Of a stretch of DNA of 64,000 bases, positions 1 through 64,000 are shown one piece after another. The DNA is from Sphingomonas sp. EC-HK361 (GTDB lineage: Bacteria; Pseudomonadota; Alphaproteobacteria; Sphingomonadales; Sphingomonadaceae): NCBI RefSeq assembly GCF_902498785.1, contig NZ_LR701494.1, positions 1,724,540-1,788,539 on the forward strand. Reading direction: 5' to 3'. The first letter of the stretch is position 1. Every line of letters starts with the position of its first letter. The notes under the pieces are model-generated. The model made no database searches. It saw nothing but the letters and a program-made list of their open reading frames with translations, and was not told the origin of the DNA. Position numbers and translations under genes: made by a program.

Positions 1-2
1 AC

Positions 3-341
3 CTGTCGGTCACCGGAGCGGGCGCGATCAACGCGAGCGGGGTGAAGGCGGACGAACTCAACGCAGCGGTGATCGGCACAGGCACGCTGGTGCTGGCGGG
101 CACCGCACAGCGCGCACGCCTGAACGCGAACGGCGCCGGTGCGATCGACGCGAGCGCGCTCACCGCCAACGACCTGACCGTGCGGCTCGACGGCCCCGGT
201 GAGATCGGCGCCGCCGCGCGCTACACCGCGCAGGTCAACTCGACCGGGCTGGGCAAGGTGACGGTCACGGGCGACGCCAAGTGCACCGTTCGCGCGCCGG
301 CCGGCGGGCCGGTGGTGTGCGGCACCAGGGCGCTACGCTGA
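3..341 (+). CDS. GIN-domain (DUF2807) protein, C-terminal part
   Basis: This is the 3' end of a gene that begins before the window. The readable 112 residues are a run of short repeats rich in Gly, Ala, Asn and Asp (for example VTGAGAINASG and LNANGAGAIDAS), alternating as expected for the right-handed beta-helix of the putative auto-transporter adhesin head GIN domain. Such proteins are normally secreted or periplasmic and have a signal peptide, which would lie upstream and cannot be seen. It ends with a cysteine-containing tail (KCTVRAPAGGPVVCGT). The function of these proteins is not established. A GTG at 42 is in frame but is only an internal codon. Confidence 0.75.
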   Translation: MSVTGAGAINASGVKADELNAAVIGTGTLVLAGTAQRARLNANGAGAIDASALTANDLTVRLDGPGEIGAAARYTAQVNSTGLGKVTVTGDAKCTVRAPAGGPVVCGTRALR

Positions 342-345
342 CGTC

Positions 346-1395
346 CTAAAGCTGATGCCCGGTTCGGTCGCGTTTGGTCGCGAGGTAGCGGGCGTTGTGC
401 GGGTTTGGCGGCAGCGCGTGTGCCACGCGTTCCACCACCGTGATTCCCGCCGCCTCGAGCCCTGCGACCTTTTGCGGATTGTTCGTCAGCAGCCGCACCC
501 GGTCCTGCCCGAGCAGCGCGAGCATCCGCGCGGCGACGCCGAAATCGCGCGCATCGATCGCGAAGCCCAGCCGCGTGTTCGCATCGACCGTGTCGAACCC
601 CTGATCCTGCAGGGCATAGGCGCGCAGCTTGTTGATGAGCCCGATCCCCCGCCCCTCCTGCCGCAGGTAGAGCAGGATGCCCCAGCCGCTCGCCTCGATC
701 GCGTGGATCGCGGCGTGAAGCTGCGGCCCGCAATCGCATTTCAGGCTGCCGAGCGCGTCGCCCGTAAGGCATTCGCTGTGCAGCCGCACGAGTGGCGGCT
801 GGCCGTTGGGATCGCCGATCAGCAGCGCGATATGCTCGCCCGGCCCCTCCGGCGTGCGGAACGCGACAATCTCGGCATCCTCCGCGCCCGCAACGGGCAA
901 ATGCGCGCGTGCCGCGATCGACAGGCGGGCCGCATCCTCGTGCGCATCGATGTCGTCAGCGGCGATCACCACGTCGCCAACGCCGCCTTCGATCACGAAG
1001 AACGCCGGCAGCATCCCCACGATTCGCGCAAAGCGCAGCGCAGCGGTCGCATCGGCCGGCGACGGCACCGCGACGGCGCGGAACGGCCCCTTCAACGGTG
1101 TCGCCAGGTCGAGCTGCGGGTCAGCGAGCGCGGTCGCAATCGCGAAATCGATCCAGGGCGCACGCTCGACGAAGACGGGAGCATCCGGGGTTGCCGCCTC
1201 GATCTGGTTGGCGAGCTTCAACGTCACCGCGCGGCCGGCGGAAAGGAGGACGCCAGCGGTGTCGTCCGGGTCGAACGCCGCGAGCCGCACCGGGTCGGCC
1301 GTCTCGACCGGCAGCAGCGCGAGCGCGCCGATCCGGATCGGCCAGCCGCGCCGCAGCGCATCCGCCGCCCGCGCCGCTGCCTTCGCTTCACCCAT
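346..1395 (-). CDS. ribA: GTP cyclohydrolase II
   Basis: RibA opens the imidazole ring of GTP in the first step of riboflavin synthesis. The 349-residue product has its catalytic core in the C-terminal half: [10 protein letters not shown] with the zinc ligands Cys209, Cys220 and Cys222 (KCDCGPQL), then [11 protein letters not shown], the conserved GTP/catalytic segment. The first ~170 residues are not DHBP synthase and match nothing I recognise with certainty; many alphaproteobacterial RibA proteins carry such an N-terminal region. I start at the ATG ending at 1395 because it overlaps the stop of the upstream exonuclease gene by one base (TGATG), which suggests translational coupling. The frame is open upstream to 1569, but that part lies inside the exonuclease gene. 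Confidence 0.93.
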
Positions 1396-2177
1396 CAAAA
1401 GTCGAACTCGGTCATGATCGGCACATGGTCCGATGGCGTCAGCCAGCCCCGGCAATCCTCGAACACGCGGTGCGATACCGCCGCTTTCGCCACATCGGGG
1501 CTCGCCCACATATGGTCGAGCCGGCGCCCGCGATCGGAGGCAGCCCAGTCCTTCGCGCGGTAGCTCCACCAGGTGTAGAGTCGCTCGGGGGCGGGAACGA
1601 AGTGGCGACCCAGGTCCACCCAGTCATTTGCGGCTTGCAACCGGGCGAGCGCCGCGACCTCGACGGGCGTGTGGCTGACCACGCCGAGCAGCTGCTTGTG
1701 GCTCCAGACATCGGATTTGAGTGGCGCGACGTTGAAGTCTCCGACGAGCAGCGTCGGGCCAGACAAGCCGTCCGACCAATTTGTCATCCGTTCGAGGAAA
1801 TCGAGCTTCTGGCCAAATTTCGGGTTCACGTCGCGGTCCGGCACGTCCCCGCCCGCAGGCACATAGACATTCTCCAGCCGCAGACCGTTTTCCAGCCGCA
1901 CCCCGACATGCCGCGCCTCGCGATTGGCCTGCCAGTCAAGCCGATCATCCTCCGCCAGCGGCACGCGGCTGATGATCGCGACTCCGTGGTGCATGCGCTG
2001 CCCGTGAAGGATGATGTGCTTGTAACCCATCGCCCGGAACGCGGCGACGGGGAAGTCGCCGTCGATGACCTTCGTTTCCTGAAGGCACAGGATGTCGGGA
2101 CGCTCGGCGCGCAGGAACTGCTCGACGATGGCGATGCGGAACCGCACCGAATTGATGTTCCAGGAGACGATCTTCAC
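1395..2177 (-). CDS. xth: Exodeoxyribonuclease III (AP endonuclease family)
   Basis: Metal-dependent 3'-5' exonuclease and AP endonuclease of base-excision repair, 260 residues, the usual length. The exonuclease-endonuclease-phosphatase fold is shown by [12 protein letters not shown] at the start, ILCLQETK with the metal-binding Glu, [10 protein letters not shown] in the middle, and the terminal [10 protein letters not shown] and PSDHVPIM with catalytic Asp and His. It is the upstream partner of ribA, whose start overlaps the xth stop by one base. About 300 bases without a gene lie upstream. Confidence 0.95.
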
Positions 2178-2484
2178 CCGCGGCGATGTAGCGAGGGTGG
2201 TAGGTGGTCACAAGCGAGGGCTGGCGGGGCGCCTCTTGGACAAAAGCCCAAGTCGTCGGACGGGCTTTGCCCGCCGTCCGTGCTTGCGCGAGTCCGCGGG
2301 CATGGCCCGTGGCCGCGCTACGCAGAAAGGCCCTCGCTCCGGGGGCATGGAACGAGGGCCGACTAGCGTTCGTCACGCAGGCGAACCAGGGTAGCCGGGC
2401 AACAGGGGGAAAAATCCCGGAACAGCCCCGATCCGCGAGGTCTTCTCTAGGGGCGCAAACCTGTCGCTCAAATGAACGAACCTG
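2178..2484. other. Intergenic region with small hairpins
   Basis: No gene is visible in these 307 bases between xth and lolA, both on the minus strand. Two short inverted repeats can be seen. One has 7-bp arms (aaagccc at 2243-2249, gggcttt at 2262-2268), and read on the minus strand it ends in four T residues, so it could be a weak terminator for lolA. The other has 8-bp arms (ggccctcg at 2329-2336, cgagggcc at 2353-2360). The xth promoter should lie here but no convincing -35/-10 pair stands out. Confidence 0.4.
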
Positions 2485-3099
2485 TCAGTTCCGTCCCTTT
2501 TTCGTCCGCGGGTCGTTCCAGCGGAACGTGTTGTCGCTCACCTCGCCGCCAAAGCGCTGGTTAGACAGCCGGATCGTCGTGCGGTTGTTCTGGCTGTCGA
2601 GCGCGACCCATCCCTGCAGCATCAGGCCTCCCGGCGCCGACGCCTCGCGCGCGAAGACGAGCGTGATACGGCCGAACTCCGGATGCTTGGGATCGTTCGC
2701 CTCGACGCTGACGAGCCGCGAATCGCCTGGTACCAGCTTCGCATAACGCGTGATGTCACGCGTCGGATCGAGCAGCACGCCGAGCGGGGAGTTCTTGATC
2801 GGCCAGCGCTGCACCTGATTGACCGAATAGTCGATGAAGGTCAGCGCACCACCCTCCGCCACGATCAGCAGCGGCACTCCCTTCTCATACTGGAAGCGCA
2901 GCTTGCCGGGCTTCTTCAGCGTCAGCACGCCGGTCAGCACCTTGCCGTTGCGATCGGTCTGGGAGAAATCGGCGGTCATCGTCGTCACCGACTGCAGATG
3001 GCGCTGGACGGCGGCGAGATCGCCGGTGGCCTGCGCCTGGACGGGTGCGGCGAGGACGAGGGGCGCGGCAAGCGCGGCGAAGATCATGGGTTTCAGCAT
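2485..3099 (-). CDS. lolA: Outer-membrane lipoprotein carrier protein LolA
   Basis: Periplasmic chaperone that carries lipoproteins from the LolCDE complex to the outer membrane. The 204-residue product begins with a clear Sec signal peptide (MLKPMIFAALAAPLVLAAPVQAQA) followed by a helix and then the LolA beta-barrel, with MTADFSQTDRNGKVLTG and GKLRFQYEKGVPLLIV typical of the family. The start is the ATG ending at 3099. The frame stays open upstream to 3228, but that would run through tRNA-Leu and bury the signal peptide. Confidence 0.92.
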   Translation of the reverse strand: MLKPMIFAALAAPLVLAAPVQAQATGDLAAVQRHLQSVTTMTADFSQTDRNGKVLTGVLTLKKPGKLRFQYEKGVPLLIVAEGGALTFIDYSVNQVQRWPIKNSPLGVLLDPTRDITRYAKLVPGDSRLVSVEANDPKHPEFGRITLVFAREASAPGGLMLQGWVALDSQNNRTTIRLSNQRFGGEVSDNTFRWNDPRTKKGRN

Positions 3100-3198
3100 G
3101 GCACTCCGGTTAGGCACGAGGCGTTGAACAGCCGGTGAACCATGCGCGAACCGTTTCGGTTCCGATACAGGCAGAAGGCGAATGCCGAAGAACGCTGC

Positions 3199-3283
3199 TG
3201 GTGCGGGCGGTCGGGCTCGAACCGACACTCCTTGCGGAACCGGATTTTGAGTCCGGCGCGTCTACCAATTTCACCACGCCCGC
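3199..3283 (-). tRNA. tRNA-Leu (anticodon CAA)
   Basis: An 85-base leucine tRNA on the minus strand with encoded CCA (3199-3201). The seven-base acceptor arms (GCGGGCG at the 5' end, CGCCCGC at the 3' end) pair perfectly. The anticodon loop reads CTCAAAA between GGA/TCC stem bases, giving anticodon CAA. The long variable arm and the GGTTCGAGCCC T-arm typical of tRNA-Leu are present. Confidence 0.95.
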
Positions 3284-3614
3284 ACATGTGCGGCGCTAGC
3301 CGAAGCAGGGAGGAGCCGCAAGCCTGCCGGTGCAGCGGCGTTTACGAGATATCTCAGGACGATGCCCGACGCTCGCCACAAATTGTGCGCTGGCTGCAGC
3401 ATCGCATTTTCAAAAAGGGTTTTGGCCGGACCAAGCACATCGACTCAGATCAGATCCCTTCATGCGAAGGCGATTTGCCGGACCTTGTTTGATCCGGCGG
3501 ACAAGAAACCGCGGCATATCTTATCGCAGCGGGCGCACGTCTCGGCTAATAACGATTGTTAACCATGTCCCGCCTGCGCTGATTGGCCCGACCATGGTTT
3601 CGAGAGGTAAGTAT
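3284..3614. other. Intergenic region
   Basis: These 331 bases separate tRNA-Leu (minus strand) from the small lipoprotein gene (plus strand). I see no convincing gene. The promoters of both genes must be here, but I cannot pick out a reliable -35/-10 pair. A purine-rich ribosome-binding site (gagaggtaag, 3602-3611) lies just before the ATG at 3615. Confidence 0.4.
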
Positions 3615-3914
3615 ATGCGTTCCGATATCGCCAAATTTGCGGCTGTTCCCGCGATCCTCATCGCGTCGACCGCGCTCGGCGGGTGCGCCACCAAGGGCTT
3701 CGTCCGCGATCAGATCGCGACCGTCAATTCGCGCATCGACGGCATGGACGGTCGGCTAAGGACGGTCGAGGGCACTTCCGGCCAGGCGCTCACCCAGGCA
3801 CAGGCCGCCGCAGGTCAGGCGCAGCAGAACGGCCAGCGGATCGATCAGCTCAACGGCCGCGTCGATGGCCTGGAACAGCAGATGCAGCAGCGGCAGCGCA
3901 AGCCGCGCGGGTAA
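3615..3914 (+). CDS. Small outer-membrane lipoprotein with coiled coil
   Basis: A 99-residue protein with a lipoprotein signal: basic start, hydrophobic stretch and lipobox ALGGC with Cys24 as the lipidation site. The rest is a predicted helix rich in Gln, Asp and Ala with heptad-like spacing (RIDGMDGRLRTVEG, RIDQLNGRVDGLEQQMQQ), so it probably forms a coiled coil, like Lpp-type or OmpA-associated envelope spacers. I chose the ATG at 3615 because gagaggtaag sits just upstream and the signal peptide begins there. It precedes an L,D-transpeptidase, which would fit a role at the peptidoglycan-outer membrane interface, but that link is inference. Confidence 0.7.
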   Translation: MRSDIAKFAAVPAILIASTALGGCATKGFVRDQIATVNSRIDGMDGRLRTVEGTSGQALTQAQAAAGQAQQNGQRIDQLNGRVDGLEQQMQQRQRKPRG

Positions 3915-3971
3915 GCGAATCACCACACAACACGCTTGCATCGACGGACAGCTCTGCTGAACAAGGCCACC

Positions 3972-4727
3972 ATGTTTACAGAGCTGTTTCGTTTTGCCTG
4001 TCGTACGGGCTTGGCCGCCGGGCTGACCGTGGCGCTGCTAGCGCCACAAGCAACGCCGGCGGCCACGACCAAGCCGATCACGCGCGAGCGTAAGGCTAAA
4101 ACCGCAACGCCCGCCAAGAAGGTCGTCCCGCCGAAAGTCACCTCGACGACGGTGGAGCTTGTGCCATCGGACGCGGCAAGCCGGGTCCTCGCGTGGGTTG
4201 CCACCGCGCACGACAATGGCCGCCTGCCCTATGCCGTGATCGACAAGCAGACGGCCTCGCTCTTCCTCTTCAAGGCGAACGGCGAGCCGCTGGGCCAGAC
4301 GCCCGTCCTGATCGGCGTCGGCGTCGGCGACGACTCCTCCCCGGGCGTGGGCGCCAAGACCCTCGCCGAGATCGGCCCCGCCGAACGTACGACACCCGCA
4401 GGCCGCTTCGTGGCGAAGTTCGGCCGCGCCTTCGGTCGCCAGCGCGTGCTCTGGGTCGATTATGCCAATTCCGTCGCGCTGCACGCGGTGATCACCACGA
4501 ACAAGAAGGAGCGGCGCGTCGAGCGGCTCCTGTCACCGACCGCGGAGGACAACCGCATCACTTTCGGCTGCATCAACGTCGGCACCAGCTTCTACACGGG
4601 CAAGCTTCGCCCCCTGTTCCAGAACAAGGGCGGCATCGTCTATATCCTGCCCGACACGAAATCGGTGGACGACGTGTTCCCGCGCGCGCGTTTGCTGCCC
4701 TATCTGGAAGCGGCGGCCGGCCAGTGA
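3972..4727 (+). CDS. L,D-transpeptidase-like (YkuD family) periplasmic protein
   Basis: A 251-residue protein with a signal peptide (FACRTGLAAGLTVALLAPQATPAA) and a basic linker, followed by a YkuD-like domain. Visible landmarks are PYAVIDKQTASLFLF (start of the domain), TTPAGRF, His171 in VALHAV, and Cys200 in ITFGCINV, the position of the catalytic cysteine. YkuD enzymes cross-link peptidoglycan through 3-3 bonds or attach lipoproteins. In classical members the cysteine is preceded by Ser-His-Gly; here it is Thr-Phe-Gly. The start at ATG 3972 is preferred over an upstream TTG (3936) because it leaves a normal signal peptide. Confidence 0.75.
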   Translation: MFTELFRFACRTGLAAGLTVALLAPQATPAATTKPITRERKAKTATPAKKVVPPKVTSTTVELVPSDAASRVLAWVATAHDNGRLPYAVIDKQTASLFLFKANGEPLGQTPVLIGVGVGDDSSPGVGAKTLAEIGPAERTTPAGRFVAKFGRAFGRQRVLWVDYANSVALHAVITTNKKERRVERLLSPTAEDNRITFGCINVGTSFYTGKLRPLFQNKGGIVYILPDTKSVDDVFPRARLLPYLEAAAGQ

Positions 4728-4760
4728 TTTTGTGACGCACACCCGCCGGAGGGAAAGATC

Positions 4761-5084
4761 ATGCTCTTCCTGATGCTCGCCGCTCTGGCCGCCGCGGATC
4801 GACCGGTGGTCGTGAGTTCCATCACCAACGATCAGCTGATCGACCAATGCCGCGGCAAGGACGATGATCCCACCGCCAATTTCTGCACCGGTTATATCCT
4901 CGGCGAATTCGACGCGTTGTCGCAATCACGCCGAATATGTCCTTCGGCGGAGCGTGCATCGAACATCGCGGTGGTCGCAGTCGTGCGCAAATACCTTCGC
5001 AAGCACGGCAAGAAGGCCGTTGGCGCCCCTTCGTTCGTCGTGCGCGATGCGCTGCGCGATGCCTATCCCTGCAAGCGGAAGTAA
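4761..5084 (+). CDS. Rap1a/Tai-like small secreted protein
   Basis: A 107-residue protein starting with a short hydrophobic signal (MLFLMLAALAAA). The body has the spacing of four cysteines and the FCTGYILGEFDAL and VVAVVRKYLRKHGK helices that recall the Rap1a/Tai fold, known from immunity proteins against T6SS amidase effectors and from many stand-alone periplasmic proteins. There is no effector gene beside it, so an immunity role is not supported here. A good ribosome-binding site (ggagggaaag) precedes the ATG. Confidence 0.55.
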   Translation: MLFLMLAALAAADRPVVVSSITNDQLIDQCRGKDDDPTANFCTGYILGEFDALSQSRRICPSAERASNIAVVAVVRKYLRKHGKKAVGAPSFVVRDALRDAYPCKRK

Positions 5085-5094
5085 GACGCGCCCC

Positions 5095-6603
5095 TCAATT
5101 CGTCGGCGCCCTCCGCCGATAACTCAGCGCCTCCGCCACATGGACCCGCCGCACCACGTCCGACCCGCCAAGATCGGCGATCGTGCGCGCGACGCGAAGC
5201 ACGCGGGTGTAGCCGCGGGCGGACATGCGCATCGCCTCGGCCGCCTGCGCGAGCAGGGCGCGGCCGGGATCGTCCGGCGTACACGTGCGATCGAGCACGG
5301 CCCCCTCGGCCCCGGCATTGGTGCGGATGCCGTCATCGGCGAAGCGCGCCTGCTGCACCGCACGGGCGGCGGCGACGCGGGCGGCGACTTCGGCCGACCC
5401 TTCGCTGGGCGGCGGCAGGACGAGATCGGCGGCGCTGACTGCCTGCACCTCGACATGCAGGTCGATCCGGTCGAGCAGCGGTCCTGACACCTTCGTCTGG
5501 TAATCCGCCGCGCATTTGGGTGCACGCGCGCAGGCCAGGCTTGCGTCGCCAAGATGCCCGCAGCGGCACGGATTCATCGCGGCGACCAGCTGGACGCGCG
5601 CTGGAAAAGTGACGTGCGCATTGGCGCGCGCGACACTGACGGTGCCCGTTTCCAGCGGCTGCCGCAGCGAATCGAGTACCGCGCGCTGGAATTCGGGTAA
5701 CTCGTCGAGGAAGAGGACGCCCATATGCGCGAGGCTGACCTCGCCGGGCTTCACCTTCACCCCGCCGCCGGTCAGCGCCGCCATCGACGCCGAGTGATGC
5801 GGGGAGCGAAACGGCCGCGTGCGGGTCAGTCGCCCGCCTTGCAGCGTGCCCGCAACCGACTGGACCATCGACACTTCCAGCGCCTCGGCCGAGTCGAGCG
5901 GGGGAAGGATGCCAGGCAAACACGACGCCATCAGCGATTTGCCAGCACCCGGCGGACCGACCATCAGCAGATTGTGCCCGCCGGCCGCCGCGATCTCGAG
6001 CGCGCGCTTGGCGGTTTCCTGCCCTTTCACCTGCGCGAGGTCGGGGCCATGCGCGTGATCCTCTACCTCGCCCGGGGCGGGCTGCGCCAGCAGGCCATGG
6101 CCCTTGAAATGATTGATGAGCGACAGGAGATCGGCGGGCGCGAGCACCTCGATCTGGCCCGTCCATGCCGCTTCCGATCCCTGCGCCGCCGGGCAGATCA
6201 GGTTCTTTCCCTCTCCCGCGGCGTGGATCGCCGCCAGCAGCACGCCGGGCGACGGGGCGATCCGCGCGTCGAGCCCGAGCTCGCCGACGACCACATAATC
6301 CGCCAGCATCTCGGCATCGACGACCCCCATCGCCGCCAGCAGCGCGAGTGCGATCGGCAGGTCGAAATGCGAGCCTTCCTTTGGCAGATCGGCGGGCGAC
6401 AGGTTCACCGTGATGCGTTTGGGCGGCAGCGCCAGACCCATCGCCGCGATCGCGCCGCGCACCCGCTCGCGGCTTTCCGCGACCGCCTTGTCGGCCAGCC
6501 CGACGACGTTGAACGCCGGCACCCCGGGTATGAGCTGCACCTGCACCTCGACCGCGCGCGCATCGAGCCCCAGATACGCAACCGTCGATACGATCGAAAC
6601 CAT
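5095..6603 (-). CDS. comM: ComM/YifB-family AAA+ ATPase (Mg-chelatase-like)
   Basis: A 502-residue ComM-family protein. The N-terminal third is the Lon-like ChlI subdomain (TVAYLGLDARAVEVQVQL, LADKAVAESRERVR), followed by the AAA+ core with Walker A MVGPPGAGKSLMA, Walker B GVLFLDELPEF, and a C-terminal domain with AAMNPCRCGHLGD, a conserved cysteine segment. ComM is a branch-migration helicase in natural transformation in gammaproteobacteria; in most other bacteria its role is not tested. The start is the ATG ending at 6603; the longer frame to 6708 adds residues not typical of the family. Confidence 0.9.
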   Translation of the reverse strand: MVSIVSTVAYLGLDARAVEVQVQLIPGVPAFNVVGLADKAVAESRERVRGAIAAMGLALPPKRITVNLSPADLPKEGSHFDLPIALALLAAMGVVDAEMLADYVVVGELGLDARIAPSPGVLLAAIHAAGEGKNLICPAAQGSEAAWTGQIEVLAPADLLSLINHFKGHGLLAQPAPGEVEDHAHGPDLAQVKGQETAKRALEIAAAGGHNLLMVGPPGAGKSLMASCLPGILPPLDSAEALEVSMVQSVAGTLQGGRLTRTRPFRSPHHSASMAALTGGGVKVKPGEVSLAHMGVLFLDELPEFQRAVLDSLRQPLETGTVSVARANAHVTFPARVQLVAAMNPCRCGHLGDASLACARAPKCAADYQTKVSGPLLDRIDLHVEVQAVSAADLVLPPPSEGSAEVAARVAAARAVQQARFADDGIRTNAGAEGAVLDRTCTPDDPGRALLAQAAEAMRMSARGYTRVLRVARTIADLGGSDVVRRVHVAEALSYRRRAPTN

Positions 6604-6716
6604 GCCCCACCCCCGTGCCCGTTCATACGGAGATTTCCGGGACTTGCCATGCCAATCGCGCGCGCTGCCTGTGGTGCGTCTTGCCAAGCCAATACACCTC
6701 ACCCACATGGCCCGTC

Positions 6717-7073
6717 GTGAAGGATCGCCACCCCGTCTTGCGAATCGCGCAACTGGTCGCCGGCGTCCTGCTGATCGTCGCAGCGCCGATCGCTTCCCCC
6801 CTGCCCGGCCCGGGTGGGATATTGCTCTTTGCCGGCGGCCTCGTCCTCGTCCTGCGCAACTCGCGGTGGGCGCGGGTGCGGTGGGCGCGGCTGAAGCGGG
6901 GCTGGCCGCGCACCGGGCAACTCGTCGATCGCGCCATGCGGCGGCCGAGCGCGCTGCGGCGCCACGCGCGCACCAGGGCGGAACGCGCCGCGTTGACTTC
7001 GGCGGGTCCGTCGCCTATGCGCACCCCAACAAAGGCCGTCCCCGTGGCGGCCTTATTCAATTCAGTGTCGGGA
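6717..7073 (+). CDS. Small PGPG-type membrane protein with no stop of its own
   Basis: From a GTG at 6717 the frame encodes one or two hydrophobic helices (LRIAQLVAGVLLIVAAPIAS, GGILLFAGGLVLVL) separated by a PLPGPGG turn and followed by a strongly basic tail (RWARVRWARLKRGWP). Small proteins like this are common just before rpmH in sphingomonads, as far as I recall; the function is unknown. There is no stop codon until 7568, the end of rnpA, which is in the same frame. The end given here is simply the base before the first rnpA ATG. Either it is truly fused to RnpA, or it ends by a mechanism or sequence difference I cannot see. The rpmH promoter overlaps its 3' part. Confidence 0.45.
6993..7021 (+). 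promoter_or_regulatory. Putative rpmH promoter
   Basis: A sigma70-like pair, TTGACT (6993-6998) and TATGCG (7016-7021), with an ideal 17-base spacer, lies about 60 bases before the rpmH start. This fits a promoter for the rpmH-rnpA-yidD-yidC operon. Only sequence resemblance supports it. Confidence 0.45.
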
Positions 7074-7568
7074 ATGAACGATGAAGCGGACCTTTCAGCC
7101 GAGCAACCTGGTGCGGGCACGCCGCCACGGCTTCCGCTCGCGGATGGCGACGGTCGGCGGTCGCGCGGTGATTCGCGCGCGCCGCAACCGCGGCCGCAAG
7201 AAGCTGTCGGCCTGATCCGCCAGCCGCTGTCGCGGCTGACCCGCCGATCCGAATATCTGGCAGCCAATGCCGGGCGTCGCGCACCGATGCCCGGCTTTGT
7301 GCTGTTGGTGAAGGATCGCGGCGATGGCGATCCGACGATTCGCTACGGCATCACGGTATCGAAAAAGGTCGGCAACGCGGTCGTCCGCAACCGGATGAAG
7401 CGCCGCTTCCGCGAACTCGCGCGATCGGTGATCGCAGAACAGGGCGTGGCCGGCGCCGACCATGTTTTGATCGGCCGCCAGAACGGCATCGAGCGCGACT
7501 GGGATACGCTCGGCGCGGACCTCGCCAAGGCGCTGGGCAAGCTGAAGCCGCGGACCCCAGCCCGGTGA
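7074..7568 (+). CDS. rnpA: Ribonuclease P protein component
   Basis: RnpA is the protein subunit of RNase P, which matures the 5' ends of tRNAs. The family homology starts near 7218 ([17 protein letters not shown]) and includes [24 protein letters not shown], the RNA-binding RNR motif. There is no ATG, GTG or TTG at the expected place. The first canonical in-frame start upstream is ATG 7074, which gives 164 residues with a 46-residue extension that contains the whole rpmH gene in another frame. The alternative is a CTG at 7212 that overlaps the rpmH stop (CTGA) and gives the usual 118 residues. The stop overlaps the yidD start. Function is certain; the start is not. Confidence 0.85.
7081..7215 (+). 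CDS. rpmH: 50S ribosomal protein L34
   Basis: A 44-residue protein, short and extremely basic, with the invariant L34 sequence: [19 protein letters not shown], then [19 protein letters not shown] and KKLSA at the end. L34 is part of the large ribosomal subunit. Its ribosome-binding site is probably cggga (7069-7073), 7 bases before the ATG. The gene is entirely enclosed, in a different frame, within the open frame that leads into rnpA, whose first ATG lies seven bases upstream at 7074. Confidence 0.97.
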
Positions 7569-7777
7569 TCGCCCGGCTGCTGATCCTGATTGCGCGCGGG
7601 TGGCAGCTCGGCCCTTCGCTCGTCCTGCCCCCGTCCTGCCGCTACCAGCCTTCGTGTTCGGCCTATGCAATAGAGGCGCTTCGCCGCTATGGCGCCGCAC
7701 GTGGGGGCTGGCTCGCGGTGAAACGCATTGCCCGCTGTCATCCCTGGGGTGGGCACGGTCACGATCCGGTGCCGTGA
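7565..7777 (+). CDS. yidD: Membrane protein insertion efficiency factor YidD
   Basis: A 70-residue YidD protein that helps YidC-dependent membrane insertion. Its conserved core PSCRYQPSCSAYAIEAL and CHPWGGHGHDPVP is complete, with the three characteristic cysteines. An N-terminal hydrophobic/amphipathic helix should bind the inner membrane. It begins at GTG 7565, overlapping the rnpA stop by four bases (GTGA), and is followed 16 bases later by yidC. Confidence 0.93.
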   Translation: MIARLLILIARGWQLGPSLVLPPSCRYQPSCSAYAIEALRRYGAARGGWLAVKRIARCHPWGGHGHDPVP

Positions 7778-7793
7778 GATCAAGAGGACTTCC

Positions 7794-9497
7794 GTGAAGG
7801 ACGACCAGAAGAATTTCGTGCTGTTCGCGGTGATCGCGGCGCTGATCCTGTTCGGATGGCCGCTGATCCAGAACAAGTTCTTCCCCACCGCCAACCCCCC
7901 GGTCACGAAGATCGAGGACGGCAAGACGAAGGTCGTCGCGAACAGGAGCGCCGATCCGACAGCGGATGGCCCCGCCGCCATTCGCGACCGCCGCATCGTG
8001 CTGGCCGAATCGCCGCGCGTCGCGATCGATACGCCGCGGCTCAAGGGCTCGATCAACCTCAAGGGCGCGCGGATCGATGACCTTGTGCTCATCGATTACA
8101 AGGAAACGATCGCGAAGGATTCGCAACCGATCCGCCTGCTGTCCCCGGCCGGCGCGCCCGATGCGTATTTCGCGGCATTCGGCTGGCGTGACGACGGGTT
8201 GAAACCGCCCGCAGCCGACGCCGTCTGGACCGCGTCCTCGCAGGTGCTGGCGCCCGGCCGCCCCGTCACGCTCACCGCTGCGAACGGACAGGGCCAGCGC
8301 TTCCGGATCGATCTGTCGGTCGATCAGGATTACATGTTCACGGTCAGGCAGACCGTCGCCAATGGCGGCGCGGGCGCGGTACCGGTCGCGACCTACGGCC
8401 TCGTGAACCGCGCCGGCATCTCCAAGGATCCGGACAGCTGGACGATCCACAGCGGACCGATGTCGGTCAATGGCGGCGCTGCGCACTATGCCCCCAATTT
8501 CAAGGATGTGGATGCGGCGCCGACCCGCTTCACGACCACCGGGGGCTGGCTCGGCTTTACCGACAAATACTGGCTGACCGCGCTGATTCCCGATCAGACG
8601 CGCGCGTTCGACGGACAGTTCCGCGCCGGCGCCAACAAGGCGTATCAGGGCGACGTCGCAAGCGCGCCCAAGCTGCTCCAGCCCGGCCAGCAATTCAGCC
8701 AGATTACCCGCTTCTTCGCGGGCGCGAAGGAAGTGAAGCTGCTCGATCGCTACACCGACAAGGAAGGCATCGCCCAGCTCGATTACGCGATCGACTGGGG
8801 CTGGTTCCGCATCGTCGAGAAGCCGATCTTCTACTATCTCGACTGGCTGTTCAAACTGCTCGGCAATTTCGGCGTCGCGATCATTCTGCTGACCGTCACG
8901 ATCAAGCTGATCACCTTCCCGATCGCCCAGCGCCAGTTCGCGTCGATGGCGAACATGCGCGCGATCCAGCCGAAGATGAAGGCGCTGCAGGAACGCTACA
9001 AGGACGACAAGGTCCGCCAGCAGCAGGAGGTGATGGCGCTCTACAAGGCGGAGAAGGTCAACCCGCTCGCCGGCTGCCTGCCGACGCTGATCCAGATTCC
9101 GATCTTCTACGCGCTCTACAAGGTGTTGCTGCTGACGATCGAAATGCGCCATCAGCCCTTCGTGCTGTGGATCAAGGATCTGTCGGCGCCCGATCCCGCG
9201 ACGATCCTCAACCTGTTCGGCTACCTGCCCTTCACCCCGCCGCATTTCCTGGCGATCGGTGTGGTGCCCGTCCTGCTCGGCATTTCGATGTTCTTCCAGT
9301 TCCGCCTGAACCCGGCGCCGATGGACGACACGCAGAAGCAGGTGTTCGCGCTGATGCCGTGGGTACTGATGTTCGTGATGGCGCCGTTCGCAGTCGGCTT
9401 GCAGGTCTACTGGATCACCAACAACTGCCTGTCGATCCTCCAGCAGCGGCTGCTCTATGCGCGCCACCCTGTGCTTAAGCAGGCACCGGCCAAATGA
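7794..9497 (+). CDS. yidC: Membrane protein insertase YidC
   Basis: YidC inserts and folds inner-membrane proteins, alone or with SecYEG. The 567-residue product has the gram-negative layout: an N-terminal transmembrane helix ([18 protein letters not shown]), a large periplasmic P1 domain (~residues 40-350), then the conserved five-helix core ([60 protein letters not shown]). The start is GTG 7794, preceded by a ribosome-binding site (aagagga); the longer frame begins inside yidD. The operon order rpmH-rnpA-yidD-yidC-engB is classical. Confidence 0.96.
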
Positions 9498-9507
9498 TGA
9501 GGGCGAA

Positions 9508-10143
9508 GTGACGTTCGACGACGACCAGATCGAGGCGGCACGCAAGCTCTTCGCGGGACGGATCGACTTCCTGAAGTCCGCGCCTGCGCTCGAGCATCTG
9601 CCCGATGCGGTCGCGCCGGAGGTGGCGTTTGCGGGCCGCTCGAACGTCGGCAAGTCGTCGCTGCTGAACGCGCTTGCCGGACGGAAGGCGCTCGCGCGCA
9701 CGTCGGTGACGCCGGGGCGCACGCAGGAGCTGAACTTCTTCGAAGTCGGTGATCCGCTCGTCTTCCGCCTTGTCGATATGCCCGGCTACGGCTTTGCGAA
9801 GGCGCCCAAGGACATCGTGCGCAAGTGGCGGTTCCTGGTGAACGACTTCCTGCGCGGGCGGCAGGTCCTCAAGCGCGCACTCGTGCTGATCGACAGCCGC
9901 CACGGCATCAAGGACGTCGACCGCGAAATTCTGGAAATGCTCGACAAGGCGGCCGTCAGCTACCGCTTGGTCCTGACAAAGGCGGACAAGATCAAGGCAA
10001 GCGACCTCGCCGCCGTAACCGCGGCGACCGAGACGGAAGCCCGCAAGCGCGCCGCCGCCCATCCCGACATCATCGCCACGTCGAGCGAAACCGGGCTTGG
10101 TATCGCCGAACTGCGTGCTGCCGTCGCCGAAGCGATCGGCTAG
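9508..10143 (+). CDS. engB: Ribosome biogenesis GTP-binding protein EngB/YihA
   Basis: Essential GTPase needed for 50S assembly (YsxC/EngB family). The 211-residue protein shows G1 [11 protein letters not shown]2 Thr in [10 protein letters not shown]3 DMPGYG and G4 TKAD. It starts at GTG 9508, 10 bases after the yidC stop, with gagggcg acting as a ribosome-binding site. It is the last gene of the rpmH operon unless the small gene at 10194 is included. Confidence 0.95.
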
Positions 10144-10193
10144 TCCTTTCTTACAATCTAGACGCCGCGAAAATGACAAATTAGTTAGGTCGC

Positions 10194-10337
10194 ATGGACC
10201 TCGAACCGCGCATTCTCACCGCGTTTCTCATCATTGGAGTGATGGCAGTCGTTTGTATTCCGACGGCCCTCCTCACCTTGCGCCGCCGGCACCGCAACAA
10301 GCTGCGCCGACGCGGGATCAAGCGCTATGGGCATTAG
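10194..10337 (+). CDS. Small membrane protein, 47 residues, unknown
   Basis: A short frame starting at ATG 10194. It has one clear hydrophobic helix (ILTAFLIIGVMAVVCIPTAL) followed by a cluster of basic residues (RRRHRNKLRRRGIKRYGH), the charge pattern of a single-pass protein with a cytoplasmic C-terminus. There is only a weak ribosome-binding site (ttaggt). It fills the gap between engB and the SOUL gene and resembles nothing I can name. The fit of topology and codon use makes it more likely real than chance, but this is not certain. Confidence 0.5.
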   Translation: MDLEPRILTAFLIIGVMAVVCIPTALLTLRRRHRNKLRRRGIKRYGH

Positions 10338-10404
10338 CGCCCGCTCTGGCGGGGGATGACAGGCTTTCCTACATTGCGCGCTTGACAGTTACGGGAGCGC
10401 GCGA

Positions 10405-11025
10405 ATGGCGAAGTGGCACAAGGCAGCGGCGATCGGCGGCGGCATCCTCGCGGCTCTCGGGATCGCAAGCGCGCTTCTGGTGCGTCGTGAGGCGCGAGTC
10501 GAACAGCCCGATTTCACGACGGTCGAAACCGACGGCCCGATCGAAATCCGCGATTACGCCGAGCATATCGTCGCGGAGACGACCGAGCAGGGTGACCGGA
10601 TCGCATCGATGCGCCGCGGCTTTCACAGGCTAGCGGGCTACATCTTTGCCAAGCACCGCGGCGGCGCGGGCGATCATGCCGACGAGACGCCGATTGCGAT
10701 GACCGCCCCGGTCCTCGCCGATCGGGCCGATGGCGGGCGGTGGCGCACACGCTTCGTGATGCCGGCGCAGTTTACCCGCGATACCCTGCCCCGCCCGGGC
10801 AGAGGGGTTACGATCGCGGAGTTGCCCGCTCGCCGGGTCGCCGCGATCCGTTTCGCCGGGAACGGCGGGGACGACGCACTGAACGCCCATGAACGCGATC
10901 TGCGACTGTGGCTGGCCAAGCACCATTATCGTCCCACCGGCCCGGCCGAATACGCCTTCTACAATTCGCCGATGATCCCGGCCCCGCTCCGCCGCAACGA
11001 AGTCCTGATCCCGATCGCGCGCTAG
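10405..11025 (+). CDS. SOUL heme-binding family protein
   Basis: A 206-residue protein: an N-terminal hydrophobic anchor (AAAIGGGILAALGIASALLV) then a SOUL domain, marked by PDFTTVETDGPIEIRDY at its start, TPIAMTAPVL in the middle, and GPAEYAFYNSPMIPAPLRRNEVLIPI at its end. Some SOUL proteins bind heme; in bacteria the role is mostly untested. The anchor suggests it sits in the periplasm or on the outer face of the inner membrane. The ATG is preceded by a purine-rich stretch (gggagcgcg). Confidence 0.88.
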   Translation: MAKWHKAAAIGGGILAALGIASALLVRREARVEQPDFTTVETDGPIEIRDYAEHIVAETTEQGDRIASMRRGFHRLAGYIFAKHRGGAGDHADETPIAMTAPVLADRADGGRWRTRFVMPAQFTRDTLPRPGRGVTIAELPARRVAAIRFAGNGGDDALNAHERDLRLWLAKHHYRPTGPAEYAFYNSPMIPAPLRRNEVLIPIAR

Positions 11026-11067
11026 CATCGGTTGCGTGCCGGACGGGGCACCGCTACCCAACGATCC

Positions 11068-11733
11068 ATGAAGCTCATCATCGGCAACAAAGCCTATTCG
11101 TCGTGGAGCCTGCGCGGCTGGCTCGCCTGCAAGCAATCGGGGCTGCCGTTCGAGGAAGTCGTCGTTCCGCTCTACGACGCAGACTGGGACAAACGCCGCG
11201 AGGGCGACGAGTTCGCGCCGTCGTCGGGCAAGGTGCCGATCCTGTGGGACGGCGACGATGTGGTCGTGTGGGACAGCCTGGCGATCGTCGAATATCTCGC
11301 CGACAAGGTGGGGCGAGACACATTCTGGCCGGCCGATGACGCCGCGCGCGCGATGGCGCGGTCGATGGCCGCCGAGATGCATTCGGGGTTCGCCAATCTG
11401 CGCCGCAAGCACAGCATGAACATCCGCCAGACCTTTCCGGCCAAGTCCCCAGACGAGGATGTCCGCGCCGAACTCCAGCGGATCATGGAGCTATGGGCGC
11501 AGGCACGCGCGCGCTTCGGCGGCGGCGGGGATTTCCTGTTCGGCGAATTCGGCGCGGCCGATATCATGTTCGCGCCGGTCGTGACCCGCTTCGTGACCTA
11601 CCAGCTGCCCGTCGCGCGCTTCGCGCTGCCCTATATGGACGCAGTCCTCAACCACCGCTTCATGCAGGACTGGATCGCCGGTGCACAGGAAGAGGAATGG
11701 GTGATCGAGCAATATGAGCAGGCGCCGGCCTGA
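11068..11733 (+). CDS. Glutathione S-transferase family protein
   Basis: A 221-residue cytosolic GST. The N-terminal thioredoxin-like domain is visible (MKLIIGNKAYSSWSLRGWLAC, then GKVPILWDGDDVVVWDSLAIVEYL with the cis-Pro and the glutathione-binding Asp-Ser), followed by an all-helical C-terminal domain (FGEFGAADIMFAPVVTRF). The SSWSLR segment places the catalytic Ser as in maleylacetoacetate isomerase-like or zeta-like GSTs, but the substrate cannot be predicted. Start at ATG 11068. Confidence 0.88.
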   Translation: MKLIIGNKAYSSWSLRGWLACKQSGLPFEEVVVPLYDADWDKRREGDEFAPSSGKVPILWDGDDVVVWDSLAIVEYLADKVGRDTFWPADDAARAMARSMAAEMHSGFANLRRKHSMNIRQTFPAKSPDEDVRAELQRIMELWAQARARFGGGGDFLFGEFGAADIMFAPVVTRFVTYQLPVARFALPYMDAVLNHRFMQDWIAGAQEEEWVIEQYEQAPA

Positions 11734-11777
11734 GCGGCGCCTGGCGCACGGGATTGTATCGCGACCCCGCTTCGGCA

Positions 11778-12923
11778 ATGTCCGCTGCCATGACCAGTCC
11801 CGATCTGCCAGACGTCGTTGCGCTTGCCAGGGCGCTGATCGGCACTGAGAGCATCACCCCGGCAACGGGCGGCGTGTTCGACGTGCTGGAGGGGGCACTC
11901 ACGCCGCTGGGGTTCGCGATAGAGCGATTCGTGGCTGGCGAGGCGCCTGACGGGCCGGTCGAAAACCTGATTGCGGTGCGCGAAGGTGGAGGGCCGCACT
12001 TCGCCTTTGCCGGGCATGTCGATGTCGTGCCGCCCGGGGCGGGCTGGACCAGCGATGCCTTTGCACCCGAAATCCGCGGCGACCTGCTCTACGGGCGCGG
12101 CGCGGTGGACATGAAAGGCGCGATCGCCGCCTTCGTCGCCGCGGTCGCCCGCGCGCAAACCGACGGCACGATCAGCCTCCTCATCACCGGGGACGAGGAA
12201 GGACCCGCGATCCACGGCACCGCCGCGATCATCGACCGGCTGCGCGAGCACGGCCTGTCGCCGGACGTCTGTCTCGTGGGAGAGCCGACCTCGGTCGCGC
12301 GGCTGGGCGACATGGTGAAGATCGGGCGGCGTGGCTCGGTCAACATCTGGATCAGCGTACCCGGCCGACAGGGTCACGTCGCCTACCCGCACCTCGCCGA
12401 CAACCCGATCCCGAAGCTCGTTGCCGCGCTCGCCGCGATCGATGCGCTGGTTCTGGACACGGGCAGTGACTGGTTCCAGCCCTCCAATATCGAGCTGACC
12501 GATCTGGAGGTCGGCAACCCGGCCACGAACGTCATCCCGGCGCATGCATCAGCGCGGCTCAGCATCCGTTTCAACGACCTGCAGCGCGGCGAAGACCTGG
12601 TGCGGCGGATCGAGGCGCTGGTGCATGCCCATGCGCCCGACGCTTCGGTGGTGGCGCGCATTTCCGGCGAGGCGTTCCTGACCGGACCCGGCGCCTTCTC
12701 CGCCCTGATCGGCGACGCGGTCGAGGCGCGGACGGGATTGCGGCCCGAACTGTCGACGACGGGCGGTACGTCGGACGCGCGCTTCCTGTCGGCCCTGTGC
12801 CCTGTGGTCGAGTTCGGGCTGGTCAACGCGACGATGCACAAGCTCGACGAGGCGGTCGCGATCTCCGACCTGCACATGCTGACCGATATCTATGCCGACA
12901 TCCTGCGCCGCGTCGCGGGCTGA
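11778..12923 (+). CDS. dapE: Succinyl-diaminopimelate desuccinylase
   Basis: Zinc-dependent amidohydrolase of lysine and meso-diaminopimelate synthesis. The 381-residue protein has all M20 metal-site motifs: FAGHVDVVPPG, YGRGAVDMKGAIAAF and ITGDEEGPA with the catalytic Glu pair, then GEPTSV, and STTGGTSDARF near the C-terminus, which is characteristic of DapE. The start could be ATG 11778 or ATG 11790 (377 residues); neither has a good ribosome-binding site. It follows the GST gene by 44 bases and points toward a convergent GGDEF/EAL gene. Confidence 0.93.
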   Translation: MSAAMTSPDLPDVVALARALIGTESITPATGGVFDVLEGALTPLGFAIERFVAGEAPDGPVENLIAVREGGGPHFAFAGHVDVVPPGAGWTSDAFAPEIRGDLLYGRGAVDMKGAIAAFVAAVARAQTDGTISLLITGDEEGPAIHGTAAIIDRLREHGLSPDVCLVGEPTSVARLGDMVKIGRRGSVNIWISVPGRQGHVAYPHLADNPIPKLVAALAAIDALVLDTGSDWFQPSNIELTDLEVGNPATNVIPAHASARLSIRFNDLQRGEDLVRRIEALVHAHAPDASVVARISGEAFLTGPGAFSALIGDAVEARTGLRPELSTTGGTSDARFLSALCPVVEFGLVNATMHKLDEAVAISDLHMLTDIYADILRRVAG

Positions 12924-12935
12924 TGCGGCGAACGC

Positions 12936-14612
12936 TCAGCCGTTGACCGTCCAGCGCTCGCCCTTGCGGCTCCAGTCGAGGAAGGCGTCCTCGTCCATCG
13001 GCGCGGCGACCGCATAGCCCTGGATCACGTCGCAGCCGATGACGCGCAGCACGTCGGCCTGCGCCATCGTCTCGATCCCCTCGGCCACCGCTTCGCAGTT
13101 CAGCCCGTGGATCAGCGCGATGACCGCCTGCGCGATCGTGCGGGCCTCGGCGCTTTCGGCGATCGGCGCGATCAGCGTGCGGTCGAGCTTGATCCGGTCG
13201 ATCGGCATCTGGCGAAGCTGCGACAGGTTCGAAAAGCCGGTGCCGAAGCCATCGATCGCGATCGTCGCGCCGTCGCTGCGCAGCGCTGAAATGGCGCGGA
13301 GCACGTCAGCGCTGCATCCCATCGCCAGTGTTTCGGTGATCTCCAGTTCCAGCAGCGTCGCGGGCGCCTGCGCCTCGTACATCGCGGCGCGGAGACGACG
13401 GAAAAAGCCGGCATTCTCGATCTGGCGAGGGCTGACGTTGATCGCGAGCCGCTGCACGACGCCGGCACGGCCCCAGCGCGCGATAGTCTCGGAAACCGTC
13501 TCGACGACCCAGTCGCCGATCTCGACGATCAGGCCGTTTTCCTCCGCGCGGTCGATGAAGCTTCCCGGCATGCGCAGCCCGAGCGAGGGATGATGCCAGC
13601 GCAGCAGCGCCTCGGCCGCCACGACATGGTCGCGGTGAAGGTGGATCTGCGGCTGGAAGGCGAGGGAGAACTGACGGTTGTCGATCGCGCGACGCAATTC
13701 GCCGTCGAGTCGCGCACGGTCGGCGATCTCGGCGGCAAGCGCATCGCTGAAGCACTCCACACGGCCGCGGCCGAGCGCCTTGGCGTGATACATCGCAATA
13801 TCGGCGGCGCGCATCAGTTCGTGCAGCGTCGTGCCGTGCAGGGGTCGCTGCGCGACACCGACCGATGCCCCGATCGATACCGGCACATCGCCCAGATCGA
13901 ATTCCTCGCCCAGCGCGAACAGGACGGAACGCCCGATCCACATCGCGTCCGCCGGGTCGCGCAGCGACGGGAAGAACAGCGTGAACTCATCCCCCGCCAG
14001 CCGCCCGATCATCGGCGCCGATGCGCCCGCTTCCCCCACTGCGCGGTCGGCGACGGCGCGCAGGCGGTTTGCGACCATGCCGAGCAGCATGTCGCCCATC
14101 GCATGACCCCTTGTATCGTTGACCGCCTTGAACCGATCGAGATCGATGAACAGCAGCGCGGCGCTGGCATCGGCGTCGACCTCGCCAAGCAGCCGCTCGC
14201 AGGTGCGGCGGAAATGGGTTCGGTTGGGTAACCCGGTTACGGGATCGAAAAGCGCAAGCCGCTGCACGCTTTCGAGATTCGCCCCCATCTGGGTGAAGAG
14301 TCCGTCCATCGCCGCAGAAAGCTCGGGCACCGCCGCGCCGACTGCAGGCGGAACAGCACTCGTCAGGTCGCCGCGCGCTGCGCCGGCCAGCCGGTCGACC
14401 GCGATATCGATCGCCTCCGCCGTCGCGCCGATCGCGCGGTGGGCGGACGCCCAGCACATCACCGCGCAGACCATCGCCGGGATGAAGGCGCGGGCGTAAT
14501 TGCCGATCGCGAGGCTGCCATTGGCGGTGACGAGGAGCGACAGGAAGAACGCGACGCCGCCTGCGCAAAGCGCAAAGACGACCGCACGGTTCTTCAGCTT
14601 CGCGCCTTGCAT
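12936..14612 (-). CDS. Membrane GGDEF-EAL protein (c-di-GMP signalling)
   Basis: A 558-residue protein with two N-terminal transmembrane helices (VVFALCAGGVAFFLSLLV, YARAFIPAMVCAVMCWAS), a linker, a diguanylate cyclase domain and a phosphodiesterase domain. The GGDEF signature is degenerate (RLAGDEFTLF, Ala for the first Gly), so cyclase activity is doubtful. The EAL domain keeps AEALLRWHHP and the downstream acidic metal residues (NVSPRQIEN, LELEITET, IDGFGTGFSNL), although IDDFG is IDGFG. It may therefore be a weak phosphodiesterase or an effector. ATG 14612 is chosen for its ggaaac ribosome-binding site; another ATG at 14639 is possible. Confidence 0.88.
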   Translation of the reverse strand: MQGAKLKNRAVVFALCAGGVAFFLSLLVTANGSLAIGNYARAFIPAMVCAVMCWASAHRAIGATAEAIDIAVDRLAGAARGDLTSAVPPAVGAAVPELSAAMDGLFTQMGANLESVQRLALFDPVTGLPNRTHFRRTCERLLGEVDADASAALLFIDLDRFKAVNDTRGHAMGDMLLGMVANRLRAVADRAVGEAGASAPMIGRLAGDEFTLFFPSLRDPADAMWIGRSVLFALGEEFDLGDVPVSIGASVGVAQRPLHGTTLHELMRAADIAMYHAKALGRGRVECFSDALAAEIADRARLDGELRRAIDNRQFSLAFQPQIHLHRDHVVAAEALLRWHHPSLGLRMPGSFIDRAEENGLIVEIGDWVVETVSETIARWGRAGVVQRLAINVSPRQIENAGFFRRLRAAMYEAQAPATLLELEITETLAMGCSADVLRAISALRSDGATIAIDGFGTGFSNLSQLRQMPIDRIKLDRTLIAPIAESAEARTIAQAVIALIHGLNCEAVAEGIETMAQADVLRVIGCDVIQGYAVAAPMDEDAFLDWSRKGERWTVNG

Positions 14613-14683
14613 CGCGTTTCCAGGCCCCTCGCTCTCCATCGGACGAACACACCCGATCTGGCCTGTCCTATGGCGGAGAAAGG

Positions 14684-15232
14684 TTAAGACTTTCGCGAAG
14701 CGCGCGGGCGACGGAGCACGATGTAGAGCGCGCCCGTCCCGCCATGACGCGGATGCGCGCCGCGGACGCTTGCGATGGCGTGTGCATGGCGCGACGCCGC
14801 CAGCCAGTCGCCGATCGCCGCGCGGATCGCGCCGCGCGCATGCGGACGCTCGCTTTCCGGACGTGGCGGCTTGCCGGTGACGAGCAGCAGGACGCGGTCG
14901 CCGCGGGCAATCGCGCGGTCCAGCCCCTGATCGAGCAGCAGGTGCGCGGAATGCAGCGTATGGCCGTGAAGGTCGACCGAACTGTCGGGCTGGATGATGC
15001 CGCGTGCGATTCGCCGATCCCATCCGCCGTCGAGCGTGTCGCCCGGCCGCGTTGCCGGTTTGGGCGCCTTCGCGACGGTTGACGGCATGGCTTCAGCCGA
15101 TGGCGCGACCGCATTGGGCAACGGCTGTTTCGGTGGGTGACTCGCTGCCGGAACCGCGTGGAGCGGCCGGACGCTTGCCATCACCCGCGCCCACAGCGCG
15201 GCTTCGTCAGCGTCGAGGTGGCGCGCCGGCAT
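14684..15232 (-). CDS. Smr-domain protein (MutS2-type nuclease domain)
   Basis: A 182-residue protein with a variable, Pro/Ala-rich N-terminal half and a C-terminal Smr domain. The signature elements are present: VDLHGHTLHSAHLLLDQGL, VLLLVTGKPP, and HPRHGGTGALYIVLRR (HGGxGA). Smr domains nick DNA or RNA; stand-alone proteines of this kind are widespread and poorly studied. The start ATG ending at 15232 overlaps the end of mltA by 26 bases, so the two are probably cotranscribed on the minus strand. Confidence 0.88.
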   Translation of the reverse strand: MPARHLDADEAALWARVMASVRPLHAVPAASHPPKQPLPNAVAPSAEAMPSTVAKAPKPATRPGDTLDGGWDRRIARGIIQPDSSVDLHGHTLHSAHLLLDQGLDRAIARGDRVLLLVTGKPPRPESERPHARGAIRAAIGDWLAASRHAHAIASVRGAHPRHGGTGALYIVLRRPRASRKS

Positions 15233-16484
15233 TGCCGCCAATGCCCTGCAACCGCGCAAGCGTGCCGACCGGGAGCAGCAGGAACGCGGTGCCGCGCGCG
15301 CTCATCCCGCCAGCGATCGCGCGCGCCTCGTCGCCAGCCCCCCAATAGGTATCGAAACGGTTGGCGCCCTTGATCGCGCCGCCTGTATCCTGCGCCACCC
15401 ACAGCCCGGTCGCATCGGTGCGGTCCATCGACAGGAAGACGGGCGCGCCCAAGGGCACGAACTTCGTATCGACCGCGACCGACGTCGCATCGGCGACGGG
15501 CAGCCCCATCGCGCCGAGCGGCGGGCCGGAGAGTTCGCGGAAGAACACGAAGCTCTTGTTCTCACGCATGATCGCGCGGCCTTCGGTGGGGTGCGCATTG
15601 AGCCAAGCGACGATGCCCTGCATCGATGTCTGCCCGGGCTGAAGCAGCCCGCGCCCCTTCATCAGCGCGCCGATGCCTGTGTAATCGCGGCCATTCTGGC
15701 TGTCATAGCCGATCCGCATGATCGATCCGTCGGGCAGGCGCAGCAGCCCCGAGCCCTGGATTTGGAGGAAGAAGAACTCGACCGGGTCCTTGGCCCAGGC
15801 AAGGATTTTCGCGCGAGTGCCGATCGCGCCATCCTCGATCGCGGTGCGATCGTAATAGGGGATCAGCTTCCTGCCATCCACGCGACCGCGGATCGACTTG
15901 CCCTTCAGCGCATCGGAGAACCGGCCCAGATCGACATCGACCAGATCGTCGGGCCGCGCATAGATGGGGGTGTCGTAGCCCGCACGCCGATCCCGCGAGC
16001 CGGCGATTTCGGGGATGTAATATCCGGTCGCGAACGCGCGGCCGTCGCCGACCTGCACCGCCTCGAACCAGCGCTGGAAGAAGCTCCGCGCATCGCCCTG
16101 GCCCACCTGCGCCGCTGCCGCGCACGCCGGTTGCCAGTCGGCACCCTGAGTCAGTCCGGTCGGGTCGTTCGCGCGGCGCACCAGCGACGGACAGCTCGTC
16201 CGGAACGCAGAAAGCGCGCGGGCTGCGTTATCTGGCGTGATGGGCAGCGACGCGATCGAGGGACCGGCGGCCAGACCTGCGGAGGCGGCCGTGCCCGCCC
16301 CGGCGGCCGTGACGGCGCTGACCGGCGGCAAGGGCTGCGCGGGCGTGGGCTGACGCACGGGGATGACGTTGCCGACAGTGGTTCCGCCCGCGCTGACAGG
16401 CCGGGACGGCGCCTGACCGCCGCCGACACACGCCGACAGCGCCAGCCCTAACGCCAGCGCTATTCCCCCCCGAAGGCGCGTCAT
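15207..16484 (-). CDS. mltA: Membrane-bound lytic murein transglycosylase A
   Basis: MltA cleaves peptidoglycan glycan strands to 1,6-anhydro ends. The 425-residue protein has a lipoprotein signal (GGIALALGLALSACVGG, lipidated Cys19), a Pro/Ala-rich linker, the MltA domain with TGYYIPEIAGSRDRR, and the C-terminal 3D domain with the catalytic Asp region WVAQDTGGAIKGANRFDTYWG. Its ATG overlaps the stop of the upstream Tim44-like gene by four bases (ATGA). Order in this cluster is Tim44-like, mltA, smr. Confidence 0.93.
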   Translation of the reverse strand: MTRLRGGIALALGLALSACVGGGQAPSRPVSAGGTTVGNVIPVRQPTPAQPLPPVSAVTAAGAGTAASAGLAAGPSIASLPITPDNAARALSAFRTSCPSLVRRANDPTGLTQGADWQPACAAAAQVGQGDARSFFQRWFEAVQVGDGRAFATGYYIPEIAGSRDRRAGYDTPIYARPDDLVDVDLGRFSDALKGKSIRGRVDGRKLIPYYDRTAIEDGAIGTRAKILAWAKDPVEFFFLQIQGSGLLRLPDGSIMRIGYDSQNGRDYTGIGALMKGRGLLQPGQTSMQGIVAWLNAHPTEGRAIMRENKSFVFFRELSGPPLGAMGLPVADATSVAVDTKFVPLGAPVFLSMDRTDATGLWVAQDTGGAIKGANRFDTYWGAGDEARAIAGGMSARGTAFLLLPVGTLARLQGIGGNAGAPPRR

Positions 16485-17125
16485 GCCTCGTCGGTGTCCG
16501 CGAGCTTCCAGTTGGGGTCGTTGCTCTTCAACGTGCGCGCGAAGGTCCAGACATCGTGTGTTTCGACGGCATCGTCAGTCGAGCCTGCGATCACATTCCC
16601 GTCCCCGTCGCGCGTCACCGCGGCGATATCGGCATCGAAGCGAATCGTGATCCGCGCATCGCGGCCGAGGACCGCTGCATCCGAAATGACCGCGCGCTCG
16701 ATCGACACGAGGCGATTGTCGAGCACATGCCCCGCCTCACCCCGCGCGCGGATCGCCTCGGCAAAGGCATTTGCGACGTCGGGTTCGACCAGATGCGACA
16801 AAGTGTCCTCGTCACCCTTCCAATAGGCTTCGAGGGTCATGCGATACGCCGCTTGCGCGCCTTCCAGAAAACGGGTGACGTCGAAGCCGGGTTCGGCAGC
16901 GACGATCGCGCGCAATCCGGCAGTCGCCGAATCCTCGACATTGCGGTTCGCCGGCTCGCGCACCTCGGGGGTCACATCGACCGTGCGAGTCACGGCGCGC
17001 ACCGGCGCGCGCTCCTCCGCGGGCTTGGGCAAGGGCTGCTCATGCCCCGTGCGTCGGCCGAGAACCGAATAGAGACGCAACGCCAAAAAACCGGCGACCA
17101 TCGCAAGAAGCACTAAATAAAACAC
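16481..17125 (-). CDS. Tim44/TimA-family membrane-associated protein
   Basis: A 214-residue protein with one N-terminal transmembrane helix (FYLVLLAMVAGFLALRLYSVLG), a charged linker (GRRTGHEQPLPKP) and a C-terminal NTF2-like Tim44 domain (FLEGAQAAYRMTLEAYWKGD, LSHLVEPDVANAFAEAI). Bacterial Tim44 homologues are thought to act at the inner membrane; their partners are unsettled. I start at GTG 17125 because a strong ribosome-binding site (ggagg) precedes it and the helix begins there; ATG 17158 upstream is the alternative. The gene is divergent from secB, as seen in many alphaproteobacteria. Confidence 0.82.
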   Translation of the reverse strand: MFYLVLLAMVAGFLALRLYSVLGRRTGHEQPLPKPAEERAPVRAVTRTVDVTPEVREPANRNVEDSATAGLRAIVAAEPGFDVTRFLEGAQAAYRMTLEAYWKGDEDTLSHLVEPDVANAFAEAIRARGEAGHVLDNRLVSIERAVISDAAVLGRDARITIRFDADIAAVTRDGDGNVIAGSTDDAVETHDVWTFARTLKSNDPNWKLADTDEA

Positions 17126-17316
17126 TTGTCCTCCGAGTAGGCGCTCGACGCCCAACATAGGCGTGAAGTTCCCGTCTTTCAAACGAAGCCGGCGTCCGCA
17201 TGATTGAAACGCCCCCTTCGCCCTGCTAGGCGCGACGCGAAACCGGGGTCTGTCGTGCCGAAAAGGCGCCGCGCCCCGCAACGACTTCTCGATTTCGCAG
17301 GGGACTTGGCGCAAAA

Positions 17317-17829
17317 ATGGACGACCAGAACGATTTCAACGCCGATGCCGGCGCTCCGCTTCCCAACGGCGAAGATACCAGCCCCGCGGCCGGCCTCATC
17401 TCGCAATATGTGAAGGACCTCTCGTTCGAGAACCCCAATGCGCCGGCGATCTACCAGAATCCGAACGCACCGCAGATCAACGTCCAGTTCGATATCGGCG
17501 CCAATCAGGTCGGCGACGATGTCCACGAGGTCGCGCTGAAGATCGAAATCCGCGCCGAGAGCGACGGCCAGGTCGCGTTCCTGGTCGAACTTTCCTATGC
17601 GGGGCTGTTCGGGCTGCGCAACATTCCGGCCGAGCACGTCCAGCCCTTCCTGCTCGGTGAGGCGCCACGCCTGCTCTTCCCGTTCGCGCGGCGCGTCGTC
17701 GCCGACACGATCCGCGACGGCGGCTTCCCGCCTCTGCTGCTCGAGCCGATCGATTTCGGCGGTCTTTACATGCAGCAGGCAGCGCAGCAGGGCGCGGGTA
17801 CCGAAACCGGCGAGATCGGCCAGGCGTGA
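17317..17829 (+). CDS. secB: Protein-export chaperone SecB
   Basis: Cytosolic tetrameric chaperone that keeps preproteins unfolded and hands them to SecA. The 170-residue product is slightly longer than usual, with an acidic N-terminal tail (MDDQNDFNADAG). The core is unmistakable: QYVKDLSFENPNAP, DDVHEVALKIEI, LVELSYAGLFGLRN, and the C-terminal GGFPPLLLEPIDFGGLY. It stands divergent from the Tim44-like gene and 31 bases before murJ. Confidence 0.96.
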   Translation: MDDQNDFNADAGAPLPNGEDTSPAAGLISQYVKDLSFENPNAPAIYQNPNAPQINVQFDIGANQVGDDVHEVALKIEIRAESDGQVAFLVELSYAGLFGLRNIPAEHVQPFLLGEAPRLLFPFARRVVADTIRDGGFPPLLLEPIDFGGLYMQQAAQQGAGTETGEIGQA

Positions 17830-17860
17830 CGCCGGTTCGGCCCTGAAGGGCTAAACGGCC

Positions 17861-19426
17861 ATGAACCTTGCCAAGGCCCTGGGATCGGTCGGCGGGCTTA
17901 CCCTCGCCAGCCGGGTCCTGGGGCTTGTCCGCGATTCGCTGTTCGCGCGGTTCGTCGGCGCGGGCTTCGCGTCGGACGCGTTCCTGATCGCGTTCCGCCT
18001 GCCCAACATGTTCCGCGCGTTGTTTGCGGAAGGCGCGTTCAGCGCGGCGTTCATCCCGATGTTCAACAAGAAGGTCGCGGACCCGCAAGGCAAGGGTCTG
18101 CCCGACGGCATCACCTTCGCGCAGGACGCGCTCTCGATCCTGCTACCCGTGCTGATCGGCATGCTCGTGCTGCTGGAGGTCGCAGCCTGGCCGATCACAT
18201 GGGCGATGACGCTCGGCTTCAAGGAGGCGAGCCACGACCAGTTCGCCTTCACCGTCTATCTCGCGCGGCTGACCTTTCCCTATCTGCTGCTCATCAGCCT
18301 CGTCTCGCTGCTCGGCGGCATCCTCAATTCGCTCCACAAATTCTGGGTCAATGCGGCCGCACCGATCCTGCTCAACGCGACGCTCATCGCAGCGCTCCTT
18401 CTCTTCCACGATCATGAGGCGCTGCTGACCGCGCGTAACCAGGCGATCGCGGTGAGCGTCTCGGGTGTGCTGCAGCTGCTGTGGCTCTGGCACGCCTGCC
18501 GCCGCGCGGGCGTCTCGCTGAAGATCAAGCGCCCACAGATCAACGCCGACGTGAAGCGGCTGCTGTCGCTCATCTGGCCTGCCGCAGCGGGCGCGGGCGC
18601 GGTGCAGATCAACCTCGTCGTATCGACCGCGCTCGCCGCGAAATTTCTCAACGCCGGCTCGGTCAGCTACATCTATTTCGCCGACCGGCTGAACCAGCTG
18701 CCGCTCGGACTCATCGGTATCGGGCTCGGCACGGTCCTCCTGCCGACAATCTCGGCTCAGCTCGGTCGTGGCGACGACGGCCAGGCGATGCAGACGCAGA
18801 ACCGCGGGCTCGAGCTCGCGCTGTTCCTGACGCTGCCCGCGACCATCGCGCTGTGCGTGTGCGGCGTCCCCATCGTCGCGGCGTTGTTCCAGCACGGCAA
18901 GTTTACCGAAACCAACACCCTCTTCACCGCACAGGCGCTCGCCGCCTTCTCGATCGGGCTGCCGTCCTACATCCTCGTGAAGGTCCTGACGCCGGGCTAT
19001 TATGCCCGCCACGATACGCGCACGCCGGTGCGATACGCGACGATGTCGATGGTCGTGAACCTTGTCCTCAACCTCGTCTTCATCGTGCCGCTGAAGCATA
19101 TGGGTCCTCCGCTCGCGACCGCGATCGCGTCCAGCGTCAACGTCGCGATGCTCTGGCGCACGCTCGTCAAGCGCGGGCATTTCGTCGCCGATGCGCAGTT
19201 GCGCCGCCGCGCGTGGCGCCTCGCGCTCGCCGCGATCCTGATGGGGGCCGTGATGGGGTTCGCGAACGCGCTCTTCGTGCCCTACACCACCGGTCCCAGC
19301 CTCACGCGCTGGGCGGCGATGTTCGTGCTGGTCGCGCTCGGCGGCCTCGTCTATCTCGCCGCGACCTTCCTGTTCGGGGCGCTCCGCCTCGCCGATGTGA
19401 AGGCGCTCGTTTCTCGAAGAAAGTAG
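17861..19426 (+). CDS. murJ: Lipid II flippase MurJ (MviN)
   Basis: MurJ moves lipid II across the inner membrane for peptidoglycan synthesis. The 521-residue protein has about 14 hydrophobic helices and the conserved start GGLTLASRVLGLVRDSLFARFVG, including the Arg that contacts lipid II, and AFRLPNMFRALFAEGAFSAAFIP. Loop residues such as VLTPGYYARHDTRTPVRYA are also typical. It is separated from trpS by only three bases, so the two are probably translationally linked. Confidence 0.95.
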   Translation: MNLAKALGSVGGLTLASRVLGLVRDSLFARFVGAGFASDAFLIAFRLPNMFRALFAEGAFSAAFIPMFNKKVADPQGKGLPDGITFAQDALSILLPVLIGMLVLLEVAAWPITWAMTLGFKEASHDQFAFTVYLARLTFPYLLLISLVSLLGGILNSLHKFWVNAAAPILLNATLIAALLLFHDHEALLTARNQAIAVSVSGVLQLLWLWHACRRAGVSLKIKRPQINADVKRLLSLIWPAAAGAGAVQINLVVSTALAAKFLNAGSVSYIYFADRLNQLPLGLIGIGLGTVLLPTISAQLGRGDDGQAMQTQNRGLELALFLTLPATIALCVCGVPIVAALFQHGKFTETNTLFTAQALAAFSIGLPSYILVKVLTPGYYARHDTRTPVRYATMSMVVNLVLNLVFIVPLKHMGPPLATAIASSVNVAMLWRTLVKRGHFVADAQLRRRAWRLALAAILMGAVMGFANALFVPYTTGPSLTRWAAMFVLVALGGLVYLAATFLFGALRLADVKALVSRRK

Positions 19427-19429
19427 ATC

Positions 19430-20437
19430 ATGCGCGTCGTATCCGGCATCAAGCCCACCGGAAATCTCCACCTCGGCAACTATCTCGGCGCCGTGAAACA
19501 GTGGGTGGCGATGCAGGACGACGTGCAGGCCCAGGGTGGCGAGACGCTGTACTTCATCGCCGATCTTCACGGCCTGACCGAGTTCATCGCGCCGTCCGAA
19601 CTGGCCGCGAACACGATCGAGATGACCGCGACGCTCATCGCGGCCGGCATCGATCCGGCCCGGTCGACATTGTTCAACCAGACGCGCGTGCCCGCGCATT
19701 CGGAGCTGACCTGGCTCCTGAACAACGTCGCGCGCGTCGGCTGGCTGAACCGCATGACCCAGTTCAAGGACAAGGCCGGCAAGAACCGCGAAGGCGCAAG
19801 CGTCGGGCTCTATGATTACCCGGTGCTGATGGCCGCCGACGTCCTGCTCTACAACGCCACGCATGTGCCGGTGGGGGAGGACCAGAAGCAGCATCTCGAG
19901 CTCGCGCGCGACATCGCAACGAAGTTCAATACCGATTACGGCGTCGATCTGTTCACCTTGCCTGAACCCCTGGTCAGCGCGGCCGCACCGCGGATCATGT
20001 CGCTGCGCGACGCGAGCATGAAGATGTCGAAATCGAACCCGTCCGAAATGTCGCTGGTGAAGCTCATCGACAGCGACGACGTGATCGCCGACAAGTTCCG
20101 CAAGGCCAAAACCGATCCCGACGCGCTTCCCGGCACGCCCGAGGGTCTGGAAGGCCGTACCGAGGCGCGCAATCTCGTCACGATCTTCGCCGCGCTCGCC
20201 GATCGCACGCCAGCGGATGTGCTCGCGGAGTATGAGGGCAAGGGGTTCGGACAGTTCAAGCCAGCGCTTGCCGATCTCGCCGTCAGCGTCCTCGGCCCGA
20301 TCCGCGACCGCCTGGTCCGCCTGCTCGACGACCGCGCGGAAGTGGGCGCGATCCTGGAGCGCGGCGCAGCGAAGGCGCGCGATTTCGCAGCGCCCATCCT
20401 GGTCGGGGCGCAGCGCGCGATGGGATTGCAGGTCTAA
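19430..20437 (+). CDS. trpS: Tryptophanyl-tRNA synthetase
   Basis: Class I synthetase charging tRNA-Trp, 335 residues. The HIGH-type motif is PTGNLHLGNYLGA near the N-terminus and the KMSKS loop is MKMSKSNPSEMS in the second half; YPVLMAADVLLYNATHVPVG is the tryptophan-binding region. It follows murJ directly and converges with dnaA across 21 bases that hold a small hairpin (tccccgtcagggga), too short to call a terminator. Confidence 0.96.
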   Translation: MRVVSGIKPTGNLHLGNYLGAVKQWVAMQDDVQAQGGETLYFIADLHGLTEFIAPSELAANTIEMTATLIAAGIDPARSTLFNQTRVPAHSELTWLLNNVARVGWLNRMTQFKDKAGKNREGASVGLYDYPVLMAADVLLYNATHVPVGEDQKQHLELARDIATKFNTDYGVDLFTLPEPLVSAAAPRIMSLRDASMKMSKSNPSEMSLVKLIDSDDVIADKFRKAKTDPDALPGTPEGLEGRTEARNLVTIFAALADRTPADVLAEYEGKGFGQFKPALADLAVSVLGPIRDRLVRLLDDRAEVGAILERGAAKARDFAAPILVGAQRAMGLQV

Positions 20438-20458
20438 CTCCCCGTCAGGGGAAGAAAA

Positions 20459-21856
20459 TTAGCCCTCCAGGTCCCGCATCAACACCCGGACGGCCGCGTC
20501 GATCTCACGGTCGCTGTCGCGCAGTTCCTCGATGCGGCGCACCGCGTGGATCACGGTCGAATGATCGCGGCCGCCGAACTTGCGGCCGATCTCGGGCAAC
20601 GACCGGGTCGTCAGCCGCTTGGCGAGATACATCGCGATCTGGCGCGGGCGCGCGACCGCGCGGGCGCGGCGCGCGGAGACGAGGTCGAGCGGCTTCAGCT
20701 CGAAATGCGCGGAGACGCGCTTCTGGATTTCGTCGATCGTCACACGCTTCTGCCCACCGCGCAGCATGTCGCCGAGCGTCGCCACCGCGAAGTCGAGGTC
20801 GATGGCGTCGCCGGTCAGCTGCGCATAGGCGGCGACCCGGTTGAGCGCGCCTTCCAGCTCGCGGATGTTGGTGTGGATTCGCGCCGCCAGCATCTCCAGC
20901 ACGTCGGCGGGAACGGTCACGTCGCTGAGATCGCCGAGCTTGCGCTCGAGGATCGCGCGACGCAATTCGAGCCCCGGCGCCTTGATGTCGGCAACCAAGC
21001 CCATCGCCATCCGCCCGACGATTCGCGGGTCGATCCCCTCCAGCGCCTGCGGACAGCGATCGGCGGAGATCACGAGCCGCTTCCCCGCGCCGATGATCTC
21101 GTTGACGGTGTGGAAGAACTCTTCCTGCGTGGAATCCTTGCCGGCGATGAACTGCAGATCGTCGATCAGCAGCAGATCGGCGGAGCGCAGGCGTGCCTTG
21201 AACGCGTGGGTGTCCCGGACACGCAGAGCGGAGACGAATTCGAACATGAACCGCTCGGCCGACATGTAGAGAACGCGCGCGTTCGGCTCGGCATCGAGAA
21301 AGGCATGAGCGATGGCGTGCATGAGGTGGGTCTTGCCCTGCCCCGTGCCCGAATGGAGGAACAGCGGGCTGAAGCGGACGGGGCCGGGCGCCGCCACTGC
21401 CTTCGCGGCGTGGAACGCGACCTTGTTCGACGAATCGACGACGAACCGGTCAAAGACGTAACGGGGTTCGAGCGCCGGGCGTTCCGCGACCGCCGCCAGG
21501 GTTACCACGGGTGCGGGCGCACCCTGCGCCGTCACCGCCGAAGCGGCGGTCAGGACAACCGGCTCGACGCGCTGCGTCGCGGTTTCGATCGTCACGCTGC
21601 GCACGCCGGGCAGCACCGCCCGGAATTCGTGCACCAGCCGGTCGGCATAGTGGCTGCGGACCCAGTTCGCGGCAAAGGCGGTCGGCAGCGACAGGCGGAT
21701 ATGCTCGCCATCATCCGAGTCGATGAGCGCGATCGGCTTCAACCATTGTTCGAACAGCCGCGCGCCGGCCGACTCGCGCAGATTGGTGCGAATACGCGTC
21801 CAGGCCTTCGCCACGGGCGTCGCATCGGCACTCAGTCTGACTTGCGAAACCGCCAC
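20459..21856 (-). CDS. dnaA: Chromosomal replication initiator DnaA
   Basis: DnaA binds oriC and opens the origin. The 465-residue reading has domain I (AWTRIRTNLRESAGARLFEQWLKP), a variable linker, AAA+ domain III with Walker A SGTGQGKTHLMHA and Walker B LLLIDDLQFIAG, and domain IV with DHSTVIHAVRRIEEL, the DnaA-box recognition helix. Three starts are possible (ATG 21886, ATG 21862, GTG 21856). GTG 21856 is best spaced from the gggagag ribosome-binding site. The DnaA-box cluster of an origin is not visible nearby, and oriC in this order is usually elsewhere. Confidence 0.95.
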   Translation of the reverse strand: MAVSQVRLSADATPVAKAWTRIRTNLRESAGARLFEQWLKPIALIDSDDGEHIRLSLPTAFAANWVRSHYADRLVHEFRAVLPGVRSVTIETATQRVEPVVLTAASAVTAQGAPAPVVTLAAVAERPALEPRYVFDRFVVDSSNKVAFHAAKAVAAPGPVRFSPLFLHSGTGQGKTHLMHAIAHAFLDAEPNARVLYMSAERFMFEFVSALRVRDTHAFKARLRSADLLLIDDLQFIAGKDSTQEEFFHTVNEIIGAGKRLVISADRCPQALEGIDPRIVGRMAMGLVADIKAPGLELRRAILERKLGDLSDVTVPADVLEMLAARIHTNIRELEGALNRVAAYAQLTGDAIDLDFAVATLGDMLRGGQKRVTIDEIQKRVSAHFELKPLDLVSARRARAVARPRQIAMYLAKRLTTRSLPEIGRKFGGRDHSTVIHAVRRIEELRDSDREIDAAVRVLMRDLEG

Positions 21857-21886
21857 GCGCATCTCTCCCTGTGTCGCGACACGCAT

Positions 21887-22213
21887 GTCGCAACAGCCTT
21901 GTTACCGGCCAAAATTGCCCCCGTTGCAGCCCCCGCCGCGCCGGCATCACCCAAATGTTCGTCTGGCGCGACAGGCGAACGCCGCCGCTGCGAAGGACGA
22001 TTATGAAGAAGCGGGTGAGTCGATCAAGTCCGCTGCGTGTCGTATTTTTGAAATAAAGCGGATTGACTCAAGTTCCGCCGCGGAAATGCGTTGAAAATCT
22101 TATAAGTGCCTGTCTAAGCGCAGTTTTCGTTCGAAGACGCTTGAGACGAAACGCGCGAATCGCGGTGAATCCTCATTTCTTGGCGCGCCCCGCTTCGTTA
22201 CATACGCACCATA
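21887..22213. other. Intergenic region between dnaA and rpsT
   Basis: About 330 bases without a gene, on the 5' side of dnaA and the 3' side of rpsT. Apart from the putative dnaA promoter it contains an imperfect direct repeat (tcaagtccgc near 22024 and tcaagttccgc near 22069). I see no consensus DnaA boxes, so I do not call an origin here. Confidence 0.4.
22000..22027 (-). promoter_or_regulatory. Putative dnaA promoter
   Basis: On the minus strand, TTGATC (22022-22027) and CATAAT (22000-22005) are spaced by 16 bases, about 140 bases upstream of dnaA. The surrounding DNA is the most AT-rich part of this area. Only consensus resemblance supports it. Confidence 0.3.
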
Positions 22214-22250
22214 CGAAAAGGCCCGCCGGCGGGTGCCGGCGGGCCTTTCG
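22214..22250 (-). terminator. Rho-independent terminator of rpsT
   Basis: A perfect 14-bp inverted repeat (arms 22217-22230 and 22235-22248, four-base loop) very rich in GC. Read on the minus strand it ends in GGGCCTTTTCG, just 25 bases beyond the rpsT stop. This is a strong terminator for rpsT and insulates dnaA. Confidence 0.88.
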
Positions 22251-22274
22251 AACCTGCGAAGATGTTGGCGCGGC

Positions 22275-22538
22275 TCAGCCGAGCGCGGACAGACGCTTCG
22301 TCAGGCGCGCGAACTTGCGGCTTGCGGTGTTCTTGTGAAGGACACCCTTGGCGACGCCGCGGGCCAGCTCCGGCTGAACCGACGCGAGCGCTGCGGTCGC
22401 CGCGGCCTTGTCGCCCGATGCCAGCGCCGATTCGACCTTCTTCACGAAGGTGCGGATGCGGGTGACGCGGTTGCCGTTGATGACAGCGCGACGGTCGTTG
22501 CGGCGGATGCGCTTCTTCGCCTGTGGCGTGTTCGCCAT
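22275..22538 (-). CDS. rpsT: 30S ribosomal protein S20
   Basis: S20 binds 16S rRNA early in 30S assembly. The 87-residue protein is typical: [31 protein letters not shown], then [18 protein letters not shown] near the C-terminus. Single gene on the minus strand, with a strong terminator at 22214-22250. A purine-rich ribosome-binding site (aaggaac on the coding strand) precedes the ATG. Confidence 0.97.
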
Positions 22539-22639
22539 GAGGGTTCCTTAAATCTCGTCCGATGAAAAAAAGGCGCGTGAAGCACAAGGCTCCGCCGCCC
22601 TTTCGAAGGTGGGGCCATTAGCGCCAGTTACGCAGCCGG

Positions 22640-23455
22640 TCAACCGGCCTGGCAGGCGGCGCACCAGAAGGTCGATCGGCCACTGTCGACCCGGCGCCGG
22701 ACGGGCGCGCCGCACCCGCATGCCTCTCCCTCGCGCCCATAGACGCGCCATTCCTTCGAGAAGTAGCCAAGTTCACCATCGGGCCGCACATAGTCGCGCA
22801 GCGACGATCCGCCCGCCGCGATCGCCGCGAGCAGGACCGCGCGCACCGCGTCGACGAGCCGCGCGAGGCGCGCGCGCGAAATCCGCCCCGCCGCCCGCGA
22901 CGGCGCGATTCGCGCCAGGTGCAGCGCCTCGCAGACATAGATGTTGCCGAGCCCGGCGACGATTCGCTGATCGAGCAGCATCGCCTTGATCGGCGCCTGC
23001 CGACCGGCGAGCGCGCCGGCCAGATACGCGGCCGAGAAGTCCGCGCCCAGCGGTTCCGGCCCCATCGCCGCGAAGGGAGGATAGGCCGCCAGATCGTCGC
23101 TTCGCCAGAGATCGACGAACCCGAACCGCCGCGGGTCGTTGAGCGCCAGCCGGCGCCCGGCATCGGTCTCCAGGATCAGGTGATCGTGCGTTAGCATCTC
23201 GTGCGGATCGATTCGCCACCGCCCCGACATGCCGAGGTGGAAGATCATCGTGTCGCCGCGATCGGTATCGACGAGCCCGTATTTCGCGCGCCGCCCAAGC
23301 CCCGTCACGGTTGCGCCCGTCATCCGCTGGCGCAGATCGGGCGGGAAGGGATGGCGCAGGTCGGCCCGCCGCGTCTCGACCAGCGTCAGGCGGTGGCCGT
23401 CGAGCGCGGGGGCAAGCCCGCGAACGGTGGTTTCGACTTCGGGAAGTTCCGGCAC
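22640..23455 (-). CDS. mutM: Formamidopyrimidine-DNA glycosylase
   Basis: MutM/Fpg removes 8-oxoguanine and other oxidised bases and cuts the strand by beta,delta-elimination. The 271-residue protein starts with (M)PELPEVETTVRGL, in which Pro2 and Glu3 are catalytic, so the start must be GTG ending at 23455. Other landmarks are the Lys loop (RRAKYGLVDT), HLGMSGRW and the C-terminal zinc finger CGCGAPVRRRV...TFWCAACQ. Divergent from ubiE with 56 bases between them. Confidence 0.95.
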   Translation of the reverse strand: MPELPEVETTVRGLAPALDGHRLTLVETRRADLRHPFPPDLRQRMTGATVTGLGRRAKYGLVDTDRGDTMIFHLGMSGRWRIDPHEMLTHDHLILETDAGRRLALNDPRRFGFVDLWRSDDLAAYPPFAAMGPEPLGADFSAAYLAGALAGRQAPIKAMLLDQRIVAGLGNIYVCEALHLARIAPSRAAGRISRARLARLVDAVRAVLLAAIAAGGSSLRDYVRPDGELGYFSKEWRVYGREGEACGCGAPVRRRVDSGRSTFWCAACQAG

Positions 23456-23511
23456 GCCGTCCCAGCTAGGTTGCGTTTGCTCCGGCCACAAGGCGCGGCT
23501 AGGGCTGCGCC

Positions 23512-24243
23512 ATGACCGAGACCGTCTCCTTCGGCTACGAAGATATCGCCCCCGACGAGAAGACCGCGCGCGTCGGCGGTGTCTTTGCCAGCGTCGCCAG
23601 CCGCTACGACCTGATGAACGACGCCATGTCGGGGGGCATGCACCGTTTGTGGAAGGATCGCTTCGTCCGCCGCGTGAACCCGCGCCCGGACGAGCAGCTG
23701 CTCGACATGGCCGGCGGCACTGGCGACATCGCGTTTCGGCTGCAGAAATCGGGCGCGCAGGTGACCGTTGCCGACATCAACCCGGCGATGCTCGAGGTCG
23801 GCATGGAACGCGCGGCCAAACGCGGTATTGACGGCCTGGTATGGACCGAGGCGAATGCCGAGACGCTGACCTTCCCGGACAAATTCTTCGATGCCTATAC
23901 CATCGCGTTCGGTATCCGGAACGTCACCGACATCCCGAAGGCCCTGCGCGAGGCGCACCGCGTGCTGCGGCGTGGCGGGCGCTTCTTCTGCCTGGAATTC
24001 TCGACGACGGTCTGGCCGGGCTTCAAGGAACTCTACGACAGCTATTCGCATCGCCTCGTCCCCCGGGTCGGCAAGCTGCTGGCGAATGACGAGGACAGCT
24101 ATCGCTACCTCATCGAATCGATCCGCCGCTTCCCCGATATGCCGACGTTCGAGGCCATGATCCGCGGCGCCGGTTTCGTGCAGACGAAGGTCGAGCCGAT
24201 GCTGGGCGGCCTCGTCGCGATCCATAGCGGCTGGAAGATTTGA
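23512..24243 (+). CDS. ubiE: Demethylmenaquinone/2-polyprenyl-6-methoxy-1,4-benzoquinol methyltransferase
   Basis: SAM-dependent C-methyltransferase of ubiquinone synthesis. The 243-residue protein has the SAM motif LLDMAGGTGDIAF, the family signature YDLMNDAMSGGMHRLWKD near the N-terminus and FGIRNVTDIPKALREAHRVL in the middle. It is followed, across a palindromic repeat, by ubiB, also a ubiquinone gene, an arrangement common in this group. Confidence 0.95.
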   Translation: MTETVSFGYEDIAPDEKTARVGGVFASVASRYDLMNDAMSGGMHRLWKDRFVRRVNPRPDEQLLDMAGGTGDIAFRLQKSGAQVTVADINPAMLEVGMERAAKRGIDGLVWTEANAETLTFPDKFFDAYTIAFGIRNVTDIPKALREAHRVLRRGGRFFCLEFSTTVWPGFKELYDSYSHRLVPRVGKLLANDEDSYRYLIESIRRFPDMPTFEAMIRGAGFVQTKVEPMLGGLVAIHSGWKI

Positions 24244-24256
24244 TGAAACTGCCGGT

Positions 24257-24363
24257 CCTCCCCTCCCTGGAAGGGAGGGGTCGGGGGTGGGTCGGCCTGT
24301 TGGCGGACGGCGCAACCGCCTCACACCAACCCACCCCCATCCCCTCCCTTGCAGGGAGGGGAG
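24257..24363. repeat. REP-like palindrome between ubiE and ubiB
   Basis: A long imperfect inverted repeat. Each arm contains its own small palindrome (cccctccctggaaggg at the left and cccctcccttgcaggg at the right), and the outer parts pair over cgggggtgggt/acccacccccat. It lies between two genes of the same pathway and ends 8 bases before the ubiB ATG, so it could form a strong hairpin in the transcript. Similar elements recur through this window. Confidence 0.8.
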
Positions 24364-24370
24364 CAAGCGC

Positions 24371-25849
24371 ATGACTCCGTCGGTCGTCCACCTCTGGCGC
24401 CTATTGAAATGGGGCCGCATTCTCGCGCGGCACGGCGCGTTGCAGGGGATCGAGCACGATCCGAACACGCCCGCACCCGTCCGCCGGCTGGCGCGCATCG
24501 CGCGGTTCGGCGCGCGCGTTCCCAAGGTGCCGGCCTATGCCGACGCGTTTCAGGCGATCGGCCCGGCCGCGATCAAGCTTGGCCAGACGCTCGCGACACG
24601 CCCTGATCTGGTCGGGGACGCCGCCGCGCACGATCTGCTGCGGTTGCAGGACGACCTGCCCCCCATCCCCTTCGCCACGCTCCGCCCCGCGATGGAGGCG
24701 AGCTTCGGGCGTCCGCTGGAGGCGCTGTTCGCGTCGATCGACGAAACGCCCGTGGGCGCCGCCTCGATCGCGCAGGTCCACCGCGCGGTGACGACCGAAG
24801 GGCGCCAGGTTGCGGTGAAGGTCATCCGCCCGGGCGTCGAAGACGAGTTCGCGCGTGCGATCGACACCTATGAATGGGCCGCGGCGCAGGTCGAGCAGAT
24901 GGGCGGCGAGGCATCGCGCCTGCGCCCGCGCCTCACGATCGAAACCTTCAAACGCTGGACCGCGCGTGAGTTGAACCTGCGCCGCGAGGCGGCCTCCGCC
25001 TCCGAACTCGCAGAGGGCATGACGGCGGAACCGGATTTCGTCGTCCCCGCGATCGACTGGCAACGCACGACGGCGAAAGTGCTGACGCTGGAATGGGTCG
25101 ACGGCATCAAGCTGTCCGATCGTTCGGCGCTGGCCGCATCGGGGTTCGACCTGCCGATTCTCGCCCGCACGCTCGTCCACGCCTTCCTGCGCCAAGCGAT
25201 CGCGGAAGGCTTTTTCCACGCCGATCTCCACCAGGGCAACCTCTTCGCGCTGCCCGGCAACCGCATCGCGGCGATCGATTTCGGCATCATGGGGCGGATC
25301 GACAGGCGGGCGCGAGTGTGGCTCGCCGAAATCCTCTACGGCCTCATCACCGGCAATTACCGCCGCGTCGCCGAAATCCATTTCGAAGCCGGCTACGTCC
25401 CTTCCCACCACAATGTCGCCGAATTCGCGACCGCGCTGCGCGCCGTCGGCGAGCCGATGCGCGGGCTGCCGGTCAAGGACATGTCGATCGGCATGATGCT
25501 CGACGGGCTGTTCGCGATCACCCGCGATTTCGACATGCAGACCCAGCCGCATCTGCTGCTGCTGCAAAAGACGATGGTGATGGTCGAAGGCGTCGCGACC
25601 GCGCTCGATCCCGACATCAACATGTGGGATACCGCACGTCCCGTGGTCGAAGACTGGATCCGCACCGAACTCGGCCCCGAGGCCGCGATCGCCGACCGGC
25701 TGGTCGCCGATGTCCGCACGCTTGCCCGCCTGCCCGATCTCGTCCGCCGGATCGAGGCGCATTTCCCCGCCCCCGGCCCGAAGGCCCCCGCCCCGCCCAC
25801 ATCAAGGACCGCATCCGCGCGCTGGGGCCAACGGTGCGGCCGGACCTGA
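24371..25849 (+). CDS. ubiB: Ubiquinone biosynthesis kinase-like protein UbiB
   Basis: UbiB is an atypical ADCK-family kinase/ATPase required for ubiquinone synthesis. The 492-residue product shows the family KxGQ motif (AAIKLGQTLATRPDL), an Ala-rich loop (GAASIAQVHRA), VAVKVIRPG with the ATP-site Lys, FHADLHQGNLFALP and AAIDFGIMGRID. The start ATG 24371 follows the palindrome. After APGPKAPAPP the frame runs only 16 codons with no sense to the family, while another frame continues well-conserved-looking sequence to 25893; a one-base indel in the C-rich run near 25785-25800 is possible. The C-terminal transmembrane helices of many UbiB proteins are not seen. Confidence 0.9.
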   Translation: MTPSVVHLWRLLKWGRILARHGALQGIEHDPNTPAPVRRLARIARFGARVPKVPAYADAFQAIGPAAIKLGQTLATRPDLVGDAAAHDLLRLQDDLPPIPFATLRPAMEASFGRPLEALFASIDETPVGAASIAQVHRAVTTEGRQVAVKVIRPGVEDEFARAIDTYEWAAAQVEQMGGEASRLRPRLTIETFKRWTARELNLRREAASASELAEGMTAEPDFVVPAIDWQRTTAKVLTLEWVDGIKLSDRSALAASGFDLPILARTLVHAFLRQAIAEGFFHADLHQGNLFALPGNRIAAIDFGIMGRIDRRARVWLAEILYGLITGNYRRVAEIHFEAGYVPSHHNVAEFATALRAVGEPMRGLPVKDMSIGMMLDGLFAITRDFDMQTQPHLLLLQKTMVMVEGVATALDPDINMWDTARPVVEDWIRTELGPEAAIADRLVADVRTLARLPDLVRRIEAHFPAPGPKAPAPPTSRTASARWGQRCGRT

Positions 25850-25911
25850 CGCTGAAACCAGCCGATCCGGATGCGGGGAGCTGGGTGATATGATTGCCAG
25901 CGAACCATTGT

Positions 25912-25961
25912 ATCCCCGCGAAGGCGGGGATCCAGACTGGGCTCCCGCCTTCGCGGGAGCA
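25912..25961. repeat. REP-like palindrome pair upstream of cysI
   Basis: Two adjacent palindromes, tccccgcgaaggcgggga (25913-25930) and ctcccgccttcgcgggag (25942-25959), which are also roughly inverted copies of each other. They lie 29 bases before the cysI start. This is a common element type in sphingomonad genomes and may form a hairpin in the 5' leader. Confidence 0.8.
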
Positions 25962-25989
25962 CATGGAAACCTACCGGAATGACGAACTA

Positions 25990-27645
25990 ATGTACCGCTA
26001 CGACACCTACGACCAGGCGATCGTCGATGCCCGCGTCGACGAATTCCGCGATCAGGTCCGCCGCCGCCTCGCCGGGCAGATCACCGAGGATCAGTTCAAA
26101 CCGCTCCGGCTGATGAACGGCCTCTATCTTCAGCTCCACGCCTACATGCTGCGCGTCGCCGTGCCCTACGGCACGCTCGACAGCCGCCAGATGCGGATGC
26201 TCGGCCACATCGCGCGCAAGTACGACCGGGGCTACGGCCATTTCACCACGCGGCAGAACATCCAGTATAACTGGATCAAGCTGGAGGATGCGCCCGATAT
26301 CCTCGCGGACCTCGCGACGGTCGAGATGCACGCCATCCAGACGAGCGGCAACTGCATCCGAAACATCAGTTCGGATCAATATGCCGGCGCCGCCGCGGAC
26401 GAAGTGGCCGATCCGCGCCCCTGGGCGGAGATGATCCGGCAATGGAGCACCTTCCACCCCGAATTCAGCTATCTGCCGCGCAAGTTCAAGATCGCGGTGA
26501 TCGCCTCGGACGAGGACCGCGCGGCGATGCGGCTCCACGATATCGGCATCCAGCTCGTCGAGCGAGACGGCGTTCTCGGCGCGAAGGTCTTCGTCGGCGG
26601 CGGCATGGGCCGCACCCCGATGATCGCGCCCGAGATCAAGGACTTCGTCACCGCCGACGACCTGATGAGCTACCTCGAGGCGTGCCTTCGCGTCTACAAT
26701 CGCTACGGCCGGCGCGACAATATCTACAAGGCGCGGATCAAGATCCTGATCCACGAACTCGGCGCGGACGAATACCGTCGCCAGGTCGAGGAGGAGTTTG
26801 TTTCGGTAAAGGCGCTGGGCATCGATCCGCCCGCCGCCGAGCTCGCCCGGATCACCGCGATGTTCGTCCCCCCTCCGTTTGCTTCGAGCGAAGTCGAGAA
26901 GCGTGTCTCGACTTCGCTCGACACAAGCGGGGGGAAAGACCCCGACTTCGCGCTCTGGGTTGCCCAGAACGTCCGCCCGCACAAGCAAGCCGGCTGCGCG
27001 ATCGTCAACATCAGCCTGAAACCGATCGGCCAGATCCCCGGCGATGCCTCTGCCGACCAGATCGACGTGATGGCCGATCTCGCCGAGCGCTACAGCTTCG
27101 ACGAGCTGCGCGTCACTCACGCGCAGAACATCGTTCTGCCGCATGTCCGCAAGGCGGACCTCTATACTGTATGGCAGGCGCTGACCGACGCGGGACTGGC
27201 GGAAGCCAATCTCGACCTCATCAGCGATATCATCGCCTGCCCCGGCCTCGATTACTGCAGCCTCGCCAACGCCCGCTCGATCCCCGTCGCGCAGAAGATC
27301 GCGACGCGCTTCGCCGATCCGGCCCGCCAGCGCGATCTGGGTGAGCTGAAGCTGAAAATCTCGGGCTGCATCAACGCGTGCGGCCACCACCATGCCGGCC
27401 ACATCGGCATCCTCGGCGTCGACAGGAAGGGCACCGAAAACTACCAACTGCTCCTCGGCGGATCGGGCGCGGAGGACGTGTCGCTCGGCAAGATCACCGG
27501 TCCCGGCTTCTCCGAGGACGGCATCGTCGATGCGATCGAGCGGGTGACCGACAAATATGTCGCGGTGCGCGAGGACGGCGAGCGCTTCCTCGACACCTAT
27601 CGCCGCGTCGGATTCGAGCCGTTCAAGGAGGCGATCTATGGTTGA
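25990..27645 (+). CDS. cysI: Assimilatory sulfite/nitrite reductase hemoprotein
   Basis: Siroheme and [4Fe-4S] reductase that converts sulfite to sulfide; family members can also reduce nitrite. The 551-residue protein has two half-repeats (HFTTRQNIQYNWIKLED and RVTHAQNIVLPHVRK) and the cluster ligands CPGLDYC and CINAC. Its neighbours DUF934 and cysH make a sulfite role likely. Between residues ~296 and 320 a stretch (PPPFASSEVEKRVSTSLD) is unlike the family and is encoded by an inserted palindrome (26884-26921) that keeps the frame. It overlaps the DUF934 gene by eight bases. ATG 25990 gives the usual N-terminus. Confidence 0.9.
   Translation: MYRYDTYDQAIVDARVDEFRDQVRRRLAGQITEDQFKPLRLMNGLYLQLHAYMLRVAVPYGTLDSRQMRMLGHIARKYDRGYGHFTTRQNIQYNWIKLEDAPDILADLATVEMHAIQTSGNCIRNISSDQYAGAAADEVADPRPWAEMIRQWSTFHPEFSYLPRKFKIAVIASDEDRAAMRLHDIGIQLVERDGVLGAKVFVGGGMGRTPMIAPEIKDFVTADDLMSYLEACLRVYNRYGRRDNIYKARIKILIHELGADEYRRQVEEEFVSVKALGIDPPAAELARITAMFVPPPFASSEVEKRVSTSLDTSGGKDPDFALWVAQNVRPHKQAGCAIVNISLKPIGQIPGDASADQIDVMADLAERYSFDELRVTHAQNIVLPHVRKADLYTVWQALTDAGLAEANLDLISDIIACPGLDYCSLANARSIPVAQKIATRFADPARQRDLGELKLKISGCINACGHHHAGHIGILGVDRKGTENYQLLLGGSGAEDVSLGKITGPGFSEDGIVDAIERVTDKYVAVREDGERFLDTYRRVGFEPFKEAIYG
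26884..26921. repeat. REP-like palindrome inside cysI
   Basis: A perfect 16-bp inverted repeat (arms tcgagcgaagtcgaga at 26884-26899 and its complement at 26906-26921, six-base loop) inside the cysI reading frame. It is of the sphingomonad type normally seen between genes. It adds about a dozen residues (plus flanks) and does not break the frame. Confidence 0.88.
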
Positions 27646-28072
27646 GGATACGCTGCTGCGCTTCCGCGACGATGACGCCCATGACGAACCGGCGGTCACG
27701 CTGGACTCGTTCCTCGCCGGGCAGACCAATGCCGGCGCCGTGCGGATCGAGGCCGGCGACGACGCACGCGCGCTGCTTCCGCACCTCGCCCAGCTGGCGT
27801 TGATCGAGGTGAGCTTTCCGTCCTTTCGTGACGGCCGCGGCTACTCGTCGGCCCGTGTCTTGCGGGAGAGCGGCTATGCCGGTGAACTCCGCGCGGCGGG
27901 CGACGTCCTTGTCGATCAAATCCCCTTCATGCGCCGCTGCGGGTTCGACAGCTTCGCGCCCGAGGCACCGATCGATCCCGCCGTGCTGGCGCGCAGCCTC
28001 GATCGCTACGACGCGCATTACCAGAAGGCTGCCGACGGCGTCGTTCCGGTGTGGAAGGTGCGGCATGGCTAG
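27638..28072 (+). CDS. DUF934 family protein (sulfate assimilation)
   Basis: A 144-residue cytosolic protein of the DUF934 family. This family is found almost always between a sulfite reductase and cysH in proteobacteria; it is thought to help sulfite reductase, perhaps as an electron-transfer partner or assembly factor, but its function is not proven. Recognisable blocks are IEVSFPSFRDGRGYSSARVLRE, GELRAAGDVLVDQI and MRRCGFDSF. It overlaps cysI and cysH by eight bases each. Confidence 0.88.
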   Translation: MVEDTLLRFRDDDAHDEPAVTLDSFLAGQTNAGAVRIEAGDDARALLPHLAQLALIEVSFPSFRDGRGYSSARVLRESGYAGELRAAGDVLVDQIPFMRRCGFDSFAPEAPIDPAVLARSLDRYDAHYQKAADGVVPVWKVRHG

Positions 28073-28823
28073 TGCGGCGCGCGCCCTCGACATGATCGAC
28101 GTGACGCCCGCCTTCACCGCGGTGGACGCGGCAGCGTATCAGGCACGGTTCGAAGGCGTAGCCGCGCAGGACATGCTGGCTGACTTGATCGCAGGCGAGC
28201 TCAAGGGGCGCATCGCCGCCGTCTCGTCCTTCGGGGCGGAATCGGCGGTGTTGCTGCATATGGTCGCGCAAGTGAATCGCGACGTCCCGGTCATCTTCAC
28301 CAACACCCAGAAGATGTTCGGCGAGACGCTGGCCTATCGCGACGAACTCAGCGAGCGGCTCGGCTTCACCGACCTTCGCGTCTATCGCCCCGACCCGCGC
28401 CTGCTCGCGGACAAGGACGCGACGGGCCTGCGCTGGTCCTATGATCCCGACGGCTGCTGCGATTTGCGCAAGGTCGAGCCGCTGCGCCGCGCACTGGCGC
28501 CGTTCGACGCGTGGATTTCCGGTCGCAAGGGCTTCCAGTCCGGCACCCGCACGGCCCTCCCGCGGTTCGAGGAGGACGAGGGCCGGCTGAAACTCAACCC
28601 GCTCGCCGATTGGGACAAGGCGAGGCTGGACGCCTATTTCGAAGAGCACGACCTGCCCCGCCATCCGCTGGAAGCGCAAGGCTATCTCTCGATCGGCTGC
28701 GCGCCGTGCACCTCCAAGGTTCAACCCGGCGAAGACCCCCGCGCCGGCCGCTGGCGCGGCTGGGACAAGGTGGAATGCGGCATCCATGTGCCCGAAAAGC
28801 CGGGCGAGGAGCCGGTGTTCTGA
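28065..28823 (+). CDS. cysH: Phosphoadenylyl-/adenylyl-sulfate reductase
   Basis: Reduces activated sulfate (PAPS or APS) to sulfite using thioredoxin. The 252-residue protein has the PP-loop SSFGAESAVLLHM, the catalytic C-terminal ECGIH motif (VECGIHVPEK), and two cysteine pairs (DPDGCCDLRK and GCAPCT) that bind a [4Fe-4S] cluster, which indicates APS as substrate. It begins with an eight-base overlap with the DUF934 gene. The three genes cysI, DUF934 and cysH form one tightly overlapping operon. Confidence 0.92.
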   Translation: MASAARALDMIDVTPAFTAVDAAAYQARFEGVAAQDMLADLIAGELKGRIAAVSSFGAESAVLLHMVAQVNRDVPVIFTNTQKMFGETLAYRDELSERLGFTDLRVYRPDPRLLADKDATGLRWSYDPDGCCDLRKVEPLRRALAPFDAWISGRKGFQSGTRTALPRFEEDEGRLKLNPLADWDKARLDAYFEEHDLPRHPLEAQGYLSIGCAPCTSKVQPGEDPRAGRWRGWDKVECGIHVPEKPGEEPVF

Positions 28824-28868
28824 GGCGACCAGACTGCCGGCTTGAGGCTTGAGGACGTCACATTGAGC

Positions 28869-28948
28869 CGTCACCCCGGACTTGATCCGGGGTCCCGCTT
28901 CTTGGCGCCGCTTGACTAGCGGGACCCCGGATCAAGTCCGGGGTGACG
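28869..28948. repeat. REP-like palindrome with 31-bp arms, copy 1
   Basis: Perfect 31-bp inverted repeat: arms 28869-28899 and 28918-28948 around an 18-base loop. The arm core is tcaccccggacttgatccgg. A near-identical element lies at 32646-32726. It sits between convergent cysH and the cupin gene and could terminate transcription from both sides. Confidence 0.9.
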
Positions 28949-28972
28949 TTGGTTCGATCGTGTCATACGGCT

Positions 28973-29422
28973 CTAATAAGGCGTGCCATCCTTGTGCGTG
29001 TAAACCCCGGTTCGCGCGTCGGGCAGCAGCAGGTCGATGTCGGGATAATGGCACGGCGTCGATTCCGGCACGCCCCATACGACGAAAGTGCACCCGCCCG
29101 CGCCGCCGACCAGATGGTGGCCATTGCCGTCGCTCTTGGGAAAGGCGACGCAATCGCCGGCGCCGAGGGCCGTCTCGCCTGCATCGTCGATCAAGGTCGC
29201 CTCGCCCGACAGGATCACGACGAACTCGTCCTCGCCCTCATGCCAGTGGCGCTGGCTCGACCAGTCGCCCTCGCCCAGGGTCACCAGGTTGACCTCGAAA
29301 TCGGTGATGCCGCTCGCCTTTGCCAGCGGCAGGATGCGGCGAGCGCCCGCGGCATCGTCGAACGGCGCTGGGTAGCCGCTGCCGGTGATCGGCGCGATCG
29401 CGGTGAGGTCGATCTTCGGCAC
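28973..29422 (-). CDS. Cupin-domain protein
   Basis: A 149-residue single-domain cupin. The metal-binding motifs are clear: GDWSSQRHWHEGEDEFVVILSGE (two His and Glu of motif 1) and GHHLVGG for motif 2. Such proteins include small isomerases, dioxygenases and binding proteins; the substrate is not evident. It starts four bases from the dnaB stop and is likely cotranscribed with dnaB (minus strand). Confidence 0.82.
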   Translation of the reverse strand: MPKIDLTAIAPITGSGYPAPFDDAAGARRILPLAKASGITDFEVNLVTLGEGDWSSQRHWHEGEDEFVVILSGEATLIDDAGETALGAGDCVAFPKSDGNGHHLVGGAGGCTFVVWGVPESTPCHYPDIDLLLPDARTGVYTHKDGTPY

Positions 29423-29426
29423 CCGC

Positions 29427-30917
29427 TCAATACCCCACGTAGTCGCTGAATCGGGTGATCGTCGGGTCGAACTTCATCACGACCTTGCCGGTCGCGCCGT
29501 GGCGCTGCTTGGCGACGATCAGCTCGGCGAGGCCGTAAACCCGCTCCATGTCGGTCGCCCATTTCGCGTGGTCCTCGAACGTTTTCGAATCGTCCCCCTC
29601 GACCGGGCGCTTCGGCTCCTTCGCCGCGACGTAATAATCCTCGCGGAACACGAACCAGACCATGTCCGCATCCTGCTCGATCGATCCCGATTCGCGCAGG
29701 TCCGACAGCTGCGGGCGCTTGTCCTCGCGCTGCTCGACCGCGCGGCTGAGCTGGGAGAGCGCCAGCACCGGCACGTTCATGTCCTTCGCCAGCGTCTTCA
29801 GCCCGCGCGAGATTTCGGAGATTTCCTGGACGCGGTTCTCGCTCGATCCCTTGCCGCCGCCGGTCAGCAGCTGGAGATAGTCGACCACCACGAGTCCGAT
29901 CTCGTTGTTGTGCCGCCGCTGAAGCCGCCGCACGCGGGTGTGGAGCGACGAGATCGAGAGCCCGCCGGTATCGTCGATGAACAGCGGCAGGCTCTCGAGC
30001 TCCGCTGCCGCCGCCGCCAGCCGGCCGAACTCGGCGCGGCTGATCTTGCCCATGCGCAGCGACTCGGAGCTGATCCCCGATTGCTCGGCAAGGATACGCG
30101 TCGCGAGCTGGTCGGCGGACATTTCCAGGCTGAAGAACGCGACCTTGGCGCCGACCGAATCGGCGGGTGCGATCCCGTCCGCCATGTCGCGCATCCACCG
30201 CCGCGCGGCGTTGAAGGCGATGTTGGTGGCGAGCGAGGTCTTGCCCATGCCCGGGCGGCCGGCGAGGATCATCAGGTCCGAATGGTGCATGCCGCCGATC
30301 TTGGCGTTGATCGAATCGAGCCCGGTCGTGACGCCCGACAGGTTGCCGCCCGAATTGAGCGCGCGCTCGGCCATCTTGACCGCCATCGTCGTCGCCTGCG
30401 CGAAGGTCTTGACCGCGCTCTCCGCGCCGCCGTCCGCCGCGACCTTGAACAGCTCCTCCTCGGCCAGCTCGATCTGGCCGCGCGGATTCACCTCTTCCGA
30501 GGTGTCCATCGCGCGGTCGACGAGGGTGCGCCCCACCGTCACCAGCGCGCGCAGCATCGCCAGGTCATAGATCTGCGTCGCGAACTGGCGCGCGCCGATC
30601 AGCCCGGCGCCCGATCCGGTGAGGCTGGCGAGATAGGCCGGCCCGCCCAGCTCCTTCATCCCCTCGTCCGCCTCGAACATCGGGCGCAGCGTCACCGGCG
30701 TCGCGAGCATGTCGTTGCTGCGCAGCGTCTTGATCGCGGCGAAGATGCGGCCGTGGACGGGCTCGAAGAAATGCTGCGGCTCCAGCCGGTCGACGATGTC
30801 GTCGGCCAGCCGGTTGTCGATCATCATCGCGCCGAGCATCGCGGCCTCCGCCTCGACGTTGCGCGGAAGCTGCGGGCCCTGCGGTTCGGCAGGCGTCGGG
30901 AATGCAAGCGTGGCCAT
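29427..30917 (-). CDS. dnaB: Replicative DNA helicase DnaB
   Basis: Hexameric helicase at the replication fork. The 496-residue protein has the N-terminal DnaB domain (PRNVEAEAAMLGAMMIDNRL, HFFEPVHGRIF), then the RecA-like C-terminal domain with Walker A LAGRPGMGKTSLATN, Walker B VVVDYLQLL and the later FVFREDYYV and VAKQRHGATGKVVMKF. No intein is present and the length is normal. The gene is on the minus strand and divergent from the UPF0262 gene. Confidence 0.96.
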   Translation of the reverse strand: MATLAFPTPAEPQGPQLPRNVEAEAAMLGAMMIDNRLADDIVDRLEPQHFFEPVHGRIFAAIKTLRSNDMLATPVTLRPMFEADEGMKELGGPAYLASLTGSGAGLIGARQFATQIYDLAMLRALVTVGRTLVDRAMDTSEEVNPRGQIELAEEELFKVAADGGAESAVKTFAQATTMAVKMAERALNSGGNLSGVTTGLDSINAKIGGMHHSDLMILAGRPGMGKTSLATNIAFNAARRWMRDMADGIAPADSVGAKVAFFSLEMSADQLATRILAEQSGISSESLRMGKISRAEFGRLAAAAAELESLPLFIDDTGGLSISSLHTRVRRLQRRHNNEIGLVVVDYLQLLTGGGKGSSENRVQEISEISRGLKTLAKDMNVPVLALSQLSRAVEQREDKRPQLSDLRESGSIEQDADMVWFVFREDYYVAAKEPKRPVEGDDSKTFEDHAKWATDMERVYGLAELIVAKQRHGATGKVVMKFDPTITRFSDYVGY

Positions 30918-31005
30918 GGCCGGCTTCTACGCCATCCCCCGGCATCCTCAATTGTGGATAACGAGAATAATTGTCGCCGCATCGTCATCCGACTATCGCC
31001 GGACA

Positions 31006-31488
31006 ATGGCCGATCCGCGGATCATCGATGTCACCCTCGACGAACGCACGATCCTGTGGCGTTCGGCCGATATCGAGCAGGAGCGTCGGATCGCGATCTT
31101 CGACCTGATCGAGGGCAACCACTTCGCCCCGCAGCGCGAACATGAGGACGGCTATGCCGGCCCGTACAAGCTTCATATCAGCGTCGAGGAAGGCCGGCTC
31201 GCCTTCGAGGTGAAGCGCGAGGACGAGTCACCGCTCGAAACCCATATATTGGGGCTCGCCCGCTTCCGGCGCGCCATCAAGGATTATTTCGCGATTTGCG
31301 ACAGCTATTATCAGGCGATCCGCCAATCCACGCCCGCGCAGATCGAAACCGTCGACATGGCGCGGCGCGGCATCCACAACGAGGCGGCGGAGCTCCTGAA
31401 GGAGCGGCTGGACGGCAAGATCGCGATCGATTTCGACACGGCGCGGCGCCTCTTCACGCTCATCTGCGTGCTGCACATCAAGGGATGA
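31006..31488 (+). CDS. UPF0262 family protein
   Basis: A 160-residue cytosolic protein of the alphaproteobacterial UPF0262 family (IIDVTLDERTILWRSADIEQER, ERRIAIFDLIEGNHF, LARFRRAIKDYFAICDSYY). The function is unknown. The start ATG 31006 follows ccggac and agrees with the family N-terminus; the longer frame runs back into dnaB. It is followed 7 bases later by the GH25-like gene. Confidence 0.88.
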   Translation: MADPRIIDVTLDERTILWRSADIEQERRIAIFDLIEGNHFAPQREHEDGYAGPYKLHISVEEGRLAFEVKREDESPLETHILGLARFRRAIKDYFAICDSYYQAIRQSTPAQIETVDMARRGIHNEAAELLKERLDGKIAIDFDTARRLFTLICVLHIKG

Positions 31489-31495
31489 GGAAGAC

Positions 31496-32176
31496 GTGAT
31501 GTGGCGAATCCTCGCCGTGCTGGCGGCGGCCGGCATCGTCGCGATGGCGGCATGGCAAGTCGCGATCGGCTGGCGTCCTTCATCCGAAACCTATCCCGTG
31601 CAGGGTGTCGACGTGTCCGAGGCGAACGGTGCGGTCGAATGGCCGCTGGTCAAGGGATCGGGCGCGGACTTCGCCTATATCGTCGCGACCGCCGGCGCAC
31701 GCCACCGGGACTCGCGGTTCGAGACGAACTGGAGCGACAGCGCCGCCGCCGGGCTGCGGCGCGGCGCGATTCACGTGTATTCTCTTTGCGAGGACGCGGT
31801 CGATCAGGCGAATGCCTTCAACACCGTTGTCCCACGCGCGCCGGGCGCCCTGCCCCCCGCTGTCGAAATCGCCTACGACCCCGGCTGTGCCGATCGACCG
31901 CAGCCGGCCGCGTTTGTCGCGGATTTGAAGCGATTCCTGACGATCGTCGAAACGCACACCGGCAAGCCCGCGCTCCTCCTCATCAGCCGCGCCGTCGATC
32001 GCGACTACGACCTGTCGAGCGCGCTGCCGCGCGGCGTGTGGGCGATGGGCAACGGCCTGAAACCCGGCTATCCGGCGCATGGCTGGCGGATGTGGCGGGC
32101 GAGCGACTTCCGCCGGATCGAGGGCATCGACGGGCCGGTCAATTGGGACGTGGTGAAGATGGAGACGGCACAGTGA
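31496..32176 (+). CDS. GH25 (lysozyme-like) family protein
   Basis: A 226-residue protein with an N-terminal hydrophobic helix (ILAVLAAAGIVAMAAWQVAIG), so secreted or anchored, and a GH25 TIM-barrel domain: VQGVDVSEANGAVEW at the first strand (usually GIDVSHHQG) and FAYIVATAGARHRDSRFETNW. The segment that normally carries the catalytic Asp-x-Glu (LPPVxDxE) reads LPPAVEIAYDPGC, so the general-acid Glu seems to be Ala. It may be an inactive or changed glycosidase. It starts at GTG 31496 and overlaps the cytidine deaminase start by four bases (GTGA). Confidence 0.75.
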   Translation: MMWRILAVLAAAGIVAMAAWQVAIGWRPSSETYPVQGVDVSEANGAVEWPLVKGSGADFAYIVATAGARHRDSRFETNWSDSAAAGLRRGAIHVYSLCEDAVDQANAFNTVVPRAPGALPPAVEIAYDPGCADRPQPAAFVADLKRFLTIVETHTGKPALLLISRAVDRDYDLSSALPRGVWAMGNGLKPGYPAHGWRMWRASDFRRIEGIDGPVNWDVVKMETAQ

Positions 32177-32619
32177 CCGAGGCGGAAACCCTGATCGCGG
32201 CGGCGCGCGCGGCCGCCGTCCACGCCCACGCCCCCTATTCGCGTTTCGCGGTCGGCGCGGCGGTGCTGCTGTCGGACGGCGAGATCGTAAGCGGCGCGAA
32301 CGTAGAAAATGCGAGCTACGGCCTGTCGCTGTGCGCTGAGACGGTCGCCATCGCGAAGGTCAGCGCACGCGGGCGGCTGCGCGATGTCGTGGCGATCGGG
32401 GTCATCGGCGGGCTGATGGACACGCACGGCGCCGCGACGGGCGACACACCCGTTCGTCCCTGCGGTCGTTGCCGGCAGGTGCTGAACGAGGCCGCGCAAC
32501 TTGGCGGACGCGATCTCGAGGTCCACTGCGCCGGCGCCGAGGGCGACCGGATCGAGAGCCACCGGCTGTCGGCGCTGCTCCCTGATGCGTTCGGGCCAGC
32601 TGATCTGGGAGTTCGTTAG
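32173..32619 (+). CDS. cdd: Cytidine deaminase
   Basis: Deaminates cytidine and deoxycytidine for pyrimidine salvage. The 148-residue protein has AHAPYSRFAVGAAV, SGANVENASYG (substrate Asn and Glu), the catalytic CAETVAIAK and the zinc ligands PCGRCRQVL. It starts at GTG 32173, overlapping the preceding gene by four bases. Confidence 0.94.
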   Translation: MTEAETLIAAARAAAVHAHAPYSRFAVGAAVLLSDGEIVSGANVENASYGLSLCAETVAIAKVSARGRLRDVVAIGVIGGLMDTHGAATGDTPVRPCGRCRQVLNEAAQLGGRDLEVHCAGAEGDRIESHRLSALLPDAFGPADLGVR

Positions 32620-32645
32620 GCTGGGCGAATTAGCGCACCATCCTG

Positions 32646-32726
32646 CGTCACCCCGGACTTGATCCGGGGTCTCGCTACCTTGGCACGCCGCAACAAGCGG
32701 GACCCCGGATCAAGTCCGGGGTGACG
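32646..32726. repeat. REP-like palindrome with 31-bp arms, copy 2
   Basis: Inverted repeat with arms 32646-32676 and 32696-32726 and a single mismatch (ctc against ccc), around a 19-base loop. It is nearly the same element as 28869-28948, and again sits between convergent genes (cdd and the Crp-family gene). Confidence 0.9.
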
Positions 32727-32756
32727 GGCAATGAGGGTCGGCGCACTCCTAAACGA

Positions 32757-33500
32757 TCACCCCTCTACCTGCGACAGATCGACCGACCAGTCCGCATACA
32801 GATATTCGGGTTCGAACTCGGCGAGCGCGGCCAGCGCCTTTAGGTTGTGGATCACGACCTCGCCGGACTTGAACGTCATCAAATCGCGGTCGCGCAGCGC
32901 GCGCAGCGTGCGGTTGGCATGGACGTTGGTGACGCCGCACGCCTCGGCCAGGTCCATCTGCGTGATCGGCAGCGAGAAGCGCCCGTCCTTCGACAGGCCG
33001 ACCATCGACAGGCGGACGTCGAGCTCGCACATCAAATGCGCGATCCGGCCGTTCGCACCGAGGCGCCCCAGCCGGAAAATCCATTCGCGGTGCATGGCGG
33101 CATCGAGCAGCGTCGAATACCACAGCATGCGCGTCAGCATCGGACGTTCGCGCACCAGCTTGTCGATCGCGCGGTGATCGGCATAGGCGACGCGCGCCGG
33201 CCCCAGCGTCGCGACATCGTGATCCAGCCGCTTCATCGGATAGGCGTGCAGATCGATGAAGTCGCCCGGCACCTGGATCGCGACGAGCTGCCGGTGCCCC
33301 TGCCGGTCGTCCATGTAGCGGCAGACATAGCCATCGAGCAGATAGGTGCTGCGCTCGACCGGCTCGCCGCGACGGATCAGCGTCGTTCGCGCCGGCACCT
33401 CGTGCGGTCCGGACACGATCGCGTCGAGCGCCGCGAGATCCTCGGGCGAGATCACGCCGCGCCCCCGTCCGGCAAGAAACAGATCGGTCAACATTGCCAA
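32757..33500 (-). CDS. Crp/Fnr-family transcriptional regulator
   Basis: A 247-residue regulator with an N-terminal cyclic-nucleotide-binding-type fold (TTLIRRGEPVERSTYLLDGYV, QLVAIQVPGDFIDLH) and a C-terminal winged helix-turn-helix (PITQMDLAEACGVTNVHANRTLRALRDRDLM). It lacks the N-terminal cysteines of oxygen-sensing FNR, so it is not an iron-sulfur sensor of that type. What it binds is unknown. It lies 64 bases downstream of the MFS transporter gene on the same strand, with a possible alternative ATG two codons in. Confidence 0.85.
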   Translation of the reverse strand: MAMLTDLFLAGRGRGVISPEDLAALDAIVSGPHEVPARTTLIRRGEPVERSTYLLDGYVCRYMDDRQGHRQLVAIQVPGDFIDLHAYPMKRLDHDVATLGPARVAYADHRAIDKLVRERPMLTRMLWYSTLLDAAMHREWIFRLGRLGANGRIAHLMCELDVRLSMVGLSKDGRFSLPITQMDLAEACGVTNVHANRTLRALRDRDLMTFKSGEVVIHNLKALAALAEFEPEYLYADWSVDLSQVEG

Positions 33501-33564
33501 CGGTCCCCAACGCGTTCTGGCATCAATCCCGACACGACGAAACGCCCCGATTTCGGGGGCGTCA

Positions 33565-34884
33565 TCAGTCGAGGCGGCTTGCGAGCTCCTTGTTGAGCGC
33601 CAGCGCGACCAGCGTAGCGAGCGCGCCCGACAGAAGATAGCCGCCCGCCGCGATCAATCCGAACTTGCTCGCCAGAAACAGCGCCGCCAGCGGCGCGAAG
33701 CCGGCGCCGAACAGCCACGCGAGATCAGAGGTGAGCGCCGAGCCGGTATAGCGCGATTCCTTGTCGAAATTGGAGGCAACCACGCCCGAGGACTGGCCGA
33801 AGGACAGGCCGAGCAGGATGAAACCGAGGATCATGAAGACCGTCTCTCCTATCTCGCCGCCGGCGAGCAACTGCGGTGCGAAGCCGCTGAATGCCGCGAT
33901 CGCCGCCGCACATCCTCCGAGCAGCGTGCGGCGGCCGACCCGGTCGGCGATCATCCCCGAGGCAACGATCGCACCAAGCCCGAAGACCGCGCCGATGATC
34001 TCGATCACCAGAAACCGCGACACGGCCTCCTGCGTGTAGAGATGCACCCAAGACAGCGGAAACACGGTGACCATGTGGAACAGCGCGAAGCTGGCGAGCG
34101 GGGCGAACGCGCCGATGACGATGTGACCCCATTCCTTGCGGATCGTCGGCAGCACGCGGGTCGGCTGCAACTCGCGCGCGGTGAACAGGTCGCTATATTC
34201 GGCCGTCACCACCATGCGCAGCCGCGCGAAGAGCGCGACGACATTCAGCGCGAACGCCACGAAGAACGGGTAGCGCCAGCCCCAGTCCATGAAATCCTCG
34301 TAGGGCGCGAAGACGAGGCTGAACGCGAAGAGCGACGATGCCACGATCAGGCCGAGCGGGGCGCCCAGCTGCGGGATCATCGCATACCAGCCGCGCTTCT
34401 TTTCGGAGACGTTGAGCGCGAGCAGCGAGGCAAGCCCATCCCACGCGCCGCCCAGCGCGATGCCCTGCCCGATGCGAAACGTCGCCAGCAGGATCGCGGA
34501 CCAGTGGCCGACCTGCGCGTAAGCGGGTAGGAAGGCAATCGACACCGTGGACGTGCCGAGCAGGAACAGCGCGATGGTCAGCTTCGTTCCGCGCCCGTAA
34601 TTCCGGTCGACCGCCATGAAGATGAGGCTGCCGAGCGGCCGCGCGATAAAGGCGAGCGGAAAGATTGCGAACGAGTAGAGCGTGCCCGTCAGGCGATCGA
34701 CATAGGGAAACACGACGGTCGGAAAGACGATGACCGAGGCGATCGCATAGACGAAGAAGTCGAAGAATTCGGAGGTACGACCGATGATGACCCCGATCGC
34801 GATCTCGCCCGAACGAACGCCGTGCCCGTCCGCATTGAGGCGGCGGGCATCGGCTTCGAGTTCACCGGAATGCGCGGTGGCCAT
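33565..34884 (-). CDS. MFS transporter, metabolite:H+ symporter type
   Basis: A 439-residue inner-membrane transporter with 12 likely helices. The family signature between helices 2 and 3 is altered (RPLGSLIFMAVDRNYGRG, then TIALFLLGTS), and IGRTSEFFDFFVYAIASVIVFP and RIGQGIALGGAWDG are typical of the sugar/metabolite:proton symporter group (citrate, ketoglutarate, proline-betaine). The substrate cannot be deduced. The frame is open upstream to 35406, but ATG 34884 begins the conserved sequence. Divergent from cyoA. Confidence 0.85.
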   Translation of the reverse strand: MATAHSGELEADARRLNADGHGVRSGEIAIGVIIGRTSEFFDFFVYAIASVIVFPTVVFPYVDRLTGTLYSFAIFPLAFIARPLGSLIFMAVDRNYGRGTKLTIALFLLGTSTVSIAFLPAYAQVGHWSAILLATFRIGQGIALGGAWDGLASLLALNVSEKKRGWYAMIPQLGAPLGLIVASSLFAFSLVFAPYEDFMDWGWRYPFFVAFALNVVALFARLRMVVTAEYSDLFTARELQPTRVLPTIRKEWGHIVIGAFAPLASFALFHMVTVFPLSWVHLYTQEAVSRFLVIEIIGAVFGLGAIVASGMIADRVGRRTLLGGCAAAIAAFSGFAPQLLAGGEIGETVFMILGFILLGLSFGQSSGVVASNFDKESRYTGSALTSDLAWLFGAGFAPLAALFLASKFGLIAAGGYLLSGALATLVALALNKELASRLD

Positions 34885-35026
34885 GTCGTATCTGCTCCTT
34901 GTTCGGCACCGGATGCAAGCCCCGCCCGCAGGGCCGCTCCGCACCGACGTGCGGCTTGAACGCGCGGCCACAAGACGTGATCCGCGCTTTGGGAGTGCCC
35001 GATACCCGCTCGCCGCCGCCGCGGGG

Positions 35027-35045
35027 ATAGGACAAAATGTCCTAT
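35027..35045. promoter_or_regulatory. Perfect inverted repeat upstream of cyoA (candidate operator)
   Basis: ATAGGACA-aaa-TGTCCTAT: two 8-base arms (35027-35034 and 35038-35045) around a three-base centre, 19 bases in all. It lies 34 bases before the cyoA ATG, where a repressor or activator for the oxidase operon would act. It does not match FNR/FixK (TTGAT-N4-ATCAA). The binding protein is unknown. Confidence 0.6.
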
Positions 35046-35079
35046 CGTTCGCACGCGCAGCAAAGCCTAGTGGGCGCGC

Positions 35080-36210
35080 ATGATGCGGTCCCACCCTTTC
35101 CGTTTCGTCATGGCACTGGCCGGAGTCGCGATGCTGTCCGGCTGCGACATGGTCGTGATGAACCCCAGCGGCGACGTCGCACGCCAGCAGGCGAATCTCG
35201 TCCTGATCTCGACCGGCCTCATGCTGCTCATCATCGTTCCGGTGATGGCGTTGACCGTGCTGTTCGCGTGGAAATACCGCGCGTCGAACGAGGAAGCGAA
35301 ATACGAGCCGAACTGGGATCACTCGACCGGGCTGGAGCTCATCATCTGGTCGGCGCCGCTGCTCATCGTCATCGCGCTCGGCGCGCTGACATGGGTCAGC
35401 ACCCATCTGCTCGATCCCTATCGCCCGCTGCAGCAGATCGCGCGCGGCACGCCGGTGAACAAGGCCGACAAGCCGCTGGAAATCCAGGTCGTTGCGCTCG
35501 ACTGGAAATGGCTGTTCATCTACCCCGAACAGGGCATCGCGACGGTCAACCAGCTTGCGCTGCCGTTAAACCGTCAGGTCCGTTTCCGGCTCAGCTCCAG
35601 CTCGGTGATGAACGCCTTCTACGTGCCGGCGCTGGCGGGTATGATCTACACCATGCCCGGCATGGAGACGAAGCTCCACGCGGTCCTCAACAAGCCCGGC
35701 ACCTTCGACGGCTTCTCGTCCAACTACAGCGGCGCGGGCTTCTCCGACATGCACTTCAAGGTCAGCGGGCTCGACCAGGCGGGGTTCGACCGCTGGGTGG
35801 CGAGCGCGCGCTCGACGGGCAAGACGCTCGACACCGCGACCTATCTGCAGCTCGAAAAGCCAAGCGAGAAGGTCCCGCCGATGGGCTTCACGTCGGTCGC
35901 GCCGGGTCTTTTCGACAAGGTGGTGAACCAGTGCGTCCGTCCCGGCACGCCCTGCATGGCCGACACGATGCGCCGCGACATGCAGCAGCCCGGTGCCGTG
36001 CTGGAGCATGTCCCGACAAACGAAAGCCAGAAACCGAAGGCGAAGGGCGCCTTCCAGAAATCACCCGAAGAGATCGCGCCGGTGAAGCGACGCGGCTCGG
36101 ACGGGCGCGGCCAGGCACCCGGCACCGGGCAGCCCGGCACCCCCGCCAACCAGAACATGACCCTGAACATCCAGCGGCCCGGCACCTCCGCCGTCCTCGC
36201 AAAGGCCTGA
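35080..36210 (+). CDS. cyoA: Cytochrome bo3 ubiquinol oxidase subunit II
   Basis: Subunit II of the proton-pumping quinol oxidase. The 376-residue lipoprotein has a signal ending in LSGC (lipidated Cys), two transmembrane helices ([26 protein letters not shown] and [21 protein letters not shown]), then the periplasmic cupredoxin fold with [20 protein letters not shown]. The CuA ligands of cytochrome c oxidases are absent, so it is a quinol oxidase. The C-terminal ~60 residues are a Pro/Lys/Gly-rich extension. First gene of cyoABCD; five bases before cyoB. Confidence 0.95.
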
Positions 36211-36214
36211 TCCG

Positions 36215-38215
36215 ATGTCCGAAACCCTCACCCGCCTGATCTTCGGCCGCCTCAGCCTGGAATCGCTGCCGCTGCACGAACCGATCGTCGTCGGCACGTT
36301 CGTCGCGGTCGCGATCGGCGGCGTCGCGCTGCTCGGCGCGCTCACCTATTTCAGGGTCTGGGGCTATCTCTGGAAGGAGTGGTTCACCAGCGTCGATCAC
36401 AAGAAGATCGGCGTGATGTACATTGTGCTCGGCATCGTCATGCTGCTGCGCGGCTTCGCGGACGCGATCATGATGCGCGGGCAGCAGGCGATCGCGTTCG
36501 GATCGAACGAGGGGTATCTGAACGCGCATCATTACGATCAGGTGTTCACCGCGCACGGCGTGATCATGATCTTCTTCGTCGCGATGCCGCTCGTCACCGG
36601 CCTGATGAACTATGTCGTGCCGCTCCAGATCGGCGCGCGCGACGTGAGCTTTCCGTTTCTCAACAATTTCAGCTTCTGGATGACGACCGCGGGCGCGATG
36701 CTGGTGATGGCGAGCCTGTTCATCGGCGAGTTCGCGCGCACCGGCTGGCTCGCGATGGCGCCGCTCTCCGGGCTCGATTACTCGCCCGATGTCGGGGTCG
36801 ATTACTATATCTGGGCCTTGCAGATCGCCGGCGTCGGCACGCTCCTCTCCGGCGTCAACCTGGTTGCGACCATCATCAAGATGCGCGCGCCGGGCATGGG
36901 GCTGATGCAGATGCCGATCTTCACCTGGTCGGCGCTGACCACCAACATCCTGATCGTCGCCGCCTTCCCGATCCTCACCGCGGTCCTCGCGCTCTTGAGC
37001 CTCGACCGGTATGTCGGCACGAACTTCTTCACCAACACGCTTGGTGGCAATCCGATGATGTATACAAACCTCATCTGGATCTGGGGCCATCCCGAAGTCT
37101 ACATTCTGATCCTGCCCGCCTTCGGCGTCTTCAGCGAGATCACGTCGACGTTCAGTGGCAAGCGGCTCTTCGGCTATACCTCGATGGTCTACGCGCTGCT
37201 CGTCATCACGATCCTGTCGTATCTCGTGTGGCTCCACCATTTCTTCACGATGGGGTCGGGGGCGAGCGTCAACTCGTTCTTCGGCATCACGACGATGATC
37301 ATCTCGATCCCGACAGGGGCGAAGATCTTCAACTGGCTGTTCACCATGTATCGCGGGCGCATCCGCTTCGAACTGCCGATGATGTGGACGGTCGCGTTCA
37401 TGGTGACCTTCACGGTGGGCGGGATGACGGGCGTGCTGCTCGCGGTGCCGTCCGCCGACTTCGTGCTGCACAACTCGCTGTTCCTGGTCGCGCACTTCCA
37501 CAACGTCATCATCGGTGGTGTGCTGTTCGGAATGTTCGCCGGCATCAACTACTGGTTCCCCAAGGCGTTCGGCTACAAGCTCGATCGCAAATGGGGGCTG
37601 GTGAGCTTCTGGTGCTGGGTCGTCGGCTTCTGGGTCGCCTTCACCCCGCTCTACGTGCTTGGGTTGATGGGCATCACCCGCCGCCTGCGCCACTTCGACG
37701 ACCCGAGCTTGCAGATCTGGTTTGTGATCGCGGCGATCGGTGCGGCGATCATCGCGGTCGGCATCGCCGCGTTCCTGATGCAGCTCTACGTCTCGTTCAA
37801 GAACCGCGAGGCGCTGCGCGACATGACGGGCGATCCGTGGAACGGGCGCACGCTGGAATGGGCGACCTCGTCGCCGCCGCCGGAATATAATTTCGCGTTC
37901 ACCCCCGTCGTCCACGATCTGGACGCGTGGTACGACATGAAGGACTGCGCCTATCAGCGCCCGGTCGAGGGGTTCCGGCCGATCCACATGCCAAAGAACA
38001 CCGAAGCGGGGCTGGTCATCGCCGGCGCGAGTCTGGTCGGCGGCTTCGGCATGATCTGGTATATCTGGTGGATGGCGGCGATCGGTTTTCTCGGCGCGGT
38101 CGGCTACGCGATCTATCACAGCTTCAACTACGACCGCGATTTCCACATCCCGGTGGAAAAGGTGATCGAAACCGAAAGCGCCCGCACCCGCCTCCTCGCG
38201 AATGCAGGAGCCTGA
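36215..38215 (+). CDS. cyoB: Cytochrome bo3 ubiquinol oxidase subunit I
   Basis: The catalytic subunit with low-spin heme b, heme o3 and CuB, 666 residues and about 15 transmembrane helices. Conserved features: [19 protein letters not shown] (heme ligand His), [15 protein letters not shown] with the His-Tyr cross-linked copper site, [10 protein letters not shown] with the pair of copper-ligand His, and [13 protein letters not shown] with the heme ligands. Second gene of the cyo operon. Confidence 0.97.
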
Positions 38216-38218
38216 CGC

Positions 38219-38863
38219 GTGAACACGACGGCTGCACCCAACGAGCCGGCTATGACCGAAGCCTTCCCCAAGGTTTTCCATCTGTCCGACGAGCACGATC
38301 ACGCCCCCGGCGGGAGCACGATGATCGGCTTCTGGATGTATCTGATGAGCGACTGCCTCATCTTCGCGATGCTCTTCGCATGCTGGGGGGTCTACGGCGC
38401 CAGCTATGCCGGCGGTCCGCGCCCGTCGGAGATTTTCGAGCTGCCGCTCGTCGCGCTCAACACCGCGATGCTGCTGTTCTCGTCGATCACCTACGGCTTT
38501 GCGATGCTGGCGACGCAGGCGGGGAAGATACGCGGCACGCTGATCTGGCTCGCGATCACCGGGCTCTTCGGCGCGGCGTTCCTGGGCATCGAGCTCTACG
38601 AGTTCGCGAATTTGATCCACGAAGGCGCCGGGCCGCAGCGCAGCGCGTTCCTGTCGTCCTTCTTCACGCTTGTCGGCACCCACGGGCTCCACGTCACCTG
38701 CGGCCTGATCTGGCTGGTCACGCTGATGGTCCAGGTCGCGCGCCGCGGGCTGGGCGCGGACAATACCCGCCGGCTGATGTGCCTGTCGCTGTTCTGGCAC
38801 TTCCTCGACGTCATCTGGATCGGCGTCTTCACCTTCGTCTACCTGCTCGGAGTCCTGCGATGA
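38219..38863 (+). CDS. cyoC: Cytochrome bo3 ubiquinol oxidase subunit III
   Basis: A 214-residue five-helix subunit of the cyo oxidase (STMIGFWMYLMSDCLIFAMLFACW, TLVGTHGLHVTCGLIWLV). It stabilises subunit I and assists proton uptake. It starts at GTG 38219, three bases after cyoB; an internal ATG at residue 12 is also possible. Its stop overlaps the cyoD start (ATGA). Confidence 0.95.
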   Translation: MNTTAAPNEPAMTEAFPKVFHLSDEHDHAPGGSTMIGFWMYLMSDCLIFAMLFACWGVYGASYAGGPRPSEIFELPLVALNTAMLLFSSITYGFAMLATQAGKIRGTLIWLAITGLFGAAFLGIELYEFANLIHEGAGPQRSAFLSSFFTLVGTHGLHVTCGLIWLVTLMVQVARRGLGADNTRRLMCLSLFWHFLDVIWIGVFTFVYLLGVLR

Positions 38864-39288
38864 GCGCGCCCGCCCAGCCCCACGGGCACCCCGATACGCC
38901 GCACGACCATCATGCCGACGGCATGGCTCACGGTCACGGAACGATGCGCGATTACGTCATCGGCTTTCTGCTGTCGGTCGTGCTCACCGCGATCCCCTTC
39001 GCGCTGGTGATGACCAGGGCGTTCGCCGATCCGCGCGTTATCGCCGGGATCGTGATGGTCTTCGCCTTCGCGCAGATTATCGTCCACATGATCTATTTCC
39101 TGCACATGAACTCGAAGTCCGAACATGGCTGGACGATGATGGCGCTGATCTTCACCGTCATCCTCGTCGTCATCGCGCTGACCGGCACGCTGTGGGTGAT
39201 GTATCACATGACCACCAACATGATGCCGTCGGGCATGGACATGGGCGGCAACATGACGATGTCCGCCGGGGACGCGGGCGCGATGTGA
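38860..39288 (+). CDS. cyoD: Cytochrome bo3 ubiquinol oxidase subunit IV
   Basis: A 142-residue small subunit with three helices (YVIGFLLSVVLTAIPFALVM, VIAGIVMVFAFAQIIVHMIYFLHM, WTMMALIFTVILVVIALTGTLWVMYHM). Compared with the enterobacterial protein it has a His-rich N-terminus (HGHPDTPHDHHADGMAHGHG) and a Met-rich C-terminus (MMPSGMDMGGNMTM), which could bind copper; that is inference. It overlaps cyoC by four bases and the SURF1 gene by one. Confidence 0.93.
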   Translation: MSAPAQPHGHPDTPHDHHADGMAHGHGTMRDYVIGFLLSVVLTAIPFALVMTRAFADPRVIAGIVMVFAFAQIIVHMIYFLHMNSKSEHGWTMMALIFTVILVVIALTGTLWVMYHMTTNMMPSGMDMGGNMTMSAGDAGAM

Positions 39289-40109
39289 TGGTGGCGCGGC
39301 GCAGGCCCCTGCTTGCCGCCGCGCTGTTGCTGCTCGTCGCGGCGCTGTGCGCGCTAGGGATATGGCAGATCCAGCGGCGGACGTGGAAGCTGGCGCTGAT
39401 CGCGCAGGTCGAACACCGCCTCGCCGCCCCGCCCGTCGCCGCGCCGGGGCCGGATCGCTGGCCCCGGATCGGCACGGACCACGCCTACACCCGCGTGCGG
39501 GTGGAGGGCACCTGGCGGCCAGTGAAACCGGTGCTCACCCAGGCGACGACACAGCTTGGCGGCGGCTTCTGGGTGATGGCCCCGCTCGACACCAGCCGCG
39601 GCTTCACCGTCCTCATCAATCGCGGGTTCGTGGCGCTCGAGGACAAGCGGGACCTGACGCCGCCGACTGGCCCGGTCACCGTCACCGGGCTACTGCGTCT
39701 CACGGAGCCGAAAGGCGGCTTTCTGCGCGACAACGTGCCGTCGGAGGGCCGCTGGTATTCGCGTGACGTGGCGGCGATCACCAGTGCCTTTCGGCGCTGT
39801 CCTCACCCTTCCGCGGCTTCGCCGCTCCCTCCCTCTCCCACTGGGAGAGGGAAGGGGCCCGCCGCCGCAGGCGGTGGGAAGGGTAAGGATAGCGCGATGA
39901 GCGAAGACTGCACTGAACGCGGCATGTCGTCCACCGCCCCCTACTTCATCGATGCCGATGCCACCCCCGGCCAGCTCGTCCCGCGCGGTGGCATGACGGT
40001 GGTGCGCTTCCCGAACAACCACCTCGTCTACGCCTTCACCTGGTTCGGCCTCGCCGCGCTGATCGCCTTCATGACGTGGCGCGTGACACGCGTGCGCGCC
40101 TCGGCGTAA
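39288..40109 (+). CDS. SURF1-family oxidase assembly protein
   Basis: SURF1 proteins help insert heme into heme-copper oxidases. The 273-residue protein has two transmembrane helices, LLAAALLLLVAALCALGIWQIQRR at the start and NHLVYAFTWFGLAALIAFMTWR at the end, with the periplasmic domain between (GFWVMAPLDTSRGFTVLINRGFV, GRWYSRDVAAI, APYFIDADATP). Between AAITSAF and APYFIDAD lies an unusual segment of ~45 residues (PHPSAASPLPPSPTGRGKG) encoded by a REP-like palindrome at 39801-39888. It is the fifth gene of the cyo operon, and the ATG overlaps the cyoD stop by one base. Confidence 0.9.
   Translation: MVARRRPLLAAALLLLVAALCALGIWQIQRRTWKLALIAQVEHRLAAPPVAAPGPDRWPRIGTDHAYTRVRVEGTWRPVKPVLTQATTQLGGGFWVMAPLDTSRGFTVLINRGFVALEDKRDLTPPTGPVTVTGLLRLTEPKGGFLRDNVPSEGRWYSRDVAAITSAFRRCPHPSAASPLPPSPTGRGKGPAAAGGGKGKDSAMSEDCTERGMSSTAPYFIDADATPGQLVPRGGMTVVRFPNNHLVYAFTWFGLAALIAFMTWRVTRVRASA
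39801..39888. repeat. REP-like palindrome inside the SURF1 gene
   Basis: A nested inverted repeat: inner arms ccctctccca (39831-39840) and tgggagaggg (39842-39851), and outer arms cctcacccttcc and ggaagggtaagg (one mismatch) at the two ends. It encodes residues ~172-201 of the SURF1 protein, in a position where homologues have only a short loop. The frame is kept. Confidence 0.85.
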
Positions 40110-40118
40110 TCCGGCTGC

Positions 40119-41435
40119 GTGACGCCAGCGCCGCCCGCAGAATCCGAAAAGCCCCGCCGGCGTTGGTCGGCCGAGGACGCGAGCAGCCGCAACATGCTGC
40201 TGCTCACCCATCTGCGCTGGCTCGCGGTTGCCGGCCAGCTCGGCACCATACTCGTCGCCAACCGCATTTTCGGCATTCCTCTTCCCGTGGTGCCGATGCT
40301 GCTCGTGCTCGCGGCGCTCGTCTTGCTCAACCTCGCGACGCTGGCGCTGCTCCAGCGCCGTGCGGTGCGCACGGTCGAGCTGTTCGGCACGTTGCTCTGC
40401 GACTTCGCGGCGCTGACGCTCAACCTCTACTGGAGCGGCGGGGCGACCAACCCGTTCATCTCGCTCTATCTCCTCCAGGTCGTGCTCGGCGCGGTGCTGC
40501 TGGAGGCGGCGTATAGCTGGGCGATCGTCGTGCTGACGTGCAGCGCGTTCGCGGTGCTGATGACGCTCTACCGCCCGCTTGCCTTGCCCGCGCCCTACGC
40601 CAACCCGATCAGCCCGCCCTTCATCGTCGGCAGCTGGATCAACTTCATCCTCGCCGCCTGTCTGCTGGTGCTGTTCGTCACCCGGATCGCCGCGAACCTG
40701 CGCGCGCGCGACGGACACCTCGCCGAGATGCGCAAGCGCGCCGCCGAGGAGGAACAGATCGTCCGCATGGGCCTGCTTGCGTCGGGCGCCGCGCACGAGC
40801 TGGGCACGCCGCTCGCGTCGCTGTCGGTCATCCTGGGCGACTGGCGGCAGGACCCGCTGATAGCGCGCGACACGCGGCTGTCCGCCGAGCTTGCCGACAT
40901 GCAGGCCGAGCTTGCGCGCTGCAAGGATATCCTGTCGGGCATCCTTTTCGCCGCCGGCGAGGTGACCGGTCAGGACCCGGTGCGCACGACGCTGCGCGCC
41001 TTCGTTGCCGCCATCGTCGATGGCTGGAGCAGCGGGCGGCGCGAGATCGCGGTGCTCGACGACCGGCTGACCCTCGACCACGCGATCGTCGCCGACCGCG
41101 CGCTTGCGCAGGCGATCACCAACCTGCTGGAAAATGCCGCGGACGCCGGTGCTACGCGCGTGACGCTGCGGATCGAGGATGCGGACGGCGATCTGCGCAT
41201 CACCGCCAGCGACAATGGCGGCGGCTTCCCGCCCGCGATGCTCGATACGATCGGCACGCCCTATCAGACGACCAAGGTGCGCCACGGCGCCGGGCTTGGC
41301 CTGTTCCTGACCGTCAACACGCTGCGCACCCTCGGCGGCACGGTGGAGGCGGCCAACCGCGCCGGCGGCGGCGCCGAGGTGACGCTCGTCCTCCCCCTCG
41401 CCGCGCTCGCGACACGCGAGGATGCCGATGGCTGA
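40119..41435 (+). CDS. regB: RegB/PrrB-type redox sensor histidine kinase
   Basis: A 438-residue sensor kinase with six transmembrane helices, the quinone-binding heptapeptide GGATNPF (residues 107-113) found in RegB/PrrB, an H-box AAHELGTPLASL with phosphorylated His226, a redox-active Cys268 (ELARCKDIL) matching the position of the sensing Cys in Rhodobacter RegB, and the ATP-binding N, D and G boxes (NLLENAADAGA, DNGGGF, GAGLGLFL). It senses the ubiquinone pool and oxygen status and phosphorylates RegA. It starts at GTG 40119, nine bases after the SURF1 gene, and overlaps the regulator by 14 bases. Confidence 0.93.
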   Translation: MTPAPPAESEKPRRRWSAEDASSRNMLLLTHLRWLAVAGQLGTILVANRIFGIPLPVVPMLLVLAALVLLNLATLALLQRRAVRTVELFGTLLCDFAALTLNLYWSGGATNPFISLYLLQVVLGAVLLEAAYSWAIVVLTCSAFAVLMTLYRPLALPAPYANPISPPFIVGSWINFILAACLLVLFVTRIAANLRARDGHLAEMRKRAAEEEQIVRMGLLASGAAHELGTPLASLSVILGDWRQDPLIARDTRLSAELADMQAELARCKDILSGILFAAGEVTGQDPVRTTLRAFVAAIVDGWSSGRREIAVLDDRLTLDHAIVADRALAQAITNLLENAADAGATRVTLRIEDADGDLRITASDNGGGFPPAMLDTIGTPYQTTKVRHGAGLGLFLTVNTLRTLGGTVEAANRAGGGAEVTLVLPLAALATREDADG

Positions 41436-41955
41436 CCGCCGCCTGCTGATCGTCGAGGACGACGCCACCTTCTCGCGCACCCTCGCCCGCTCGTTCGAGC
41501 GTCGCGGCTATATCGTGCGCACCGTCGATACCGCGGCCGGCGTCGCCGACGCGCTCGGCTTCGCGCCCCACTTCGCCGTCGTCGATCTCCGGCTCGGCGG
41601 CGCATCCGGACTGACCTGTGTCGAGGCGCTGCATGCGCACGATCCCGACATCCGGATCGTCGTCCTGACCGGCTTCGCGTCGATCGCGACTGCGGTCGAG
41701 GCGGTGAAGCTCGGCGCGACGCACTATCTCACCAAACCCGCCAATACCGACGATATCGAAGCCGCGTTCGGGCTGACGCAAGGTAACACCGACGCGGCGA
41801 TCTCCGCGCAGCCGACGTCGATCAAGACGCTGGAATGGGAACGCATCCACGAAGTGCTCGCGGAAACCGATTTCAACATCTCCGAAGCCGCGCGGCGCCT
41901 CGGCATGCACCGCCGGACGCTCGCGCGGAAGCTGGAGAAGCGCCACGTCCGCTAG
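41422..41955 (+). CDS. regA: RegA/PrrA/ActR-type response regulator
   Basis: A 177-residue regulator partner of the RegB kinase. It has a receiver domain (LLIVEDDATFSRTLARSF, phospho-acceptor Asp in FAVVDLRLGG, TGFASIATAVEAVKLGA, Lys in TKPA) and a short linker without the usual poly-proline, then a Fis-type helix-turn-helix (NISEAARRLGMHRRTLARKLEKR) that is almost identical across RegA proteins. RegA controls oxidases, photosynthesis and other energy genes; here it is next to the oxidase it may control. It overlaps regB by 14 bases and ends 4 bases into the convergent gene. Confidence 0.93.
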   Translation: MPMADRRLLIVEDDATFSRTLARSFERRGYIVRTVDTAAGVADALGFAPHFAVVDLRLGGASGLTCVEALHAHDPDIRIVVLTGFASIATAVEAVKLGATHYLTKPANTDDIEAAFGLTQGNTDAAISAQPTSIKTLEWERIHEVLAETDFNISEAARRLGMHRRTLARKLEKRHVR

Positions 41956-43211
41956 GAGGTCGCCGCTGCCGCCGTCGCGCCCTGCAACGCCGGCTCGGGG
42001 AGCGCCTCCACCCCCGGCAGGTCAAACCGGTCCATCGTGAGCCCGGCACAGGCATAGGTCGCGCGGTTGCGCCACGTCGCCGTCTTCATCGCGCTCGCCA
42101 GTGTAGGCTGCGCAGTGGCAAGTGCCGTGCGCGCCTCCTCGAGGTGCGGCGCCCAGGCGAGAGCGGAGACCGCGCCGCTCGCGGTCTTCACGTTCCAAAA
42201 GGGAATGAAATCGCCGAGATAGACCGTCTCGCCGGCCCCGACATGGAAGGTCGGCGCGCCGAAGCAGTTGGTCGTCGCGGGCACCAGCGACCCGGTGGCG
42301 CTTGAATCGATCACATAATCGCCGGCGGTCATCCGCAGCACCTGCACCTCATAGGGCGCCTTCTTGTCCGCGCTCTTCGCGGTCATGGCATAGGTCGTCT
42401 TGTCGCCCTTCTTCTTCCAATCGCGCGGTTGGTACACCCGGTCACGCGCCGTCACGTCATAGCGCGCCATCATGAACTGGCCCGTCCGCCCCGCGCTGCC
42501 GGCGTCGGGGCGGCGGAACGCGACGACGACGAGCCCCTCGTCCGGGCCGAGCAGGATCGGCGCCTTCGGGTCGATCTTCTTGCCGGCAAAGACGGTGGGC
42601 GAACCGGCGACCGGCGCGTCGAGCGCGAGCGCCGGGTCGGCAGCAAGCGAGAAGCTGGTCCGTTCGGTGACCTCGCCCTTCACGTCCTTCGCGCCGACGA
42701 TCGTGTCGAAATAGGCGCTGCGATCGGCATCGGTCATCGCCGCGACGCGCGCCTGCTCCGCATTCGGCACTTCGACCATGCGCCAGCCGCCGATGAGCAG
42801 GCACGCCCGCCGGTTCGCGCGGCGCTGCTGCCCTTCTGCGATGGCCGCGCCCAGCAACCCGCCCAGTCCACCGCCGATCCCGGCTGCCAGCGGCGAAATC
42901 ACCGCGGGATTATAGTAATAGGGTACCATCCCCGCAGGCGTGCGCGATCCGCGTGCGATCAGGCGGCAACGCTGCCAGTCGGCATCATATTGCGCGCGCG
43001 TCGCGCCGGGCTTGTTGTAGAAGCGGCTGTCCTTGAGGTCGCGCGCCGCGTCCTTCGCGATGTCCTCCGGCGAATCGCCGGTATCGGCGGGCGCCTGCGC
43101 AACGGGCGTCGGATTGCCGCCCCCATAGGGCACCATCACCGAGTCCTGCGCGAATGCCGCGCACGGCGTGACCAGCGCGGCCACGGCCGCGATGCAACGT
43201 GTCATCGTCAT
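41952..43211 (-). CDS. Hypothetical exported protein, 419 residues
   Basis: I do not recognise this protein. It has a Sec signal peptide (MTMTRCIAAVAALVTPCAAFAQDS). After this come a linker, a predicted helix that recalls glycine-zipper segments (PLAAGIGGGLGGLLGAAIAEG), and a long C-terminal part without hydrophobic stretches (LGPDEGLVVVAFRRPDAG, YVIDSSATGS, GAPTFHVGAGETVYLGDF). It may be an envelope protein. The start is ATG 43211 with ggggggaa upstream; the frame is open to 43268. It ends with its stop overlapping the regA stop. Confidence 0.75.
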   Translation of the reverse strand: MTMTRCIAAVAALVTPCAAFAQDSVMVPYGGGNPTPVAQAPADTGDSPEDIAKDAARDLKDSRFYNKPGATRAQYDADWQRCRLIARGSRTPAGMVPYYYNPAVISPLAAGIGGGLGGLLGAAIAEGQQRRANRRACLLIGGWRMVEVPNAEQARVAAMTDADRSAYFDTIVGAKDVKGEVTERTSFSLAADPALALDAPVAGSPTVFAGKKIDPKAPILLGPDEGLVVVAFRRPDAGSAGRTGQFMMARYDVTARDRVYQPRDWKKKGDKTTYAMTAKSADKKAPYEVQVLRMTAGDYVIDSSATGSLVPATTNCFGAPTFHVGAGETVYLGDFIPFWNVKTASGAVSALAWAPHLEEARTALATAQPTLASAMKTATWRNRATYACAGLTMDRFDLPGVEALPEPALQGATAAAATS

Positions 43212-43350
43212 GAATTCCCCCCGGAACCTCTCCTCGGGAAAAGCTACGCAACGCCATGCCAAACGCAAGTTCGTTTACACTGACGTATTCGCGCCACGCC
43301 CCGTCGGTGAAAAACACGTCATGTGGCGCGAAGACACGATATCCCTATTG

Positions 43351-43366
43351 ATATGTTGTAACATTG
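43351..43366. promoter_or_regulatory. Zur-like palindrome upstream of the ZnuD-type receptor
   Basis: The sequence atATGTTGTAACATtg contains a perfect 5-bp inverted repeat ATGTT-gt-AACAT (43353-43364), close to the ATGTTATAACAT-type sites bound by Zur in alphaproteobacteria. It lies 48 bases before the receptor ATG. It suggests repression by zinc-loaded Zur. Confidence 0.5.
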
Positions 43367-43413
43367 CCGATAGCGGCGCCGGGACAAGCGTTCAAAGGTT
43401 CAAGGAGTCGCGC

Positions 43414-45579
43414 ATGAAGTCCCTCGCCATCGGTGCCAGCCTCGCTGCCCTCGCCATCGCCAGCGTTGCCCACGCCGATCCGGTGACGACATCGACACCT
43501 GCCGACGCGACGCAACCTGCCGACGATCAGGCCGCCCAGACGAAGCGGCAGGACGATATCATCGTGACCGCCCCCGTTCAGCGCAACGAGGCGGACGTGC
43601 TCCAGGGCACATCGGTCCTGAAGGGCGCCGATCTCACCCGCGAACTGCGCCCGACGATCGGCGACACCCTTGCGCGCCAGCCCGGCGTATCCTCCACCTC
43701 GTTCGGGCCGAGCGCCTCGCGCCCGGTGCTACGCGGTTTCCAGGGCGACCGAATCCGCGTGCTGACGGACGGCATCGGCTCGATCGACGTGTCGAACACC
43801 TCGGTCGATCACGCCGTCATCATCGATCCGCTGCTCGCCGAGCGGATCGAGGTGCTGCGCGGTCCGTCCGCGCTGCTCTACGGGTCGTCGGCGGTCGGCG
43901 GCGTCGTCAACGTCATCGACACCCGCATCCCGCGCACCGTGCCCGAGAAGGGTTACCGGCTCGATGCGATCGGCACCTATGGATCGGCGGCCAACGAACG
44001 ATCCGGCGGCGCGGCGGCGGATGTCGCGGTCGGCAAGCACCTCGTCCTTCATGCCGATGGCTCCTACAGCAAGTCGGACGACCTCAAGATCGGCGGCTAC
44101 GCGCTGACGCCCGCCGCCCGCGCGCAGGTGCTCTCGCAGGTCGGCCTGCCGCAGGACACCGACGAGCCGATCGACTTCGCCGCGACAGCTGCGATCAAGG
44201 ACAAGTTGCCCAACACCGCCGCGCGCACCTGGACGGCAGGCGTCGGCGCGACCGTCATCACCGATGGCGGTTCGCTCGGCGTCTCGTACAGTTACTATGA
44301 CAGCCTCTACGGCGTGCCGATCCGCTACGCGACCGAGGTCGGGCAGGAGCAGGAGGCCCCGCGGCTCAGCGTCGTCCAGAACCGCTACGACCTTCGCGGC
44401 GAAGTCGATGCCGGCGGCAGCCTCGTCGACAAGATCCGCATCCGCCTCGGCCATGCCGATTACCGCCATTTCGAGCTGGAGGAGGACGGCAGCGTCGGCA
44501 CCGCCTTCTACAACAACGGCACCGAAGGCCGGCTGGAGATCATCCAGGCCGATCGCGGCGGCTGGAAGGGCGCGTCGGGCGTCCAGTATTTCAACCGCAT
44601 CTTCAACGTCGTCGGGGACGAAGCCTTCCTTCCCAAGAACGAGACCAACCAGACCGGCCTCTTCACGCTCCAGCAATATGACGCCGGCGCGTTCAAGTTC
44701 GAGGGCGGGTTGCGCTACGAATTCACCGACGTCGCCGCGCGCACCCCGGCTGACGACCTGCGATTCTTCCGCGGGCAGAGCAGCTACCAGGCGCTGTCCG
44801 GATCACTGGGCGGGTCCTATGCCTTGGCTGAGGGAGTCCGGGTCGGCCTGAACCTGTCGCGCACGGAACGCGCACCGACGGGCGAGGAGTTGTTCGCCAA
44901 CGGCGCGCATGCCGGAACGCAGGCCTATGAACTCGGCAGCCCCGACTTCCGCCTCGAAAAAAGCTGGGGCCTGGAAGGCACCTTCCACGCGCATGGCGAC
45001 GGCTTCAGCCTCGACGCATCGGCCTATTACAACTGGTTCACCAATTACATCTCGGAAAATCAGGTCGATCCGTCGATCTGCGAAGCCGCCGCCGCGCCGT
45101 CCGGCCGGACCGTCGACTTCCCCTGCTTCCAGTATCAGCAGCGCGATGCCCGCTACTGGGGTGTCGAATTCGATGCGTCGAAGCGGCTCGCGACCTTCGG
45201 CGGCACCGCGATCAACGCCGATCTGCTCGGCGATTACGTCCACGCGAACATCGTCGATCTGGGGCCGATCCCGCGCATCCCGCCGATGCGCGTCCTCGGC
45301 GGGCTGGAGGCGCAGGCCGACAGGATTTCCGGTCGCGTCGAGGTCGAGCATGTCTTCAAGCAGGACCGGATCGCCGCTTTCGAAACGCCGACCGCCGCCT
45401 ACACGATGGTCAACGCCTCGCTGAACCTCAAGCCGTTCGGGTCCGACAGCAAGACGTCGCTGCTGTTGAGCGCCAACAACATCTTCGATGTGGATGCCCG
45501 CCGCGCCGCGAGCTTCCTGAAGGACTTCGCACCGCTCGCCGGCCGCGACATCCGCGCGACGTTGCGGTTTTCACTGTAA
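43414..45579 (+). CDS. TonB-dependent receptor, ZnuD-like
   Basis: A 721-residue outer-membrane receptor: signal peptide (SLAIGASLAALAIASVAHA), plug domain with TonB-box-like DDIIVTAP, then GDTLARQPGVSSTSFGPSAS, PVLRGFQGDRIRVLTDGIG and VEVLRGPSALLYGSSAVGGVVNVID, followed by a barrel ending in Phe-rich RATLRFSL. The plug resembles neisserial ZnuD, a zinc receptor, and an upstream Zur-like site supports zinc uptake. No substrate is proven. Start ATG 43414 follows aaggagtcg. Confidence 0.88.
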   Translation: MKSLAIGASLAALAIASVAHADPVTTSTPADATQPADDQAAQTKRQDDIIVTAPVQRNEADVLQGTSVLKGADLTRELRPTIGDTLARQPGVSSTSFGPSASRPVLRGFQGDRIRVLTDGIGSIDVSNTSVDHAVIIDPLLAERIEVLRGPSALLYGSSAVGGVVNVIDTRIPRTVPEKGYRLDAIGTYGSAANERSGGAAADVAVGKHLVLHADGSYSKSDDLKIGGYALTPAARAQVLSQVGLPQDTDEPIDFAATAAIKDKLPNTAARTWTAGVGATVITDGGSLGVSYSYYDSLYGVPIRYATEVGQEQEAPRLSVVQNRYDLRGEVDAGGSLVDKIRIRLGHADYRHFELEEDGSVGTAFYNNGTEGRLEIIQADRGGWKGASGVQYFNRIFNVVGDEAFLPKNETNQTGLFTLQQYDAGAFKFEGGLRYEFTDVAARTPADDLRFFRGQSSYQALSGSLGGSYALAEGVRVGLNLSRTERAPTGEELFANGAHAGTQAYELGSPDFRLEKSWGLEGTFHAHGDGFSLDASAYYNWFTNYISENQVDPSICEAAAAPSGRTVDFPCFQYQQRDARYWGVEFDASKRLATFGGTAINADLLGDYVHANIVDLGPIPRIPPMRVLGGLEAQADRISGRVEVEHVFKQDRIAAFETPTAAYTMVNASLNLKPFGSDSKTSLLLSANNIFDVDARRAASFLKDFAPLAGRDIRATLRFSL

Positions 45580-45584
45580 GCGTC

Positions 45585-45666
45585 GCCCCTGCGAAGGCAG
45601 GGGTTCATGTCTCTCCGTGTCGCGTGCTACAGAGAGACATGGATCCCTGCCTGCGCAGGAATGACC
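45585..45666. repeat. REP-like palindrome between znuD-like and GH43-like genes
   Basis: Nested inverted repeats: an inner pair catgtctct (45606-45614) and agagacatg (45633-45641), and outer cctgcgaaggcagg-type palindromes on both sides. It lies between two convergent genes and may end transcription from both. Confidence 0.75.
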
Positions 45667-45732
45667 CCGTCTAAAGCGAAAACGGGCTGGCTGGAATCAC
45701 GCCCCTCCCGGATCGGATAGGTCGAGAACGCT

Positions 45733-47550
45733 CTATCGCACCGCCACCGTCCGGCTCAGCTTCGACACGCCCGTCTCGTCGAACGCCTCGACCGCCGCGT
45801 AATAGGGCACCCCTACGTTCAGCGCCCGAAGGTCGAGCGCGGCCTGCGCCCCGTTCGCCACGCGGTCGGCAAACACCTGATAGGTCAGCGTCAGTCGATC
45901 CGGCCGGATGCCCCAGCGCACATTGTAGCCGACCGCGCCCGCCACCCGCGCCCAGCGCACCGTCGCGTCGCGCGTGTCTTTCGCGCGCACTGCGCTGACG
46001 GACGCGGGCGCGGCGGGCAGCTTGCCCGCGGCGTTCCCGAAAACGCGGATGTCGCTGATCGCGAGGTTCGCCGCGCCGACATGCCCGTGGACATAGCGGA
46101 TGAAGCGCGCCTCGACAGGCTTCTCCAGCTCGAAATAGGCGTTGGGGCGGTCGCGGCGATCCGCCCCCGTCTCCGCGACCTTCGACCAGACCTTACCGTC
46201 GCGCGACGCTTCCACCGTGAACGCGGTATAAATATCGGGCGCGTCGCCGAACCGCCCGGACCTATAGTCCGCAAAGTTCACCTGCACCGCGCGCACCGTC
46301 TTCGTGGACCCCAGATCGAGCGTCAGCGTCTCGCCCGGCCTGTTTGCGCCTGCAACCCAGAAGGTCCGCGGGTTTTCGTCGGTGACGGTCGATGCCGCGT
46401 GATCGCCCATCGTCGAAGATGCCGTCGCGGGCTTGCGATAGGACAGCAGCATCCAGCCGGTGAACAGGCTGTCGAGATCGTCGGTCTTCTTCGTCGGCAT
46501 CCAGTGCGGGAAGTCGCCGAACCGGGTCGAGACGATCATCTGCCCGTCGCTGGTGAACCGCGTCGGGAACATCGCGATGCGCCGCTCGAACGTCCAGTTA
46601 TAGCCGATCCACGGCGTCCCCGTGTTCCACCAGTTGCCATACGCGTCCTTGAAGGTCGAGCCGTGTCCGGCGCCTTCAACGAACCCGCCGGGCTTGTAGG
46701 CGACCGGGTTGTAGGGCGCGTAGCGGAACGGCCCCATCGGGTGATCGGCGACGTAAGTGCCGTTGGAATAGACGTTATACTCGGTCCCCGGCGCGCCATA
46801 TTGCAGATAGTAGCGGCCGTTCACCTTCGTCATCCACGCGCCCTCCATGAAGGGCTTGATCGGGGTGCCGTCGGGCAGACCACCGCTGTGATCCTGGCCG
46901 AAGCGTTCCCAGCCGTGGCGTTCGGGTTCCAGCCCGAAGAGCGGCCTGGGCTTGCCGATATAGGTCAGCCGGTCCTTGGGATCGAGTTCGATCGCGTAAA
47001 GCGGGAAGACGTTCGACGAGTTCCAGTACATATACCAGCGTCCGTCATCGTCGCGGAACAGCGCGGGGTCCCAGGGGCCGGGCGGCACCTCCCCCGGCTT
47101 GATGCTGTCCTCGAACCCCGATCGCACCGCGCCCGGCAGCGGCGGCGTCATCCGGTTGAGATAGTCGAGCTTCCCGCTTGCCGGATCGTCGGTGACGTAG
47201 ATCGGCCCGCGCTGGGTCGTCGACGGCATCATGTAGAGCCGCTCGCCATCCTCCCACACCGCCGGCGCCACGACGCTCTGCGCGGGCCATTTGCTGGGCG
47301 TGATGAAGTCCCAGTGGATGAGATCGGTCGATCGCCAGTAACCATCGGCGAGCGTCATGAAGAGATAATAGGCGCCCTTGAACCGCACGATCGCCGGGTC
47401 CGCGCCGGTGCGATAGGAGATACGCTCGACATCCTGCTCGAAATTGTAGCGGTAATCGATATCGACCGGGTTGGTGTAGGTCCGTTGCCCGGCGAGCGTC
47501 GGCGAGGCGGTGGCAAGAAGCAGAGCGGCAAGAGGGAGCGCGATACGCAA
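45733..47550 (-). CDS. Family 43-like glycoside hydrolase with F5/8 type C domain
   Basis: A 605-residue exported protein: signal peptide (MRIALPLAALLLATASPTLAG), a five-bladed GH43/GH117-like beta-propeller with the expected acidic sites (TGADPAIVRFKGAYYLF, VAPAVWEDGERLYMM, GPWDPALFRDDDGRWYMYW, GGFVEGAGHGSTFKD), then a discoidin-type carbohydrate-binding domain (PATASSTMGDHAASTVTDENPRTFW) and a C-terminal FN3 domain. It should cleave a plant or algal side-chain sugar; the substrate is open. It belongs to the same minus-strand cluster as the receptor and LacI regulator. Confidence 0.83.
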   Translation of the reverse strand: MRIALPLAALLLATASPTLAGQRTYTNPVDIDYRYNFEQDVERISYRTGADPAIVRFKGAYYLFMTLADGYWRSTDLIHWDFITPSKWPAQSVVAPAVWEDGERLYMMPSTTQRGPIYVTDDPASGKLDYLNRMTPPLPGAVRSGFEDSIKPGEVPPGPWDPALFRDDDGRWYMYWNSSNVFPLYAIELDPKDRLTYIGKPRPLFGLEPERHGWERFGQDHSGGLPDGTPIKPFMEGAWMTKVNGRYYLQYGAPGTEYNVYSNGTYVADHPMGPFRYAPYNPVAYKPGGFVEGAGHGSTFKDAYGNWWNTGTPWIGYNWTFERRIAMFPTRFTSDGQMIVSTRFGDFPHWMPTKKTDDLDSLFTGWMLLSYRKPATASSTMGDHAASTVTDENPRTFWVAGANRPGETLTLDLGSTKTVRAVQVNFADYRSGRFGDAPDIYTAFTVEASRDGKVWSKVAETGADRRDRPNAYFELEKPVEARFIRYVHGHVGAANLAISDIRVFGNAAGKLPAAPASVSAVRAKDTRDATVRWARVAGAVGYNVRWGIRPDRLTLTYQVFADRVANGAQAALDLRALNVGVPYYAAVEAFDETGVSKLSRTVAVR

Positions 47551-47566
47551 GCGGCGAAACCCTTCC

Positions 47567-48244
47567 TTAGTGACAGCGGACGAAGATGTTGGCGGTCAGC
47601 CGCCCGACGCGCGGATCGGGCGAGAGCGGCATGTCGGGCGGGATGATGCCCGAATGGAGCAGGCTGCCGGGATAGAGGACCAGCCGGTCGGCCACCGCCT
47701 CCACCGCGCCGATCTGCTCGAAGGCACCGTTGCTGGCGTTGATATAGCCGCCGCCGGGGGTCGCGGCGGTTTCGGCCCGTGCGGTTTCGACGAAGCGGCC
47801 CATATTGCCGTCGTCCACGCGCTCGATCCCCGTCGATCGCTGGCGGTAGAAGGCCGTGCCGCTGGCCATCGGCACGTTCAGATAATGCATGATCGCGAGG
47901 TGGCGCGGATCGGTCGCGTCGAAATGCGGGATACGCTGCGGATCCGACAGCGCCGCCGGCGCCCGCGTCACGATCGAAAAGCTCGCCTCGATCAGGTCGA
48001 AGCCCTCCGCGTCGAACGCACCCCCGATGAACGGCGCCGCCGCCTCGAGCGTGCGGGCGACATAGGCGAACGCCGGCTCCTCCTCGCGCAGGATGCGTCG
48101 GACGCCCGGATAATAGGTGTCCGCGCGCGGGAACGGCGCAAGCGACGCGGCAAGCGCGACGAGCGACGCGACGTCCCCGCTGAACGCATCGACCGTCACG
48201 ACCGGCGTGCCTGCCTCTCCCACCCGCTGGAGCGCTGGCTTCAC
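47567..48244 (-). CDS. DUF6445 family protein
   Basis: A 225-residue cytosolic protein of the DUF6445 family (PFPRADTYYPGVRR, FSIVTRAPAALSDPQRIPHFDATDPRHLAIMHYL, GTAFYRQRSTGIERV, LYPGSLLHSG). The H-x-D and distal His spaced as in 2-oxoglutarate/Fe(II) oxygenases suggest a relation to that fold, but no function is known. These genes are typically beside TonB receptors and tryptophan-halogenase-like genes, as here. The start is GTG ending at 48244, preceded by aaagga. Confidence 0.75.
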   Translation of the reverse strand: MKPALQRVGEAGTPVVTVDAFSGDVASLVALAASLAPFPRADTYYPGVRRILREEEPAFAYVARTLEAAAPFIGGAFDAEGFDLIEASFSIVTRAPAALSDPQRIPHFDATDPRHLAIMHYLNVPMASGTAFYRQRSTGIERVDDGNMGRFVETARAETAATPGGGYINASNGAFEQIGAVEAVADRLVLYPGSLLHSGIIPPDMPLSPDPRVGRLTANIFVRCH

Positions 48245-48323
48245 GACGGAACATTCCTTTCGAACAAAAAAGGGGGCGGCCACGCGGCCACCCCCAATGA
48301 CTGACATCAATAGGGGGCTGACG

Positions 48324-51300
48324 TCAGAACTTATACTTGGCACCCACCTGGAAGGAACGGGCATAACCGACGGTGTCATATTCCTTCTTGGTCGGGTTCA
48401 CGCCCGAGCCGGCCGTCCAGGCCGAATAGGTCCGATTGACCGCATCGAAGATGTTGAACGCAGCCACGCTGACCTCGAGATCATGGCCCCACGGCAGCCT
48501 GAAGTTCTTCGACGCCCGCAGATCGAGGTTGAAATACCCTACGATCTCGCCCGGCCAGAACACGCCGCCGAAGTTGCCGTAGCAGCACGCCTTTTCCGGC
48601 GGGTTGGCCGGGAAGATGACCTGGCCGAAAGACGGGCCCGACGAGACGGTCAACGTGCCAGACAGCTTGGTGTCGAGCGGCCCCTTGACGATCCCGGTGC
48701 CGACGAATCGGTATTTCTCGACCCCCGCGACATAGTTCCAGCCATAGGCATCGACCCGTGGGCCGTTGTAGAATTCGTCGCCCTGCAGGTCCTGCGCGAC
48801 GTTGGAGGTCGCCTTCTGGATCGTCAGCGTGCTCGTGAAACCCCAGCCGGCTGAATCGGTATAGGGCTTCTCGGCGGTGAAATAGACCGCGTTGTAGACG
48901 GCCTTGCCGTCGTTCGTACCGATGTTCAGCTTGCCGCCGTAGTTGGGCAGCAGGCCGGCATCAGGGAAGATATCCTCGATCCACTGGTCACCCTGCGACG
49001 TGTAGGTTCCATCGGGCAGGCGGTTGCCGCGCACGAACTTGAAGATGTTGTGGCTGCGGATGTGGCTGAACGTCACCGACGTCTGCACCGCGCCCAGACG
49101 CTTGCGGAAGCCGAAGTTGAACTGATCCGAATAGGGCAGCTTGGTGTCGTTGTTCAGCAGCCAGACGTCGCCGCCCAGCCCCGACGCGGTTGCAGCGGCA
49201 CGCAGGTTATCGACGTTCTTGAGGTTGGAATTGTAGGCGATCGTGTTCGTGGGCAGCACATTGTTATTCTGCTGGCGAATCGACTGGCAGGTCGGCTGAC
49301 CGGGACCGTCGCAGAAGTTCAGCGTCACGACCTTCTGATAATAGGATTTTACCGTCTCGATCCCCGAGGTGATGAACAGCGGCCGATCATAATAGCGGCC
49401 AGCGCCCGCAAACAGGATCAGATCGCGGTCGCCATTCACGTCGTAGGACAGGCCGACGCGCGGCTGGAACGCCTTCCAGTAAGGCTTCCGGTTGCTGCCG
49501 GTGGAGATGTAGTCGTTGGGGTCGATCCCCGCCGCCTTCCAGCCCTGATAATTCTGGAGCGCGGTGACGATCGCCGCCGGCGTCACGAACTTCTCGTTCT
49601 TGGCGTTGTCCTCATAGTCCCAGCGCAGCCCGAGATTGACCGTGAGGTGATCGTTGACCGTCCAGTCGTCCTGGATGAAGGCGCCGATCTGGTTGTCCTT
49701 CGCGAACGCCGGCTGCACCGGCACCACAGAAATCGCGGCGCCCTGCGGGGTCGACGCATCGAACGACGTGTAGGTCGACGGCTGGAAATAATAGGTGCCG
49801 TTGCTCTGCAGGTCTTCTTCGCGCGACAGCTCGTTCCGCGCGTATTTTACGCCCGCCTTCACGACGTGATGATCGCCGAAGAAGGTCACATTGTTCTTGA
49901 AGGTCCAGGTCTTCTGGTTGTCATATTGTTCGAAGCCATTCGCACCGAGACCAGCCTGGACCGCGCCAGCCGTCCCGAGAATGATCTCAGGACCGGTGCC
50001 GGTACGAGGCGTGCCGTTGAACACCGTATTGTAGGCGACCGTCAGTTCGTTGAGCCAATTCTCGCCGCGGTGATTCCACTCGCCCTGATAGAGGTCGATC
50101 TTCGACTGCAGCAGATGCCCGTGCGAAGGCACGTTCACACCGCCGAAGTCGGAAAGATTGCTCTCGCGGCGGAAGAACCCGCTGAAGTTGATCGTGTCCT
50201 GCGCGCTCGCGAACAGCGTCAACTTGCCGAAGTATAGTTTCTGGTTGAATTTGGTTGGATAGCTGCCGTTATACTGGCTTGCGATCGCTTCGGGCACAGC
50301 TTGACTGGCTGTCGTGTTGGTCGTCAACAGCTGCACGGCCGTCGAAGGCTGCGTGATATCGGTCGCTTCGAACGCGCCGTAGAAATGCAGGACGTCCTTG
50401 ATGATCGGGCCACCCAGATCACCGCCATATTGCTTGCGCGAATAGCTGTCCTTCGGCTTGAAGCAGATCTTCGACGCATCATCCGGACAATTCGTGCCGA
50501 TGTTGTTCTTGTGGCCCGGCCGATCGAAATATTTCCGCCCGTAGAAGGACGAGGGAATCCAGTCGCCGAAAATATCCCCGTGGAACTTGTCGCCGCCGGT
50601 CTTGGTAACGGCGGTGATGATCGCGGACCCGGCCTGCTCATACTCGGCCTTGAAATTCTGGGTATCGACCTTGAATTCCTGCACCGCGAGCTGCGGGAAG
50701 GGATTGCCCTGGCTGAAATTCTGGCCCGCCACGCCGCCGTGATTGACCTGGTTCTTCAGGCTCAGGCCATCGATGAAAACGTTGATGTTATCGGCGCTGA
50801 CCGCGCCCGCCTGCACCTGGCGCGCATTGCCGTTGCCCGGCGACACCGCAACGCCCGGGGCGAGCGCCGCGAAGTTCAGGAAGTTGCGCTCGGCCTGCGG
50901 CAGGTTCTCGATCTGCGCCTGGCTGACGTTCGTCGAGATCGTCGCGGTGCGCGTCTCAAGCTGGCGGCGGCCGGTGACGACGATGTCGCCTGCGGCAGGC
51001 GCAGGGGCTTCGCCGGGCGCCGCCGTCTCGGCCGGCGCTGCGGCTTCGCTGAAATCGACGATCGCGGTCTGCCCGACGGGCACGGTCACCTGCTGCGAGG
51101 GCTTGCCGGCCACGTCGACGCGGTAGGTCGAGGGGCGCAGGCCGACAAAGGTGAAGCCGCCCGACGCGGTCGTCCGGGTGCTGAGCTTCTGGCCGGTGAA
51201 GGTGTCGGTCGCGGTGACCGTGGTGCCGGCGGCGGCGCCCGGCACCGTGCCGCGGATCGCGCTGGCGGTCTGCGCCTGCGCCGGCGCGCTGATGACGATG

Positions 51301-51365
51301 GCGGCGGCGAGCGCGGAGGCCGAAATGCCGTGCGCGATGCTCAAACGACGAGAGCTGAAAATCAT
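48324..51365 (-). CDS. TonB-dependent receptor with carboxypeptidase-like N-terminal domain
   Basis: A large 1013-residue outer-membrane receptor of the SusC-like/Oar type: signal peptide (ISASALAAAIVISAPAQAQ), a CarboxypepD_reg-like domain (IRGTVPGAAAGTTVTATDTFTG, YRVDVAGK), TonB box DIVVTGRRQ, a plug (NFLNFAALAPGVAVS, VSADNINVFIDGLSLKNQV), and a barrel ending in FQVGAKYKF. Such receptors import oligosaccharides. The start ATG 51365 has ggggagg eight bases upstream. Two palindromic LacI-type operators lie in its upstream region, so it is probably induced by the substrate. Confidence 0.92.
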   Translation of the reverse strand: MIFSSRRLSIAHGISASALAAAIVISAPAQAQTASAIRGTVPGAAAGTTVTATDTFTGQKLSTRTTASGGFTFVGLRPSTYRVDVAGKPSQQVTVPVGQTAIVDFSEAAAPAETAAPGEAPAPAAGDIVVTGRRQLETRTATISTNVSQAQIENLPQAERNFLNFAALAPGVAVSPGNGNARQVQAGAVSADNINVFIDGLSLKNQVNHGGVAGQNFSQGNPFPQLAVQEFKVDTQNFKAEYEQAGSAIITAVTKTGGDKFHGDIFGDWIPSSFYGRKYFDRPGHKNNIGTNCPDDASKICFKPKDSYSRKQYGGDLGGPIIKDVLHFYGAFEATDITQPSTAVQLLTTNTTASQAVPEAIASQYNGSYPTKFNQKLYFGKLTLFASAQDTINFSGFFRRESNLSDFGGVNVPSHGHLLQSKIDLYQGEWNHRGENWLNELTVAYNTVFNGTPRTGTGPEIILGTAGAVQAGLGANGFEQYDNQKTWTFKNNVTFFGDHHVVKAGVKYARNELSREEDLQSNGTYYFQPSTYTSFDASTPQGAAISVVPVQPAFAKDNQIGAFIQDDWTVNDHLTVNLGLRWDYEDNAKNEKFVTPAAIVTALQNYQGWKAAGIDPNDYISTGSNRKPYWKAFQPRVGLSYDVNGDRDLILFAGAGRYYDRPLFITSGIETVKSYYQKVVTLNFCDGPGQPTCQSIRQQNNNVLPTNTIAYNSNLKNVDNLRAAATASGLGGDVWLLNNDTKLPYSDQFNFGFRKRLGAVQTSVTFSHIRSHNIFKFVRGNRLPDGTYTSQGDQWIEDIFPDAGLLPNYGGKLNIGTNDGKAVYNAVYFTAEKPYTDSAGWGFTSTLTIQKATSNVAQDLQGDEFYNGPRVDAYGWNYVAGVEKYRFVGTGIVKGPLDTKLSGTLTVSSGPSFGQVIFPANPPEKACCYGNFGGVFWPGEIVGYFNLDLRASKNFRLPWGHDLEVSVAAFNIFDAVNRTYSAWTAGSGVNPTKKEYDTVGYARSFQVGAKYKF

Positions 51366-51426
51366 GTGCAAAACCTCCCCTGAAACGTCCGAACCTCTTG
51401 TCCGCCAGCGCCGCCGTCCCGCACCG

Positions 51427-51501
51427 AAACCGGTTACGCGACGACGGGCACTCGACTCGCGAGGCCTGTGGAAACGCTTACACGCGAGAGTAACCGGTTA
51501 C
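51427..51501. promoter_or_regulatory. LacI-type operators upstream of the TonB receptor
   Basis: Three palindromic or half-palindromic elements: aAACCGGTTac (51427-51437), gaaacgcttac (51471-51481), and a perfect 12-bp gtaaccggttac (51490-51501). The last is identical to the site at 55627-55638 before the GH3 gene. The distances between them (about 20 and 40-60 bases) would allow binding of more than one LacI dimer. Confidence 0.65.
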
Positions 51502-51547
51502 AATTGGCTTCGCGGGGCCGTTTCGGGCTTTTTAAGGGTAGGTGTGT

Positions 51548-53092
51548 TCAGGCGGCCACAGCAGGCGGCGGCGCGGGCGCGGCGAAGTTGCGCGCGACGA
51601 ACGCGGCATGGTCCGGCATCCGGTTCGCGGTGTCGTCGATAACCTCTTCGATGTCCTTGAGGAAATCGGAGATCTGCTGTGGCGGCAGCGTGTCGATGAC
51701 GGGATCATACCGCATCGGATGCCCCTGTCCGATCAGAACCTGGACCCAGCTCTCCTCGCGGAAAAGCTCCGCCTGCCGATGCATGAAGAAGCGGCCGGAT
51801 GTGCGGAACAGCTCCAGTCGCTCCGCCAGGCTGTCGGGCACCGCCATGTGCTTCACATGCCGCCAGAACGGCGTGTCTTCCCGGTCGGTGACCTTATAGT
51901 GCGCGATGATGAAGTCGCGCACGTCGCGATATTCGAAATCGGTCTGGCGGTTATATTCCGCCACATCGACCGCCTCGATCCCGCTCGCCGGGAACAGCGC
52001 GATCAATCGCAATATTCCGGTCTGAATCAGGTGGATGCTCGTCGATTCCAGCGGCTCAAGGAACCCGCCCGACAGCCCGATCGCGACGACGTTCTTCTCC
52101 CACGCGCGGTGGCGCTTGCCCGGCGCGAAGGCGACGGGGCGCGGATCGGCGAGCGGCTTGCTGTCGAGATTGGCGAGCAATACCTCCGCTGCCGCCTCGT
52201 CCCTGGTCAGCGCGCTTGCATAGACATGGCCGTTGCCGATCCGGTGCTGGAGCGGGATCCGCCACTGCCACCCCGCGTCGCGCGCGGTCGATCGCGTGTA
52301 GGGGGTGAGCGGCGAGACGCTCTCGCACGGCACCGCCTGCGCGCGGTCGCACAGCAGCCACTCGCTCCAGCTTTCATAGCCGACGCCCATCGCCTCGCCG
52401 ATCAGCAGCCCGCGCATGCCAGAGCAATCGATGAACAAATCGCCTTCGATCTGCCGTCCGTCGTCGAGCACGACGTGAGTCACATGCCCGTCCTCGCCGT
52501 GCCTTGCGACCTCGACGATGCGCCCCTCGATGCGGGTGACGCCGCGCGCTTCCGACTGCGCGCGCAGGAACTTCGCGAACAGCGACGCGTCGAAGTGATA
52601 GGCGTAGTCGATCCCCGCCATCGGCGAGCCCGGATTGCGCGGATCGGGAAAGGCGAAGCGGTTGCGCCGCGCAGCCAGCGTGTTCAGCGCGTAATGGTCG
52701 AAATGCTTCGCGCGACCCTCGGCCGCCAGCTTCAGCCAGATGTGATGCGGGTGCAGCCACATCAGATCCTGCCCAATCTTGCCGAAGCCGTGGATGTAGC
52801 TGTTGCCCTTCGCCTTCCAGTCGACGAACTCGATGCCGAGCTTGAAGGTCGCCTGGCTGGCGCGGAGCATCTCGGCCTGGTCGATACCCGCGATCGCGGC
52901 ATAGTTGCGGATCGCCGGGATCGTCGCCTCGCCGACGCCGATCGTGCCGATCTGATCGGACTCGATCAGGCGGATGTCGAAGCCCTTGAGGAGCTGCGAC
53001 AGCATCGCCGCGGTCATCCAGCCGGCGGTCCCGCCGCCGACGATCGTGATCCGCCTGACCCGCCGGTCCCCGCCCTGCTGCCCCTGCGTCAT
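51548..53092 (-). CDS. Tryptophan-halogenase-like flavoprotein
   Basis: A 514-residue flavin-dependent halogenase of the PrnA family. It has the FAD-binding ITIVGGGTAGWMTAAML, the catalytic Lys in ATFKLGIEF, the GWQWRIPLQHRIGNG halogenase motif, and GLSGGFLEPLESTSIHL. Tryptophan halogenases chlorinate or brominate an indole; in Caulobacterales and Sphingomonadales related genes sit beside TonB receptors of carbohydrate loci and their true substrate is not known. It starts at ATG 53092, overlapping the GH144 stop by four bases. Confidence 0.9.
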   Translation of the reverse strand: MTQGQQGGDRRVRRITIVGGGTAGWMTAAMLSQLLKGFDIRLIESDQIGTIGVGEATIPAIRNYAAIAGIDQAEMLRASQATFKLGIEFVDWKAKGNSYIHGFGKIGQDLMWLHPHHIWLKLAAEGRAKHFDHYALNTLAARRNRFAFPDPRNPGSPMAGIDYAYHFDASLFAKFLRAQSEARGVTRIEGRIVEVARHGEDGHVTHVVLDDGRQIEGDLFIDCSGMRGLLIGEAMGVGYESWSEWLLCDRAQAVPCESVSPLTPYTRSTARDAGWQWRIPLQHRIGNGHVYASALTRDEAAAEVLLANLDSKPLADPRPVAFAPGKRHRAWEKNVVAIGLSGGFLEPLESTSIHLIQTGILRLIALFPASGIEAVDVAEYNRQTDFEYRDVRDFIIAHYKVTDREDTPFWRHVKHMAVPDSLAERLELFRTSGRFFMHRQAELFREESWVQVLIGQGHPMRYDPVIDTLPPQQISDFLKDIEEVIDDTANRMPDHAAFVARNFAAPAPPPAVAA

Positions 53093-54546
53093 CCCAGCCA
53101 TCCTCCGGTGAAGCCCGCGCGCTTGAGGCCACGGCGGATGACGTCCGACGTGCGCATCGCCCGCCACACCGCACCATCGCGGGTATTGGCGATCGCGCCG
53201 ATGATCGCGCCTTGATCGATGCCGAGATAGTCCTTCGCCACCCAGCCATAGCGCGCGTCAATGGTGCCGGAATCGGTCTTCACGTCGGTATAGTTGAAGC
53301 TGGGGTTGAAGCTGTCGAGGAATCCGTATTTGCCGTAGATGCGCGATCCGTGGACGCGGTGGAGCGCCTCCGCAGCCGGGACGCAGATTTCGGGCGCGAA
53401 GGCGAGGCTGCCGAGCACTGCGGTCGGCGCGATCGTGCCGTCGTCCAGCCCGTCGGGTTCGGCGATCGGCCCGCGTGCGGCATAGCCGTAATATTGCGCC
53501 TGATGGCCGTTATGGCGCAGCATCGCGTTGGCGGGGCCGTCGCACGCGGTCAGCCCCCACACGTCCTTCGAATAGCCCGCCCAGCCCATCGGATTGGCGG
53601 CGCAATAGGCGCGGTTGGCATAGGTCGCGCGCCGGCTGTTCTCGAAATAATCGAGCCCCGCCGCCCGCATCGGCGCATCGCGGATACCGCGGAAATCGAT
53701 CCACATCTGACTGTATTGATGGCCGAACAGCGGCGCAAAGGCGAGGCGGCGCGTCGCCCCCTCCCCGCGCCAGAAGCGATCATAGGGCGCGGTCCACAAC
53801 GACCAGCCGCCGTCGGCGATCGGATGCCCCGCCGAACCGAGCGCGAGGATGTAGACCATCATCCCCTCATTATATCCGTCCCACCGCCGCTCGATGAAGC
53901 CCTTGTCGGGGTGCCACCCCATCGAGATCGCCTTGCCGTCGGGCTGGAACCACGGCCACTCCGCCTTCGCCACGACGCGCGCGCCGATCTCGCGGATCTG
54001 GCGCTCGACCGGATCGGCGCCGTCATAATAGGCGACCGCGTGAAGGATGCCGAGGAACAACAGCGTCGAATCCACGCTCGACAATTCGGTATCGCGGAAG
54101 CGGTGCCCGGTCTTCATGTCGAGAAAGTGGTAGAAGAAGCCCTTGTGCCCGGTGATCCCGCTCATCGCGGGGCCTTGCTTGGCCGTGTCGAAGAACTTCA
54201 GCGTCGTCAGCGTCAGGTCGCGTGCCGCGCTCCGGCGCACCCAGCCCCGATCGACACCGATCGTATAGGCGGTCAGCGCGAAGCCGACCGCGGCGATGCT
54301 GGCGAAGGACGGCGTCGGCCAGCGATCGGGCACCAGCCCGTTCTCGCGGTTCGCCAGGTCCCAGAAGAACGCGAAGGTGCGGTGCTCGATATCGTCGATC
54401 AGCGGCGGCAGCGTGGTGGAGCCGCGCGGCGCTGCCTCCGCCAGCATCGGCGCACAGCCGGCCGCCGCCAGTCCGGCGCCCGCCGCTGCCGAGGTCGAGA
54501 GAAACGCGCGTCGGCCGATACGCTGGTCGACAGGAAACAGGGTCAT
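53089..54546 (-). CDS. GH144-family endo-beta-1,2-glucanase-like lipoprotein
   Basis: A 485-residue exported protein. The N-terminus is a twin-arginine signal with lipobox (RRAFLSTSAAAGAGLAAAGC). The rest is an (alpha/alpha)6 toroid of the GH144/glycoamylase family (LIDDIEHRTFAFFWDLANREN, TGHKGFFYHFLDMKTG, VDSTLLFLGILHAVAYY, KGFIERRWDGYNEGMMVYIL). GH144 members cleave beta-1,2-glucan to sophorose oligomers. An acidic residue cluster is visible but I cannot assign the catalytic pair. The ATG overlaps the lacI stop by four bases, so they form one operon with the halogenase. Confidence 0.85.
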   Translation of the reverse strand: MTLFPVDQRIGRRAFLSTSAAAGAGLAAAGCAPMLAEAAPRGSTTLPPLIDDIEHRTFAFFWDLANRENGLVPDRWPTPSFASIAAVGFALTAYTIGVDRGWVRRSAARDLTLTTLKFFDTAKQGPAMSGITGHKGFFYHFLDMKTGHRFRDTELSSVDSTLLFLGILHAVAYYDGADPVERQIREIGARVVAKAEWPWFQPDGKAISMGWHPDKGFIERRWDGYNEGMMVYILALGSAGHPIADGGWSLWTAPYDRFWRGEGATRRLAFAPLFGHQYSQMWIDFRGIRDAPMRAAGLDYFENSRRATYANRAYCAANPMGWAGYSKDVWGLTACDGPANAMLRHNGHQAQYYGYAARGPIAEPDGLDDGTIAPTAVLGSLAFAPEICVPAAEALHRVHGSRIYGKYGFLDSFNPSFNYTDVKTDSGTIDARYGWVAKDYLGIDQGAIIGAIANTRDGAVWRAMRTSDVIRRGLKRAGFTGGWLG

Positions 54547-55541
54547 CGCCGGGCCTTTTCGGATTGCGTCGTCTGGCGGACGACAAGATCGGGAACGAGA
54601 AGTTCGGTGCTGGCGTCCGCGCCCTTCCCCTCGAGCTGCGCGACGAGCCGTGCGACCGCCTGCGCGCCGATCTCCGCCATGTGCACGCGCATCGTGGTGA
54701 GCGCGAGATACCGAGCGAGCGGCACGTCGTCGAAACCGGCCACCGCGACATCGCCGGGCACGTCGATGCCGGCATCGCGCAGCACGGTCAGCGCGCCGAG
54801 CGCCATCATGTCATTGGCGGCGAACACCGCATCGAAGCGCGTGCCCACAGCGAGCAGGTCGCGCACCGCCGCGGCGCCGCCATCGTCGCTGAAGTCGCCG
54901 GCGACGACGATCGGCTCGGCATCGCCCCGCTCGGCCATCGCGGCGAGGAACCCCGCCTGCCGTTCGGCGCTGTCGATATTGCCCGCAGGACCGGTGATAT
55001 GCACGATCCGTCGCTTGCCGATCGCGAGCAGATGCCGGGTCATCGTCTCCGCGCCGTGCTGGCTATCGATCCGGAGCAGCGGCCGCCCAGACCCGTCGGC
55101 GCTATGCACAAGCACGGCGGGCAACCCCGGCGGAAGCAGGATCTCGAGTCCTGCCGCATCGACCTGCGGCGCCATGACGACCAGGCCATCGACCCGCCCG
55201 CGCATCGCGCGTGTCGCGTGGCTCGCCATGTCGATATCGGCGTGCATGTTCGACAGCAGCAACTGGTAGCCGCGCCCGCTTGCCTCGCGGTCCATGCCGC
55301 GCACGATCTCGGAAAAGAACTCGCCGTGCAGATCGGGCAGCACCACGCCGATCGCGTGCGTGCGCGCCATGCTGAGGCTGCGCGCGCCAGCATGCGGAAC
55401 GTAACCGAGCGCCTTGGCGGCGGCATTCACCTTCGCGCGGGTATCGGGGTGGACGTTGCTGTGCCCGTTCAGCGCGCGCGAAACCGAGGCCACCGACACG
55501 CCGGCGCGGTGAGCGACATCACGAATATTGGCCGCAGCCAT
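54543..55541 (-). CDS. LacI-family transcriptional repressor
   Basis: A 332-residue LacI regulator: N-terminal helix-turn-helix (IRDVAHRAGVSVASVSRALNG) and hinge helix (KALGYVPHAGARSL), then a sugar-binding domain (IGVVLPDLHGEFFSEIVRGMDREA, DAVFAANDMMALGAL). It begins at ATG 55541; an earlier ATG at 55589 is less likely. It is divergent from the GH3 gene and sits with the GH144 and halogenase genes in one operon. The perfect palindromes GTAACCGGTTAC in front of the GH3 gene and the TonB receptor are its likely operators. Confidence 0.9.
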   Translation of the reverse strand: MAAANIRDVAHRAGVSVASVSRALNGHSNVHPDTRAKVNAAAKALGYVPHAGARSLSMARTHAIGVVLPDLHGEFFSEIVRGMDREASGRGYQLLLSNMHADIDMASHATRAMRGRVDGLVVMAPQVDAAGLEILLPPGLPAVLVHSADGSGRPLLRIDSQHGAETMTRHLLAIGKRRIVHITGPAGNIDSAERQAGFLAAMAERGDAEPIVVAGDFSDDGGAAAVRDLLAVGTRFDAVFAANDMMALGALTVLRDAGIDVPGDVAVAGFDDVPLARYLALTTMRVHMAEIGAQAVARLVAQLEGKGADASTELLVPDLVVRQTTQSEKARR

Positions 55542-55626
55542 CCCCGTTCCCCAACCCTTCGTATCGACGACAGGATCGTCGGCGACCAACGCTTCGTCAT
55601 TGCATTATGCGGCGTTCAGCGTCTAC

Positions 55627-55638
55627 GTAACCGGTTAC
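55627..55638. promoter_or_regulatory. LacI-type operator between lacI and the GH3 gene
   Basis: A perfect 12-bp palindrome gtaaccggttac, identical to the site at 51490-51501. It lies in the 162-base gap between the divergent lacI and GH3 genes, so one bound dimer could control both. Confidence 0.65.
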
Positions 55639-55703
55639 ACGCAATGGTCAACGGCGAAGCGCTTCGGCGCAAGCACGCCGGCATCTCGGAGGGGTCTTTT
55701 TCC

Positions 55704-57983
55704 ATGACGGACATTCGGATTTCGCGGCGCGCGGCACTGCTGGGCGCGGGCGCGATCGCGGCCTGGGCGTCCAGCCCGGCACGCGCGCTGTTCCAGGCGA
55801 CCGACTCGCTGGCCGTCCCCGCCTTCATCGACGCGCTGATCGCAAAGATGACGCTGGAGGAAAAGGCCGGGCAGTTGCAGCTGATGGCGTCGGCGTGGGG
55901 GGGCGGCGTCGCGACCGCGCTCAACCCGCCATCGACCGGCCCCAGCTTCGAAGGCCAGATCGCCGATGCCGTCGCGGGCAAGCTGACCGGCGTGTTCAAC
56001 GGCAACGGCGCGGAGATGGCGCGGCGGATGCAGACCGCGGTAATGAAGCAGTCGCGGCTCAAGATCCCGCTGATCTTCGCCGCCGACGTGATCCACGGCC
56101 ACCGCACGATCTTCCCGGTGCCGGTCGGCGAGGCGGCGAGCTTCGAACCCGATCTCGCGATGCGCACGGCGCGGGCCGCAGCCTATGAGGCGGCGGGCGC
56201 GGGGATCGACTGGACCTTCTTCCCGATGGTCGACATCGCCCGCGACCAGCGCTGGGGCCGCACGATGGAGGGCGCGGGCGAGGACGTGCTCGTCGGCGAG
56301 CTCTTCGCCGCTGCGCGCGTGAAAGGCTTCCAGGGCAAGGACCTCGCCGCCAACGACGCGGTGATGGCCTGCATCAAGCATTTCGCCGCTTACGGTGCGG
56401 CTGAAAGCGGGCTCGATTACAACAGCGTCGACCTGTCCGAGCGCACGCTGCGCGAAATATATCTGCCGCCCTATGAAGCCGGGTTCGCGGCCGGCGCGAT
56501 GTCGGGCATGGCTTCGTTCAACGAGATCAACGGCATCCCCGCGACCGCCAACAAGTGGCTGATGCAGGAGGTGCTGCGCGACGAGTGGAAGTTTCCCGGC
56601 ATCATCGTCTCCGACTATACCGGCGATGAGGAGATGATCGCGGCGGGCTATGCCAGGGACGGCCGCGATGCCGCGCGGCTCGCGATCCTCGCCGGTGTCG
56701 ACATGAGCATGCAGTCGAACCTCTACACGCTGCACCTGCCCGAGCTCGTCCGGTCGGGCGCGGTGCCGCAGGCGGTCGTCGATCGCTCGGTCCGCCGCAC
56801 GCTCGCGGTCAAGAACATGCTCGGTCTCTTCGACAAGCCCTTCGGCCGCATCGACCTGAAGCGCGAGAAAGCGCGGTCGCGCACCAAGGCGAGCCTGGCC
56901 CTGTCGCGCGAGGCGGGGCGCAAGGCGATCGTCATGCTCAAGAACGACGGCGATCTGCTGCCCCTCGACAAGTCCGCGAAGATCGCGTTGATCGGCCCCT
57001 TCGCGAGCGGCCAGCATGACTTGAACGGCCCTTGGGTCGTCTACGGCGACAACGCGCAGGCGATCGACCTCGCGACGGGCATCCGCAACGCGGGTGCACG
57101 GAACGTCAGCGTGACGCTCGGCTCGGGGGTCGAGGCGCCGCTCGCCGGCGGAATCGACGCCGCGGTTGCCGCAGCACAGGCGGCCGATATCGTCGTCCTC
57201 GCGATCGGCGAGTCCGAAGGCATGTCGGGCGAGGCGCAGTCGCGCGCCGACATCGTCCTGCCCGAACCGCAGATGGCGCTCGCGGAAGCCGTCGCGAAGA
57301 CCGGCAAGCCGATCGTCGTCGTCCTGAAGAATGGCCGCGCGCTCGCGCTCCACGGCGCAGTCAAGGACGCGCCTGCGATCCTCGTCACCTGGTTCCTGGG
57401 ATCGGAATCGGGCAACGCGACCGCCGATGTGCTGTTCGGCGTCTACAGCCCCGCCGGCCGCCTGCCGTGCAGTTTCCCCTATGAAAGCGGGCAGGAGCCC
57501 TATCACTACGACCACAAGGCGACCGGCCGCCCCGCCCCCGATGGCCCCCGCGTGCCCTACAAGGCGCAGTGGCGGAGCGCCCCCAACGCCGCGCTCTACC
57601 CGTTCGGCCACGGCCTGACCTACGGCAAGGTCGGCTATGGCGCGCTGACCGTCGCCCCCACGATGGCGTGGGACGGCAGGCTCGAGGTCAGCACCACGGT
57701 CACCAACTCCGGCAAGCGCGCGTGCGAGGAAGTGGCGCAGCTCTACATCCATGACCGGACGGCGAGCATCACCCAGCCGGTCCGCAAGCTGAAGGCGTTC
57801 CATAAGGTCGCGCTCGCCCCCGGCGCCAGCGAGACGGTGAAGTTCACCCTGACCCGCGAAATGCTCCAGTTCCTTGGCGAGGACCTGAAGCCAACGGTCG
57901 AGCCCGGCACCTTCGACATCTGGATCGCCCCGTCCGCGCAGGCCGACGGCGCCAAAGGCAGCTTCGAGCTGGTGAAGGGATAA
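55704..57983 (+). CDS. GH3-family beta-glucosidase (BglX type), exported
   Basis: A 759-residue periplasmic glycosidase. A twin-arginine signal (SRRAALLGAGAIAAWASSPARA) is followed by the GH3 N-terminal barrel (MTLEEKAGQL, LIFAADVIHGHRTIFPV, AYEAAGAGIDWTFFPMVDIARD, nucleophile Asp in IIVSDYTGDEEMI), the C-terminal sandwich domain (GSESGNATADVLFG, GRLPCSFPYESG) and a FN3-like domain (VTNSGKRACEEVAQLYI). It should release glucose from beta-glucan oligomers, following the GH144 enzyme. A ribosome-binding site (ggagggg) precedes the ATG. Confidence 0.92.
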   Translation: MTDIRISRRAALLGAGAIAAWASSPARALFQATDSLAVPAFIDALIAKMTLEEKAGQLQLMASAWGGGVATALNPPSTGPSFEGQIADAVAGKLTGVFNGNGAEMARRMQTAVMKQSRLKIPLIFAADVIHGHRTIFPVPVGEAASFEPDLAMRTARAAAYEAAGAGIDWTFFPMVDIARDQRWGRTMEGAGEDVLVGELFAAARVKGFQGKDLAANDAVMACIKHFAAYGAAESGLDYNSVDLSERTLREIYLPPYEAGFAAGAMSGMASFNEINGIPATANKWLMQEVLRDEWKFPGIIVSDYTGDEEMIAAGYARDGRDAARLAILAGVDMSMQSNLYTLHLPELVRSGAVPQAVVDRSVRRTLAVKNMLGLFDKPFGRIDLKREKARSRTKASLALSREAGRKAIVMLKNDGDLLPLDKSAKIALIGPFASGQHDLNGPWVVYGDNAQAIDLATGIRNAGARNVSVTLGSGVEAPLAGGIDAAVAAAQAADIVVLAIGESEGMSGEAQSRADIVLPEPQMALAEAVAKTGKPIVVVLKNGRALALHGAVKDAPAILVTWFLGSESGNATADVLFGVYSPAGRLPCSFPYESGQEPYHYDHKATGRPAPDGPRVPYKAQWRSAPNAALYPFGHGLTYGKVGYGALTVAPTMAWDGRLEVSTTVTNSGKRACEEVAQLYIHDRTASITQPVRKLKAFHKVALAPGASETVKFTLTREMLQFLGEDLKPTVEPGTFDIWIAPSAQADGAKGSFELVKG

Positions 57984-58010
57984 ACGCAAAACGCCCGATG
58001 GACCAGAATC

Positions 58011-58129
58011 CTCCCCCGCCAGGGGGAGGTGGCAGCAAAGCTGACGGAGGGGGAGGACGCGCAAACGATCGTGAGCGCTTGCCGACCCCTCCGAGCCGCT
58101 GCGCGGCCCACCTCCCCCTGGCGGGGGGG
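58011..58129. repeat. REP-like palindrome downstream of the GH3 gene
   Basis: Inverted repeat with ~22-bp arms (58011-58032 and 58108-58129, one mismatch), core ctcccccgccagggggagg. It separates the GH3 gene and the convergent acs gene, and the right arm includes a run of nine or more G. It may act as a terminator on both strands. Confidence 0.82.
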
Positions 58130-58156
58130 GGGGAAGCACCAAATCTCGATCCGTCC

Positions 58157-60091
<1,935 letters not shown>

Positions 60092-60215
60092 TGGGCTCTC
60101 CTCCCCTCAACCCTCCCGCGCTCGGCCCACCGGGTCAAGGTTGCGCAAGACGGGCCGGGCTGCAAGGAGGCGATCGAAGCGCGCGCCTCCGCCTGCCCGT
60201 GTAGAAGGCCGACCT

Positions 60216-62309
60216 GTGAAAACCTTTTCCCTGCTCGCGCTGATCGTCGGGATCCCCGCCGCGGCAACGGCGCAGGAAATCCCGGCGACCGCACCGCAGG
60301 CTACCGTCCCCGACATCGTCGTGACCGGGGTCGTGACCGGGCGCGGGCTGGACGCCTCGCCCGCAGACCGCGTCGTCGATGTGGTGACGCTGGACCGCGA
60401 CCGGATCACCGCCAACGCCAGCACGCGGCTGGAAAGCGTGCTCGCCGACGTGGCGGGGCTTCAGCAGTTCCGGCGCTCCGATTCGCGCTCCGCCAACCCG
60501 ACGAGCCAAGGCATTTCGCTGCGAGGGATCGGCGGCAACGCATCGAGCCGCGCGCTGCTGATCCTGGATGGCGTCCCGCAGGCCGATCCGTTCGGCGGAT
60601 GGGTCGCCTTCCCCGCCTATGCCACCGGACGCCTTGGACAAATTCGCGTCACGCGCGGCGGCGGCAGCGGCTATTACGGCCCCGGCGCGCTCGCCGGCAC
60701 GGTCGAGCTGGAAAGCGCGGCGCCCGACGGCGACGATCCCTTCATCGGAAGCTTCGCCCATGGCAGCCGCGATTCCACTGAAGCGCAAGGCTCGGCCGCG
60801 CTCGTGCGCAGCGGCGGCTTCGCGACAATCTCTGGTGCCTATGCACGCGGCGACGGCTTCGTGCTGACCGTCGCCGAAAGCCGCGGCCCCGTCGACCGGG
60901 CGGCACCCTATGAGCAAGCCTCGGGCGCGGTGCGAGCGGTCGTGCGCGTCGCGCAGGCGACGGAGCTGCAGGCCAACATCTCCGCCTTCACCGACGCCCG
61001 CGAACGCGGCACGCCCTTCACCGCCAACCGAAGCGAGGGCGCCGACGCCAGCCTGCGCCTTGTCGGGCGTGGACGCTGGGGCTGGTCCGCGCTTGCCTAT
61101 GTCCAGACACGCGCCTTCGCCTCCAGCTTCGCGAGCATCGACGCCGCGCGGACGACCGCGACCCGCACGCTCGACCAGTATAATACCCCGGCGACCGGCA
61201 CCGGCGCCCGGCTGGAGATCGCGCCGCCGCTCGGCAGGACCGTCTCGCTGCGGCTGGGCGCCGATCTGCGCGACGTGACCGGGCGGACGAAGGAACTCTA
61301 CACCTATCTCGCCGCATCGCCGACCAGGCGCCGGGTCGCCGGCGGCGCATCGCAGACCTATGGCGTGTTCGCCGACAGCAGTATCGAGCTCGGCGCGCTC
61401 ACCATCGCGCTCGGCGGACGAATCGATCACTGGCGTATCGCGAACGGCTTCCTGTCCGAACGCACGATCGCGACCGGCGCGGCGCTCACCGACACTCGCT
61501 TCGCCGATCGATCCGGTGACGAGGCGACGGGACGGGCCGGCATCGCGTGGCGCGTCGCTTCCCCACTGACGCTGCGCGCGGCGGCATATCGGGGATGGCG
61601 GCTACCGACGCTCAACGAGCTCTACCGTCCGTTCCGCGTCGGAGCCGACGCGACCGCCGCAAACGCGCTCCTGAAGCCCGAGCGTCTCGGCGGCTACGAA
61701 GTCGGCGCGACCATCGCGCCCGCGCGCGGACTGCGCGTCAACGCGACTTGGTTCGACAACCGGCTGGACGATGCGATCGCCAACATCACCGCCGGAAGCG
61801 GTCCCGGCAATTTCCCCGGCGTCGGCTTCGTCGCAGCCGGCGGCATATACCGAGTGCGCGGCAACCTGGACGCGATCCGCGCACGCGGCGTCGAACTGGA
61901 CGCGGAGGCGAGCCGCGGCGCCGGCTTCACACGGCTGTCGTGGAGCCACGTCGCATCGCGTGTCGAAGCCTCGGGCGCCGCTGCCCCGCTCGACGGTCTG
62001 CGCCCCGCCCAGACCCCAAGCGATCAGCTTTCCGGCACGCTCGGCTGGCGCCACGGCCGCGCCGTCGCCTCCGGCACGCTGCGCTACGTTTCACGCCAGT
62101 TCGACGACGACCAGAACAGCCGCAGCCTCGCCCCTGCCACCACCGTCGATGCCTATGCCGCGCTCCCTCTCACCCGCCGCCTCGCGATCGAGGCCCGCGC
62201 AGAAAATATCGCTGACGCCCGCGTGGAAGCCGGGATCAGCGGCACAAACGTGATCGAACGCGCCACCCCGCGCACGTTGTGGATCGGCCTGCGTTACGGC
62301 GGCGGATGA
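60216..62309 (+). CDS. TonB-dependent receptor (BtuB/CirA-like)
   Basis: A 697-residue outer-membrane receptor: signal peptide (FSLLALIVGIPAAATAQ), TonB box DIVVTGVV, plug (LADVAGLQQFRRSDSRSANPTSQ, SSRALLILDGVPQADPFGGWVAF, RVTRGGGSGYYGPGALAGTVEL) and a barrel ending in GLRYGGG. The plug resembles a group of small receptors for siderophores or vitamin B12; no substrate is given by the context. The start is GTG 60216; the ribosome-binding site is weak (gaaggcc). Confidence 0.85.
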   Translation: MKTFSLLALIVGIPAAATAQEIPATAPQATVPDIVVTGVVTGRGLDASPADRVVDVVTLDRDRITANASTRLESVLADVAGLQQFRRSDSRSANPTSQGISLRGIGGNASSRALLILDGVPQADPFGGWVAFPAYATGRLGQIRVTRGGGSGYYGPGALAGTVELESAAPDGDDPFIGSFAHGSRDSTEAQGSAALVRSGGFATISGAYARGDGFVLTVAESRGPVDRAAPYEQASGAVRAVVRVAQATELQANISAFTDARERGTPFTANRSEGADASLRLVGRGRWGWSALAYVQTRAFASSFASIDAARTTATRTLDQYNTPATGTGARLEIAPPLGRTVSLRLGADLRDVTGRTKELYTYLAASPTRRRVAGGASQTYGVFADSSIELGALTIALGGRIDHWRIANGFLSERTIATGAALTDTRFADRSGDEATGRAGIAWRVASPLTLRAAAYRGWRLPTLNELYRPFRVGADATAANALLKPERLGGYEVGATIAPARGLRVNATWFDNRLDDAIANITAGSGPGNFPGVGFVAAGGIYRVRGNLDAIRARGVELDAEASRGAGFTRLSWSHVASRVEASGAAAPLDGLRPAQTPSDQLSGTLGWRHGRAVASGTLRYVSRQFDDDQNSRSLAPATTVDAYAALPLTRRLAIEARAENIADARVEAGISGTNVIERATPRTLWIGLRYGGG

Positions 62310-62441
62310 TATCTTCCGAGCGAGCGAGAAAAACCGAACCTGCGCAACGCCAGTTGACCGACGCCCCCACGATATGTCACGGGCGCGTCAGGCATCGATC
62401 CGACGCGCACCGGCCAACGCCCCGCGCCCCGGACGACCGAT
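62310..62441. other. Intergenic leader of tRNA-Gly
   Basis: No gene in these 132 bases between the TonB receptor stop and the cut tRNA-Gly. A TTGACC box (62354-62359) could be a -35 element, but the -10 match is poor. Confidence 0.3.
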
Positions 62442-62481
62442 GCGGGTGTAGCTCAATGGTAGAGCAGGAGCTTCCCAAGCT
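62442..62481 (+). pseudogene. tRNA-Gly (CCC), truncated after the anticodon loop
   Basis: The first 40 bases are a perfect tRNA-Gly 5' half: acceptor GCGGGTG, D-arm GCTC/GAGC with AATGGTA loop, and an anticodon loop with CCC flanked by AGCTT and AAGCT. After 62481 the sequence departs completely: no variable region, no GGTTCGATTCC T-arm and no 3' acceptor. The break is at a small palindrome (agcttcccaagct) of the sort used as an integration site by tyrosine recombinases. Confidence 0.8.
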
Positions 62482-62584
62482 ACTGAAAATGGCTGTTTTC
62501 TGCCGTTTCCGCTGTAAACTGCGCCAAATCCCGGTCACGTGAAATCAATAACTTAGCGGGACGGGTTTAAACTGGTTTTCGGGG
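62482..62584. other. Foreign sequence after the tRNA break
   Basis: Just over 100 bases between the cut tRNA-Gly and the stop of the dioxygenase gene. I see no gene and no tRNA 3' half. The composition is less GC-rich than the surrounding region, as expected for a junction of acquired DNA. Confidence 0.35.
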
Positions 62585-63310
62585 TCAAACGCCGCGCCAG
62601 CGCAGTGGCTGTGGGAGGTCATCCGCCGCATAGTCTACCTGCAAAACACGTCGTCTTCGGGGTGGATCTGCCGCGCGCGATCCATGCAGGATGGGCGTTG
62701 CATAAAGCCAGATGTCGCCCCGCCCTGCGATACAGAGTTCCTCGCCGAATTGGACAACGATCGACGCAATCTTGGCTTCGAGAATGCGGCCGAGCTTGTG
62801 CGATCCAGGCACGATCCGCAGCGGCGCGTTGGTTTCGTCAACAGGATCGAGGTGAATACGCAATGTCACCATCTGCTGAAGGATTGGAAACGGCGGCTCG
62901 ACCTGCACGAGGCCTGACTTGATCGTCCAGGGGCCGAACCCTTCGACCGATGCGCGTTGCTGGACGACAATCGTGCGGTCCTGGTGCCAACCGAGCGCCC
63001 AGTTCGCGCCCTCGGTTTTGTCGAACAGCACCGCCCGGACCGGGCGAGATCGCGGACCCAGAACGCCGGTTGCGATCGACCCTGCCGCACCGCCCGGACC
63101 CAGCAGGTCGTGAAGGGCCGGAGCAGCCCCGATCCGGACACCCGGCACTCCGGTCGGCAGGTCCGCCAGAGCGCGTTCAATTGCCAAGCAACACGCCTCG
63201 TCCAGCGCAGCGGGAAAGCATTCCGCGCCATCCTTAAGGAAGTTCATTGTTCCGGCAGCCGTCACGCCGGACTGCTCCTCATCATGCTGCGCCGGACCAG
63301 CATCATTCAT
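62585..63310 (-). CDS. Phytanoyl-CoA dioxygenase-like (2OG/Fe(II)) protein
   Basis: A 241-residue protein with the double-stranded beta-helix of the PhyH family: the metal pair His-x-Asp in WHQDRTI, and the distal His and 2-oxoglutarate-binding Arg region ILHGSRAADPPRRRRVLQVDY. Such enzymes hydroxylate a small molecule or lipid; no substrate is evident. The chosen start (ATG 63310) overlaps the rtcR stop by eight bases, so it is translated with rtcR. This places it in an RNA-repair gene neighbourhood, where a role as an RNA- or protein-modifying enzyme is possible but not shown. Confidence 0.72.
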   Translation of the reverse strand: MNDAGPAQHDEEQSGVTAAGTMNFLKDGAECFPAALDEACCLAIERALADLPTGVPGVRIGAAPALHDLLGPGGAAGSIATGVLGPRSRPVRAVLFDKTEGANWALGWHQDRTIVVQQRASVEGFGPWTIKSGLVQVEPPFPILQQMVTLRIHLDPVDETNAPLRIVPGSHKLGRILEAKIASIVVQFGEELCIAGRGDIWLYATPILHGSRAADPPRRRRVLQVDYAADDLPQPLRWRGV

Positions 63311-63873
63311 GATCCTGCACTGCCCGCCATGAGAGGCCGAAGCGTTGAAGGTACTTGCGAAGCCGATCGGCGTCGTTGGATGATGCGCGCTGGGCGAGCG
63401 ACGCTGCAAAGAGGGTGCGGCCGGCTTCAGACAGCGAGCGGCTGCTGCGGCACGTTCTGATTACATGAGCCAGCTGAACGCGATCGAAAGGATCGAGCGC
63501 ATCGGCCTGCTCCGCGGAGAGAACGCTGTCCAGGCCGTCGTCGACCGCCGCTCCGGTCGACCAGAGCCGCTTGAGCCGCGCGACCTCCGCCGCGACGCAA
63601 GGCCCATCGATGCGCCCTTTCGAGCTGAACGTCGCCATGCGCGTGACGCTCGCCGCGAGGTCTCTGAAGTTGCCGGTCCAGCGCGCGTCAGGTGTCGCTG
63701 CGAAGGCAAGATAGCGATCGCGTGCCTCCTTGTTGAAGGTCACGCGTGTCCCCTCGCGTTCGGCAAAGCGGTCGAGCTCATAGTCGAGGTTCGGCGCGAT
63801 GTCCTCGCGCCGGTCGGCAAGCCCCGGCAGCGCGAACGTCCAGAGGTTGAGCCGCGCGTACAGGTCGTCGTGC
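63303..63873 (-). pseudogene. rtcR: rtcR, 3' part (sigma54-dependent RNA-repair regulator), cut by an IS
   Basis: RtcR is a sigma54-dependent activator of the RNA ligase/cyclase genes rtcBA. This fragment reads DDLYARLNLWTFALPGL, then RREDIAPNLDYELDRFAERE (AAA+ part), VTFNKEARDRYLAFAATPDARWTGNFRDL, and a C-terminal helix-turn-helix (SLSEAGRTLFAASLAQRASSNDADRLRKYLQRFGLSW). All are strongly RtcR-like. The N-terminal sensor domain and most of the ATPase are missing, because an insertion sequence starts at 63874. Upstream of the join an in-frame stop is met. A GTG at 63743 is only internal. Confidence 0.85.
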
Positions 63874-64000
63874 TGTCCGTCGTCAGATCATTTGGCGCAT
63901 CTCGCGGCGTAAATTAGTGGAGTGCGGGCCTCGTCTGGGGGTTGATGTTAGGCGGCGCGCTTGCGGTGCTGCAAGCGTCGATGTTCGATGGTTTGTCGCT
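63874..64000. mobile_element. Insertion sequence, left end
   Basis: The join with rtcR falls at a terminal inverted repeat that starts TGTCCGTCGTCAGATCA (5'-TG, as in several IS families). It continues to the end of the window and includes the end of a transposase gene. The IS family cannot be fixed from 127 bases. Confidence 0.7.
63948..64000 (-). CDS. Transposase, C-terminal end (partial)
   Basis: On the minus strand the last 16 codons of a frame, RQTIEHRRLQHRKRAA followed by TAA (63948-63950), lie about 75 bases inside the inferred IS end. A short basic tail like this is common for IS transposases. The rest of the gene lies beyond the window. Confidence 0.5.
   Translation of the reverse strand, partial: RQTIEHRRLQHRKRAA

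Follow-up and report, generated by a model that had tools for sequence, protein, structure and literature searches.

Evidence that rnpA of sphingomonads may start seven bases upstream of rpmH and enclose it in another frame

The rnpA gene of Sphingomonas sp. EC-HK361 very likely begins at ATG 7074 of the window (the whole 64,000-nucleotide stretch of DNA that was analyzed), with a Shine-Dalgarno sequence (SD) shared between rnpA and rpmH, from which ribosomes would mostly make L34 and, by a minority, RnpA. In the proposed model, a single mRNA would present one SD right before two competing AUGs, and the minority of ribosomes choosing the upstream AUG would produce an RnpA of 164 residues, of which the first ~47 would be read from the L34-coding stretch in the other frame. 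The SD spacing of ~7 bases suits the rpmH AUG, suggesting that most ribosomes would make L34; we infer that initiation at the -7 AUG does occur, that it is rare and that it sets a low RnpA:L34 ratio. Strong L34 initiation and weak RnpA initiation are what SD spacing rules predict, and this fits the needs for each protein. A point against the model is that the SD touches the -7 ATG, which is a poor distance for initiation there.

Layout of the rpmH-rnpA locus

The features of the locus are collected in Table 1. The family matches for rpmH and rnpA (TIGR01030, PF00468, TIGR00188 and PF00825) were above cut-off, and the RnpA core matched TIGR00188 with E 6e-15 and PF00825 with E 3e-21. The rnpA frame, in frame with ATG 7074, was open through the whole of rpmH, and no ATG, GTG or TTG occurred in this frame of the window from 7077 to the RnpA core. 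These results confirmed two claims of the preliminary description, namely that rpmH lies wholly within the open rnpA frame and that rnpA has no canonical codon at its normal start. The same description had called ATG 7074 the only canonical in-frame start, which was wrong: the frame is open upstream as far as a stop at about 6531 and contains GTG 7065, GTG 7044, ATG 7017, TTG 6993 and more, to GTG 6615. Further, non-canonical candidates in the rnpA frame of the window are CTG 7212, which overlaps the rpmH TGA, ATC 7215, CTG 7227 and CTG 7236. The window is not among the clean cases, as its rpmH-rnpA junction carries CTG and ATC and its leader carries GTG codons; the case for it rests on its relatives, the sister L166 among them. 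After yidD there are ORFs in the yidC and yihA positions, named by the gene order of S. parapaucimobilis. In S. parapaucimobilis YK209 (L081), the genes rpmH-rnpA-yidD-yidC-yihA are carried by a record whose label describes it as a plasmid of 385 kb.

Table 1. Coordinates of observed and predicted features at the rpmH-rnpA locus of the window
Feature	Position	Strand	Remarks
Likely rpmH-rnpA promoter (predicted)	6993..7021	+	TTGACT (6993-6998), 17 bases, TATGCG (7016-7021)
Leader hairpin	7032..7054	+	AAGGCCG...CGGCCTT; between promoter and start site
Shine-Dalgarno-like GGGA	7070..7073	+	Touches ATG 7074; 7 bases before ATG 7081
-7 start motif ATGAACG	7074..7080	+	Conserved in relatives
rnpA, proposed full CDS from ATG 7074	7074..7568	+	164 aa plus stop
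RnpA N-terminal extension	7074..7226	+	rpmH overlap plus short spacer; predicted mostly disordered (AlphaFold2)
rpmH (ribosomal protein L34)	7081-7215	+	TIGR01030 E 2e-21, PF00468 E 1e-21; within rnpA, other frame
Conserved RnpA core	7227..7568	+	Profile matches to solved RnpA sequences begin at query 52-68
Putative yidD	7565..7777	+	ORF overlapping the rnpA stop; named by S. parapaucimobilis gene order

The RnpA encoded from ATG 7074 was modeled with AlphaFold2. Residues 1-50, the extension, gave block mean pLDDT values of 43-51, and residues 51-160, the core, gave values of 82-91. Eleven solved RnpA sequences were matched by profile, and all of these matches begin at query position 52 or later. 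The RnpA core is conserved and predicted to be well folded, and the extension probably forms a disordered, passive tail.

Conservation of the -7 ATG and the leader

We compared the locus with relatives drawn from several samples. The sphingomonad-like loci were the best 80 of 473 relatives, a sample that leans toward the kin of the window, and one annotated S. parapaucimobilis record was added. rpmH was found in 194 of 196 genomes of the same order, of which 90 were analyzed, and in 135 of 142 class-level genomes, of which another 90 were analyzed; each of these two sets consisted of the 30 best matches and 60 listed rows picked by hand. This gave 262 sequences with rpmH including the window; rnpA was adjacent in 261, L112 was left out, and removal of 4 duplicates resulted in 257 unique sequences. 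In a FastTree tree of RpmH plus the RnpA core, in which many branches are weak, the window fell in a clade made up of 126 sphingomonad sequences. A phylum-wide set was also analyzed, in which 118 of 120 genomes gave a match; 67 loci were fetched and 64 analyzed, three being dropped where the script found no rpmH.

An ATG exactly 7 bases 5' of the rpmH ATG was present in 106 of the 126 clade sequences, and in 105 of these 106 rnpA shared the frame of that ATG and ran through rpmH without a stop. The combination of -7 ATG, register and openness was found in 105 of the 257 unique sequences including the window, all within the clade of 126. The start motif among the 105 was ATGAGCG (56), ATGAACG (29), another ATGA sequence (19) or ATGC (1). 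The comparison of frame openness and of both ATGs in related species, proposed in the preliminary description, agreed with the nested reading, which is supported beyond one genome by these sequences. The lone -7 ATG member of the clade that is out of register, L099, has its rnpA far downstream, with AGGAGG-5-ATG in the rnpA frame about 208 bases past the rpmH start, which looks like a new start that has taken over from the nested one.

The 20 clade members that lack the -7 ATG provide a comparison. Their rnpA was in frame and open in 14 of 20, and the register was broken or an in-frame stop was present in 6 of 20. The difference in open frames between members with and without the -7 ATG (105/106 versus 14/20) had a Fisher p of 5e-5 when relatedness was ignored; after thinning to less than 80% RnpA identity the counts were 49/50 versus 8/14. 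The codon at the -7 position is GTG in L179, ATA in L095 and AAA or AGA in a group of five that includes one named Rhizorhabdus. Outside the clade, the rnpA frame was open through rpmH in a baseline of 14 of 131 sequences, and the three with a -7 ATG (L142, L159 and L160) all had rnpA out of frame. Across the phylum the frame was open through rpmH in 14 of 64 loci, each with a downstream ATG, GTG or TTG. The in-frame open -7 ATG arrangement exceeds chance.

A purine SD-like motif of 3-5 bases ended 0-2 bases before the -7 ATG in 104 of the 105 sequences, placing it ~7-9 bases from the rpmH ATG and nearly in contact with the rnpA ATG. This raises the possibility that the -7 ATGA is an extended SD or a spacing element of rpmH, and that the open frame is a by-product of high GC content. 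GAGGTGA, which would pair with the 16S 3' end, counts for this reading, as do the 68 of 105 frames expected to be open by chance from the clade codon usage alone. However, 105 rather than 68 were open, the ATG was kept while its distance from the SD varied by 0-2 bases, and both the locked register of a variable spacer and the missing downstream starts (see below) would be left unexplained. An extended SD does not fit the locked register and was rejected as a full explanation of the ATGA; we consider this alternative extremely improbable. A coupling ORF ending at the TGA at -6 in the rpmH frame was also rejected: the TGA was present in 105 of 106, and an upstream start in that frame within about 60 bases in just 43 of those 105.

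The predicted promoter has a similar layout in the leaders of relatives, as read by eye. The six stem pairs of the leader hairpin were kept in all 39 of 39 aligned leaders, with mostly invariant positions or G-U changes; covariation was small, one pair being changed on both sides in one sequence. The GC hairpin follows almost directly after the promoter and is accompanied by a T run in many relatives, resembling a terminator or an attenuator close to the 5' end of the mRNA. An Rfam search of 6900-7700 gave no match with E up to 1.

Upstream of the promoter, a PGPGW/TIGR02611-like gene for a membrane protein, whose matches are below the curated cut-offs, lies in the same frame as rnpA without a stop, forming one ORF at 6717-7568 that crosses the promoter, the leader and rpmH to the rnpA stop, with GTG 6717 or GTG 6615 as possible starts. 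RnpA might thus begin further upstream than ATG 7074, at the leader GTG 7065 or 7044 or as a tail fused to PGPGW (a single ORF from GTG 6717 or 6615 as far as 7568), and the frame that is open to about 6531 and includes the PGPGW match, together with the same PGPGW-rnpA run-through in the sister L166, would allow it. We regard such a start as very improbable, because 42 of the 105 relatives have an in-frame stop before the -7 ATG within 60 bases 5' of rpmH, 31 of them at -13, and because the PGPGW gene ends 5' of rpmH in the remaining relatives for which the search detected it. There its stop falls between -71 and -152, for the most part between -84 and -96, within or close to the -35 box. In L045, L073 and L093 the in-frame stop at -13 leaves the -7 ATG as the only start of seven kinds before the core, consistent with initiation at ATG 7074 in the window.

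Spacer register and candidate downstream starts

Among the 105 sequences the RnpA core lay at 20 different distances from the rpmH start, ranging from 158 to 269, all with one remainder modulo 3. Twenty spacer lengths imply at least 19 length changes on any tree, and parsimony on the tree used gave 42, with the L099 exception counted. The registers 0, 1 and 2 were found in 39, 57 and 35 of the 131 sequences outside the clade. Translation through rpmH needs a fixed register and reinitiation after rpmH does not, so the locked register argues against the latter.

Sequence differences within the spacer also followed the rnpA frame. There were 67, 58 and 124 differences at rnpA codon positions 1, 2 and 3 among 57 overlapping, non-independent pairs, and pN/pS for the same kind of pairs (57, non-independent) was 0.59 in the rnpA frame versus 1.81 and 1.21 in the other frames. 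Stops in the spacer were found in 0/49 for the rnpA frame and in 30/49 and 5/49 for the others. Judged by these patterns, the spacer is evolving as coding sequence in the rnpA frame. Within rpmH, T was found at 0 of 551 sites at which it would create an rnpA-frame stop versus 513 of 3283 safe sites. The depletion is only supportive, since the same sites are T-poor both in clade members that lack the -7 ATG (2/105) and outside the clade (7/302 in sequences with 65% GC or more; 25/488 with 60% or more). Codon-by-codon constraint on rpmH was set aside, as it is inseparable from codon bias and relatedness.

We searched the region between the -7 ATG and the core for other starts. In 56 of the 105 sequences, the window included, there was no ATG, GTG or TTG, and 14 of these 56 also lacked CTG, ATT, ATC and ATA. 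A downstream ATG, GTG or TTG was present in 18 of the 20 clade members without the -7 ATG. With slightly looser limits, which opened the count 12 bases ahead of the rpmH end instead of 6, it was present in 126 of 131 sequences outside the clade and in 63 of 64 phylum-wide, where the exception, L299, has a closed frame. Among the five exceptions outside the clade, a GTG or ATG lies within rpmH in L129 and L178, and L103, which is near the clade, has only ATC downstream. L089 (ATG-25/GTG-16) and L222 (GTG-7) lie outside the 126-member clade and have a nested open frame with no downstream canonical start, making them possible further nested cases.

A second explanation for the sequences lacking a canonical downstream codon is a non-canonical start used by termination-reinitiation, at CTG 7212, ATC 7215, CTG 7227 or CTG 7236 in the window, giving an RnpA of ~110-118 residues. 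The overlap of CTG 7212 with the rpmH TGA, followed by ATC 7215, is compatible with this, and the annotation of L081 places the rnpA start at an ATC overlapping the rpmH stop. L103 and the clade members L181 and L189, which have neither the -7 ATG nor a downstream ATG, GTG or TTG, seem to need a CTG, ATC or ATT; non-canonical starts may therefore exist in the group, and those of these three sequences are possibly genuine. CTG or ATN was present at the junction in 30 of the 56 sequences without a canonical downstream start. However, 14 of the 56 have no CTG or ATN after rpmH, the junction CTG occurs in just 19 of the 56, and all 44 of the 105 sequences that carry it owe it to a GCC-TGA end of rpmH. 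The nearest sister, L166, has neither the CTG nor the ATC of the junction, and the register is locked although reinitiation would need none. A CTGA or ATC start was accordingly rejected as a general explanation; the CTGA alternative raised in the preliminary description is weak, and we consider reinitiation unlikely.

A third explanation is that rnpA yields two products, a long form begun at the -7 AUG and a short form begun further downstream, in a mix that varies by lineage. A downstream ATG, GTG or TTG before the core accompanies the -7 ATG in 49 of the 105 sequences, so the species concerned may produce a short RnpA. Spacer stretches 5' of any canonical codon were compared in 54 pairs; where both sequences have a downstream start, the differences at codon positions 1, 2 and 3 were 57, 55 and 94, so the third-position excess stays, and for the remaining pairs they were 14, 8 and 34. 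On the other hand, the window has no such canonical codon and would require a non-canonical one. We view the production of both forms as rather doubtful, and initiation of rnpA at ATG 7074 remains the preferred reading.

Comparison with known systems

The ordinary proteobacterial rpmH-rnpA-yidD-yidC operon has the same gene order and proteins as the sphingomonad locus; it differs in that rnpA has its own start after rpmH, as counted above, and in that its register relative to rpmH is not fixed. The preliminary description had considered the arrangement unusual for a proteobacterium, which held among the other proteobacteria sampled and failed for sphingomonads, where the arrangement is ordinary. 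No report of a nested rnpA/rpmH outside Thermus was found in the literature searched, mostly at the level of title listings, and the main text of a ribosome-profiling paper on Zymomonas mobilis (PMC7566282) is silent on rnpA and rpmH. Within the reach of these searches, sphingomonads would be the second lineage with a Thermus-type arrangement. On balance, we favor the view that a two-AUG, one-SD site evolved independently here and was kept in most of the clade, that its fixed ratio ties RnpA to ribosome synthesis and that many rnpA annotations placed after rpmH are wrong. If so, there would be a second case, unrelated to the first, widely conserved and with natural losses that serve as controls, and it would point to a repeatable way of obtaining a lot of L34 and little RnpA from a single mRNA. 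The annotated N-termini of the essential RnpA might then be wrong in sphingomonads, L081 being one such annotation.

The overlap of rnpA and rpmH in Thermus was reportedly described by Feltens et al. in 2003. The Thermus-like architecture suggested for the window in the preliminary description is supported by the conserved -7 ATG, the fixed register, the open frame in 105 of 106 sequences and the species with no other start. According to a 2022 paper (PMC9841429), the Thermus overlap (AUGGAUG) was the only bacterial case described before the E. coli sites of that paper, and expression of both genes has been shown in Thermus. As in the Thermus case described there, rpmH is fully nested in rnpA in another frame, and two close AUGs are supposed to be served by one SD, which for the sphingomonads is our inference. 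The offset is 4 in Thermus and 7 in sphingomonads; both are 1 modulo 3 and give the same frame relation. The feature typical of Thermus, the lack of a conventional rnpA start after rpmH, was found in the window and 55 others of the 105. Unlike the described Thermus site, where the starts are 4 bases apart (ATGGATG), those of the window are 7 bases apart (ATGANNGATG), and the 4-base spacing would be a detail of the Thermus site and not of the kind. The lineage is proteobacterial and, unlike what is described for Thermus, the -7 ATG is absent in 20 of 126 clade members.

The ambiguous start sites of E. coli pqiA and tamA (AUGUG/GUGUG), as presented in that paper (PMC9841429), are similar in that close start codons allow two frames to be translated, in pqiA from one SD. 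They differ in that the start codons overlap directly and in that tamA has two SDs. At the sphingomonad site, the AUGs are seven bases apart and, unlike at pqiA and tamA, both products are known conserved proteins.
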